Positions 1 to 38,911 of a DNA stretch of 38,911 nucleotides are shown one piece after another. Origin of the DNA: Candidatus Saccharimonadota bacterium. Its GTDB lineage: Bacteria > Patescibacteriota > Saccharimonadia > Saccharimonadales > Saccharimonadaceae. Within the stretch, counting starts at the first letter, position 1. Each line of letters begins with the position of its first letter. The position numbers and the translations under genes were made by a program. The notes beneath the pieces were generated by a model. That model was given only the letters and a program-made list of their open reading frames with translations, was not told the DNA's origin and searched no databases. The stretch is from positions 1-38,911 of the forward strand of contig JAUMXN010000006.1 of the NCBI GenBank assembly GCA_030529095.1, written 5' to 3'.

Positions 1-55
1 ACCTGTGACCTCGTCTACGTCAAAGACGCGCTCTAGCCAACTGAGCTAACCGCCC
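1..55 (-). tRNA. tRNA-Val(GAC), 3' part cut by the window edge
   Basis: Read on the minus strand the gene begins GGGCGGT at 55, has a normal D arm (GCTCAG...GAGC), and an anticodon stem CGTCT/AGACG around the loop TTGACGT. The central triplet GAC would read GUC/GUU valine codons. The T arm and acceptor 3' strand lie beyond base 1. The following minus-strand gene has its own terminator just downstream of the tRNA start, so the tRNA is not obviously in that operon. Confidence 0.85.
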
Positions 56-97
56 AGACGAAATATATTATACACAAAAATGTTAAATTTGACAAGT

Positions 98-125
98 AAA
101 AAGAGCCCTGGGATTCAGGGCTCTT
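98..125 (-). terminator. Intrinsic terminator of the racemase operon
   Basis: A perfect 10-bp inverted repeat, AAGAGCCCTG / CAGGGCTCTT at 101-110 and 116-125 with a 5-nt loop, is followed on the minus strand by a T-rich run. It lies 6 nt beyond the racemase stop codon. Confidence 0.85.
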
Positions 126-131
126 CTTGGA

Positions 132-878
132 CTAAGAAAGGCTGAGTTTTACAAGTTGCCCGATATGGGCCTCAGTGGAATCGATGACCGGTATGCCAAA
201 GTCTTCTTGTTTTAAAATCATACCGAGCTCAGTACATCCTAATACTACAGCAACCGAACCGTGGGTGACAGATGCCGTATCCGGATCGTCACTACGTATG
301 GTCTGGTTCACGAAATCGATCAAGAATTGTTTTGAATCCGGCGAAACGACGCCGCGACACAGTTCATCGAAGATAATTCGATTGATTTCTTTGATCTTGT
401 CCCGCTTATCTCTCAAAGAGAAAGACTTGATTCCATGCTCATCATAGAGATATTTTTTCATGAAATTTTCAGTCATCGTGAACTCTGTGCCGAGCAGAAG
501 TACTTTTTTGACGTCGATTTTTCTGCATTCGTGTGCGATGCAGGCTCCGATATGTACGATCGGATCATAACGCAGTCTAAAAAAGCATTGCCTGGAAATT
601 TCCGGGACTACTTTATGCATTGTGTTTGTAGCGATCGCTACATATGCGCATTTTTCGTAGACCAAGAGATGCCTTACTTCGTCATAAAGCTTCTGCTCGA
701 TGACGTCCCACTTGCCTTCTTTCATTAGCTGGTAGAATTCATCGAAGTTTACGCTTCTGAGCACTATGTCGGCAGAAGTTAATCCGCCGGCCTCTTCGTT
801 AACCCTTCGGTTTAACTGCTCATAATAATGTAGCGTTGATTCCCAACTCATTCCACCAATGATACCGACCCTTTTCAT
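132..878 (-). CDS. Aspartate/glutamate racemase family protein (YgeA/RacX-like)
   Basis: This 248-residue protein belongs to the PLP-independent Asp/Glu racemase superfamily, which interconverts L- and D-amino acids with two acid/base residues. The N-terminal GIIGGMSWEST motif, the central ATNTMHK motif and the C-terminal VVLGCTELG motif are all present. The first catalytic position is Thr84 rather than Cys, and the second is Cys215. The same Thr/Cys arrangement is known in the E. coli L-Asp/Glu-specific racemase, so this is not necessarily an inactive enzyme. I chose the ATG at 878 because GGAGGTG lies 5 nt upstream and the ATG overlaps the upstream stop as ATGA, implying translational coupling. 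An in-frame upstream start would add 6 residues. The substrate cannot be deduced. Because the window also encodes MurD-MurL, this enzyme is not obviously needed for peptidoglycan D-Glu. Confidence 0.85.
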   Translation of the reverse strand: MKRVGIIGGMSWESTLHYYEQLNRRVNEEAGGLTSADIVLRSVNFDEFYQLMKEGKWDVIEQKLYDEVRHLLVYEKCAYVAIATNTMHKVVPEISRQCFFRLRYDPIVHIGACIAHECRKIDVKKVLLLGTEFTMTENFMKKYLYDEHGIKSFSLRDKRDKIKEINRIIFDELCRGVVSPDSKQFLIDFVNQTIRSDDPDTASVTHGSVAVVLGCTELGMILKQEDFGIPVIDSTEAHIGQLVKLSLS

Positions 879-1546
879 ACGTTCACCTCCAGCCACCTCG
901 GGAAATTCGGGGCGTTGATCTTGAATTCCTCGCCTGATCTAGTAAAAAAATCTTTGATAACTCCGACAGCCTCGAAGGCGCATCTCAGATCATCTTCGGA
1001 TTCCGCGCCAGAAACACAGATATAAATCTCGTAGTAACTCGTAGACTTATTCGTAGTGGACGCACCCGGTTTCAACACCTCGACGCACAGCGCACCATAA
1101 TGTGCAGCATATCCGTTGTCTGGGGTGAGATAAGGGTTGCTTAAGTCTACTCCAGAGAGCATTCCAGCGCCCATACGCTTAGCGCGCATGCAATGCATGA
1201 TCTTGAGTGCCGAAAAGCCAGCACAATCGCAATCTTGGCGCACGCCATCCCATATGCCATTGATCACACGACTACCGCCAGGGGCGATAGAAAAAGTGTT
1301 TTCATAGCTGGCAATGTCTGGCCTCTGGAATCTGGCATCGTCGAACGCGTGGCTATCGCGGTTGAAATTACTCAATCCGCATCCGCTCAATTTGCATCCA
1401 CTCAGCCAATCATCCGCCTCTTGGCAACACGGGCACACCATGATCCTAATACATCCGTTGCCGGACTCTTTGAATTCTTTTACGCTATACGCTTTAATGC
1501 GTATGGCATCTCTGATTTTCCTCGCTAATTCGTAGTACTGTTCCAT
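875..1546 (-). CDS. Cysteine-containing protein of unknown function
   Basis: I do not recognise this 223-residue protein. It has no signal peptide or membrane segment. Residues 32-55 contain a cysteine cluster (VCPCC, then two SGC motifs), and Cys-Asp-Cys occurs near residue 107, so metal binding is possible. The C-terminal half is alpha/beta-like with an acidic stretch. The start at 1546 has GGTAGG about 9 nt upstream. The stop overlaps the racemase start by 4 nt (ATGA), so the two are one operon and are probably made together. A promoter (TATAAT, minus strand) and a small leader hairpin precede it. It could be a substrate-binding or regulatory partner of the racemase, but that is only an inference from coupling. 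Confidence 0.7.
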   Translation of the reverse strand: MEQYYELARKIRDAIRIKAYSVKEFKESGNGCIRIMVCPCCQEADDWLSGCKLSGCGLSNFNRDSHAFDDARFQRPDIASYENTFSIAPGGSRVINGIWDGVRQDCDCAGFSALKIMHCMRAKRMGAGMLSGVDLSNPYLTPDNGYAAHYGALCVEVLKPGASTTNKSTSYYEIYICVSGAESEDDLRCAFEAVGVIKDFFTRSGEEFKINAPNFPRWLEVNV

Positions 1547-1581
1547 TCATAATACCTACCTTTCATAGATGTAAAAATACG

Positions 1582-1636
1582 AGTCTCTTTTCGAGACTAC
1601 TTATACTATTATAACATAAACGGCATAAAAAGTCTA
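1582..1636 (-). promoter_or_regulatory. Minus-strand promoter with leader hairpin for the racemase operon
   Basis: On the minus strand TATAAT lies at 1613-1608 with TAGACT 17 nt upstream (1636-1631, four of six bases matching TTGACA). Just downstream, AGTCTC and GAGACT (1582-1598) form a 6-bp hairpin around GAAAA, followed by CGTATTTTT. That resembles a weak terminator or attenuator in the leader. Confidence 0.55.
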
Positions 1637-1661
1637 GAGGGGCGTGACCCCCAATACGGTA

Positions 1662-1690
1662 TTGCTTTTTTGGTCATTTTATGCTATAAT
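1662..1690 (+). promoter_or_regulatory. Plus-strand extended -10 promoter
   Basis: TTGCTT (1662-1667), a 17-bp spacer and TGC-TATAAT (1682-1690) form a good sigma-70-type promoter for the gene at 1738. It is divergent from the racemase-operon promoter. Confidence 0.7.
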
Positions 1691-1737
1691 AAAAAAGATT
1701 TATCCAGATAGACCAATATAACAAAGGGGGGATTAAA

Positions 1738-2604
1738 ATGAAGGATAAATTAGCAATTTTAAAGTGGTATAGGCAAGAAAAATGCCCGCAAATTGATTAC
1801 GAAAGAGTTGATAAAGACTTTTGCGGGACTGTTTACGACGGTAGCGCTATTAAAGATGCCAACAAATACCAGCACGAGGTCGACTATCCTCAGCATTCAT
1901 TCTTGGTAAGGTTTAATGGCGATGGGACTTTCTCCGGTTACACGCAAGACTCCAATTCTCAAAGTAGAAAATATGGCTGTATTGGCAAAAAACTAGAGAA
2001 CGGCAAGATGGTCTTGTTCTTGTTTAACAAGTTGAGTTGCAAGGACGACACAGTTGATCCGTTTGACCCAAACGATACCGGCGGCCAACCAAAACGGGGC
2101 TTTTTTGACAAGCTCTTTGGCCGTGAGCAGCCGAGAAAAACCGTGCCGCAGTATCGTATTATCGTAGTTGACGCCGATGGCACACAGCTTTCTGGTGGCT
2201 CCTTCGACTGGCAATACGAAAAAGAGATACCCACAGGTTTTGAGTGGGGGCCAATCGGTGAACGGCTCGCCAATTTTAACTACTGCCGATGCAAGAAGCA
2301 TTACTTCTGGTGTAGCCGCGAATGCCACGGTGTAAATCCCAATTGTGAATCTTGCACCCGCAAATGTAAGGATGGAAACTGTAAGAAACACTGCAGTGAC
2401 TGCGCGCACGTCGTTCCTGTTGATCAATGCTCCTGTGCGAAATGTCCGCATTTCATTAGCCGTTCGGAATTTGAAGCCGAGAAACTTAAGACTCTCTCAG
2501 ATCGTGTTATCTTGTTTTTCGAAGATTTAACTAATGAGCAGAAAGATCTGATAGTTGACGCGCCAGACCTTATCGATGAAGAAATTCGCAAGGTTTCTTC
2601 CTGA
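1738..2604 (+). CDS. Cysteine-rich (multi-zinc-like) protein of unknown function
   Basis: This protein has 288 residues. Residues 183-236 hold 13 cysteines and several histidines in repeated CxC, CxxC and CxxxxC spacings, typical of a multi-metal-binding or cross-linked domain. The N-terminal 180 residues are a globular region with no signal peptide or membrane helix, including a VRFNGDGTFSGYTQ strand-like segment and a lysine-arginine/proline linker around 115-135. The last 45 residues look helical and acidic. No family is recognised. The start is supported by GGGGGG 8 nt upstream and by a divergent promoter. A UUCG-loop terminator follows, so this is a monocistronic unit. With no secretion signal, cytoplasmic zinc binding is the likelier reading. 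Confidence 0.75.
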   Translation: MKDKLAILKWYRQEKCPQIDYERVDKDFCGTVYDGSAIKDANKYQHEVDYPQHSFLVRFNGDGTFSGYTQDSNSQSRKYGCIGKKLENGKMVLFLFNKLSCKDDTVDPFDPNDTGGQPKRGFFDKLFGREQPRKTVPQYRIIVVDADGTQLSGGSFDWQYEKEIPTGFEWGPIGERLANFNYCRCKKHYFWCSRECHGVNPNCESCTRKCKDGNCKKHCSDCAHVVPVDQCSCAKCPHFISRSEFEAEKLKTLSDRVILFFEDLTNEQKDLIVDAPDLIDEEIRKVSS

Positions 2605-2622
2605 ACCCCATACCACTTTGAG

Positions 2623-2646
2623 AGCCCGGATTCGTCCGGGCTTTTT
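2623..2646 (+). terminator. Intrinsic terminator with TTCG tetraloop
   Basis: AGCCCGGA-TTCG-TCCGGGCT forms a perfect 8-bp stem followed by TTTTT. It ends the cysteine-rich gene and marks the left edge of the following AT-rich element. Confidence 0.9.
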
Positions 2647-2659
2647 CATTGCACAAAAA

Positions 2660-2685
2660 ATGGTGGACCCACCTGAAATTCAATG
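2660..2685. other. Candidate left attachment site resembling the tRNA-Phe 3' end
   Basis: TGGTGG (2660-2665) equals the tRNA-Phe CCACCA 3' end read on the plus strand (10360-10365). The next 15-20 bases keep partial identity with the tRNA T-arm region. It lies directly after the last terminator of the flanking gene. A 35-residue open frame (2660-2767) also starts here without a ribosome binding site, and I do not call it a gene. Serine recombinases need only a short identical core, so this is possible but unproven. Confidence 0.25.
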
Positions 2686-2782
2686 GAACCAAGTTATCGA
2701 CGAATTACGAGAACTGAGGTATATCCTTTATTCTCCAGAAGTATCCATAAAGGACTTAAAGGAGTAGTACTTAACAAAGAAA

Positions 2783-2865
2783 CATAGAACTCTCTATGTA
2801 GTAGGGTAGGGTCAGAGTGAAGCTTGCTTCATCTGAGCAACCAGGAGCATTAGCAACCTAGGAGG
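2783..2865 (+). promoter_or_regulatory. Structured leader and ribosome binding site of the phage-like gene
   Basis: Two hairpins precede the gene: CATAGA/TCTATG at 2783-2798, and CAGA-g-TGAAG/CTTCATCTG at 2813-2835. TAGGAGG at 2859-2865 sits 4 nt before the ATG. No clear promoter is visible close by. Confidence 0.4.
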
Positions 2866-2869
2866 ATAT

Positions 2870-3316
2870 ATGGTAAAGAAAGGGCAAAGTAAGACCACCA
2901 ATACAGACCAAACGGTTTTAAGGGACTCTAAGGGCCGTTTTAAGAAGGGCAGTAAGCCGAAGAACGGTTTTGATAGGAACCCAAAGAATATCGCACCGGG
3001 AGGCTTCTGGCGATATAAAGAGCATGGTAAAGCCGCAATTATCGACATATTCAAGATGACCATGGCTGAGTTTAATAGTCTAAAGAAAATCAAAGACGAC
3101 GATAAAACAGTACTAGATCAGATGCTATTTAATAAGTTTGAATCTGCAATGAACGGCAATTCTAGAGATGCCGATTTTTTACTATTACAAGCATTTGGAT
3201 ATGCGCCAAAATACGGCGAAGCTAAATATGACTACCAAGCTGACTTTAGACAAAAGAAAAGCCCATTAGATGATTTAACAGTTGAAGAGTTAAGGGCATT
3301 GATAAAAGATACATAA
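2870..3316 (+). CDS. Phage-like small protein (DUF5681/small-terminase-like N-terminus)
   Basis: This protein has 148 residues. The basic N-terminus GRFKKGSKPKNG resembles the GxFKKGxSGNPxG motif of DUF5681 proteins, which often sit beside phage terminase genes. The middle (residues 50-110) is predicted helical and the C-terminus ends in an acidic helix (DDLTVEELRALI). A strong TAGGAGG ribosome binding site supports the ATG at 2870. No terminase large subunit follows in this element, so a packaging role is only a possibility, and a DNA-binding protein of the element is an equally fair reading. It lies upstream of the nuclease operon, which has its own promoter. Confidence 0.6.
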   Translation: MVKKGQSKTTNTDQTVLRDSKGRFKKGSKPKNGFDRNPKNIAPGGFWRYKEHGKAAIIDIFKMTMAEFNSLKKIKDDDKTVLDQMLFNKFESAMNGNSRDADFLLLQAFGYAPKYGEAKYDYQADFRQKKSPLDDLTVEELRALIKDT

Positions 3317-3342
3317 ACACCCTAAAGGAAAGCTATTTGTAG

Positions 3343-3371
3343 TTGATGAATTCTGTGATATATGCTATAAT
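3343..3371 (+). promoter_or_regulatory. Promoter of the zinc-ribbon nuclease operon
   Basis: TTGATG (3343-3348), a 17-bp spacer and TGC-TATAAT (3363-3371) form an extended -10 promoter. The ATG lies 25 nt downstream, without a clear Shine-Dalgarno sequence. Confidence 0.7.
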
Positions 3372-3396
3372 TTAAGTAGTTAAATAGGCAATTTAT

Positions 3397-5772
3397 ATGT
3401 CGAGAGAAGTAATAGCAAATAGCCCGGAGTTAATGTCAGAGTGGGATACGGACAAAAATAACAAATTAGGTCTAGACCCCAAGAAAATTAGTTTAGGGAG
3501 TGGCAAAAAAGTATGGTGGAAATGCGCAAATGGTCACGAATGGCTAACACAAGTAATAGTAAGAAGAAAGGGACACGGATGCCCAGTCTGCGCACATATC
3601 TATCTTGGCGAGAATAATTCAAAACTAAAAGACGATTCTAGAAGACTAACAACATATTTCCCTGATGTTGTTAAGACATGGGATTACGATCTTAATAATG
3701 GCATATCTCCAGATTCTTTATCATATATGTCTAATAAGAGGGTGTGGTGGAGATGCTCAAATTGTGGCCGAAAATGGGAGGCGCCCGTTTGCTCAAGGAT
3801 AAGACATAAGACTACGACTTGTAGGGGATGTTCCATGAAGGAAACCAAGCGAGTCTATTTAAAGCCAGGCATCAATGATCTTGCAACCGTTTCGCCAAAG
3901 GCCGCAAGCGAATGGGATTATGAAAAGAATGGAAACATAACTCCTGTCGATGTGTGTGCGAATACTTCAGAACAGTATTGGTGGAAGTGTGAAAACGGGC
4001 ACGAATGGAAGGCTCAGGTTCATACTCGAACTAAAGACGGCTACAGAGGATGCCCATATTGCGCACATAGGAGAGCAATAGTCGGAGAAACTGATTTTGC
4101 TACAATACACCCGGAATTGGTTAAACTGTGGCACCCAACGAAGAATAAAATAAAACCGAATGCCGTTTCTGCACATTCAAACATTAGGTATTGGTGGATA
4201 TGCGATAAGGGCCATGAGTGGCTTACGAGTCCTGGTAATATGTGTCGAGGAACAAGATGCCCTTATTGCGCAAATGTGAAAGTTTTGTCCGGATATAACG
4301 ACCTTGCGACAACCCATCCAGAATTACTCAAAGAATGGAATTATGAGAAAAATAGAAAAATAACACCCGAACCTATAACACCAGGATCCGGCAAGAAAGT
4401 ATGGTGGAAATGTAATACTTGTGGACACGAATGGACCGCACCAGTTGTTGCGAGGGTCAAGAATCACAAATGCCCAGTCTGCGTAAACAGGGTCGTAGTA
4501 AAAGGCATTAATGATCTCAAAACGGTAAACCCTGACTTAGCAAAAGAATGGAATTATGAACGCAACGGAACACTTAAACCAGACGATATAATAGCCGGTT
4601 CACCAAAGAGTGTATGGTGGAAGTGCGAAAACGGGCATGAATGGAAGGCTTCGATAGCTAGCAGAAACAAGGGACATTTTTGCCCAAAGTGTGATGCTAG
4701 TAAACATACATCAATATCTGAAAAAGCAATTGCCTATTATCTAAGAAAGAGCGGAATTAGTATTGAAGAGAACAAACGCATTAATAGGAAAGAACTTGAT
4801 ATTTATATTCCATCAATTAGGACCGCAATAGAATATGATGGCTCATATTACCATAGAGATATCAAAAAAGACTTAGCGAAAAACAAGCTATGCGATGATA
4901 TGGGTATAAAACTAATTCGTATAAGAGAGTCTGGACTTCCAACCCTAAAAAGTACATCAACTGATATAGTCGTACAGTTTAAGAACGACTATACGCATCT
5001 GAATGAAGCTGTAAAAGAGCTGTTTGCGTATTTAAAACTGCAATTCAACGATATTGATATAAAACGAGATTTTCACAAAGTATATGAAATGTTCGAACAA
5101 TCCGAAAAAGCCGAATCCATTAAGTACGAATTTCCATTATTAGCAAAAGAGTGGGACTACGAAAAGAATATCGTAGATATCGAAAAGGTATCAAAAGGTG
5201 TACATATTAAGGTTTGGTGGAAATGTTCAAAATGTGGCTATAGCTATGAATCCATGGTCTATAGTCGATGCAATGGCACGGGGTGCCCAAAATGTGCAAA
5301 CAGAGAAAATAGTAAAGGTCCAGAAAAATTGACAGTCGGCGTCAATGACCTAAAAACCATACATCCGAATTTAGCGAAAGAATGGGACGAAGAAAAAAAT
5401 ACAATAAAACCCGACGATATAACATGTGGAAGCAATAGAAAAGTGTGGTGGATATGCCCACTAGGCCATAGCTACGAAAGTTCTATATCAAACAGAATCA
5501 GAGGAAGTGGTTGCCCTTATTGTATTGGCAAGAAAGTTTTGCAAGGTTTTAATGATCTAAGTACGACAAATCCGGATATAGCAGTCGAGTGGGACTACGA
5601 TAAAAATTTGCCTATTACGCCATACGAGGTAAGCATTGGATCGGGTAAAAAATATTGGTGGAAATGCTCTAAGTGTGGAAAGGAATGGTTCGCTGCGGTA
5701 TATACAAGAAAAAATGCAAACTGTGGTTCCTGCAATAGAAAGAAACGCACTGAAGGAAGAATTGATGACTAG
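3397..5772 (+). CDS. Zinc-ribbon array protein with PD-(D/E)XK (Vsr/DUF559-like) nuclease domain
   Basis: This 791-residue protein has nine repeats of about 60 residues of the DUF4379-type probable zinc ribbon. Each has the pattern (L)xxEWdyekN...GS.kKVWWKC..GHEW...R..GCPyC. Six lie before and three after a central domain (about 440-510). That domain reads KELDIYIPS...AIEYDGSYYH...KLIRIRE and fits a restriction-endonuclease-like fold of the Vsr/DUF559 type. Candidate metal ligands are Asp468, Glu479, Asp481 and His486. Arrays of this kind are known around nuclease domains in mobile elements and phages, with the ribbons presumably contacting nucleic acid. The gene has its own promoter and is coupled to the next gene by an 8-nt overlap. 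Codon use is AT-rich. Likely roles are homing or anti-competitor nuclease or defence. The biochemical target is unknown. Confidence 0.8.
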   Translation: MSREVIANSPELMSEWDTDKNNKLGLDPKKISLGSGKKVWWKCANGHEWLTQVIVRRKGHGCPVCAHIYLGENNSKLKDDSRRLTTYFPDVVKTWDYDLNNGISPDSLSYMSNKRVWWRCSNCGRKWEAPVCSRIRHKTTTCRGCSMKETKRVYLKPGINDLATVSPKAASEWDYEKNGNITPVDVCANTSEQYWWKCENGHEWKAQVHTRTKDGYRGCPYCAHRRAIVGETDFATIHPELVKLWHPTKNKIKPNAVSAHSNIRYWWICDKGHEWLTSPGNMCRGTRCPYCANVKVLSGYNDLATTHPELLKEWNYEKNRKITPEPITPGSGKKVWWKCNTCGHEWTAPVVARVKNHKCPVCVNRVVVKGINDLKTVNPDLAKEWNYERNGTLKPDDIIAGSPKSVWWKCENGHEWKASIASRNKGHFCPKCDASKHTSISEKAIAYYLRKSGISIEENKRINRKELDIYIPSIRTAIEYDGSYYHRDIKKDLAKNKLCDDMGIKLIRIRESGLPTLKSTSTDIVVQFKNDYTHLNEAVKELFAYLKLQFNDIDIKRDFHKVYEMFEQSEKAESIKYEFPLLAKEWDYEKNIVDIEKVSKGVHIKVWWKCSKCGYSYESMVYSRCNGTGCPKCANRENSKGPEKLTVGVNDLKTIHPNLAKEWDEEKNTIKPDDITCGSNRKVWWICPLGHSYESSISNRIRGSGCPYCIGKKVLQGFNDLSTTNPDIAVEWDYDKNLPITPYEVSIGSGKKYWWKCSKCGKEWFAAVYTRKNANCGSCNRKKRTEGRIDD

Positions 5773-8008
5773 TTATATAAGCGATAATTCAGACCTAATA
5801 AAAGATTGGGATTTCGACAAAAACGCTAGGCTCAATCTTTTTCCAAACAGGCTAACGACTGGGAGTGGAAAAAAAGTTTGGTGGAAATGCGAAAAAGGAC
5901 ATAGCTATGCTAGCTGCATATATAACAGAGCGTCTGGCAAGAAATGCCCATATTGTTCAAATCGTATGGTATTACCAGGGTTTAATGATTTACAAACATT
6001 ATACCCATCAGTCGCAAAAGAATGGGATTATGACAAAAACCAAGGTAGCCCAAAACAAGTTATACCGGGTACAACAAGAAAAGTATGGTTCGTTTGTCCT
6101 CAAGGACATAGTTACTATATATCCTTGCATGGACGATGTTATAGAGGGGATAACTGCCCATATTGCTCAGGAAAGAAAGTTAAATACGGATATAACGACC
6201 TAACAACTATGGCTCCTCAATTATTGGCAGAATGGGACTATGAATTAAACGAAAAAGACGGTATTGATCCAAAATTAATTTACTATAAAACTAATAAAAA
6301 AGTAAATTGGGTTTGCAAAGAATGTGGCCATAAATGGAAAACCCAACCCTCATTAAGGCTACAAGGAATTGGCTGCCCAGAATGTGGAAAGAAAAAAGCA
6401 GTTTTTAAAAGACGGCAATCCTTATTAGCAGAACAAGGCTCCCTCGCAGTAACAAATCCAAATCTATTAAAGGAGTGGAATTATGAAAAGAACACCGCCA
6501 TTCGGCCCGAAAGCATCACTGCGGGTTCATCTCTAAAAGTATGGTGGAAGTGCGAGAAATGCGGGCATGAATGGAAGGCTAATATAAATAGTAGAGCGAA
6601 GAATAATACTGGATGCATAAAATGCGCCGGAGTACAGCGCAAGACGAATGACGAGTTTATTAATGAATTGCACAGCATAAATAGTAATATTATCGTGCTT
6701 AACGAATATAAAAATGCAAGGAGTAAGTTGCATTGTAAATGCGCCACTTGCGGGCACATATGGGATACAGATGCAAATCATCTTATATCGCAAAAATCTG
6801 GTTGTCCTCAATGCGCAAATAATCATAGAAATGATAGCAACAAGATAACCCAAGAAGATTTTGAAAAAAGAGTTCGTGACAAGAATCCAACCATGACTGT
6901 TTTGGGTAAATATAAAGATGCGCACTCAAGAATAAAAATGAAGTGCAATATTTGTGGAAATATTTGGAATCCACTAGCATGGGATATAGTTACTGGTAGA
7001 AATGGCTGCCCACAATGTTCGCATACAAGCACTTCTTTTATGGAGCAATTTATTCTACTATCGCTGAAAGAGGCATTGGGTGATAAAAATGTTGTTTCCA
7101 GAGATAAGCAGACCATTGGTAAAGAGTTGGATATATATGTCCCAATCTTAAGACTTGCAATAGAACCAGGTTCATGGTTTTGGCATAAAGACAAAATAGA
7201 AGAAGACAACACAAAGAGAAAACTTTGCAACGAAAAAAATATAGATCTTTTTATCATTTACGATGCATGTCCGAATGACTGCGAATCAACGGAAGGTACC
7301 CTGCATTACTCGATTGATTTAGCTAGCGAAAAAGACCATATGTCTCTAAAAGAGATAGTAAGGAAAATACTCAAAAAGCATAATATTGAGCATGAATTTT
7401 CCAGGTCCGATTGGGATCGAATTGCTCGTTCCGCATATCTAAAGTCAAGGATGATGACAACTACAGACTTTAAGCAGCAATTATACGAAATAAATCCAGT
7501 AATCGATGTAATTGGAGAATATACCGGGAATCACAATAAGATACAATGTCGCTGTAAAATATGCGATTACTTGTGGTCAAACACACCCGGCCATTTGCTG
7601 AGTGGCCAATCATGCCCAAAATGTGCTGGACGAAGAAAGCGAACAAATAGTGAATTCATCGAAGATTTGCTAGAAAAACAACCAAACTTAACCCCATTGG
7701 ACACTTTCAAAAATACAAGCATTAAAATAAGAGTAAAGTGTAATACTTGCGGAAATATTTGGGAATCAAAACCAGCGAACCTTTTGTCAGGGTTCGGATG
7801 TCCAAAATGTGCAAGAGAGAGAATCCGAAAAATTCATTCAAAGAAAGTCTACCAGTATTCACTTAATGGAGAATTAATAAACGAATTCGAAAGCCTATCT
7901 GACGCTCAAAAAAGCACCGGGATATTGAAGACCTCAATTTGTAATGTCTGCAATGGATTAACCAAAACAGCAGGCGGTTATATTTGGAGCTATACTGAAC
8001 TTAAATAA
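5765..8008 (+). CDS. Second zinc-ribbon array nuclease-like protein with C-terminal NUMOD1-like domain
   Basis: This 747-residue protein starts at the ATG at 5765, inside the upstream stop region (ATGACTAG), with AAGGAAG 5 nt before it. Four DUF4379-type ribbons (about 8-65, 75-135, 145-208, 223-288) are followed by two shorter ribbons of a second type (CKCATCGHIW...GCPQC; about 293-351 and 361-419). A nuclease-like domain (424-500) has Asp456, Glu467 and His474 in AIEPGSWFWH. Two more second-type ribbons (566-620, 626-683) precede residues 694-745, which match the NUMOD1 helix-turn-helix of homing endonucleases (VYQYSLNGELINEFESLSDA, then TAGGYIW). The acidic residue after Glu in the upstream paralogue is glycine here. 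It is probably a partner of the upstream protein, either sequence-specific or catalytically altered. Confidence 0.8.
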   Translation: MTSYISDNSDLIKDWDFDKNARLNLFPNRLTTGSGKKVWWKCEKGHSYASCIYNRASGKKCPYCSNRMVLPGFNDLQTLYPSVAKEWDYDKNQGSPKQVIPGTTRKVWFVCPQGHSYYISLHGRCYRGDNCPYCSGKKVKYGYNDLTTMAPQLLAEWDYELNEKDGIDPKLIYYKTNKKVNWVCKECGHKWKTQPSLRLQGIGCPECGKKKAVFKRRQSLLAEQGSLAVTNPNLLKEWNYEKNTAIRPESITAGSSLKVWWKCEKCGHEWKANINSRAKNNTGCIKCAGVQRKTNDEFINELHSINSNIIVLNEYKNARSKLHCKCATCGHIWDTDANHLISQKSGCPQCANNHRNDSNKITQEDFEKRVRDKNPTMTVLGKYKDAHSRIKMKCNICGNIWNPLAWDIVTGRNGCPQCSHTSTSFMEQFILLSLKEALGDKNVVSRDKQTIGKELDIYVPILRLAIEPGSWFWHKDKIEEDNTKRKLCNEKNIDLFIIYDACPNDCESTEGTLHYSIDLASEKDHMSLKEIVRKILKKHNIEHEFSRSDWDRIARSAYLKSRMMTTTDFKQQLYEINPVIDVIGEYTGNHNKIQCRCKICDYLWSNTPGHLLSGQSCPKCAGRRKRTNSEFIEDLLEKQPNLTPLDTFKNTSIKIRVKCNTCGNIWESKPANLLSGFGCPKCARERIRKIHSKKVYQYSLNGELINEFESLSDAQKSTGILKTSICNVCNGLTKTAGGYIWSYTELK

Positions 8009-8048
8009 ACATTACACTATTGTAATGTTTTAACAAAAGCGGTATACT
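8007..8048 (+). promoter_or_regulatory. Palindromic operator overlapping the -35 box of the MerR-like gene
   Basis: A perfect 10-bp inverted repeat AAACATTACA-CTAT-TGTAATGTTT spans 8007-8030. The -35 box TTGTAA (8020-8025) lies in its right arm and TATACT (8043-8048) follows after 17 bp. This placement suits autorepression. It could instead end the upstream transcript, but the stem is AT-rich and lacks a U-run. Confidence 0.65.
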
Positions 8049-8070
8049 TACTTTAATAAAAGGAGGTAAG

Positions 8071-8652
8071 ATGCCGGAACTTAACAGCATCAAAATCTGT
8101 AAGCTATCTGAAGAAGCGCAAGCTAAAATCGATAGCAAATCCGAATACCGAGAAAAGATTCTTCATTTCTTACATAATGACGATTTATTTCGCATTGGCA
8201 ATACGAATGTTTCAGCCAGAAACGCCGTTTATCTTGAAAAAGTCGGCCTTCTAAAAGAGAAGAAAGCCAAGACTGGATGGCGCAAGCTAAACTTTATCGA
8301 TGCTATCTATTTTGATTTATTGGTCGAACTACGCAAGTTTGGAATGACCGCCAAGAAACTCATACATGTCAAAGAAGCTTTCTATAAAAGCGACGATGCG
8401 ATGGATGCAATGTTTCTGGCGGCTTTTTATGGCTACGAAATAACGCTCATTATCTTTAATGATGGGAGTGGCTATATTTTTGATCCATACACATTAGCAG
8501 ACTATTCCGAGAAAGTCCCTAACGACAAGGCAAGAATCATTCTAGAATTAAATCCTTACATCAATAAAGCCCTATCGTTGCTTAATATTCCGACCGTAAA
8601 GATATCCTATACTGCGAGAAATATCGAGAAAGGAGGTGGCGCCGACAAATAG
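8071..8652 (+). CDS. MerR-like winged-helix regulator of the element
   Basis: This protein has 193 residues. Residues about 38-95 (VSARNAVYLEKVGLL, then TGWRKLNFIDAIYFDLLVEL and FGMTAKKL) follow the MerR-type winged-helix pattern, in which the second helix is followed by a wing and a helix that picks the operator. The C-terminal 90 residues are unlike metal- or drug-binding MerR domains and are not recognised. AGGAGGT lies 5 nt before the ATG. The perfect palindrome at the promoter suggests it binds its own control region. Given its place just upstream of the recombinase, it may control integrase expression or act as a recombination directionality factor. That role is inferred from position only. 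Confidence 0.65.
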   Translation: MPELNSIKICKLSEEAQAKIDSKSEYREKILHFLHNDDLFRIGNTNVSARNAVYLEKVGLLKEKKAKTGWRKLNFIDAIYFDLLVELRKFGMTAKKLIHVKEAFYKSDDAMDAMFLAAFYGYEITLIIFNDGSGYIFDPYTLADYSEKVPNDKARIILELNPYINKALSLLNIPTVKISYTARNIEKGGGADK

Positions 8653-8712
8653 ACTCAACTACACGCCTTAGAGCGTCTTTTGCAATGCGCCCGTTCTACG
8701 GGGGAGTACATC

Positions 8713-8868
8713 ATGGAGCCAACCGAGGTTCTGAACATTAAGAAAATCGCTAGAAAGGTCAAAAAAGGCGATAAAAATACTAAATTACAAATCGCAAAGG
8801 AACTAAACGAAATTGCGAAAATAATTATCGAATTACACCATAACGAAAAGCAAGGTAAAACACCATGA
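8713..8868 (+). CDS. Small basic helical protein upstream of the recombinase
   Basis: This 51-residue protein is rich in lysine and isoleucine, and its pattern (IKKIARKVKKGDKN, then LQIAKELNEIAKIIIELHH) suggests two amphipathic helices. The ATG at 8713 has GGGGAG 6 nt upstream, partly inside a CCCGT-TCT-ACGGG hairpin (8690-8702) that could limit initiation. An in-frame ATG at 8680 would add 11 residues but lacks a ribosome binding site. Its stop overlaps the recombinase start as ATGA (8865-8868), so the recombinase is translationally coupled to it. It could be an excisionase-like accessory factor. No family is recognised. Confidence 0.55.
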   Translation: MEPTEVLNIKKIARKVKKGDKNTKLQIAKELNEIAKIIIELHHNEKQGKTP

Positions 8869-10424
8869 ATCAAAGAGCCATAGCATACACAAGAGTTTCA
8901 TCTCAACGCCAGGTCGAAGAGGGGAATAGTCTTTCTGTTCAGAAGAAACACATTCTTGAATATGCCGAGAAAAATGGCTTTGAGATTATGAAATTCTTTG
9001 TCGAGCAGGGCGAAAGCGCCAAGAACGCAAACCGCACGCAACTAAAAGCCATGCTCGAATATCTTTACAAGAATCATTCAAAAATTGATGCACTTATTAT
9101 TTATAAGGTGGACCGCCTAGCTCGCAACAATGTCGACTATTACGACATTAAGCAAATCTTAGCTAAGCTCGGCATTCGCTTGTATTCCGTTATGGAGCAA
9201 TTCGACGACGATATTACTGGCCACGCTATGGAAGGCATGCTTTCCATCTTTGCCCAGTTCGACAACGAGAATAGAGCAAAAGTATGCAAGAATGGCATGA
9301 TAGAAGCCGCCAAGAGTGGTAGATACACTAGACCGGCACCAAGAGGCTACAAGAACGGCCGAGACGCCAATAATAAGCCAAACATACTGCTCTCGGACAA
9401 TACTGAGCTTGTAAATGCTCTAGCGGCATCATGGAAGCTAATCGACCATGGGCTATCATGCGCCGATGCTCGCAAGCAAGTCAATGACCGACTAAAAGAA
9501 ATTGGCGAAAGACCAATTACAAAACAAACATTCTCGAATATGATCCATAACGAGATCTATATCGGGATTATTCACGCTTTCGGTTTAACTATAGATAGTC
9601 CAACTATTCCGCATCTTATCGACCGAGATACTTTTTATCGAGTACAAACTATTCTTTCAAAAGAGAAGAAACGAGGCAATCGCTATTCAAAATATAACCC
9701 TCTATATCCATTACGAGGTATTCTATTTTGCAAACATGGCCACAGAATGACCGCAAGCTCACCAAAAGGACGAAACGGCCATTACCCGAAGTATTGTTGC
9801 CAGAAATGCCGAGGCAAAGATGCCGCCAATTACGACGTAGATACGACACATATTAAGTTCGATGAATATATCGAGAACATTACACTCGACCAAGATATCA
9901 AAGATGCACTTATGGAGGCGTTTAAGGTCAATATAGACACTGTAGAACGCAATACTAAGTCAACTATGGACAAACTAAAGAAGCAGTTAGAGAAGATCCA
10001 GACAAATCGGGAGATACTGACCGAGAAGCTCATAAATGGTACTATTCCAGATGCATCTGCTCGCAAGATGTTCGATAAATACGACAAAGATGAACTCGAT
10101 ATCAAGAGCGAATTATTAGAACTTAGAACGCACAATGACGACGCCGAGGAATTGTTAGAACTAGGATTCGATAAACTTACAAATCTCAAACAAACGCTCG
10201 AAGATATCAAAGAGCCAGAAGTTCGATTCAGGTTCCAGAAATGGCTATTTCCAGTCGGGTTGACATATGACGGTGAAAAATTTGGAACCGCCCAAATGCC
10301 ACTCATTTACAGATTAAAAAAGAACACCCTTTCGGGTATTCTTAATCGAACGTCAAATCTGGTGGCTCCGGTCGGACTTGAACCAACGACACAAGGCTCT
10401 TCAGGCCTCTGCTCTACCAACTGA
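8865..10424 (+). CDS. Large serine recombinase (integrase)
   Basis: This protein has 519 residues. The N-terminal resolvase domain (1-150) carries YTRVSS with Ser12 as the likely nucleophile, and KVDRLARN. A recombinase domain (about 160-265) follows, then a zinc ribbon (about 285-316: FCKHGHRM, then CCQKC) and a long coiled coil (about 355-440), the usual large-serine-recombinase layout. The element's integration and excision are its expected job. The 3' end is odd. From about residue 485 the frame runs through a hairpin that is the tRNA-Phe terminator on the other strand, and residues about 499-519 (APVGLEPTTQ and on) are antisense tRNA-Phe. The mature C-terminus is therefore set by the chromosomal target after integration. 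The start is fixed by the ATGA overlap with the small gene. Confidence 0.9.
   Translation: MNQRAIAYTRVSSQRQVEEGNSLSVQKKHILEYAEKNGFEIMKFFVEQGESAKNANRTQLKAMLEYLYKNHSKIDALIIYKVDRLARNNVDYYDIKQILAKLGIRLYSVMEQFDDDITGHAMEGMLSIFAQFDNENRAKVCKNGMIEAAKSGRYTRPAPRGYKNGRDANNKPNILLSDNTELVNALAASWKLIDHGLSCADARKQVNDRLKEIGERPITKQTFSNMIHNEIYIGIIHAFGLTIDSPTIPHLIDRDTFYRVQTILSKEKKRGNRYSKYNPLYPLRGILFCKHGHRMTASSPKGRNGHYPKYCCQKCRGKDAANYDVDTTHIKFDEYIENITLDQDIKDALMEAFKVNIDTVERNTKSTMDKLKKQLEKIQTNREILTEKLINGTIPDASARKMFDKYDKDELDIKSELLELRTHNDDAEELLELGFDKLTNLKQTLEDIKEPEVRFRFQKWLFPVGLTYDGEKFGTAQMPLIYRLKKNTLSGILNRTSNLVAPVGLEPTTQGSSGLCSTN
10315..10343 (-). terminator. tRNA-Phe terminator lying inside the recombinase frame
   Basis: On the minus strand AAGAATACCC-GAAA-GGGTGTTCTT forms a 10-bp stem with one T-G pair and a GAAA tetraloop, followed by a run of six T. 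It sits 16 nt past the tRNA CCA end and within recombinase codons of the opposite strand. Confidence 0.8.
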
Positions 10425-10435
10425 GCTACAGAGCC
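10360..10435 (-). tRNA. tRNA-Phe(GAA)
   Basis: This is a 76-nt complete cloverleaf: acceptor GGCTCTG/CGGAGCC (one T-G pair), D arm GCTCAGTTGGTAGAGC, anticodon stem GAGGC/GCCTT with loop CTGAAGA (anticodon GAA), T arm GTTGG-TTCAAGT-CCGAC and an encoded CCA. G follows the anticodon at position 37, where A is common in tRNA-Phe. The recombinase gene overlaps its 3' two-thirds in antisense. Confidence 0.9.
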
Positions 10436-10477
10436 ACTAAACGTAGTAGCCCTATTATAACATACAATTTTTAGATA

Positions 10478-10492
10478 TGGTATAATTTAAGT
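10478..10492 (+). promoter_or_regulatory. Extended -10 box of hisS, predicted leaderless
   Basis: TGG-TATAAT at 10478-10486 ends 6 nt before the ATG, so the predicted transcription start falls at or next to the start codon. No Shine-Dalgarno sequence is present. Confidence 0.65.
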
Positions 10493-11785
10493 ATGAAAAA
10501 AATTAATACTTCTCCAATTTCTGGTGCCCAAGAGCTCCTACCGGAGCAGCAGGCTACCTTCAACAACCTTAAAAACAAAATCGGGGAAGTTTACCATGCG
10601 CATGGCTTTCTTTCTATCGAAACTCCAACCATCGACCGCACCGAGATTCTCTTTGCCAAAGCTGGTGGCGACACCGAGAAGCAAGTCTACAAAGTTGTGA
10701 AGACCGCTGAGGCTGCCGACGAGGCAGACCAAGCTCTCCGCTTCGACCATACCGTGCCGCTAGCGCGCTACGTCGTCGAACACGAAAGTGATCTGAATTT
10801 TCCATTCAAAGTTACCCAAATCGGCCGCAACTTCCGTGGCGAACGCGCCCAAAAAGGTCGCTTCCGCGAGTTCTATCAGTGCGACGTCGACGTGATTGGT
10901 CGCGGCAATTTGCCACTTAGTTATGATGCAGATGTGATTACTACTTTGCTTGATGCCTTTGCTAAATTTGAACTTGGTACCCCAGTTTTGCCACGCATTA
11001 ATAACCGCAAAATTTTAAACGGTCTTTTGATGGCGCTCGGCCTTAACACCAAGTCCCAAGAAGTTTTTGACGTGATCGACCACGCCGAAAAAGTTCCACT
11101 AGATACTACTAAGGCTAATCTCGAAGCTGCCGGTCTCAACCAAAACGAAATCGGCAAAATTGTTGCCTTTGCTAATCTCCACGGCTCCAGGGATTTTGTG
11201 ATTAAGAATCTCAAGAATCTCGGCATCGAGGATGGTCTTTACAACGAAGGCGTAGACGAGCTCGACATGGTTCTTGGTCTTATCGAAGCCCAAGGCTATC
11301 AACCAGAGGCCGACATGAAAATCGTCCGTGGTCTTGACTATTACACTGGTACCGTCTTTGAATTTGTCTTGCCGGAATACCGCGAGATCGGCTCGGTCTG
11401 CGGCGGTGGTCGCTACGAAAATCTCACTGGTAACTTTACTGAGCAAAAAATGCCTGGCGTGGGCGGCTCAATCGGTCTCACTCGCCTCTTCTATGTCTTG
11501 AACGAGAGTGGCCTCATCAAAAACAAGGTCATTAAACCACTTGATTACGTGATTGCTCCAATTTCCGAAAACGAAGTTGAATATGCTTTCGAAGTCGCTG
11601 GTAAGCTCCGCGAAAAAGGCACCTCGGTAGACATCATCCTAACCGACAAAAAACTCGGCGACAAACTCACCTACGCTGCCAAAATCGCTAAGTACGGTGT
11701 GGTCATCGGCGAAGATGAAGTCAAATCTGGTGCCCTGAAAGCCAAAGACTTCGAAACTGGCGAATCTGCCGATCTAGAAATTTAG
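10493..11785 (+). CDS. hisS: Histidyl-tRNA synthetase
   Basis: This 430-residue class II synthetase attaches histidine to tRNA-His. Motif 2 (about 110-131, GRNFRGERAQKGRFREFYQ), the histidine-specific loops RGLDYYTGTVFE (279-290) and CGGGRYENL (303-311), and motif 3 (GVGGSIGLTRL, from 322) are intact. A normal anticodon-binding domain covers about 340-430. Length is typical. The N-terminus (SGAQELLP) replaces the common RGxxDxLP pattern. It is the first gene after the integrated element, with its own -10 box. One nucleotide separates it from the methyltransferase gene, so they are co-transcribed. Confidence 0.95.
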   Translation: MKKINTSPISGAQELLPEQQATFNNLKNKIGEVYHAHGFLSIETPTIDRTEILFAKAGGDTEKQVYKVVKTAEAADEADQALRFDHTVPLARYVVEHESDLNFPFKVTQIGRNFRGERAQKGRFREFYQCDVDVIGRGNLPLSYDADVITTLLDAFAKFELGTPVLPRINNRKILNGLLMALGLNTKSQEVFDVIDHAEKVPLDTTKANLEAAGLNQNEIGKIVAFANLHGSRDFVIKNLKNLGIEDGLYNEGVDELDMVLGLIEAQGYQPEADMKIVRGLDYYTGTVFEFVLPEYREIGSVCGGGRYENLTGNFTEQKMPGVGGSIGLTRLFYVLNESGLIKNKVIKPLDYVIAPISENEVEYAFEVAGKLREKGTSVDIILTDKKLGDKLTYAAKIAKYGVVIGEDEVKSGALKAKDFETGESADLEI

Positions 11786-11786
11786 T

Positions 11787-12341
11787 ATGCGAAACCCAAA
11801 TTTATCTCAACATTTCTTGCGTTCGCCAAGGCTGGCCTTGATGTTGATTGGCCACTCCAATCTTAAGAAGCGTGATCTTGTGATTGAAATCGGTGCCGGT
11901 TCGGGTGTGATTACGAGCGCATTATCTCACCGCGTGAATAAAGTGATTGCTATCGAGCCAGATCCGGCGACGGCCAAAAAGCTCAAAGAGAACCTCGCAA
12001 GGCGCAACATTGAAAATGTCGAGGTGGTGGAACAGGATTTTCTGGATTTTGAATTACCAGAAGAGCCTTACAAAGTCTTTAGCAATCCACCGTTTCATCT
12101 TAGCTCCGAAATCGTCCATAGATTAATCGAGGCAGACAACCCGCCGGAAGCTTTTTACCTGATTTTACAAAAACAATTTGCCTTAAAACTTCTCAATACA
12201 GACCGCCACTACACCTCACAGCTCGGCCTAAAAGTTATCGCAGGTTACCAAACCAAAATTAGATATCCCCTAAAACCGACCGATTTTACGCCGCCACCGG
12301 CCGTGCCATGCGTGCTTTTTGAAGCCAAGAAAATTATTTAG
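11787..12341 (+). CDS. Erm/KsgA-family rRNA adenine N6-methyltransferase-like protein
   Basis: This 184-residue protein has the SAM-dependent Rossmann domain: NPNLSQHFL at the N-terminus, motif I EIGAGSG (34-40), an acidic motif II (IEPDP), and motif IV as SNPPF (99-103). The NPNxSQxFL start and NPPF are nearer to Erm-type 23S rRNA A2058 methyltransferases than to KsgA (NIPYY), and a separate canonical KsgA is encoded at 15027. The helical C-terminal domain of both families is almost absent, since the protein ends shortly after TDFTPPPAVPCVLFEA. It is co-transcribed with hisS, and its 3' end overlaps the convergent dsbA-like gene by 8 nt. It may methylate rRNA and affect macrolide sensitivity, or act on another RNA. 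Only the family is well supported. Confidence 0.75.
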   Translation: MRNPNLSQHFLRSPRLALMLIGHSNLKKRDLVIEIGAGSGVITSALSHRVNKVIAIEPDPATAKKLKENLARRNIENVEVVEQDFLDFELPEEPYKVFSNPPFHLSSEIVHRLIEADNPPEAFYLILQKQFALKLLNTDRHYTSQLGLKVIAGYQTKIRYPLKPTDFTPPPAVPCVLFEAKKII

Positions 12342-13032
12342 AAGCTAGGCCTTTGTCGAAGTAATATTCAACGTATTCCCAGCCCCAGCCCATATCGAAG
12401 CCAGAGAAGGAATATTTGTTGAACTTAAATGATGGCATGCCGCCGTCAATTGCTTTGGCAACTTTGCCAGTATTTTCAACTACTTCCTCGATCGTTTCAT
12501 TGTTTTTGACGCAGGTTTCAAAAGTCTCGCCTAGCCCCACGTCTTTACCGAGACTAATCCAAAAATCTTTGCCCATCGAATTGAGCGCGGTGAAGCCAGA
12601 TTTGCCACTGTCTTTAAAGAAATCTTTCCAGAGGGTTTTGACCGCGTGCGCATAATAATCCCAGAACTTATCCTCGTTTTTGGCGCAGTAAGTAGCCACG
12701 GCCGAATAGCGTGAGTTGATCGCCTGGGCTTCGCCAAATTCATAGAGGAAATCAGTCATTTTGACTTCAACTAAAATATCATTTCTCTCAATGTAAGATT
12801 TAAATTCCTCCTCATTTTCCAAAATAGCGTTTTCGAACGCAATACAATATGGACAGACCAAATCGGTATAAATAATAAAGTAATTTTCGGCCTCCATTGA
12901 GCCTACCGTAGTGCGCTCGTCCCAGACTTTTTCAGAGAGCGGAGTCTTTTTGTTGGCGGAATAAATCCCAAACCCGAGAATCCCGATTATAGCTACTAAA
13001 CAGACGATGCGGATAATTTTCCCGGCTTTCAT
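12334..13032 (-). CDS. DsbA-like membrane-anchored thiol-disulfide oxidoreductase
   Basis: This 232-residue protein has an N-terminal membrane anchor or signal segment (about 7-25) and then a thioredoxin-fold domain. It carries the CPYC active site (Cys60, Cys63) and a likely cis-proline in GGMPSF (Pro200). The inserted helical region between them is that of the DsbA/thioredoxin_4 family. The expected role is forming or shuffling disulfides in proteins outside the membrane. AAGGAG lies 5 nt before the ATG, which overlaps the upstream stop (ATGA). The coupled upstream membrane protein carries its own CPTC motif and is a candidate redox partner. The gene converges on the methyltransferase gene with no terminator between them. 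Confidence 0.85.
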   Translation of the reverse strand: MKAGKIIRIVCLVAIIGILGFGIYSANKKTPLSEKVWDERTTVGSMEAENYFIIYTDLVCPYCIAFENAILENEEEFKSYIERNDILVEVKMTDFLYEFGEAQAINSRYSAVATYCAKNEDKFWDYYAHAVKTLWKDFFKDSGKSGFTALNSMGKDFWISLGKDVGLGETFETCVKNNETIEEVVENTGKVAKAIDGGMPSFKFNKYSFSGFDMGWGWEYVEYYFDKGLASK

Positions 13033-13616
13033 TTGGACTCCTTCCTATACTTTTCATCAATAATCATAACATAAGTTTCCTCGCCAAGCTTTTTTAGAGA
13101 GAGAATTGCTACGACAATCGCGACAATTGTAATAATGGTCGAGATAGTACTAGTAATGGCTAGGCCACCGGTAGAGAAGAGCGCACCGAGAAGCGGGGTC
13201 AGGAGCGTGGTGCCGCAGGTTGGGCAGCCCGCACCGAGTGCAATCAAACCGGTAATAATTCCGGCTTTCTCGACATTGGCGCCATTGGTGCGTTTCTGGT
13301 GCCAAAGCAATACGATTAGGCCAATCAGAATTCCCTGCATCACCGAAATCAAAAAGATCGGCAGCCATTCTAGAAACGGCTGGCCAACGCCAAAAATTCG
13401 GATAAAGGCATCGCCAATAATTTTCATCGCAACAGGGAAAGAGTCCATCAAGGAGAACTTAGAGAATCCACCCGAGAGCAGATTCATCATAATGCCAAAA
13501 AAGATAAAAGTGATTAAAAAAGTAATTACGAATCGAAGCTTCTTGAAAGCCAGCAAAATTCCCTGCCCGGCCAGCAGGAAACCATCCAACCATTTTGCAA
13601 TATTTGGCTTCTTCAT
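13029..13616 (-). CDS. Integral membrane protein with intramembrane CPTC motif
   Basis: This 195-residue protein has about four hydrophobic segments (about 27-49, 85-106, 117-150 and 152-175). GAGCPTCGTTLLTPLLGA places Cys131 and Cys134 at or within the membrane. It is not DsbB or VKOR by any motif I can see. The CxxC, the topology and the 4-nt coupling to a DsbA-like protein suggest that it passes electrons from or to that partner. That is inference. GGAGG lies 4 nt before the ATG and a TAAAAT -10 box lies about 20 nt upstream on the minus strand. This is the first gene of a two-gene operon. Confidence 0.75.
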   Translation of the reverse strand: MKKPNIAKWLDGFLLAGQGILLAFKKLRFVITFLITFIFFGIMMNLLSGGFSKFSLMDSFPVAMKIIGDAFIRIFGVGQPFLEWLPIFLISVMQGILIGLIVLLWHQKRTNGANVEKAGIITGLIALGAGCPTCGTTLLTPLLGALFSTGGLAITSTISTIITIVAIVVAILSLKKLGEETYVMIIDEKYRKESK

Positions 13617-13776
13617 TTTCCTCCACTTTTCTTAAATTTTAACACAAAACCGCTCGAAAACCACCAAAAGCCTAAAATATATCACAAAATATTTTTGCAA
13701 AAAGTAAAGGAGAAAAACCCGAACAACCCCTGTTATGTCCGTAAAAATTAAACCATAAAAAGAATAAAAATCAATG

Positions 13777-13804
13777 TTGACAGCAATTCTGCATATGCTA
13801 AAAT
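13777..13804 (+). promoter_or_regulatory. Strong promoter of a candidate small RNA
   Basis: A consensus TTGACA (13777-13782) is followed by a 16-bp spacer and TGC-TAAAAT (13796-13804). Transcription is predicted to start near 13811, well before any coding region. The remaining bases of the 344-nt gap (13617-13776) hold only the minus-strand promoter of the membrane protein gene and AT-rich sequence. Confidence 0.7.
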
Positions 13805-13810
13805 AAAATC

Positions 13811-13933
13811 AGAATTCGGGCAAAGTTGAGAGATGCCGGAATTCGGGTGGAGAGTGTAGAGTTATAGTTTGGCCAACCACCTAGAAATTGAAAATAGCGA
13901 AAAAGTAAACCACATGTACAATGTGGCTTTTTT
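13811..13933 (+). ncRNA. Candidate stand-alone small structured RNA (about 123 nt)
   Basis: The transcript predicted from the promoter at 13777-13804 ends in CCACAT-GTACA-ATGTGG plus CTTTTTT (13910-13933), an intrinsic terminator. Within it, GAATTC (13812 and 13840 regions) can pair around GGC/GCC, and GGTGG (about 13847) can pair with CCACC (about 13878) around a TTGGCCAA core. No open frame of useful length is present. The next gene has its own -10 box after the terminator, so this need not be a leader. I could not match it to SRP RNA, 6S RNA or a known riboswitch. Confidence 0.55.
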
Positions 13934-13946
13934 AGGGGTTTAGTGG

Positions 13947-13960
13947 TATAATCATAAGAT
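13947..13960 (+). promoter_or_regulatory. -10 box of the G5/3D gene, predicted leaderless
   Basis: TATAAT (13947-13952) with a TG two bases before it ends 8 nt before the ATG. No Shine-Dalgarno sequence is present. Confidence 0.6.
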
Positions 13961-15037
13961 ATGAGGCTTACCAAAAAGTTCGATTACGCCTTAATAATCT
14001 TGATGCTAGCCTTAACTAGTTTAGTTTTTCTTGAGACGGTTTATAATCCGCCAATCAAAACCTTCGCCGAGGGCGAAGAATCAGCGGTAACTACTATCAA
14101 AGAGTCAGTTTACGCCACGATTTACGACGGCGGCAGCCGCACTATCGTCAAAACCACCCCCGGCAAAACCGTACGCGAAATTCTCGATAAAATGTCGATC
14201 AAGCTCGAAGCCACCGATATCGTTGAGCCAGGCTTAGACTCCATCATTGATTCCGACAACTATTACATCAATGTCTACCGCTCTTATCCGGCGGTCGTTA
14301 AAGATGGCAACATAGAAAAATACATCATGACCGCCAGCTTTGACCCAAAAACCATTGCCAAAGATGCCGGCATTGTAGTTTATGATGGCGATGAAATCAC
14401 CGCCCTTACTGACAACCGCTTTATGGAGATCGGCGTGGCGCCAGTTTACCAGATTACTAGGCACGGCGGTCTTACTGTAACGGTCGAAGAAGAAATCCCG
14501 TTTACCGAAACTAAAGTCAAAAATTACGACATGGCCCCAGGCGAAATGCTCCTAAAGCAGCCAGGCGAGCTTGGTACGCGCGAGCTAATTTATAAAGTTT
14601 TCTATGTTGATGGCGTAGAGGTTAGCCGCGAGCTGATTTCGGAGCGCGTAGTTAAAGAGCCAGTCGAGAAAATCGTCGCCGTTGGTGCCAGTAAGATTGA
14701 GCAAAAACCACTCACAATGGCGATGGGCCGCAATTATTACACCGTAACCAGGCCAGACGGCACCACGATTGAACGCCAAGAAACTTTCTACGACCTTAAT
14801 ATGAGTGGCGTGATGGGCTTTTGCGGTGGCGGCGGCTACTCGATTCGTGAAGATGGCGTCAAAATCGACCAAGACGGCTATGTGATCGTAGCCGCAGACC
14901 TTAGTCGCTATCCACGTTGTTCTATAGTTGAGACTTCGCTTGGCCTTGGTAAAGTTTACGACACGGGTACTTTTGTTGCGAAAAACCCGGAACAATTTGA
15001 TATCGCAACAGATTGGACAAACCGAAATGGCAACTAA
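13961..15037 (+). CDS. YabE-like cell-wall protein with DUF348, G5 and 3D domains
   Basis: This protein has 358 residues. An N-terminal hydrophobic segment (about 9-25) acts as signal or anchor. A DUF348-like region follows (about 45-170, with TTPGKTVREILDKM), then a G5 domain (about 175-250, EEEIPFTETKV). The C-terminal region (about 285-350, ending LGKVYDTGTFVAKNPEQFD) matches a 3D domain, the double-psi-barrel fold of peptidoglycan-active proteins. YabE-type proteins are extracellular and relate to resuscitation-promoting factors that cut or remodel peptidoglycan. The yabE-ksgA neighbourhood seen in Bacillus is kept here without rnmV. The gene overlaps ksgA by 11 nt. A short basic tail follows the 3D domain. 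Confidence 0.85.
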   Translation: MRLTKKFDYALIILMLALTSLVFLETVYNPPIKTFAEGEESAVTTIKESVYATIYDGGSRTIVKTTPGKTVREILDKMSIKLEATDIVEPGLDSIIDSDNYYINVYRSYPAVVKDGNIEKYIMTASFDPKTIAKDAGIVVYDGDEITALTDNRFMEIGVAPVYQITRHGGLTVTVEEEIPFTETKVKNYDMAPGEMLLKQPGELGTRELIYKVFYVDGVEVSRELISERVVKEPVEKIVAVGASKIEQKPLTMAMGRNYYTVTRPDGTTIERQETFYDLNMSGVMGFCGGGGYSIREDGVKIDQDGYVIVAADLSRYPRCSIVETSLGLGKVYDTGTFVAKNPEQFDIATDWTNRNGN

Positions 15038-15782
15038 AAACAACAAATCACTCGGCCAGCACTGGCTCAAAAATCGCTTTATCTTGGACGATATTGCCGA
15101 CGCCGCTGTCGCCGAAGGCGCAACCCACTGCCTCGAGATCGGTCCAGGTCTCGGCACGTTGACGAGCTCACTACTCCGACGTTTCGAAAAAGTTACGGCT
15201 GTTGAGTTTGACGAGAGATTGGCTCATAACTTGCCAAACTCTTTCCCGGGCAAAAACCTTGAAGTGATTAACGCTGATTTTCTTAAATTTGATTTGGGCC
15301 AAGTTGCCGCGCCCTACTCCATCGCCGGAAACATTCCTTACTACATCACTAGCCCGATCATCGAAAAAATCTTGCGCGCCAACAATCGCCCGGTCAAAAT
15401 TGTGCTATTAATCCAAAAAGAAGTTGCTGAACGTATTGCCGCTGCGGATGGGCACCAATCCGTTTTGTCATTGTTCGTGCAAAATCGCGCCAATGTCGAA
15501 CTCGGCTACGTCGTACCGAAAGACGAATTCACCCCGCCGCCAAAAGTGGATAGCGAGTTTATTATTTTGACTCCAAAAGAGCCAGAAATCAGGGAAGAAA
15601 TCTTCGATTTAATCAAGCGTGGCTTCTCGTCTCCACGCAAAAAGCTTATCGCCAACCTCACCGGCGAAAAATCCCGTGAAGAGCTAAAAAACATCTTTAA
15701 AAATCTCAACATCAACGAAGACGCGCGCCCGGCCGATCTTAATCTAAAAGACTGGGAACGACTTTTCGATTCTATGGTATAA
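15027..15782 (+). CDS. ksgA: 16S rRNA dimethyladenosine transferase
   Basis: This 251-residue protein dimethylates the two adjacent adenines near the 3' end of 16S rRNA during small-subunit maturation. SLGQHWLKN, motif I EIGPGLG (37-43), the NIPYY catalytic motif (102-106) and DEFTPPPKVDS are present, and the C-terminal helical domain (about 185-250) is complete. The ATG at 15027 lies inside the upstream gene. A longer frame starting at 14928 would wholly overlap that gene and is rejected. The stop codon TAA is part of the TATAAT box that drives serS. Confidence 0.95.
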   Translation: MATKNNKSLGQHWLKNRFILDDIADAAVAEGATHCLEIGPGLGTLTSSLLRRFEKVTAVEFDERLAHNLPNSFPGKNLEVINADFLKFDLGQVAAPYSIAGNIPYYITSPIIEKILRANNRPVKIVLLIQKEVAERIAAADGHQSVLSLFVQNRANVELGYVVPKDEFTPPPKVDSEFIILTPKEPEIREEIFDLIKRGFSSPRKKLIANLTGEKSREELKNIFKNLNINEDARPADLNLKDWERLFDSMV

Positions 15783-15789
15783 TATACGC
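15778..15789 (+). promoter_or_regulatory. -10 box of serS overlapping the ksgA stop codon
   Basis: TATAAT (15778-15783) with TGG before it contains the TAA stop of ksgA and ends 6 nt before the serS ATG, predicting a leaderless mRNA. Confidence 0.6.
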
Positions 15790-17034
15790 ATGTTAGACAT
15801 TAAGTTCATCAGAGAAAACCTAGACTTGGTCAAAAAGTCAACTAAAGAAAAGGGTTACAAAATCGATGTTGATGAAGCCATCAAGCTTGACGATGAACGA
15901 AAAAACGTTCTTGTTAAGGTTGAAAATTTGAGGCAACGTCGCAACGAGATTGCAGCCAAAATGAAGGGCGGCAAACCAGACGCAGCTCTTATCGAAGAAG
16001 GCAAAAATCTTAAATCTGAGCTCGCTGCTGCCGAATCCGAACTTTCCGTAGCCGAGACCAAATTGAACGATCTTATCAAAGGCATTCCAAACATTATCTT
16101 TGACGATGTTCCGCTAGGCGGCGAGGAATGTAGCAAAGAAATCAAAGTCTGGGGCGAGCATCGTACTGAAGTTGTTGATCATTTGGATTATGCTGTTTCG
16201 CGCGATTGGGTAGATTTTGAGCGCGGCGCCAAAGTTGCCGGGGCTAAATTCTACTATCTCAAAGATGGCCTAGCTTTGCTCGAAAACGCGCTCTATCAGT
16301 ACGGCCTCTCCAAAGTTTTGGAGCACGGCTTTACTTTTATGACCGTGCCAGACATGGTCTCATCCCGTGTGCTCGAAGGCTGTGGTTTTAACCCGCGCAC
16401 CTCTGATCAATCTGATGAATATTATATCGAAGGCGAAGATCTTGCGATGATCGCTACTGCCGAAATGCCACTCACCGGCTATCACATGGACGAAATCATC
16501 GACGAAGACAAATTGCCACTTCTTTACGCTGGCTACTCGGCTTGCTTTAGAAAAGAAGCCGGTACTTATGGCAAATATACTCGCGGTCTCTTCCGCGTAC
16601 ATCAATTCAACAAACTCGAGATGTATGTTTTCTGTCTACCAGAACAATCCAAAGAGCTTCACGAAAAAATCCTCGCCATCGAGGAAGAAATTTGGCAAGG
16701 CCTTGGCATTCCATATCACATCATCAACATCGCCGCTGGCGACCTCGGCGCTCCAGCCGCCAAAAAATACGACATGGAATACTGGTCACCGGTTAACCAA
16801 AAGTACCAGGAAATCACCAGCTGTTCTAACTGTACTGATTTCCAAGCTCGCGCTGTCAACTGCCGCGTTCGCCGCAAAGATGGCAGCCTTGAGTATGTTC
16901 ACACCCTAAATGGCACCGCAGTCTCTTTGGCTCGCGCTCTCGTGGTCATCCTCGAAAACTACGCCACCAAAGACGGCAAGCTCAAAGTGCCAGAAGTTTT
17001 GAGACCATATTTAAACAATCAGGAGGAAATCTAA
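15790..17034 (+). CDS. serS: Seryl-tRNA synthetase
   Basis: This 414-residue class II synthetase charges tRNA-Ser. The N-terminal antiparallel coiled-coil arm (about 25-105) that grips the long variable arm of tRNA-Ser is present. Motif 2 (FRKEAGTYGKYTRGLFRVHQF) and motif 3 (NGTAVSLARALVVILENY) are intact, and ITSCSNCTDFQARA is the usual family signature. It is followed after one nucleotide by hpf, forming serS-hpf. The gene has its own -10 box and no ribosome binding site. Length is normal. Confidence 0.95.
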   Translation: MLDIKFIRENLDLVKKSTKEKGYKIDVDEAIKLDDERKNVLVKVENLRQRRNEIAAKMKGGKPDAALIEEGKNLKSELAAAESELSVAETKLNDLIKGIPNIIFDDVPLGGEECSKEIKVWGEHRTEVVDHLDYAVSRDWVDFERGAKVAGAKFYYLKDGLALLENALYQYGLSKVLEHGFTFMTVPDMVSSRVLEGCGFNPRTSDQSDEYYIEGEDLAMIATAEMPLTGYHMDEIIDEDKLPLLYAGYSACFRKEAGTYGKYTRGLFRVHQFNKLEMYVFCLPEQSKELHEKILAIEEEIWQGLGIPYHIINIAAGDLGAPAAKKYDMEYWSPVNQKYQEITSCSNCTDFQARAVNCRVRRKDGSLEYVHTLNGTAVSLARALVVILENYATKDGKLKVPEVLRPYLNNQEEI

Positions 17035-17035
17035 T

Positions 17036-17398
17036 ATGATTGAGAAAATTGATGTCAGCGGTAGTGGCTACAAAGTAGAAGAATCTTTCAAAAAATATGT
17101 CTTAAAACGCATCGGCAAGCTCGATCGCTATTTGCCACGCGGCTCCAAAAAAGATGTCGTAGTAAAGGTGATGGTTTCGAGCATCGACCGTTCTCATGGC
17201 GAAAAATACGAAATTTCCGTCGCGATGGACATTCCTGGTGGCAAGGTAATCGCCGCTAAAGATGACTGCACGAACGTGTTTGCTGGTATCGATTTGGTTG
17301 AAGCTAAACTCACTGGTCAGATCCGTCGTTTCAAGCTTGAGCAGACCCCGCATCTTCAGAAAAGGTCCCTCAAAAATCTCTTTATCAAGAGAAAATAA
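17036..17398 (+). CDS. hpf: Ribosome hibernation promoting factor, short form (HPF/RaiA family)
   Basis: This 120-residue protein has the beta-alpha-beta-beta-beta-alpha layout of the S30AE family (residues 1-100) and a basic tail ending KNLFIKRK. It lacks the dimerising C-terminal domain of long HPF. The family binds the 30S decoding centre and silences ribosomes under stress. AGGAGG lies 8 nt before the ATG. Placement between serS and secA recalls the hpf-secA pair of Gram-positive bacteria. Confidence 0.9.
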   Translation: MIEKIDVSGSGYKVEESFKKYVLKRIGKLDRYLPRGSKKDVVVKVMVSSIDRSHGEKYEISVAMDIPGGKVIAAKDDCTNVFAGIDLVEAKLTGQIRRFKLEQTPHLQKRSLKNLFIKRK

Positions 17399-17403
17399 TG
17401 TGC

Positions 17404-17437
17404 TAGAATTAATACAATACTAAATTCCGTTGGAGGT
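17404..17437 (+). promoter_or_regulatory. secA promoter and ribosome binding site
   Basis: TGC-TAGAAT (17401-17409) is an extended -10 box just after the hpf stop, followed by a short leader with TGGAGGT (17431-17437). An in-frame TTG at 17443 is also at good spacing and would add two residues. Confidence 0.55.
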
Positions 17438-17448
17438 CTAATTTGGCT

Positions 17449-20238
17449 ATGGCTGTAAAAAACAAGAAACCTGTAAAAGAAAAGAAGCCTACTGATAAAC
17501 TTGCTGATAAAACCGCAATGACTAAGTTCTTGCAAGGTATTTTCGGTGACGCTCAGAAGAAAATCTTAAAGCGCATGTGGAAGCGCGCCCAAGAAATTAA
17601 CGGTCTCGAAGAGAAATACGAGAAAATGTCCGACAAAGAACTCGCCGGGCAGACCGAAATTCTCAAAACTAAGCTTGACAAGATGCTTAAAAAATCCGTT
17701 GCCGAAGCCGCCAAGAATAAAACTGCGAAAAAAGCTAAAAAAGCCAAGAAAGCCACCAAAAAAGTCGAAAACGATGCTAAGGCTCTCGATGCAATCTTGC
17801 CAGATGCCTTCGCCGTCGTTCGCGAAGCTTCCAAACGTAAGCTCGGCATGCGTCCATACGATGTCCAGCTCATCGGTGGTATCGCTCTCCACGAGGGTAA
17901 CGTCGCCGAGATGAAAACCGGTGAAGGTAAAACTCTCGTCGCCTTGCTCCCAGCCTACCTCAACGCCCTTACTGGCCGCGGCGTCCACATCGTTACGGTG
18001 AACGATTACCTCGCTCAACGTGATGCCGGTTGGAACGGCCCAGTCTATGATTTCCTCGGTCTTTCCGTTGGTGTAATTATTAACAACGCCTCATTTGTTT
18101 ATGATCGTGAATACGAAAACGAAGAGCACGACGATGAGCGCTTCCGCCATCTTCGCCCGGCCACTCGTAAAGAGGCCTATAACGCCGATGTTACTTACGG
18201 TACGAACAACGAATTTGGCTTCGACTACCTCCGCGACAACATGACCTCCGAGACTCAATATCTCCGCCAACGCGAACTTAACTTCGCCATCGTCGATGAG
18301 GTCGACTCTATCTTGATCGATGAGGCTCGCACCCCACTCATTATTTCTGCCCCAGCTGGCGACAACCCAGATTCTTACTATCAATTTGCTAAAATCGCCG
18401 ATCGCCTTACCGAAGAAGATTATATCTTTGATGAAAAGCGCCGCTCTGTTTCCCTTACTGACAAGGGAATTGAAAAGGTTCAAAATATCCTCGGCGTCGA
18501 GAATTTGTATTCCACCAAGAATACTCGCCTTGTTTATCACATGGAGCAGGCTCTCCGCGCTCAGGTCGTGTTTAAGCGTGATAAAGATTATGTTGTGACC
18601 AACTCTGGTGAAGTTATTATCGTCGACGAACACACTGGCCGTTTGATGCAAGGTCGCCGCTACAACGAAGGCCTCCATCAGGCTATCGAAGCCAAAGAAG
18701 GTGTTGCCGTCAAAGAAGAGTCTATGACCTTGGCTACGATTTCCTTCCAAAACTTCTTCCGTCTTTATCGCAAGCTTTCCGGTATGACCGGTACTGCTTT
18801 CACTGAGGCTGAAGAGTTCCAGCAGATTTACGCACTTGACGTAATTCAAATTCCACCAAACCGCCCAATTGTCCGTGTCGATAAAGACGATTTGATCTTC
18901 AAGACCAAGGCCGGCAAACTCCGCGCTATCGCCGAAGAAATCAAGAAATATCATGCCAAGGGCCAACCAGTACTCGTAGGTTCTGATTCTATCGCCAACA
19001 ACGAGGAAATTGCTCGTTACCTAGATGAGCAAAAGGTTCCATACGAAATTTTGAATGCTAAAAACAACGAACGTGAGGCTGCGATTATTGCCAAAGCCGG
19101 CGAAAAAGGCGCCGTCACGCTTGCTACCAACATGGCTGGTCGTGGTACCGATATTAAACTCGGTAAAGGCGTTAAAGAGCTTGGCGGTCTCGTCGTGATT
19201 GGTTCTGCTCGTCATGATTCTCGTCGCGTCGATAACCAGCTCCGTGGTCGTGGTGGCCGTCAGGGCGATCCAGGTACCACCCAATTCTTCGTTTCTTGCG
19301 AAGACGATTTGATGCGCATCTTCCAAGGCGACCGTATTAAGATGTTGATGACCCGCCTCGGCGTCGATGAAAATACTCCGATTCAGACCCGCGCTATTTC
19401 CCGCACACTTGAATCCGCCCAGAAGAAAATCGAAGGCCTCAACTTTGATTCCCGTAAAAATGTCGTTCAATACGATAATGTAATTAACCGTCACCGCCGC
19501 GTCGTTTATATGATTCGCCGCAAGATTCTTGAAGGTGAGGATATCTTCTCCGAAATCAAGCGTCTCATGCGCGAAGAAGTCAAGACTCTAACCGAGCTTT
19601 CATCTCGCGTCAATAAGAACTTCGACGAAGAATTCAAAGCCGTCTTCGACTTTGACGAAGATTTGATTCATGAAATTGGCTTGATGCGCAAAGAAAAAGA
19701 TCGCGCTAAGCTCGCGCTCGCCGCAATCGAAGAAGCTTATCATACCAAAGAGATCGAATTTAGCCCAGAAGTAATGCGCAAAATCGAGCGTGAAGTTTAC
19801 CTCAAGGTTCTTGATACCTTGTGGATGCAACATCTTGAGAATATGCAGCATCTCCGCGAAGGCATCCACTGGCGTTCAGTTGGCCAGCGTGACCCACTAG
19901 TTGAATATCGTTCTGAATCACAAAAACTCTTCGACGGTTTGCAGCGCAATCTCCGCGAGGAAGTTCTTAAAATTCTTCTTACCATCACTCCAGCCGAAGC
20001 TCGCGCTACGGATGTGATTGACGGCGAAGAATACGATACTGAGCTCACTAAGATGGCTGAAACCGCCACTGAAAAAGGTGTGAACGAAATTAGTAAGGGC
20101 GACAAGAATCTTGACTCTGAATTTAAGAAATCTACCGGTGGCAAAACTATTGCTAATGCGCCAAAAAAATCTCGCAAAAACGAAGCTAAGAAAAAGAAAA
20201 AATTGGCTCGCCAAAACAAGAAAAAAGGCCGCAAATAA
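17449..20238 (+). CDS. secA: Preprotein translocase ATPase SecA
   Basis: This 929-residue motor drives secretory proteins through SecYEG. The Walker A segment (MKTGEGKTLVALLPAYL), DEVDSILIDEARTPLIIS, the preprotein cross-linking domain, the second motor domain (TNMAGRGTDIKLG, then GRGGRQGDPG) and the helical scaffold/wing (ENMQHLREGIHWRSVGQRDPL) are all in order. Two features are unusual. A Lys/Ala-rich insertion near residues 85-105 lies within the early N-terminal region. The C-terminus ends in a long lysine-rich tail without the CxCxSGxx(C/H) zinc-binding domain of many SecA proteins. The ATG at 17449 was chosen, although TTG at 17443 is possible. Confidence 0.95.
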   Translation: MAVKNKKPVKEKKPTDKLADKTAMTKFLQGIFGDAQKKILKRMWKRAQEINGLEEKYEKMSDKELAGQTEILKTKLDKMLKKSVAEAAKNKTAKKAKKAKKATKKVENDAKALDAILPDAFAVVREASKRKLGMRPYDVQLIGGIALHEGNVAEMKTGEGKTLVALLPAYLNALTGRGVHIVTVNDYLAQRDAGWNGPVYDFLGLSVGVIINNASFVYDREYENEEHDDERFRHLRPATRKEAYNADVTYGTNNEFGFDYLRDNMTSETQYLRQRELNFAIVDEVDSILIDEARTPLIISAPAGDNPDSYYQFAKIADRLTEEDYIFDEKRRSVSLTDKGIEKVQNILGVENLYSTKNTRLVYHMEQALRAQVVFKRDKDYVVTNSGEVIIVDEHTGRLMQGRRYNEGLHQAIEAKEGVAVKEESMTLATISFQNFFRLYRKLSGMTGTAFTEAEEFQQIYALDVIQIPPNRPIVRVDKDDLIFKTKAGKLRAIAEEIKKYHAKGQPVLVGSDSIANNEEIARYLDEQKVPYEILNAKNNEREAAIIAKAGEKGAVTLATNMAGRGTDIKLGKGVKELGGLVVIGSARHDSRRVDNQLRGRGGRQGDPGTTQFFVSCEDDLMRIFQGDRIKMLMTRLGVDENTPIQTRAISRTLESAQKKIEGLNFDSRKNVVQYDNVINRHRRVVYMIRRKILEGEDIFSEIKRLMREEVKTLTELSSRVNKNFDEEFKAVFDFDEDLIHEIGLMRKEKDRAKLALAAIEEAYHTKEIEFSPEVMRKIEREVYLKVLDTLWMQHLENMQHLREGIHWRSVGQRDPLVEYRSESQKLFDGLQRNLREEVLKILLTITPAEARATDVIDGEEYDTELTKMAETATEKGVNEISKGDKNLDSEFKKSTGGKTIANAPKKSRKNEAKKKKKLARQNKKKGRK

Positions 20239-20263
20239 TAAGATAAACTATTAGTTTGCCTCT

Positions 20264-21535
20264 ATGAAACACTCTGTCGAAGCAATTACTCTGAAGAACG
20301 GGGCGAAGGGACTTTTGATTGATATCCCGGGTGCCAGCGTGATGGCGACGCGTATTCAGTTCCGCGCTGGCATGCGCTACGCTAAAAATCCAGAAGTCTA
20401 CGAAATTCCTCATATCGTAGAGCATCTTGCCTTTGGTGCCAACGCCAAATATAAGGATGAACAAGCCTTCGAAGCTGAATTTACCAAAAACGGCGCCTAT
20501 CATAACGCCTGGACTTCGGATATCTCGGTTTGCTACGAAACGGAATGTGCTGATTTTGAATGGGATCGTATTATGGAACTTCAGCGTCTTTCGATTTGCG
20601 AACCACGTTTCAACGAGGATGAACTCCGTGCCGAAAAAGGCAATGTCCGCTCTGAGCTCACCGGCTATATGAATAATTATTATCGCTTGCTTTGGCCGCG
20701 ACTCCAGCGCGAAGTTGGCGAGGATATTTTGGATTTGCCAGATCGCATTAAAACGATTTCAAACATCGAGCTCAAAGACATTCGCGAACATTATCGCCGT
20801 ACTCACACCGCTGAGAATATGTCTTTTATTATCGCCGGCAAGGTGCACGGTCGCAGACACGAAATCGTTAAAATGCTCGAAGATTGGAATTTGAAACCGG
20901 GCTATCATTTTACGATCCCGATGGATGAACTCCATTCTGCTGAGGCAGTTTCGATTCGTCGCAAGGACGCCACCAATATTACCTTTGGTTTTTCGCTGAT
21001 TACGCCGCGCCATTTGGAGCCAAACGAAGTTTTTGCCATGAACTGTCTCAACCATATATTAAACGGCACCACCAATTCCAAGATTTTTGGCGCCGCTAGG
21101 AAACGTGGTTTGATTTATGGCATGGGTTCATCGGTTTCGTCCAATGCGCATAATTCCTACTGGGATTTTGATGGCGAAGTGAACGTCGAGAATGCCGAAG
21201 AACTATTTAAACTAATTCAAACCGAGCTCGTCAAAGCCTTAAACGGTGGCATTTCGGATAAAGATTTTGAAGCCGCTAAATCCTATGCCATGGGCCGTTT
21301 CCAAATGGGTGCCCAAACTGTGGGTCAAATCGCCGACTATTATGCTGAAAACTATTTCTTAAACGGCGACGTTGAAAAATACGACGACATGCCAAACCTA
21401 ATTTCCGCTATCGACAAAGATAAAATGATCGAACTCGCGCGCGAATTCGCCGGATCTGGCATTAAGGCCATGGTCGCTGTTTCGAGCGTCGAAAAAGCCG
21501 TGATTTCGAATCTCGAAACCTATCTTAATTTCTAA
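20264..21535 (+). CDS. M16 family zinc metallopeptidase (insulinase/PqqL-like)
   Basis: This 423-residue protein is one complete M16 unit. The inverted zinc motif HIVEH is at 50-54, and Glu131 lies 77 residues further on (GNVRSE), the expected third ligand. The C-terminal half has the M16C features, with RKRGLIYGMGSSV near residue 283 as the substrate-side R/Y region. Short M16 proteins usually work as homo- or heterodimers, and no second M16 gene is adjacent. No signal peptide is seen. It starts 25 nt after secA with no Shine-Dalgarno sequence. Its stop codon overlaps the stop of the convergent permease gene. The substrate is unknown. Confidence 0.85.
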   Translation: MKHSVEAITLKNGAKGLLIDIPGASVMATRIQFRAGMRYAKNPEVYEIPHIVEHLAFGANAKYKDEQAFEAEFTKNGAYHNAWTSDISVCYETECADFEWDRIMELQRLSICEPRFNEDELRAEKGNVRSELTGYMNNYYRLLWPRLQREVGEDILDLPDRIKTISNIELKDIREHYRRTHTAENMSFIIAGKVHGRRHEIVKMLEDWNLKPGYHFTIPMDELHSAEAVSIRRKDATNITFGFSLITPRHLEPNEVFAMNCLNHILNGTTNSKIFGAARKRGLIYGMGSSVSSNAHNSYWDFDGEVNVENAEELFKLIQTELVKALNGGISDKDFEAAKSYAMGRFQMGAQTVGQIADYYAENYFLNGDVEKYDDMPNLISAIDKDKMIELAREFAGSGIKAMVAVSSVEKAVISNLETYLNF

Positions 21536-22368
21536 AACAAATCAAATATTGCGCCCGCAATCAGACTAATTACGAAAATAATAGCCAGAATCATGCCGTT
21601 TTCGCGCTGGTTTTTATTGTTTTTGAAAAGTAGCAGCCAGCCCACGCCACAACCGGTGAGAAGCCCAGCCATTAAGCTGCCAAAGCTAATTAATCCGGCC
21701 AAATATAATTCGGTAATAATTACGCTGCCGGCGCAGCTCGGGATTAGGCCGACTAGCGCTGCGATTAGGTATGAGAATAAGCCTTTGTTTAACAAAATAC
21801 CGGCAACTTTTTCTTCGCCAATCCAGAAAATGATTAAGCCGATTAAAAGATTGGCGGCAAAAATTAGAAGCAACGTTTTTAATGTATGGATTAGACTAGA
21901 TAAAAAGATGCCATTTTTCTCACAGTGGCAGTGTTCGTCCTCGCAAATATGGCCGATGTCCGGCGTTTTTTCGGCGATAGATTTTTTGCGGTAAATTAAA
22001 TCGACCACGAGACCGACAATAATACCGATCGCGACCTTAAAACCAATAATTTTGAAGATTTCTGTCACGTCGACATTCTCACCAATCATAATAGGTAGCA
22101 TTTCGTCGCTGGTAGCAAGAAAAATCGCAATCACCGTGCCGATTGTGACGATGTGTCCGGAAAACAGATTCGCGGCCATTGCGCTAAAACCGCACTGCGG
22201 CAGGGCACCTAGCAAACCGCCGGCCACTGGCATTAGGGGATGTTTTTTCGAAAACAGTTTTTTATACTTAATTTTGTGCTCGATTAGCTCCAGAATCAAA
22301 AACGTCGCCAAGAGATACGGCGCGATTTTTGCTACGTCCAGCAGGGCATCAATTAAGCAATCTAACAT
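21532..22368 (-). CDS. ArsP_2-type heavy-metal/manganese permease family membrane protein
   Basis: This 278-residue protein is strongly hydrophobic, with two related halves of about four helices each. The first contains GALPQCGFSAMAANLFSG and the second LIPSCAGSVIITELYLAG. These paired polar turns with a conserved cysteine are typical of the ArsP_2 family, the putative 10-TM heavy-metal exporters sometimes annotated as manganese transporters. A His/Cys-rich cytoplasmic loop (HICEDEHCHCE) between the halves could sense or deliver metal. The gene has no ribosome binding site and is divergent from murD, with only 23 nt between the two starts. The transported ion is not known. Confidence 0.8.
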   Translation of the reverse strand: MLDCLIDALLDVAKIAPYLLATFLILELIEHKIKYKKLFSKKHPLMPVAGGLLGALPQCGFSAMAANLFSGHIVTIGTVIAIFLATSDEMLPIMIGENVDVTEIFKIIGFKVAIGIIVGLVVDLIYRKKSIAEKTPDIGHICEDEHCHCEKNGIFLSSLIHTLKTLLLIFAANLLIGLIIFWIGEEKVAGILLNKGLFSYLIAALVGLIPSCAGSVIITELYLAGLISFGSLMAGLLTGCGVGWLLLFKNNKNQRENGMILAIIFVISLIAGAIFDLF

Positions 22369-22371
22369 GGC

Positions 22372-22387
22372 TTATATGATATAATAA
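22372..22387. promoter_or_regulatory. Overlapping divergent promoters of the permease gene and murD
   Basis: On the plus strand TGA-TATAAT (22377-22385) ends 6 nt before the murD ATG. On the minus strand TATTAT (22387-22382) or TATAAG (22377-22372) lies just before the permease ATG. Both mRNAs would be nearly leaderless, and the two promoters cannot easily be occupied at once. Confidence 0.5.
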
Positions 22388-22391
22388 TAGT

Positions 22392-23621
22392 ATGAAAATT
22401 GCAATTTTAGGCTACGGCGTAGAAGGTAAAAGCGTCGAGCGTTATTTCTCTAAGCGTGACGACGTCGAGATCGAAATTTTCGACCACATCACCAAAGATA
22501 GTGTCAAAGAACTTGATCTAGACGGCTTCGACATGGTTTTTCGCACCCCGAGCTTACACCCACTTTTTAAGGATAATTGGACCAGCATCACCCGCTATTT
22601 TCTTGAACACTGCCCGGCGCCAATCGTGGGCGTGACTGGCACCAAAGGCAAAGGTACGACTTGTTCGTTTGTGGCTGCGATTTTGACCGCACTCGGCAAA
22701 AAGACTCACTTCGTGGGCAACGTCGGTATTCCGGCACTCGATGTGCTTGATGATGTTTCGCCAGACGATGTCGTAGTTTACGAAATGAGTAGCTATCAAC
22801 TTTGGGACTGCGAGCGTTCGCCGCATATCGCCGTAGTGCTTCGTATTGAGCCGGATCACTTGGATGTGCACGATGGTTTTGATGATTATGTTGGTGCCAA
22901 ATCGAACATTGTCCGCCATCAAACCGCCGACGATTACTGTGTTTATTACAAAGACAATCTAACTTCAGTCAAAGTTAGCGAGCTTTCAAAAGGCAAGAGG
23001 TTCTCTTATCCATACGAAGTTTCTGAGCGCCTCGATGAAATTTTGAGCCACATCCAAATTCCGGGCGCGCATAACCGCGAAAATGCCGAAGCTGCAATTT
23101 TGGTTTCAGCCTGCTACTTCCATATGGATGTAAACGAATTTATCGATAAATATGGCGACAAAATCGCCGAAGGTATTGAGACTTTCCTTGGCTTGCCACA
23201 CCATATTGAGTTTGTCCGTGAGCTAAACGGTATTAAATATTACGACGATAGTTTTGCTGCAACTTATCCGGCGCTCGAAGTGGCTGTTAAGGCCTTCCCG
23301 GAGGATAAATTAGTTTTGATTGCTGGTGGTAAAGACCGCGGCCTCGACCTTTCTGGCGCGCGCGCCGTAATTCAGAATGCACCGAATTTGCTAAAAACCG
23401 TTTTAATCGGCGAAACTAAACATATTCTTGCCAACGGCGTGTCAGAAGATCGTTACGAATTTGCCGAAACTTTGGACGAAGCACTCGCAAAAGCCAACGA
23501 CATCGCCCGCGAACTTGGCGGTACGATTGTGATTTTGAGCCCGGGCGCACCAAGCTTTGACATGTTTAAGAATTTCAAAGAACGCGGTGAAATTTTCCAA
23601 AAATTAGTAAAGGAGCTTTAG
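22392..23621 (+). CDS. murD: UDP-MurNAc-L-alanine:glutamate ligase (MurD, probably MurD2 type)
   Basis: This 409-residue Mur ligase has an N-terminal UDP-binding domain (GYGVEGKSV), a central ATPase domain with the P-loop GVTGTKGKGTT, the carbamylated-lysine region and EMSSYQL, and a C-terminal domain with YYDDSFAATYPA and GGKDRGLDL. Canonical MurD has NDSKATN where this has DDSFAAT. The DSFA(T/A)T form and the immediately following murL gene point to MurD2, which adds L-glutamate rather than D-glutamate to UDP-MurNAc-L-Ala. The murL ATG starts directly after the stop codon. Confidence 0.9.
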   Translation: MKIAILGYGVEGKSVERYFSKRDDVEIEIFDHITKDSVKELDLDGFDMVFRTPSLHPLFKDNWTSITRYFLEHCPAPIVGVTGTKGKGTTCSFVAAILTALGKKTHFVGNVGIPALDVLDDVSPDDVVVYEMSSYQLWDCERSPHIAVVLRIEPDHLDVHDGFDDYVGAKSNIVRHQTADDYCVYYKDNLTSVKVSELSKGKRFSYPYEVSERLDEILSHIQIPGAHNRENAEAAILVSACYFHMDVNEFIDKYGDKIAEGIETFLGLPHHIEFVRELNGIKYYDDSFAATYPALEVAVKAFPEDKLVLIAGGKDRGLDLSGARAVIQNAPNLLKTVLIGETKHILANGVSEDRYEFAETLDEALAKANDIARELGGTIVILSPGAPSFDMFKNFKERGEIFQKLVKEL

Positions 23622-24869
23622 ATGGATTTTAAATTCGTTGGCTATAATTTCGACAATGAATCATATGTCGCAACTTTCAAATATCAAAACCAATTCGGCC
23701 AGGATTTTGCCGAAACGATTGAATTTGTAAGGCCGGCCGAACCGTATGCATATAATCCGCAGCTTCTTGAAAATGCTTTGAAACTCAGCTTTTTCTTAAT
23801 CGGCACCTCTTATTACAAGGCTCACCCGACCAAAACTGCTATTTATGATGGTTTCGAATTAGATGAATTCCAAGCTAGATTCTTTGACAACGTTTATCAA
23901 GAAGGTTTGTCGCAGTACGCTTACGAGAACCAACTTACGCGTGATGATTTGTTGCATTTTACTGCTACTGTTGCCGACCAACCAACTGCTGAAGCTTATG
24001 ATGGCCAAGGCGTTATTATGACGCAAAGCGGCGGCAAAGACTCTTTGCTCGTAACCGAACTTTTGGATGAAAAAGGCATCGACTTTACTCCCCTTTATGT
24101 GGCACCGTCCGACACCCATCCGGCTATTCTTGATAGCTTTAAGAACCCACTCCTCACCATGAAACGTCATATCGACCGCGAAGCATTGAAAACTACCGGT
24201 GGTCTGAATGGCCACGTGCCGATTACCTATATTATCGAAAGCCTCGTCCTTATTCAGGCGATTTTGCTTGGTAAAAATCTGGTTTTGATGGGTATTGGCC
24301 AAGAGGGGAATGAGGCCCACGCCATGATTGGCGACCTCAAAGTCAACCACCAATGGTCCAAAACTTGGGAAGCCGAGCAACTGCTCGCTGAGTATGTTGC
24401 GCGCTACGTTTCGCCAGATATCAAAATCGGCTCACCGGTTCGCGCCTATAGTGAAGTTAAGATTTCCGAGCTTTTCGCCAAAAAATGTTGGGAAAAATAC
24501 GGCCACCAGTTTAGCTCTTGCAATGTTGCTAACTACACGCAGGGCCACGACAACTCTGGTCTGAAATGGTGCGGTAAATGCGCTAAGTGCGCCAACTCGT
24601 TCCTGGTCTTTGCTCCGTTTGTGCCAGCCGAAGAATTAAAAACTCTCTTTGACGGTAAAGATTTGTTTGTTGATCCAGAACTTACGGACGACTTTAAAGG
24701 CTTACTCGGCATCGAAGGTGCTATCAAGCCATTTGAGTGTGTCGGCGAAATTGGTGAACTCCGTGCCGCCTACCATATGAAACAACCTGGCTACGCCGAC
24801 TTGCCGTTTGAAGTCCCAGCTTCTGACTTTGACTACAATAAGACTTACGAACATCAAGATTTGATCTAA
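23622..24869 (+). CDS. murL: MurL-like UDP-MurNAc-L-Ala-L-Glu epimerase
   Basis: This protein has 415 residues. A PP-loop-like ATP site TQSGGKDSLL (134-143) lies in an adenylating domain, and a cysteine cluster SSC...WCGKCAKC (Cys300, 317, 320, 323) follows. That combination and the murD neighbour match MurL, which in Xanthomonas uses ATP to epimerise the terminal L-Glu of UDP-MurNAc-L-Ala-L-Glu to D-Glu after MurD2 acts. Together the pair would supply D-Glu for peptidoglycan without a free glutamate racemase. AAGGAG lies 7 nt before the ATG. A strong two-way terminator follows. Identification is by motif memory and context, not alignment. Confidence 0.8.
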   Translation: MDFKFVGYNFDNESYVATFKYQNQFGQDFAETIEFVRPAEPYAYNPQLLENALKLSFFLIGTSYYKAHPTKTAIYDGFELDEFQARFFDNVYQEGLSQYAYENQLTRDDLLHFTATVADQPTAEAYDGQGVIMTQSGGKDSLLVTELLDEKGIDFTPLYVAPSDTHPAILDSFKNPLLTMKRHIDREALKTTGGLNGHVPITYIIESLVLIQAILLGKNLVLMGIGQEGNEAHAMIGDLKVNHQWSKTWEAEQLLAEYVARYVSPDIKIGSPVRAYSEVKISELFAKKCWEKYGHQFSSCNVANYTQGHDNSGLKWCGKCAKCANSFLVFAPFVPAEELKTLFDGKDLFVDPELTDDFKGLLGIEGAIKPFECVGEIGELRAAYHMKQPGYADLPFEVPASDFDYNKTYEHQDLI

Positions 24870-24870
24870 A

Positions 24871-24900
24871 AAATAGCTCCGAATCCCGGAGCTATTTTTT
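24871..24900. terminator. Bidirectional intrinsic terminator
   Basis: AAATAGCTCCG / CGGAGCTATTT (24871-24881 and 24887-24897) is an 11-bp perfect stem with a 5-nt loop, T-rich on the right and A-rich on the left. It can end murL on the plus strand and the small gene on the minus strand. Confidence 0.85.
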
Positions 24901-24905
24901 AACGG

Positions 24906-25163
24906 TTACGCCTGTGTGAGGTGCCAAGACAGATCAACCGAGTTAAACTCGAGACGAGCTCTGTCTCGTCCGACCAAAACATCGAAGATGTGGATGGTTG
25001 CTTGACCCGCAAAGCGAATTTGCGTACGGAGCAACTCAGTGATTTCGGTTTCTATGCCACCAGTTCTCTTAAAAGTAAGAGGCTGGCAAGGCGTCATTTC
25101 GTAACCGAAAAGCGCCATCACTTCGACCCGTTCGTTTTGGTTATTAAGAATTGTATTTTTCAT
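24906..25163 (-). CDS. Small protein of unknown function behind a structured leader
   Basis: This protein has 85 residues and no recognised family, signal peptide or membrane helix. The pattern of alternating hydrophobic residues (VEVMALFGYEMTPCQPLTF, then ATIHIFDVLVGRDRARLEF) suggests a compact beta-rich fold, with one cysteine. AGGAG lies 5 nt before the ATG, inside a possible hairpin. It has its own promoter and a leader of about 140 nt. It is flanked by a shared terminator, so it is a single-gene unit. The opposite strand carries an overlapping open frame (24921-25175) with no ribosome binding site. The regulated leader argues that the minus frame is the gene. Confidence 0.6.
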   Translation of the reverse strand: MKNTILNNQNERVEVMALFGYEMTPCQPLTFKRTGGIETEITELLRTQIRFAGQATIHIFDVLVGRDRARLEFNSVDLSWHLTQA

Positions 25164-25166
25164 AAA

Positions 25167-25312
25167 GACTCCTAAAAATTAAATTAAAAGAGTCATTTAT
25201 GCGAGCCCGATTTATTGGCTCCTGGTCGCAAGCCTAAATGACAAGTACTCACGACTTTTGGCTTTTCTCTATGCCAGTGACCGAAGTATAGCTAGAGACA
25301 CCCTGATTATAT
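25167..25312 (-). promoter_or_regulatory. Promoter and long structured leader with alternative pairing at the ribosome binding site
   Basis: On the minus strand TGA-TATAAT (about 25315-25307) starts a leader of about 140 nt. GTCATTTA (25242-25235) pairs perfectly with TAAATGAC (25199-25192), enclosing a GAGCC/GGCTC hairpin. The GACTC at 25194-25190 can instead pair with GAGTC (25171-25167), which contains the end of the AGGAG ribosome binding site. The two pairings share three bases and exclude each other, the logic of a translational riboswitch or similar sensor. An upstream TCTCTA/TAGAGA stem adds structure. No known class is recognised. Confidence 0.55.
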
Positions 25313-25336
25313 CACAGACGTCCCCGAAACCCGTGC

Positions 25337-25349
25337 TATAATATTAATC
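25337..25349 (+). promoter_or_regulatory. -10 box of the ABC transporter operon, predicted leaderless
   Basis: TGC-TATAAT (25334-25342) ends 7 nt before the ATG. There is no Shine-Dalgarno sequence. Confidence 0.6.
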
Positions 25350-26069
25350 ATGAGTTCAATGATTGAAGTAAAAAATTTTAAGATGGCCTTTAACGGCAAA
25401 ACCGTCATCAAGGATCTCAGTTTTGAAGTTAAAAAAGGCGAAATTTTTGGTTTGCTGGGCTCTAACGGCTCGGGCAAAACCACCACGATTCGTACGCTTC
25501 TTAATCTGTACGAACCGACCGGCGGCGAACTTTTGATTAACGGCAAACGTTTTGACGCAAATTCCAGCGTTACGGTTGGTTATTTGCCAGAGGAACGCGG
25601 CCTTTATAAAAAAGAGACCGTTATCGACACAATGATTTATTTTGGCGAGCTCAAAGGCCTCAAAGATCCACGTGGCTGGGCGGCAGATTATCTCGAGCGT
25701 GTTGGCTTACTCGCTAAATTAAATGAAAAAACCGAAAAGCTTTCGACTGGCCAACAGCAAAAAGTTCAGCTCGGTATTTGTATGATGAATGACCCGGAGC
25801 TTTTGATCCTGGACGAACCAACCAAGGGTTTTGACCCGGTCAACCGCAAGCTTCTCATGAATATTATCGACGAGCTCCATGCGAAGGGAAGCACGATCAT
25901 CATGATTACCCACTACATGGACGAAGTTGAACGCCTCTGCGACCGCGCGATTCTTTTGAAAGATGGCAAGGCTCACGCTTACGGCACAATCAAAGACATT
26001 AAAAAACAATTTGGCGGCAAGTCGCTCGATGAAATTTTCGTAGAAGTTTATGGAGGTGAAGATGAATAA
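25350..26069 (+). CDS. ABC transporter ATP-binding protein (NatA-like)
   Basis: This 239-residue ATPase has Walker A LLGSNGSGKTTT (Lys43), the signature LSTGQQQKVQLG, Walker B ELLILDEP and the switch histidine in MITHYMD. The C-terminal LDEIFVEVYGG resembles the tails of NatA/DrrA-type exporter ATPases. It powers the permease encoded next, with which it overlaps by 8 nt. Possible cargoes are ions, drugs or lipids. The sequence does not decide among them. An internal ATG at residue 4 is an alternative start, but the promoter distance favours 25350. Confidence 0.9.
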   Translation: MSSMIEVKNFKMAFNGKTVIKDLSFEVKKGEIFGLLGSNGSGKTTTIRTLLNLYEPTGGELLINGKRFDANSSVTVGYLPEERGLYKKETVIDTMIYFGELKGLKDPRGWAADYLERVGLLAKLNEKTEKLSTGQQQKVQLGICMMNDPELLILDEPTKGFDPVNRKLLMNIIDELHAKGSTIIMITHYMDEVERLCDRAILLKDGKAHAYGTIKDIKKQFGGKSLDEIFVEVYGGEDE

Positions 26070-27285
26070 AATTAGAACCGTTTTTAAATTCGAAGTTATT
26101 CGCCAACTCAAAAAACCGACTTTTTGGATTTCGCTGTTATTATTCCCGCTCGGTATCGTCGCGATGCTCGGGCTTTCGGCAATAAACAGCGGCGGCATCG
26201 AAGATACGGTCTCGAACATCAATTTTTCCAACAAAAAAGTCGGTCTTACCGACGACGCTAATTTGCTGAGCGACGAAGTAATCGCTAGCACCGGCATCGA
26301 ATTTACTAAGGTTAAAACCGAAGAAGCTGGTCGCGACATGGTCAAAAACAGCGAACTGGACCTCTATTACTATGTATCCGAAGACTTCGCCGAGAGTCAT
26401 AAAGTTAAAATTTATGACCGCGCGGAGGATACTGGGCTGTTTAATTTTTACTCCATCCCGTTCGCTAGTCTTTTGAAACTCAATGTCTATCAAAAACTTT
26501 CGCCGGAAGAAATCGTCTTGGTTGAAAATACGGTTGATTACGAAACTGTCGACCTCGACGCGAACGGTACGCAGGTTAGTGTGCTAGGCCAAGCTATCGT
26601 GCCAATCGCGATTTTAGGTATCTTCTATATCTTGATTTGTGTGTTCGGTAATCGCCTCACTATGGCTCTGGTGGAAGAAAAAGAGAATCGCATTTCAGAA
26701 ATGATTTTGACCTCCGTCTCGGCCAAAAACCTCGTGATCGGTAAAATTTTGAGTCTTGTCACGCTGGGCTTCATCCAAATTATCGTGTTTGTAATTCCAG
26801 TAATTGCCGCGGTGATTATTTATCGCGACAGCCCAATGGTGGCACCATATCTCGCCATTATTGACCTCGACCCAATTCGCATTATCGGCAATATTCTCCT
26901 ATTATTGATGTCCTACTTTATGTTTGCTGGCGCCTGTATGATGGTCGGCTCGCTTATGCCAACCGCCCGCGACGCCTCGCAATATATTGGTATCGTGATG
27001 ATGGGCGTGGTGATGCCACTGTTCTTTATAAATAATTTCATGACCAGCGATCCGAACCTCGTAACCTACATCTTGTCGTACTTCCCGTTGTCGTCGCCAA
27101 TTGCTCTGATGATGCGAAACGCCTTTGGCAACTTGCCACCGCACGAGCTGCTGCTTGGCATTATCGAGCTCGGCGTGGCTGCGGCCTTTGTGATGCATCT
27201 TACGGTTAAGAGCTTTCAAAAGAATGCAATTAACTTCTCGGTAGTAAAGCCGCATTTTGGCCCGCGCAAAGCTTGGAAAAAATAA
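26062..27285 (+). CDS. ABC-2 type transporter permease (NatB-like)
   Basis: This 407-residue membrane subunit has one N-terminal helix (about 18-38), a large extracytoplasmic domain (about 45-180) and then five or more helices (from about 185). VEEKENRISEMILTSVS is the cytoplasmic coupling region typical of NatB/ABC-2 permeases. The ATG at 26062 follows GGAGGTG by 4 nt and overlaps the ATPase stop. A frame starting at 26050 would begin within the ribosome binding site and is rejected. The basic tail ends in RKAWKK. A two-way terminator follows. Confidence 0.9.
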   Translation: MNKIRTVFKFEVIRQLKKPTFWISLLLFPLGIVAMLGLSAINSGGIEDTVSNINFSNKKVGLTDDANLLSDEVIASTGIEFTKVKTEEAGRDMVKNSELDLYYYVSEDFAESHKVKIYDRAEDTGLFNFYSIPFASLLKLNVYQKLSPEEIVLVENTVDYETVDLDANGTQVSVLGQAIVPIAILGIFYILICVFGNRLTMALVEEKENRISEMILTSVSAKNLVIGKILSLVTLGFIQIIVFVIPVIAAVIIYRDSPMVAPYLAIIDLDPIRIIGNILLLLMSYFMFAGACMMVGSLMPTARDASQYIGIVMMGVVMPLFFINNFMTSDPNLVTYILSYFPLSSPIALMMRNAFGNLPPHELLLGIIELGVAAAFVMHLTVKSFQKNAINFSVVKPHFGPRKAWKK

Positions 27286-27321
27286 AAAAAATGGGCCACT
27301 CAAGCGAGCGGCCCGTTTTTT
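27286..27321. terminator. Bidirectional terminator between the permease gene and an unknown gene
   Basis: GGGCC-a-CTC-AAGC-GAG-c-GGCCC (27293-27314) has A-rich sequence on the left and TTTTTT on the right. The last codons and stop of the minus-strand gene lie within the stem. Confidence 0.8.
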
Positions 27322-27764
27322 GTTTTGTTCATAATCACAGTCTTTTTTCCGGTATGTTTCTGGAGCCAAGCCTCAAGATAAATTCGGCAGTAATCGACCG
27401 CCTCCATCTCCTGTCTCTGCTCCCAAACGTACTCCATCATTTCGATGTGCCTGCGAGCATACTGCTCGCGCTCTGATTCCGGAATGACCCCCCACTCGAG
27501 GAGAATTCTGTCGATTTCTCTTCGACGCGTCGGATCCTTAGGATCCGGCAACGGAACTCCGCAAAACTCAGAGTTTTTATTTCTGAGCACTACCTCATGC
27601 GCTATAGCATAATCGAGGTATTCCTGCGGCGCGCGTTCGTCCACGAAAACAACATTGGCTCCTGGCCCGTAGTTTACTACGTTTATCGTGTGTTCGTTTG
27701 TTCTCTCCGGATCAAATAAAAGCTTCGTGACTGTGATTGTAAACTTTTCGTTAGCAATAACCAT
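27300..27764 (-). CDS. Protein of unknown function
   Basis: This 154-residue protein is not recognised. The N-terminal 60 residues look beta-rich (FTITVTKLLF, then ANVVFVDERAP). The rest is helical and charged (EREQYARRHIEMMEYVWEQRQEMEAVDYC), and there is no membrane segment. The final residues NGPLA and the TGA stop are encoded by the stem of the shared terminator. GGGAGG lies about 9 nt before the ATG. A promoter (TGG-TATAAT, minus strand) and a leader hairpin precede it. It lies between the ABC operon and the four-cassette array, and may belong to the same accessory region. Confidence 0.65.
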   Translation of the reverse strand: MVIANEKFTITVTKLLFDPERTNEHTINVVNYGPGANVVFVDERAPQEYLDYAIAHEVVLRNKNSEFCGVPLPDPKDPTRRREIDRILLEWGVIPESEREQYARRHIEMMEYVWEQRQEMEAVDYCRIYLEAWLQKHTGKKTVIMNKTKNGPLA

Positions 27765-27790
27765 AATGTACGCCCTCCCGATATGTATTT

Positions 27791-27826
27791 GCGCTTTTAG
27801 ATAAGCGCTATCCTATAATTATACCA
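27791..27826 (-). promoter_or_regulatory. Promoter and leader hairpin of the unknown minus-strand gene
   Basis: On the minus strand TGG-TATAAT (27826-27818) precedes GCGCTT/AAGCGC, a 6-bp hairpin at 27808-27791 in the leader. TATAAT also reads on the plus strand at 27814-27819, so the box is nearly symmetrical. Confidence 0.5.
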
Positions 27827-27894
27827 CAAAATACCGAAAAAGTAAATATAAGCGCGAACATAACAGGGGCGTAATTGCCGACGACGGCTTTTTA

Positions 27895-27955
27895 TGTTAT
27901 AGTTTAAAAACAGGATGGGAGCAATTTAATAGGCTAGGCGATTGGCTCCCCTTTT
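27895..27955 (+). promoter_or_regulatory. Cassette A promoter and leader hairpin
   Basis: TGT-TATAGT (27895-27903) is followed by the leader GGATGGGAGC. GGGAGC (27917-27922) pairs with GCTCCC (27945-27950), the inner AAT/ATT pairs extend the stem, and the apical loop holds TAGGCTAGG. CTTTTT follows, so the hairpin could act as an attenuator. TAGGCTAG is complementary to CTAGCCTA at the stop of gene A. Confidence 0.6.
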
Positions 27956-27982
27956 TATTCTTTGTGCAAGGAGGATGTTTGT

Positions 27983-28681
27983 ATGAAAAAAGCGAAGTTA
28001 TTTATTCTTTCCGACCAGTATGACGACGGGGTGTCGCTTGGTATTGGGGCTTTAAAACAAGCCATGGAGTGCCTCAAGAAAAACCTCGAGGCCTGGAAGG
28101 ATGAGATTGGAGACGATTTCGAATGCAAATATGTGCCAGGAGAGGACAACGCTTGCATTCACGACAAAATCTATGACAATTTCTTAGAAATCCATGTTCG
28201 AGATGTGTTGGACGCGAAAGATTTTTTTAAACAGCGGTTTGACATGGTTTGCTCGGGCCCAATGGACCCCTTCAAGTATGAGCTTCACGCCCAGATAAAT
28301 GGACTGGAGGATGCTTTTGGTTTTAAGGATGGTGACTTTGATGAACATGATGATGCAATCATCATAGACTATAGTTGCATGTTTCAAGTCGAAGCACGTA
28401 TTATGCTAGACTATTTGGCAGCAAATTCGATCGAGGATAGCTGGCCGACTGAAGTGATATCGCCACGTATCATTGACGACCCACAGTTGTTGCCGGAAGC
28501 AATCCTGAGGCTCTTGATAAGTTACAAAGTAACGGAGGCTGAACTGGCCGACGCCTATAAATATGGCGACGGCGACTCCGTAACTTTCAATAGTTTGTCC
28601 AATAAATTTGCCAAGTCCGACGACGCCATGGCGTCTTTCTGGAGTTATGTCTTTAAGATTGTTGCAATCGAGCTAGCCTAA
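27983..28681 (+). CDS. Cassette A: unknown protein, related to cassette B
   Basis: This protein has 232 residues, is acidic, and has no signal peptide or membrane helix. The N-terminus KKAKLFILSD is a beta strand like those at the start of the three other cassette proteins. The C-terminal 60 residues (VTEAELAD...FNSLSNKF...WSYVFKIVAIEL) line up with cassette B (VTEEELAN...FNQLANRL...FGYLLKVACIYL), so A and B are paralogues. AAGGAGG lies 8 nt before the ATG. An upstream in-frame ATG at 27962 would overlap the leader and is rejected. The stop TAA lies within the CTAGCCTAACC element complementary to the leader loop. Function unknown. Confidence 0.7.
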   Translation: MKKAKLFILSDQYDDGVSLGIGALKQAMECLKKNLEAWKDEIGDDFECKYVPGEDNACIHDKIYDNFLEIHVRDVLDAKDFFKQRFDMVCSGPMDPFKYELHAQINGLEDAFGFKDGDFDEHDDAIIIDYSCMFQVEARIMLDYLAANSIEDSWPTEVISPRIIDDPQLLPEAILRLLISYKVTEAELADAYKYGDGDSVTFNSLSNKFAKSDDAMASFWSYVFKIVAIELA

Positions 28682-28685
28682 CCAG

Positions 28686-28713
28686 AAGCCACTCTTTACA
28701 GAGTGGCTTTTTT
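28686..28713 (+). terminator. Terminator of cassette A
   Basis: AAGCCACTCT / AGAGTGGCTT is a 10-bp stem with a TTAC loop followed by TTTT. Confidence 0.9.
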
Positions 28714-28717
28714 ATAT

Positions 28718-28783
28718 TATAATATTTTTTAACCGGTGGGAGCAATTTGAAAATTTGGTTAGGGTTTTTGTTCAATGCTGCCG
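28718..28783 (+). promoter_or_regulatory. Cassette B promoter and leader hairpin
   Basis: TATAAT (28718-28723) is followed by GGTGGGAGCA. GGGAGCA (28738-28744) pairs with TGCTGCC (28776-28782) with one G-G mismatch, TTGAA/TTCAA pairs inside, and the apical loop holds TTGGTTAGGG. GGTTAGG-g-TTTTT can pair with AAAAACCTAGCC at the stop of gene B. Confidence 0.6.
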
Positions 28784-28817
28784 TCATATTTACAACAAAA
28801 TCGAAGGGGGAATCAAA

Positions 28818-29489
28818 ATGCCAAAAGTAAAAGTAATCATGTTGGACAACATGATCATGATCAGGGAATTGCCGGAATATTTTGAGAAGGAGATGGACAA
28901 AAGGAACTATATGATTCATGTAGCTCCGAAATGCTTTACGCTCGAAGATTCGCAGAACAATGAAATCGAACTGCTCATGCGGAGCCTGCCAACGCAGTTC
29001 AAGGGCGAACTGGATAAGGTGATCAAAGAGGGTAGTCGTCGTCGTTACAGTGAATCTCCCATGTTTTATCCGTTCATTAAGATCGACGATCTTTATCCGA
29101 AGGCGCTGATGTATTTGGGTCTCGAGCAGTCCGATTTGGAGGGTGACGCTATTATCTTTTGTGTTGGTGACGAAATCACCCCAGACGCCGCTGACCTTTT
29201 GACACTCATGGTAAGGCGCAATAAGCTGGACGCGCTAGTTGCGCTTGTTCATGACGGCTTGGGAAAGACCACGGAAATGGTCAAATCAAACATCGAGATG
29301 CTCATGGATCTCCACGGCGTAACGGAAGAGGAACTTGCCAATCTTGATGATCCAACTAACAGCAGCAATCCTACGCTGCGCGGTTTTAACCAATTGGCCA
29401 ACAGACTGGTCGAAGCGCGCGGTCTCTGGAAATTCGGCTACCTCTTAAAAGTCGCATGCATATACTTGGTCGTTATGAGAAAAACCTAG
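28818..29489 (+). CDS. Cassette B: unknown protein, related to cassette A
   Basis: This protein has 223 residues and no signal peptide. It begins with a beta strand (PKVKVIMLDN) and has a charged helical middle and a C-terminal helical region that aligns with cassette A. GDAIIFCVGDEITPDAADLL corresponds in position to DDAIIIDYSCMF of A. No catalytic motif is recognised. GAAGGGGG lies 7 nt before the ATG. The longer frame starting at 28755 lies in the leader hairpin and is rejected. The stop TAG lies in AAAAACCTAGCC, complementary to the leader loop. The C-terminus RKT resembles the YKT and PKT ends of cassettes C and D, because the shared DNA motif encodes it. Confidence 0.7.
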   Translation: MPKVKVIMLDNMIMIRELPEYFEKEMDKRNYMIHVAPKCFTLEDSQNNEIELLMRSLPTQFKGELDKVIKEGSRRRYSESPMFYPFIKIDDLYPKALMYLGLEQSDLEGDAIIFCVGDEITPDAADLLTLMVRRNKLDALVALVHDGLGKTTEMVKSNIEMLMDLHGVTEEELANLDDPTNSSNPTLRGFNQLANRLVEARGLWKFGYLLKVACIYLVVMRKT

Positions 29490-29493
29490 CCAG

Positions 29494-29520
29494 AAGCCAC
29501 TCTTTTTAGGGTGGCTTTTT
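29494..29520 (+). terminator. Terminator of cassette B
   Basis: AAGCCACTCT / AGGGTGGCTT forms a 10-bp stem with one T-G pair and a T-rich loop, followed by TTTTT. It is nearly the same as the cassette A terminator. Confidence 0.9.
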
Positions 29521-29522
29521 TA

Positions 29523-29581
29523 TGCTATAATGCGGGGCAGGTGGGAGCAGTTTTATAGGTTAGGTATCGGCTCCCGATTTT
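29523..29581 (+). promoter_or_regulatory. Cassette C promoter and leader hairpin
   Basis: TGC-TATAAT (29523-29531) precedes AGGTGGGAGC. GGGAGC (29543-29548) pairs with GCTCCC (29570-29575), ATA/TAT pairs around the apical GGTTAGG, and GATTTTTG follows. TAGGTTAGGT (29556-29565) is perfectly complementary to ACCTAACCTA (30235-30244) at the stop of gene C. Confidence 0.65.
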
Positions 29582-29613
29582 TGACTTTTACGCACGGAAT
29601 AGGAGGGGTTAAT

Positions 29614-30240
29614 ATGAAAAAGATTTCCGTAGTTATTATCAAAGACGTGCACGAAAAACCGTTTTATGTTGAAGATTTTTTCGAATTGGGTAAGCCGCCG
29701 ATGTTTTTGGGGTTTTCGTCCGGCAAGGGGGATGGTCGATATTTCATTTGCAGCGGCAATACCGCTATCGTCGTTCATGAGCGGCACCTCGATTGCCAGC
29801 GCAAAGGGCAGACCGAAGAAGAGGTCGCAGCTATGGCTCGAGCCAATCTAGTGTATTTTAATCTGGCGGCCGAGCAACTGGGGCTTTATAAGACCGAGAT
29901 GGATCCGTATTCTAGGGTTATTTACATCTGTGCTACGCCATCCGACGAGCTGAATAAGAAGCTTAGGGATTTGTTTAGCCGCTACTGCGAAGCATATAGC
30001 AAGGTTCCGTACGAAGTTTTTACTCTGCACGATATGATCGGCGATGGCGACAAGTCTCAGCTTGCAAAAATTGCAGCTTTCCCGAGGCAAAAAATAGAGA
30101 TGGATTACAACGTCAACGAAAGAGAGCTGGACAAAAAGCTCGAAGATCTCGGCGTCAAAGTTCTGCCAAAGAATCTGTTGCTTGGCTCAATTATGCTTTG
30201 CGCCACTTCGCTGGCGGTTGCCGAACCTTACAAAACCTAA
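29614..30240 (+). CDS. Cassette C: unknown protein, paralogue of cassette D
   Basis: This protein has 208 residues. It begins with a beta strand (KKISVVIIKD). From residue about 80 it aligns clearly with cassette D: LGLYKTEM...RVIYICATPSDELNKKLRDLF...VPYEVFTLHD against LGLYRTEL...RVIYVCDTGDKELDQKLKELL...VPYAVFAYDD. Both end in LGS(I/L)...VAEPxKT. The P-loop of D is not present here. No membrane segment or secretion signal is seen. AGGAGGGG lies 5 nt before the ATG at 29614, and a longer frame from 29530 lies in the leader. The stop TAA is within the element complementary to the leader loop. Function unknown, though the repeated strand-helix pattern suggests a nucleotide- or ligand-binding alpha/beta fold. 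Confidence 0.7.
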   Translation: MKKISVVIIKDVHEKPFYVEDFFELGKPPMFLGFSSGKGDGRYFICSGNTAIVVHERHLDCQRKGQTEEEVAAMARANLVYFNLAAEQLGLYKTEMDPYSRVIYICATPSDELNKKLRDLFSRYCEAYSKVPYEVFTLHDMIGDGDKSQLAKIAAFPRQKIEMDYNVNERELDKKLEDLGVKVLPKNLLLGSIMLCATSLAVAEPYKT

Positions 30241-30245
30241 CCTAG

Positions 30246-30270
30246 AGCCACCCCGTGCGGGTGGCTTTTT
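30246..30270 (+). terminator. Terminator of cassette C
   Basis: AGCCACCC / GGGTGGCT is an 8-bp stem followed by TTTT. The stem differs from the A and B terminators by compensating changes. Confidence 0.9.
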
Positions 30271-30278
30271 CTTTAGCT

Positions 30279-30365
30279 TTGTAATTTTTAAGATTTTATT
30301 TTATAATACATACTATTGGTGGGAGTAAATTAAAAATTGGTTAGGTTTTTTAATGGACTGCCACC
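30279..30365 (+). promoter_or_regulatory. Cassette D promoter and leader hairpin
   Basis: TTGTAA (30279-30284), a 17-bp spacer and TATAAT (30302-30307) form the promoter. GGTGGGAGT (30318-30326) pairs with ACTGCCACC (30357-30365) with one G-G mismatch. ATTAAAAA (30329-30336) pairs perfectly with TTTTTAAT (30347-30354), leaving the loop TTGGTTAGGT. GTTAGGTTTTT is perfectly complementary to AAAAACCTAAC (31045-31055) at the stop of gene D. Confidence 0.7.
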
Positions 30366-30400
30366 GGCATACTCAAAATTCAAAAATAAGGGGGATACAT

Positions 30401-31054
30401 ATGGGCGATGTAAAAATAGTTTTTATCGGGAAAACGAACTCAGGAAAAACGACGTTCACGAAGCTCTTGACGGACGCAGAAGCACACGCTAGTTTCTTTG
30501 ATAATTTAAATGTCGATATTGGAAGGTTTGCTATCACGATGACGGAGTATGACCTTCCGTTTGATTATTATGCGCCAGGTAAAACAGTCGTATTCAGAGG
30601 AAAAAGCCTCGAAGAGCGCAGTACGGAGAAAATTCTGGAAGACGTCTCACTGATGCTCCAGGCCGGTGTGGTGCACCTGAATACTACGGCTAGAGATCTA
30701 GGCCTATACAGAACCGAGCTGGTGTTTAACGAGAGAGTTATCTACGTCTGCGATACTGGAGATAAGGAATTAGACCAAAAGCTCAAGGAGCTGCTCGAGC
30801 AATATTATTGCAAATATGCCGAGGTTCCGTATGCTGTATTTGCGTATGACGACGTGGTGGACCGCACAGCAGAACCCATTAGGACTGTTCCTCATGCAAA
30901 AAAGATGGTCGATGCGAAATACAAAATCTACTACGACTGTATCGCTAAAGGCATTGAACGAGCAGGGTATTTAATGCTCACGAAAAATGAACTTTTCGGC
31001 TCGCTTTTGCTCGCTGCGGTTGATTTGATGGTGGCAGAGCCACCAAAAACCTAA
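30401..31054 (+). CDS. Cassette D: unknown P-loop protein, paralogue of cassette C
   Basis: This protein has 217 residues. The N-terminus VKIVFIGKTNSGKTTFTKLL has a Walker A motif (GKTNSGKT) directly after the first beta strand, as in small GTPase-like or kinase-like P-loop proteins. No clear switch or NKxD motif follows, so nucleotide hydrolysis is uncertain. Residues 95-160 and the C-terminus align with cassette C. No signal peptide is present. GGGGGA lies about 6 nt before the ATG at 30401. The 30353 frame starts in the leader and is rejected. The stop TAA lies in AAAAACCTAAC, complementary to the leader loop. Function unknown. Confidence 0.7.
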   Translation: MGDVKIVFIGKTNSGKTTFTKLLTDAEAHASFFDNLNVDIGRFAITMTEYDLPFDYYAPGKTVVFRGKSLEERSTEKILEDVSLMLQAGVVHLNTTARDLGLYRTELVFNERVIYVCDTGDKELDQKLKELLEQYYCKYAEVPYAVFAYDDVVDRTAEPIRTVPHAKKMVDAKYKIYYDCIAKGIERAGYLMLTKNELFGSLLLAAVDLMVAEPPKT

Positions 31055-31062
31055 CTCGATTA

Positions 31063-31088
31063 GGCTTCCCTTTACGGGGGGCCTTTTT
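31063..31088 (+). terminator. Terminator of cassette D
   Basis: GGCTTCCC / GGGGGGCC forms an 8-bp stem with two T-G pairs, followed by TTTTT. Confidence 0.85.
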
Positions 31089-31093
31089 GATGG

Positions 31094-31105
31094 TATGATA
31101 TAAAA
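31094..31105 (+). promoter_or_regulatory. -10 box of dus, predicted leaderless
   Basis: TGG-TATGAT (31091-31099) ends 6 nt before the ATG. It overlaps the tail of the cassette D terminator region. Confidence 0.5.
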
Positions 31106-32056
31106 ATGAATATTTGGCAAGAGCTACCACGTCCGTTTCTGATTTTGGCGCCGATGGAGGGCGTCACTGATTTGGCGTTCCGCCAGGTCATCGCCAAGGC
31201 CGGCCGCCCAGATCTTTTTTATACCGAATTTACGAATGTTTCTAGCTACGCCTCCGAAAAAGGTCGCCACAATGCGCTGGAGCGCCTAGAGATTGCCGAT
31301 TTTGACAAGCCAATCATCGCCCAAATTTGGGGCAAAAACCCGGATCATTTTTCGGAACTTTCTGGTGCTTTGGAATCACTTGGCTTTGCCGGCGTGGATC
31401 TCAACTTTGGCTGCCCAGATAAGCATGTCAACAAGGCTGGTGGTGGTGCCGCGATGATAAAAACTCCGGAGCTTGCCGTAGATTGCTATCGCAAAGTCAA
31501 GGCTGCGACTTCGCTTCCGGTCTCGATTAAGACTCGCCTCGGATTTTCTTTTGTCGACGAATATAAGACTTGGCCCCCAACCCTACTCGCCGAGCATCCG
31601 GCCGCCCTTACTGTGCACCTGCGCACCCGCAAGGAAATGTCCAAAGTCGACGCTCACTATGAGCTGATCCCAGAGATTTTAAAGATGCGCGCCGAGATTT
31701 CGCCAGAGACCAAGTTGATTATTAATGGCGATATTAAGGACCGCACGGCTGCTTTGGAGCTGCACGCTAAATACCCGGAAATCGATGGTTTTATGATTGG
31801 CCGCGGCGTTTTTACGAACCCGTATTGTTTTACGGACCATACCGCCACTCGCGAGGAGCTAATGGAGCTTTTGAACTTGCACCTAGATTTGTATGAGGAG
31901 CAAATGGCTCTGCACGGCTTGCCGTACGAGCCACTCAAACACTATTACAAGATTTATATTAATAATTTCCCGGGTGCCTCGGACCTCCGCGCGCGCTTGA
32001 TGGAAACTCACTCCGTGGCCGAAGCTAGGGAAGTGCTAAGCCAGACTCTGCTATAA
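31106..32056 (+). CDS. dus: tRNA-dihydrouridine synthase
   Basis: This 316-residue FMN enzyme reduces uridine to dihydrouridine in tRNA. The (beta/alpha)8 barrel starts with LAPMEGVTDLAFR, and the catalytic cysteine is Cys103 in NFGCPDKHVNKAGGGAAM. FMN-binding segments SIKTRLGF and INGDI, with DGFMIGRG further on, are present, and a helical C-terminal domain completes the protein. Length is typical. The subfamily (DusA/B/C) is not clear. The TAA stop is part of the -10 box of the next gene. Confidence 0.9.
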   Translation: MNIWQELPRPFLILAPMEGVTDLAFRQVIAKAGRPDLFYTEFTNVSSYASEKGRHNALERLEIADFDKPIIAQIWGKNPDHFSELSGALESLGFAGVDLNFGCPDKHVNKAGGGAAMIKTPELAVDCYRKVKAATSLPVSIKTRLGFSFVDEYKTWPPTLLAEHPAALTVHLRTRKEMSKVDAHYELIPEILKMRAEISPETKLIINGDIKDRTAALELHAKYPEIDGFMIGRGVFTNPYCFTDHTATREELMELLNLHLDLYEEQMALHGLPYEPLKHYYKIYINNFPGASDLRARLMETHSVAEAREVLSQTLL

Positions 32057-32063
32057 TAACCTT
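32052..32063 (+). promoter_or_regulatory. -10 box of the AlkD-like gene overlapping the dus stop codon
   Basis: TGC-TATAAT (32049-32057) contains the dus stop TAA and ends 6 nt before the ATG, with no ribosome binding site. Confidence 0.6.
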
Positions 32064-32759
32064 ATGAACCAGATCAAAACCCACCAGGAGCTGTGCGAGA
32101 AGCTGGCTTTTTATGCGGACGACGAGTACCGGGATTTTGTGATGAAAATCTGCCCGAGCGAGCGGCCGTTTCTGGGGGTGCGGGTGCCGCAAATTCGTGA
32201 GATTGCCGGCCAAGTGGCACCGGAATGCATCGAGAAAATCATAAAACAAGAGCCAATCGGCTACGAAGAAACCCTGACGCGGGCCTTTTTGATCGCGCGC
32301 CTGCCGTACGAAAAGATGCTGGATTATTTCAACTCCCAGGTCGATTACATAGACGACTGGAGCACTTGCGACACTTTTTGCTCGGCCGTGGGGAAGATGA
32401 TCAAAAAGCGCCGCACGGATTTTTACGAAAAGAAGATGGAAAATCTGCTCAGCGACGAACGTGAGTTTGCTGCACGAGTTGGGCTGGTGATTTTAAAATG
32501 TTGCTACATGGACCCGGACTGGCTGCAGGTGACCTACGACTGGACGGAGCGCCTGGCCGCGCGCGATGAATATTATGTAAAAATGGCGCTGGCTTGGCTG
32601 GTTTGCGAATGCTTTATCAAGTTCCCGGAGCCAACGCTCGGGTATCTTCGCGCGTCGCATCTACCGAAATGGACGTTCAATAAGGCCATTTCCAAGATTT
32701 GCGATTCGTACCGCGTGGAGCCAGAAATAAAAGATTTATTAAGAAAAATGAGGAGGTAA
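32064..32759 (+). CDS. AlkD-like DNA alkylation repair protein
   Basis: This 231-residue all-helical HEAT-like repeat protein belongs to the DNA alkylation repair family. Family features visible are FLGVRVPQIREIA, YEETLTRAFLIA, DDWSTCDTF and ARVGLVILKCCYM. AlkD-type glycosylases remove N3- and N7-alkylated bases without flipping them. The family also has members of other or unknown substrates, so activity on alkylated DNA is probable, not certain. It is followed after 2 nt by the hydrolase gene, whose AGGAGGT ribosome binding site is made from the last codons here. Confidence 0.8.
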   Translation: MNQIKTHQELCEKLAFYADDEYRDFVMKICPSERPFLGVRVPQIREIAGQVAPECIEKIIKQEPIGYEETLTRAFLIARLPYEKMLDYFNSQVDYIDDWSTCDTFCSAVGKMIKKRRTDFYEKKMENLLSDEREFAARVGLVILKCCYMDPDWLQVTYDWTERLAARDEYYVKMALAWLVCECFIKFPEPTLGYLRASHLPKWTFNKAISKICDSYRVEPEIKDLLRKMRR

Positions 32760-32761
32760 AA

Positions 32762-33325
32762 ATGAAAATCGAATATTTAGGACATGCGTGTTTTAAAATC
32801 GACGACGCGCTCGTAATCGACCCGTACAAGGACGGTAGCGTGCCGGGCCTCGCGCCGCTTCGCACTTCGGCCGCCAAGGTGATTTGCTCGCATGGCCACG
32901 CGGACCATAGCGGGATAGAGTGCGTAGAGACTGATCCGGCTTTGAACTGTGATTTAAAGATTGAAGAAATTGCCAGCTGGCACGACGACCAGCAGGGTGC
33001 GCTCCGCGGCCCAAACACGATTTTTGTGATTACGTCCGCGGACGGTTCCGAGAAATTGGTCCACCTCGGCGACCTCGGCCATTTCCCGAACGACGAACAG
33101 CTCGCCGCCCTCTCCGGCGCGGATTCTTTACTAATCCCGGTAGGCGGGTTTTACACGATCGACGCCGCCACGGCTGTCGAAATTTGCTTGGCCGCTAATC
33201 CAAAAACCATCATCCCGATGCATTACCGCACTGCTACCTCTGGCTATCCACAAATCGATACGGTGGACGAGTTTATCAAACTGTGCGAAGAAAAAGGACT
33301 TAGTGACAAAGCCAAACTAATGTAG
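32762..33325 (+). CDS. Metallo-beta-lactamase-fold hydrolase (UPF0173-like)
   Basis: This 187-residue protein has the metal-binding motif SHGHADHS (43-50), with later ligands in HLGDLGHF and PMHYRT, as in the UPF0173/UlaG-like branch of the metallo-beta-lactamase fold. The natural substrate of that branch is generally unknown, and phosphodiester or lactone hydrolysis is the usual guess. AGGAGGT lies 4 nt before the ATG. The longer frame from 32699 would overlap the AlkD-like gene for more than 60 nt and is rejected. It forms an operon with that gene. Confidence 0.85.
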   Translation: MKIEYLGHACFKIDDALVIDPYKDGSVPGLAPLRTSAAKVICSHGHADHSGIECVETDPALNCDLKIEEIASWHDDQQGALRGPNTIFVITSADGSEKLVHLGDLGHFPNDEQLAALSGADSLLIPVGGFYTIDAATAVEICLAANPKTIIPMHYRTATSGYPQIDTVDEFIKLCEEKGLSDKAKLM

Positions 33326-33352
33326 GGCTCCTAAACACGAACGAAAGCGTGC

Positions 33353-33365
33353 TATAATCAACCTT
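33353..33365 (+). promoter_or_regulatory. -10 box of prfB, predicted leaderless
   Basis: TGC-TATAAT (33350-33358) ends 7 nt before the ATG. There is no Shine-Dalgarno sequence. Confidence 0.6.
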
Positions 33366-34436
33366 ATGCAAGAGCTCGAAAAACGCCTAGACATTCTTAG
33401 CCAAAATCTCGCCGCCGCGTGGGATAAACTTGGCATCGATGCTAAAATTTCCGAGATCGAAAAACTCGAGGCTGAGGTGGCTGAGCCGGAAATTTGGCAA
33501 AATCCCGCCAATGCTACCGCCAAAAACCAAGAGCTCGCCAAACTTAACGACGAAATCGGCCCCTGGAGACTACTCAAAACTCAAACCTCAGACATTAAAG
33601 AGCTGCTAACCCTAGAAGATGTCAGCCTAGCCGACGAAATCGAAGCCCAGGTTGTAGCCCTCGAAACCGAATACGATAATCTCAAAAAATCCCTCCGTTT
33701 TAACGGCGCCTACGATGACAAAGATGCGATTCTGCGCATTACCGCCGGCGTCGGTGGTACCGAGGCAATGGACTGGTCCGGCATGCTCGAACGCATGTAT
33801 TTGAGATTTTGCGAGAAAAACGGTTTCAAAGCCACGCTCGTGGAGCGCACCGCCGGGGAAGAGGCTGGGATTAAGACCGCCGTTTACGAAATTTCCGGCC
33901 CGCACGCCTACGGTACGCTCAAATCTGAGCACGGCGTTCATCGCTTAGTGCGTCTTTCGCCATTTAATGCTAACAACTTGCGCCAAACTTCATTCTCCCT
34001 CGTTGAGATTCTCCCAGTTATCAAAGCCGACACCGACGTTCAGATTGATGAAAAAGACCTCCGTATCGACGTCTACCACTCTGGCGGCCACGGTGGCCAA
34101 TCTGTCAATACGACCAATTCCGCCGTCCGCATCACCCACCTCCCGACCAATACCGTCGTTGCCATCCAAAACGAACGTTCTCAACTCCAAAACAAAGAAA
34201 AAGCTATGGAGATTCTCAGGGGTAAGCTCGTCCAGATGCAGCTTGAACAGCACGCCGAATCCATCGATAAACTCCGTGCCGGCGAGTCCGCCAAATGGGG
34301 CCAGCAGATCCGCAATTACGTCCTCCAGCCGTATCGCTTGGTCAAAGATACGCGCACCGAGCACGAAGAGACCGACACTGATGCCGTCCTCGATGGTAAG
34401 CTTGAGGGCTTTATTGACAGTTTCCTAGATTTGTGA
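33366..34436 (+). CDS. prfB: Peptide chain release factor 2
   Basis: This 356-residue release factor has the SPF tripeptide (198-200) that reads UGA/UAA, which marks RF2 rather than RF1 (PxT). The catalytic GGQ is at 243-245 within SGGHGGQSVNTTNSAVRI. The frame is continuous from the ATG. The programmed +1 frameshift common in prfB near codon 25 is absent. The gene ends in TGA, a codon that RF2 itself reads. The 3' end contains the -35 box of the next operon, and the stop TGA forms part of its extended -10 element. Confidence 0.95.
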   Translation: MQELEKRLDILSQNLAAAWDKLGIDAKISEIEKLEAEVAEPEIWQNPANATAKNQELAKLNDEIGPWRLLKTQTSDIKELLTLEDVSLADEIEAQVVALETEYDNLKKSLRFNGAYDDKDAILRITAGVGGTEAMDWSGMLERMYLRFCEKNGFKATLVERTAGEEAGIKTAVYEISGPHAYGTLKSEHGVHRLVRLSPFNANNLRQTSFSLVEILPVIKADTDVQIDEKDLRIDVYHSGGHGGQSVNTTNSAVRITHLPTNTVVAIQNERSQLQNKEKAMEILRGKLVQMQLEQHAESIDKLRAGESAKWGQQIRNYVLQPYRLVKDTRTEHEETDTDAVLDGKLEGFIDSFLDL

Positions 34437-34442
34437 TATAAT
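34414..34442 (+). promoter_or_regulatory. Fully consensus sigma-70 promoter inside the end of prfB
   Basis: TTGACA (34414-34419), a 17-bp spacer and TATAAT (34437-34442), with TGA directly before the -10 box, match the bacterial consensus at all 12 positions plus the extended TG. It drives the three small genes that follow. Confidence 0.85.
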
Positions 34443-34493
34443 TAAAAGAGGTTCTAATCACTTACATCAAGAATTTGAAAGGGGGAATGAAGC

Positions 34494-34823
34494 ATGATGG
34501 AACCGGACATTTATATTATTTCTGTACCAGACAAAAAACTCTTTCCGGGGGTCTATATATATAAGGACCTGCCGGAAATATATCACTCTCTCGAGGAAGC
34601 GAAAGCTGCCGCGAGGGAGGTCATGGCGTTTGGTGATGTGCCTTACTATATCAACGTCTTTAAGTGGGATGGTAGATATAAGTGCTATGATCAGATCAAG
34701 ATCTATTATTCCTGCGAAGGAATTTGCGCCGGTTGTGGCAAGGGTCTGTATAGTACTAAAGAGAACTATTCCGTTGAAGATGATGATGATGCGATCGTGG
34801 TGCGAGAGGTGGTGATGGTCTAA
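34494..34823 (+). CDS. Small protein of unknown function, first of a three-gene operon
   Basis: This 109-residue protein is not recognised. It opens with a beta strand (DIYIISVPD), has a helical segment (LEEAKAAAREVM) and a CEGICAGCGKG cysteine motif (three cysteines, about 80-87) that could bind zinc. It ends in an acidic stretch (VEDDDDA) and a strand. The layout resembles a small alpha/beta sandwich similar in style to the next gene product. GGGGG lies 8 nt before the ATG. A second ATG follows immediately. The next gene begins directly after the stop codon. Confidence 0.65.
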   Translation: MMEPDIYIISVPDKKLFPGVYIYKDLPEIYHSLEEAKAAAREVMAFGDVPYYINVFKWDGRYKCYDQIKIYYSCEGICAGCGKGLYSTKENYSVEDDDDAIVVREVVMV

Positions 34824-35156
34824 ATGAAAAAATACTATCAGGTAACCACCTACTTGGTGATTCCGGCTAAGATTGACACAGAATTCGAGGATGACAAACA
34901 GGCTAAGACCTGGGTCCAGATGTTCTGCGAAAATCCCAAGTATCGGAAGGATGGTTCTATTCCAATAGTCCCGTATACCATAGAAGAAGTCGTAGACTAT
35001 GTGCCGCAACGCCTTTGGGCGTCGCACGACGATCTGCTTCCTGGCGTTAAGGCCGGAAAATGGTATGTCATCAACACTAAAACGGATAATCAGGGTTACG
35101 ATGTTGTGACCTACTCTGAAGATCCGTCTGCCGAAGGTGGTGATGCCGATGACTGA
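34824..35156 (+). CDS. Small protein of unknown function, second gene of the operon
   Basis: This 110-residue protein is unrecognised. It begins KKYYQVTTYLVIPA (beta) followed by a helix (DKQAKTWVQMFCEN), the same strand-helix order as its upstream neighbour, so distant paralogy is possible. The C-terminus is acidic and ends GGDADD. The ATG follows the upstream TAA with no gap, so it is likely translated by reinitiation. The stop overlaps the next start by 8 nt (ATGACTGA). Confidence 0.65.
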   Translation: MKKYYQVTTYLVIPAKIDTEFEDDKQAKTWVQMFCENPKYRKDGSIPIVPYTIEEVVDYVPQRLWASHDDLLPGVKAGKWYVINTKTDNQGYDVVTYSEDPSAEGGDADD

Positions 35157-35466
35157 GGACGTCGTTAAAGATGGGTACCGCGTTAAGATACTCATCGATG
35201 GCAACAATGCCAGAATATTGTTCCAGCCAGCAGAGGGCAAATTGGCTAAAAAGTTTTTAGGCAATGAGCTTTCTACACTCAGGGAATACGAAACCGTGAT
35301 CGCAGATAATCTTAGTAAAATGGACTTAACTCTGTTTTCTCAAGGCGAGATCAAGCTTATAAAAAGCAAGAGAATAGCTGAGTTACCAGAGGAACAGTCC
35401 GAAAAAGAATTCTTGACGATCGCAAAGCGTATTGCCTGGACCGTGGCTGAGCGTCTTGCTCAGTAA
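35149..35466 (+). CDS. Small protein of unknown function, third gene of the operon
   Basis: This 105-residue protein has no recognised motif. A strand-rich first third (YRVKILIDGNNARILFQPA) is followed by charged helices ending in AKRIAWTVAERLAQ. GAAGGTGG lies 8 nt before the ATG at 35149. Two upstream in-frame starts (GTG 35137, ATG 35143) fall within the ribosome binding site and are less likely. The strong terminator at 35490 ends the operon. The trio may form a complex, judging only by tight coupling. Confidence 0.65.
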   Translation: MTEDVVKDGYRVKILIDGNNARILFQPAEGKLAKKFLGNELSTLREYETVIADNLSKMDLTLFSQGEIKLIKSKRIAELPEEQSEKEFLTIAKRIAWTVAERLAQ

Positions 35467-35489
35467 AAGAAATAATGTAAAAACCCTTT

Positions 35490-35515
35490 ACTCCCGCAAT
35501 TTGCGGGAGTTTTTC
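35490..35515 (+). terminator. Intrinsic terminator of the three-gene operon
   Basis: ACTCCCGC-AATTT-GCGGGAGT followed by TTTTTC. It separates this operon from the ribosomal protein operon. Confidence 0.9.
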
Positions 35516-35550
35516 TTGCCAAAAATCCTCAAAAAATCTCTTAAAAACCC

Positions 35551-35670
35551 TTGTAATATCTTGCAATCTATGATAAAATTAAGACGTTATCTAGACGTAG
35601 GAGTAGGTCCAACAGAGGAAACCGCTCGAGAGTCTAGTTTTAATAGTGTTAAAAAATTTAAGGGAAAGGA
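35551..35670 (+). promoter_or_regulatory. Promoter and structured leader of the ribosomal protein operon
   Basis: TTGTAA (35551-35556), 17 bp and TAAAAT (35574-35579) form the promoter. In the leader of about 90 nt, CTAGAC (35591-35596) pairs with GTCTAG (35632-35637), closing a 35-nt loop, and TTTTAAT follows. AGGGAAAGGA is the rplC ribosome binding site. The leader is a candidate for feedback control by a ribosomal protein such as L4, but no known L4-leader class is recognised. Confidence 0.6.
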
Positions 35671-35675
35671 ATAGA

Positions 35676-36296
35676 ATGCAAGTCATTCTCGGCACCAAAA
35701 TTGGTATGACCCAGATCATCGGCAAAGATGGCGTTGTGACCCCTGTTACAATCCTTCAAGCCGGCCCAGCCACAGTGACTCAGATTAAAACCGTCGAAAC
35801 CGATGGTTATAACGCTGTGCAGGTGGGATACGGTCAGGGTAAGAATCTGAGCAAGTCGGTTTCCGGTCACGTCAAAAAGGCTGGAGAAAATATTAACCCT
35901 AAGGTTCTGAAAGAATTCCGCGTCGAAGAAATCCCAGAAGGTTTGAAAGTTGGCGATCAAATTACCGTCGACAGCTTCAACCTCGGCGACAAAGTCGCTG
36001 CTACTGGTATCTCCAAAGGTAAAGGCTTTGCCGGTACCGTCAAACGCTGGAACTTCCAAGAATCACGTAACACCCACGGCTTCAAGGGCGATATTCGTAA
36101 AGTCGGTTCTATCGGCTCGATGTATCCTCAAAAAGTTTTCAAAGGCAAACGCATGCCAGGCCGCATGGGTCACGATCAAGTTACTGTGAAGAACCTCGTT
36201 GTTAGCTTTATCGACAAAGAAAACAACCTCCTTGGTCTTAAGGGCGCAGTCCCAGGTCCAAAGAAAGGAATTATAAGCGTGGAGGGAAGGAACTAA
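35676..36296 (+). CDS. rplC: Ribosomal protein uL3
   Basis: This 206-residue large-subunit protein lies near the peptidyl transferase centre. The N-terminal QVILGTKIGMTQI and the central NTHGFKGDIRKVGSIGS...VFKGKRMPGRMGHDQVTVKN regions are typical. It is the first gene of the operon. The usual first gene, rpsJ (S10), is not upstream. AAGGA lies 6 nt before the ATG, and the longer frame from 35646 lies in the leader. rplD follows after 1 nt. Confidence 0.97.
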   Translation: MQVILGTKIGMTQIIGKDGVVTPVTILQAGPATVTQIKTVETDGYNAVQVGYGQGKNLSKSVSGHVKKAGENINPKVLKEFRVEEIPEGLKVGDQITVDSFNLGDKVAATGISKGKGFAGTVKRWNFQESRNTHGFKGDIRKVGSIGSMYPQKVFKGKRMPGRMGHDQVTVKNLVVSFIDKENNLLGLKGAVPGPKKGIISVEGRN

Positions 36297-36297
36297 T

Positions 36298-36897
36298 ATG
36301 GCTACTTTGAATAAAGATGTTTTCGGCCTATCAGTCGAGAACCATGAACTCGTAAAACTCGCTTATGATGCATATCTTGCTAACTCTCGCAGCTCACACG
36401 CCAAAACTTTGAAGCGTGGCGAAGTCCGCGGTGGTGGTAAGAAACCATGGAAGCAAAAAGGCACCGGTCGTGCACGCTTCGGCAGCACCCGCAACCCTAT
36501 CTGGCGCCATGGTGGTGTAGCCTTCGGCCGCACCGGCGAAGAAAACTTCACCAAGAAACTCACTAAAACCGCCAAGAAAGTCGCTATTCGCCAGGCTCTC
36601 AGCCTTAAGAATAAAGACAAAGCTATCTTGACTCTCGCTGCTGACGTCAAATTCACTGGCAAGACCAAAGATGCAGTCAAAGTTTTGAAAGATATGAAGC
36701 TCGAAGGTAAGAACGTTCTTGCAGTTGCAACCGAGAAGACCCCAGAAATTCTTCGCTCGACCAACAACTTGCCAAACGTTAAACTCGTTCGCGCAACCTA
36801 TCTTAATGTATTTGATATCATGAACGCTGACGCTATCGTCTTCAGCGACGCTAGCATGAAAGCAACCGTTGACTGGCTAATGGGAGAGGAGAAGTAA
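36298..36897 (+). CDS. rplD: Ribosomal protein uL4
   Basis: This 199-residue large-subunit protein lines the exit tunnel. RGEVRGGGKKPWKQKGTGRA, the conserved tunnel loop, and SIRNPxWRHGGV-like SGSTRNPIWRHGG features are present near residues 37-65. In Proteobacteria L4 represses this operon through the leader, and whether that holds here is unknown. GGAAGGA precedes the ATG closely, and rplW follows after 1 nt. Confidence 0.97.
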   Translation: MATLNKDVFGLSVENHELVKLAYDAYLANSRSSHAKTLKRGEVRGGGKKPWKQKGTGRARFGSTRNPIWRHGGVAFGRTGEENFTKKLTKTAKKVAIRQALSLKNKDKAILTLAADVKFTGKTKDAVKVLKDMKLEGKNVLAVATEKTPEILRSTNNLPNVKLVRATYLNVFDIMNADAIVFSDASMKATVDWLMGEEK

Positions 36898-36898
36898 T

Positions 36899-37312
36899 AT
36901 GGCAGACGCAAAAACCAATATCAACCTCCACATCTTGGAGCCACGTGCTACCGAAAAAACTTATCGTGAGCAAACCAAACGCACCTACGTTTTCTCAGTC
37001 AAACGCGACATGAGCAAACAAGAAGTTGCTAAGCTTGTCGAAAAAGAATTTAATGTCACTGTTACCGATGTGCGCACTTTGATCCGCGACGGTAAAAAGA
37101 CCAAATTCAGCAAAGGCAAGCACGCTTATCCTGGTACGACCTATCGCCAAGATAAGAAATATGCATACGTTACATTGAAAGAAGGCGACAAAATCAAAGT
37201 ATTTGAAGAGCCTGAAGAAGATAAAAAGGCTGAAAAAGCCGTAAAGAGCAGCGCAAAGGAAGCCAAAGCCAAAGCTAAGGCGGACAAGAAAGCAGCTAAG
37301 GAGAATAAGTAA
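36899..37312 (+). CDS. rplW: Ribosomal protein uL23 with Lys/Ala-rich tail
   Basis: This protein has 137 residues. The core (1-100: PRATEKTYRE...VTDVRTLIRDGK...KYAYVTLKEGDKI) is a normal L23 at the tunnel exit, where trigger factor and SRP dock. Residues about 103-137 are a Lys/Ala/Glu-rich extension absent from most bacterial L23. The stop overlaps the rplB start by one base (TAATG). Confidence 0.95.
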   Translation: MADAKTNINLHILEPRATEKTYREQTKRTYVFSVKRDMSKQEVAKLVEKEFNVTVTDVRTLIRDGKKTKFSKGKHAYPGTTYRQDKKYAYVTLKEGDKIKVFEEPEEDKKAEKAVKSSAKEAKAKAKADKKAAKENK

Positions 37313-38148
37313 TGAGTATTAAAGCTTATCGCCCAGTTACTCCGGCTCAGCGTCAAAAAACGACCGAAGATTACGATCAAATCACGACCAAGAAGCCGAT
37401 GAAGTCCTTGCTTCAAGCTAAGAAGCAACAAGCTGGTAAAAACAACCAAGGTCGCATTACCGTGCGCCATCGTGGTGGCGGCGTCAAACGCCATTACCGC
37501 ATCCTCACCCACAACTTGCCAAAGAATCTTACTTTGACCGTTGAGGAAATCGAATACGATCCAAACCGTAGCGCTCGTATCGCTCGCGTTAAAGATCAAA
37601 ACGGTGTCTACTACTATGTTGTCGCTGACACCAAAATGACCAAAGGTACCAAATTCTCCACCGGCGACGAAGCCGCTGTAGAAGATTCCAACCGTATGCC
37701 ACTCGAAAATATCCCAGTTGGTACTTTCGTTTACGCTATCGAAATCACCCCAGGCCGCGGTGCCCAAATGGTCCGCGCTGCTGGTGCTTCCGCTCAGCTC
37801 ATGGCAAAGGAAAATGGCTACGCCACTCTTAAAATGCCATCAGGTGAAGTTCGCAAAGTTCTTTCTACCTGCGAAGCATCAATCGGTGTCGTTTCTAACC
37901 TCCAACACCAAAACGTCAAGATCGGCTCAGCTGGTCGCCGCCGCCGCAAAGGCATTCGCCCAACGGTCCGCGGTGTCGTGATGAACGCAACCGACCACCC
38001 ACACGGTGGTGGTGACGGCGGTCGTCACGGTACTGGTAAAGCTCCACGTACTCCATGGGGTCAATTGACGCTTGGGTTTAGGACTCGCCATAATAAGAAA
38101 ACTAATAAAATGATCGTGCGCAGTCGCCACGAAGGAAAGAGGAAATAA
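37312..38148 (+). CDS. rplB: Ribosomal protein uL2
   Basis: This protein has 278 residues. It is an RNA-binding protein essential for subunit joining and peptidyl transfer. [17 protein letters not shown], the central SH3-like barrel, and [21 protein letters not shown] with the conserved catalytic-site histidine region are all present. Length is typical. The start shares an A with the rplW stop, and its own stop overlaps rpsS in the same way. Confidence 0.97.
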
Positions 38149-38441
38149 TGTCTCGCAGTCTTAAGAAAGGTCTATTTATAGACTACAAACTCGCGAAGAA
38201 GGTTGCTGCTCTCTCCGCCGAAGATCGCACCGTGATCAAAACCTGGGCTCGTCAGTCGACAATTTCTCCAGAAATGGTCGGACGCACTATCGCAGTCCAC
38301 AATGGTCGCGTGCATGTTCCAGTTTTCATTTCTGAAAACATGGTCGGTCACAAACTCGGCGAGTTTGCGCCAACCCGTAAATTTAAGCGCCACGGTGGTA
38401 AGAAAGCCGCTGAGGCCGCAGCTGCAAAGGGGAGTAACTAA
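38148..38441 (+). CDS. rpsS: Ribosomal protein uS19
   Basis: This 97-residue small-subunit head protein has [37 protein letters not shown] and [17 protein letters not shown], all typical. A short Ala-rich tail follows. It is translated by coupling to rplB (TAATG) and followed after 2 nt by rplV. Confidence 0.97.
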
Positions 38442-38443
38442 TT

Positions 38444-38854
38444 ATGACTACTCACTTTGCCCACGCATATGAAAAAGGCATCGACAGCCAGCCACGCAAA
38501 ACTAGCATTGTTGCTAGCTTGGTCCGCGATCGCTATGTCTCAGATGCTATCGTTATCTTGGAAAACACCCCACGCCGCGCCGCTAAGGCCGTCCGTAAAG
38601 CTATTGAGTCTGCCAACGCAAACCTTCTCAATAACTCCAAAGTTTCCATTGATCCAAAAACTATTCGTATCGCTCGTATCTCAGTGACCGCCGGAACCCG
38701 CATGCGTCGCTATGTTCCAGCTTCACGTGGACGCGCTTTGCCATACGAAAAGATTTCAAGCAACATTTTCGTCGAGGTCGCCGGCGAAGAGAAAGTAAAG
38801 AAGGCCGCCGAAGCTAAGAAAGCCGAACCGGCTAAAGAAAAGGAGAACAAGTAA
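38444..38854 (+). CDS. rplV: Ribosomal protein uL22 with charged tail
   Basis: This protein has 136 residues. The core (about 1-112) has VASLVRDRYVSDAIVILENTPRRAAKAVRKAIESA and the conserved basic loop AGTRMRRYVPASRGRA-type end that reaches into the exit tunnel. Residues about 113-136 form a Lys/Ala/Glu tail, as in uL23. GGGGAG lies near the start within the end of rpsS. Confidence 0.95.
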   Translation: MTTHFAHAYEKGIDSQPRKTSIVASLVRDRYVSDAIVILENTPRRAAKAVRKAIESANANLLNNSKVSIDPKTIRIARISVTAGTRMRRYVPASRGRALPYEKISSNIFVEVAGEEKVKKAAEAKKAEPAKEKENK

Positions 38855-38855
38855 T

Positions 38856-38911
38856 ATGGGTCAGAAGGTTAATCCCATCTCTTACCGTCTCCAAGTCAGC
38901 AAAGACTGGTC
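38856..38911 (+). CDS. rpsC: Ribosomal protein uS3, 5' end only
   Basis: The window ends 56 nt into this gene. The translated start MGQKVNPISYRLQVSKDW matches the highly conserved uS3 N-terminus (MGQKVNPxxxRL). AAGGAG lies about 9 nt before the ATG, and the gene order rplV-rpsC is the usual S10 operon order. Confidence 0.9.
   Translation, partial: MGQKVNPISYRLQVSKDW

What the first reader, a model, noticed from the sequence alone, without database searches (positions are those of the whole stretch)
27913..31055. Each leader's apical loop is complementary to its own gene's stop-codon region
Loop A TAGGCTAG pairs with CTAGCCTA at 28673-28680. Loop B GGTTAGG-g-TTTTT pairs with AAAAACCTAGCC at 29480-29491 (one bulge, one G-U). 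Loop C TAGGTTAGGT pairs with ACCTAACCTA at 30235-30244. Loop D GTTAGGTTTTT pairs with AAAAACCTAAC at 31045-31055. The stop codon lies inside the complementary element in all four. Extensions differ between cassettes but match within a cassette, as expected for selected pairing. It could circularise the mRNA, link termination to initiation or attenuation, or reflect inverted repeats used in cassette movement.
Basis: partly seen in the sequence, partly recalled or inferred. Interest (0 to 1): 0.87.

Follow-up and report, generated by a model that had tools for sequence, protein, structure and literature searches.

The report
mRNA ends that pair with themselves
In a genus of tiny Saccharibacteria, the start of certain messenger RNAs is base-complementary to the stretch around their own stop codon, with matching compensatory changes across species, so these messages probably fold end-to-end, a layout previously described in bacteria only for isolated genes and small toxin-mRNA families.

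Summary
The four complementarities are in the sequence at the stated coordinates. Inside the window alone they are not significant against swapped pairs (4 cassettes, p=0.085). With the syntenic arrays of two related Saccharibacteria (11 transcription units) own leader-stop pairing beats swapped pairing (p=4e-4), and one unit shows a matched change (GGTTAGA/TCTAACC). The leader start, TATAAT-N-GGTGGGAGYANNTTAANA, recurs across the genus (47 of 174 genomes) in front of unrelated genes, mostly HD-domain nucleotidase-like. There the 5' end pairs with the bases just after the stop codon (GGTGGGAG/CTCCCACC), with compensatory changes (GATGGGAG/CTCCCATC, CCTGGGA/TCCCAGG, TCTGGGAG/CTCCCAGA) and G-U wobbles. 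Own versus swapped over 51 units: z=8.5, p=5e-5; flanks covary (p=5e-5); 74 other units of a relative show nothing (z=0.45). Unconstrained folding of whole mRNAs predicts the 5'-3' helix in 35 of 42. The window array is a variant: a second leader element (GGYTAGG) pairs across the stop codon. Integron and inverted-repeat-mobility readings fail. Best reading: a cis end-to-end mRNA panhandle, probably tying 5'-end protection and re-initiation to translation termination. The direction of the effect is inferred. New variant of the known 5'-3' UTR interactions.

The parts
27898..27903 (+). -10 promoter element TATAGT of cassette A
   Evidence: sequence
27917..27950 (+). leader A: motif TGGGAGCAATTTAATA and hairpin GGGAGC/GCTCCC
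27930..27937 (+). loop element A TAGGCTAG, pairs with 28673-28680
27983..28681 (+). gene A, 232 aa, array family
28673..28680 (+). stop element A CTAGCCTA (stop TAA inside)
28686..28715 (+). intrinsic terminator A
   Evidence: sequence; repeat I3/D2
28718..28723 (+). -10 element TATAAT of cassette B
28735..28785 (+). leader B hairpin with GGTGGGAGCAATTTGAAAA
28757..28769 (+). loop element B GGTTAGGGTTTTT
28818..29489 (+). gene B, 223 aa, array family
29480..29491 (+). stop element B AAAAACCTAGCC (stop TAG inside)
29494..29520 (+). intrinsic terminator B
   Evidence: sequence
29526..29531 (+). -10 element TATAAT of cassette C
29542..29576 (+). leader C hairpin TGGGAGC/GGCTCCC
29556..29565 (+). 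loop element C TAGGTTAGGT
29614..30240 (+). gene C, 208 aa, array family
30235..30244 (+). stop element C ACCTAACCTA (stop TAA inside)
30246..30270 (+). intrinsic terminator C
   Evidence: sequence
30302..30307 (+). -10 element TATAAT of cassette D
30317..30366 (+). leader D long hairpin (z -4.2 against shuffles)
30340..30350 (+). loop element D GTTAGGTTTTT
30401..31054 (+). gene D, 217 aa, P-loop GKTNSGKTT, small-GTPase-like predicted fold
31045..31055 (+). stop element D AAAAACCTAAC (stop TAA inside)
   Evidence: orthologue in G349
31063..31089 (+). intrinsic terminator D
   Evidence: sequence

Best explanation
The complementarity is a selected, cis-acting, long-range RNA helix that joins the 5' leader of an mRNA to the region at or just after its own stop codon, next to the terminator hairpin (a closed-loop or 'panhandle' mRNA). 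It belongs to a family of transcripts in one Saccharibacteria genus that share the leader start GGUGGGAGYANNUUAANA. In the common form the 5'-terminal GGUGGGAG pairs with CUCCCACC 0-10 nt after the stop codon. In the window's array a second element after UUAANA (GGYUAGG) pairs with CCUARCC, which contains the stop codon. Proposed working, inferred: with few ribosomes arriving at the stop codon the helix forms, shields the 5' end from 5'-dependent decay and holds the initiation region beside the termination site. A terminating ribosome covers the 3' strand and opens the helix, so 5'-end access, stability and re-initiation follow translation of the message. Shown: the complementarity, its covariation, its link to the leader motif, its absence from other units. 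Inferred: that it forms in the cell, and whether the net effect is protective or repressive.
For: Coordinates. Own versus swapped: 11 array units p=4e-4; 40 genus-wide motif units z 5.7-6.5; all 51 z=8.5, p=5e-5; one unit per protein family, median p=0.004; within the HD family (11 proteins, about 20-50% identity) p=0.001. Covariation: with the register fixed on the invariant core only, flanks pair in 47 of 87 cells versus 32 +/- 3.5 swapped, p=5e-5. Pair counts: 88.4% of cells paired, GC->AU, CG and UA replacements, 12 both-sided cells versus 2.9 shuffled, slid controls 44-53%. Wobble (G-U) pairs occur at interior columns. Matched departures in the array: G264 operon 3 GGTTAGA/TCTAACC, operon 4 GTGCTA(A)GGGC/GCCCTAGCAC. 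Independent genes with array-like pairing at or beside the stop: L134 GTCTACTCTA/TAGAGTAGAC (across the stop), L133 AAGCATC/GATGCTT, L129 (15 bp, just after the stop). Whole-mRNA MFE has at least 6 pairs between 5' end and stop region in 35 of 42 units versus 55 of 126 with shuffled leaders. Both strands lie between the inferred start of transcription and the terminator.
Against: No transcript, probing or expression data. Pairing in some units is only 7-9 bp, and 11 of 40 motif units lack a good post-stop match. In the window alone the cassette specificity is p=0.085. The MFE of W_D and H_D keeps the leader hairpin instead of the long-range helix. Post-stop bases are also complementary to the Shine-Dalgarno region (z 4.3), so a repressive reading is open. 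Units are partly related by descent.
Confidence: 0.62

Rival explanations
1. Translational repression of the icaR / hok / aapA kind: the post-stop sequence is an anti-Shine-Dalgarno that shuts the start site, and the 5' motif GGUGGGAG is an alternative partner (a decoy) for the same bases, giving a switch.
For: SD-to-post-stop own versus swapped z 4.3, p=0.0015 inside the HD family, e.g. L085 GAGTTGATTTAT/ATAAATCTACTC; CUCCC resembles an anti-SD; G264 leader 6 folds with its SD covered.
Against: Weaker than the 5'-end pairing over all units and with one unit per family (median p 0.044 versus 0.004); in whole-mRNA MFEs the SD pairs with the stop region in only 7 of 42 while the 5' motif does in 27 of 42; in the array the paired element lies about 45-60 nt upstream of the start codon.
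Confidence: 0.25
2. Trans-acting pairing: the 3' end of one transcript (or a short 3'-derived RNA) binds the leader of another copy or of a sister cassette as an antisense regulator.
For: The shared core lets cassettes cross-pair (loop A with stop B and loop B with stop A, 7 bp each; matrix). U-tracts after some leader hairpins (A, C, G264 operon 6) look like attenuators.
Against: Own pairing exceeds swapped pairing, which trans pairing in an array would not require; single genes elsewhere have it too.
Confidence: 0.08
3. DNA-level function: inverted repeats as recombination sites (integron-like attC RYYYAAC/GTTRRRY, invertible cassettes or terminal inverted repeats).
For: Stop element ACCTAAC fits RYYYAAC and loop GTTAGGT fits GTTRRRY in most array units; the locus upstream of Dus is hypervariable.
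Against: Only one tyrosine recombinase gene per genome, in a 318-codon open frame in all three, read as XerC/D-type; the intergenic DNA does not fold as one attC hairpin; the D orthologues share 26 nt upstream of the would-be crossover; filled versus empty sites put the boundaries at promoter and terminator, outside the repeats; no inverted cassette seen in 3 genomes; interior wobble pairs.
Confidence: 0.04
4. By-product: leader and stop motifs are each conserved for another reason (for example one regulator's binding site) and happen to be complementary.
For: The leader motif GGTGGGAGYANNTTAA is conserved as sequence, also where it does not pair with the 3' end.
Against: Compensatory changes in gene-specific flanks with register fixed on the core (p=5e-5), and unrelated sequences that still match (L129, L134, G264 operon 4).
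Confidence: 0.05

Closest known systems
icaR mRNA of Staphylococcus aureus (5'-3' UTR interaction; PMC3868564, reviewed in PMC7821165)
   Same: 3' UTR C-rich anti-SD-like motif (UCCCC) pairs with the 5' UTR of the same mRNA
   Different: One gene, long 3' UTR, target is the RBS; here many genes share a 5' leader motif, the element abuts or spans the stop codon, and the strongest partner is the mRNA 5' end
hbs mRNA of Bacillus subtilis (5'/3' UTR interaction, cited in PMC7821165)
   Same: 14-nt 5'-3' UTR helix, tied to mRNA stability and initiation
   Different: Single gene, protects against RNase Y; no shared motif across genes
hok and aapA1/aapA3 type I toxin mRNAs (5'-3' long-distance interaction; PMC6733600)
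   Same: 5' and 3' ends of a small mRNA pair; coupled nucleotide covariations were used as evidence (Gultyaev 1997, cited there)
   Different: Toxin mRNAs, translationally inert until 3' processing, with antisense RNA; here longer enzyme-like genes, no antisense RNA known
RNAIII of S. aureus (cited in PMC7821165)
   Same: validated long-range 5'-3' pairing in a coding RNA
   Different: a regulatory RNA; pairs A24-G30 with U452-458, not at the stop codon
Integron gene cassettes (attC; own knowledge)
   Same: short inverted elements at the 5' start and the stop end of each cassette, cassette-matched
   Different: no integron integrase, no attC hairpin, every unit has its own promoter and terminator

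Membership tests
bacterial mRNAs with a cis 5'-3' UTR interaction (icaR, hbs, RNAIII) | complementarity between 5' UTR and 3' end of the same mRNA beyond chance | tested here: met
bacterial mRNAs with a cis 5'-3' UTR interaction (icaR, hbs, RNAIII) | compensatory changes between the two strands in homologues | tested here: met
bacterial mRNAs with a cis 5'-3' UTR interaction (icaR, hbs, RNAIII) | helix shown by probing or mutation in the cell | not testable with these tools
   no RNA data
hok/aapA type I toxin mRNAs | encodes a short hydrophobic toxin, with an overlapping or nearby antisense RNA | tested here: not met
   array products are 208-232 aa with a predicted globular alpha/beta fold; HD-domain proteins elsewhere; the antisense RNA itself was not tested
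icaR-type SD sequestration | 3' element pairs with the Shine-Dalgarno sequence | tested here: inconclusive
   SD z 4.3 but weaker than the 5' end; SD-stop pairs in 7 of 42 MFEs; of the window cassettes only D
integron cassette array | integron-integrase gene or clear attC hairpins | tested here: not met
described Rfam RNA family (riboswitch, leader) | match above gathering score | tested here: not met
   only a tRNA in the window

The most novel reading that the evidence does not exclude
A genus-wide bacterial closed-loop mRNA class: one conserved 5'-end motif lets many unrelated messages each evolve a private complement at their own stop codon, so that the terminating ribosome itself is the sensor that opens the loop and couples termination to 5'-end access and re-initiation. 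This would be a protein-free counterpart of the eukaryotic closed loop.
Probability: 0.35. Interest if true: 0.88.

Novelty: new variant of a known kind. Interest (0 to 1): 0.74.

Why it matters
Known bacterial 5'-3' UTR interactions are single genes or small toxin families; the 2021 review PMC7821165 says whether the mechanism applies to other genes needs investigation. Here a whole genus of Saccharibacteria, with very small genomes, appears to use it for many unrelated genes behind one leader motif, with covariation as evidence. It gives dozens of natural test pairs and a searchable rule (private complement at the stop codon) for asking how common closed-loop mRNAs are in bacteria.

Tried and rejected
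Integron reading: the elements match RYYYAAC/GTTRRRY, but each genome has one tyrosine recombinase and the intergenic DNA is not an attC hairpin. Inverted-repeat mobility: filled versus empty site boundaries lie outside the repeats. Attenuator reading for all cassettes: U-tract after the hairpin only in A, C and G264 operon 6. Pairing with the next cassette's leader (intergenic inverted repeat): comparable for shared cores but clearly worse for G264 operons 4 and 5 (matrix). Leader hairpin alone as the selected structure: weak z-scores except D and its orthologue. Rfam: nothing. Close relatives of array protein D: none in viral contigs and none in 294 other family genomes; the array-family profile hits only 3 genomes of 394. 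A genome-wide version of the effect was looked for and not found (74 TATAAT-led units of G264 contig C4, z 0.45). A family-level Wilcoxon test over 18 families, many of them singletons with uncertain gene ends, was not significant for either partner; the permutation version in the same call was. G-U versus A-C over whole 9-nt windows was uninformative (9 versus 9); only interior columns show the wobble preference. A partition-function run on full mRNAs timed out and was replaced by MFE. No structural match for the array protein above the noise; the small-GTPase-like fold is weak (Foldseek best E 2.8e-3, VIA Z 6.9).
Full report
Setting. The window is contig 6 of a 623 kb genome. Between an ABC-2 transporter gene (26050-27285), a divergent 154-aa gene and a Dus gene (31106-32056) lie four consecutive transcription units A-D. 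Each has a -10 element, a leader, a gene of 208-232 aa, a stop codon inside CCTARCC, and a terminator hairpin. The proteins are distant paralogues (11-30% identity to D). D has a P-loop and a small-GTPase-like predicted fold (weak).

Check of the observation. All coordinates hold. With four cassettes only, own pairing is not better than swapped pairing at the usual level (p=0.085), because the core GGYTAGG/CCTARCC is shared; loop A even fits stop B perfectly over 7 bp, and loop B fits stop A. So the window alone does not prove cassette-specific pairing.

Relatives. G264 has a syntenic array of six operons between the same flanking genes, G349 a single D orthologue. The pattern holds again in most of them, with the stop of the last gene of each operon; operon 5 is the weakest. 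Operon 3 carries GGTTAGATT in the leader and AATCTAACC at the stop, a matched departure from the consensus; operon 4 carries GTGCTA(A)GGGC and GCCCTAGCAC. The D orthologue in G349 keeps an identical leader element, and its stop element changes CGATT to CAATT, turning a G-U into an A-U pair. Over 11 units own exceeds swapped (p=4e-4), and the array units stand out from 135 control genes (Mann-Whitney p=6e-7); these units are not independent.

The wider family. A sequence model of the leader found the same leader start elsewhere in the genus. The pattern TATAAT-N5-18-TGGGAGNANNTTNA occurs in 47 of 174 genus genomes with one control hit. In a family-wide sample it is in 22 of 295 genomes, nearly all from the own genus, 4 of 61 genera. 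The genes behind it are unrelated to the array: YfbR-like HD-domain proteins and, by my reading of their sequences, SpoT-like HD proteins, PgsA and others. In most of them the Shine-Dalgarno sequence follows directly, and the bases right after the stop codon are complementary to the 5' motif: L132 TAAGATGGGAGC/GCTCCCATCTTA, L128 GGATGGGAGT/ACTCCCATCC, L144 TTCTGGGAG/CTCCCAGAA, L112 CCTGGGA/TCCCAGG, L130 AGGTGGGAGT/ACTTCCACCT (one G-U) and others. Some units with longer leaders use an element after TTAANA instead, as the window array does. In L134 (GTCTACTCTA/TAGAGTAGAC) and L133 (AAGCATC/GATGCTT) it reaches into the stop codon; in L129 (15 bp) it begins inside or just after it.

Statistics. 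Own versus swapped: 40 motif units z 6.5, all 51 z 8.5. One per protein family: median p=0.004. Inside the HD family: p=0.001. With the register fixed on the invariant TGGGAG only, flanking bases pair in 47 of 87 cells against 32 +/- 3.5 when swapped (p=5e-5). Pair counting shows GC to AU, CG and UA replacements, 12 both-sided cells against 2.9 in shuffles, and slid registers at 44-53% paired against 88%; that alignment was made in the best register per unit, so one search is the unbiased version. At the three interior G columns three of the four departures are C to T, keeping a G-U pair. In 74 other TATAAT-led units of G264 there is no effect (z 0.45). Unconstrained folding of complete mRNAs puts at least 6 pairs between 5' end and stop region in 35 of 42 units; shuffled leaders reach that in 55 of 126. 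In these folds the 5' motif pairs mostly with the stop region, the Shine-Dalgarno sequence seldom.

Mechanism. The evidence supports RNA pairing in cis. Both strands are inside the transcript, wobbles are tolerated, and own pairs win over swapped ones. What the helix does is inferred. The 5' strand is at or very near the expected first nucleotide (about 7-17 nt after the -10 element), and the 3' strand is inside or within about 15 nt of the stop codon, under the footprint of a terminating ribosome. I therefore favour a panhandle that shields the 5' end and is opened by each terminating ribosome, tying stability and re-initiation to translation, much as the hbs interaction ties stability to initiation. 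A repressive anti-Shine-Dalgarno reading, as in icaR or hok/aapA, is the main rival, because the same post-stop bases are often complementary to the Shine-Dalgarno region (z 4.3). In the window array GGTGGGAG pairs within the leader (hairpins A-D), and the exposed second element takes over the pairing with the stop.

Rejected readings. Integron: core sites resemble attC, but each genome has a single tyrosine recombinase, the intergenic DNA lacks attC form, and D orthologues share sequence across the would-be crossover. Mobility by inverted repeats: the filled and empty sites upstream of Dus differ by a unit running from promoter to terminator, beyond both repeats.

Known systems. RNAIII, icaR and hbs (reviewed in PMC7821165) and hok/aapA (PMC6733600) are the same kind of interaction in single genes or toxin families. 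The literature searches showed no report of such a motif in Saccharibacteria; the library is open-access only. The case is filed as a new variant: many unrelated genes, one shared leader motif, private complements at the stop codon.

Limits. No RNA data. Start codons and operon ends were picked by script. 11 of 40 motif units lack a good post-stop match. The motif search required TATAAT. Several genomes are incomplete.

Noticed in passing
window 27983-31054; L036; L042: Fast-evolving array of paralogous proteins of unknown function, found in only 3 of 394 family genomes; member D has a P-loop and a weak small-GTPase-like fold.
   Followed up: partly
locus upstream of Dus (window about 27300-31100) in 20 relatives, L039-L058: Hypervariable site: arrays, a 281-aa motif-led gene, other unrelated genes, or nothing, depending on species.
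   Followed up: partly
L041 14767-15150: In G356 the same site holds a 127-aa gene that by eye resembles a tRNase-type toxin domain; not tested.
   Followed up: no
L036 (reverse complement) 10005-11536: Three smaller proteins (MGNVYSVVV.., MGKVYTIEV.., MKKIHIVEG..) of a second family inside the G264 array; their leaders lack GGTGGGAG.
   Followed up: no
G264:C4 244970-245437 and 238462-238935: Two units without the motif also show leader to post-stop complementarity (GGAATGTT/AACATTCC; TTGCTTAGG/CCTAAGCAA).
   Followed up: no
window 28700-28723, 29510-29531 and relatives: Terminator U-tract runs directly into the next extended -10 promoter (GGCTTTTTTATGCTATAAT), a very compact terminator-promoter layout.
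   Followed up: no
window 27300-27764 (-) with homologues in L036 and L042: Divergent 154-aa gene next to the array in all three array-bearing genomes, no Pfam family; possible partner.
   Followed up: no
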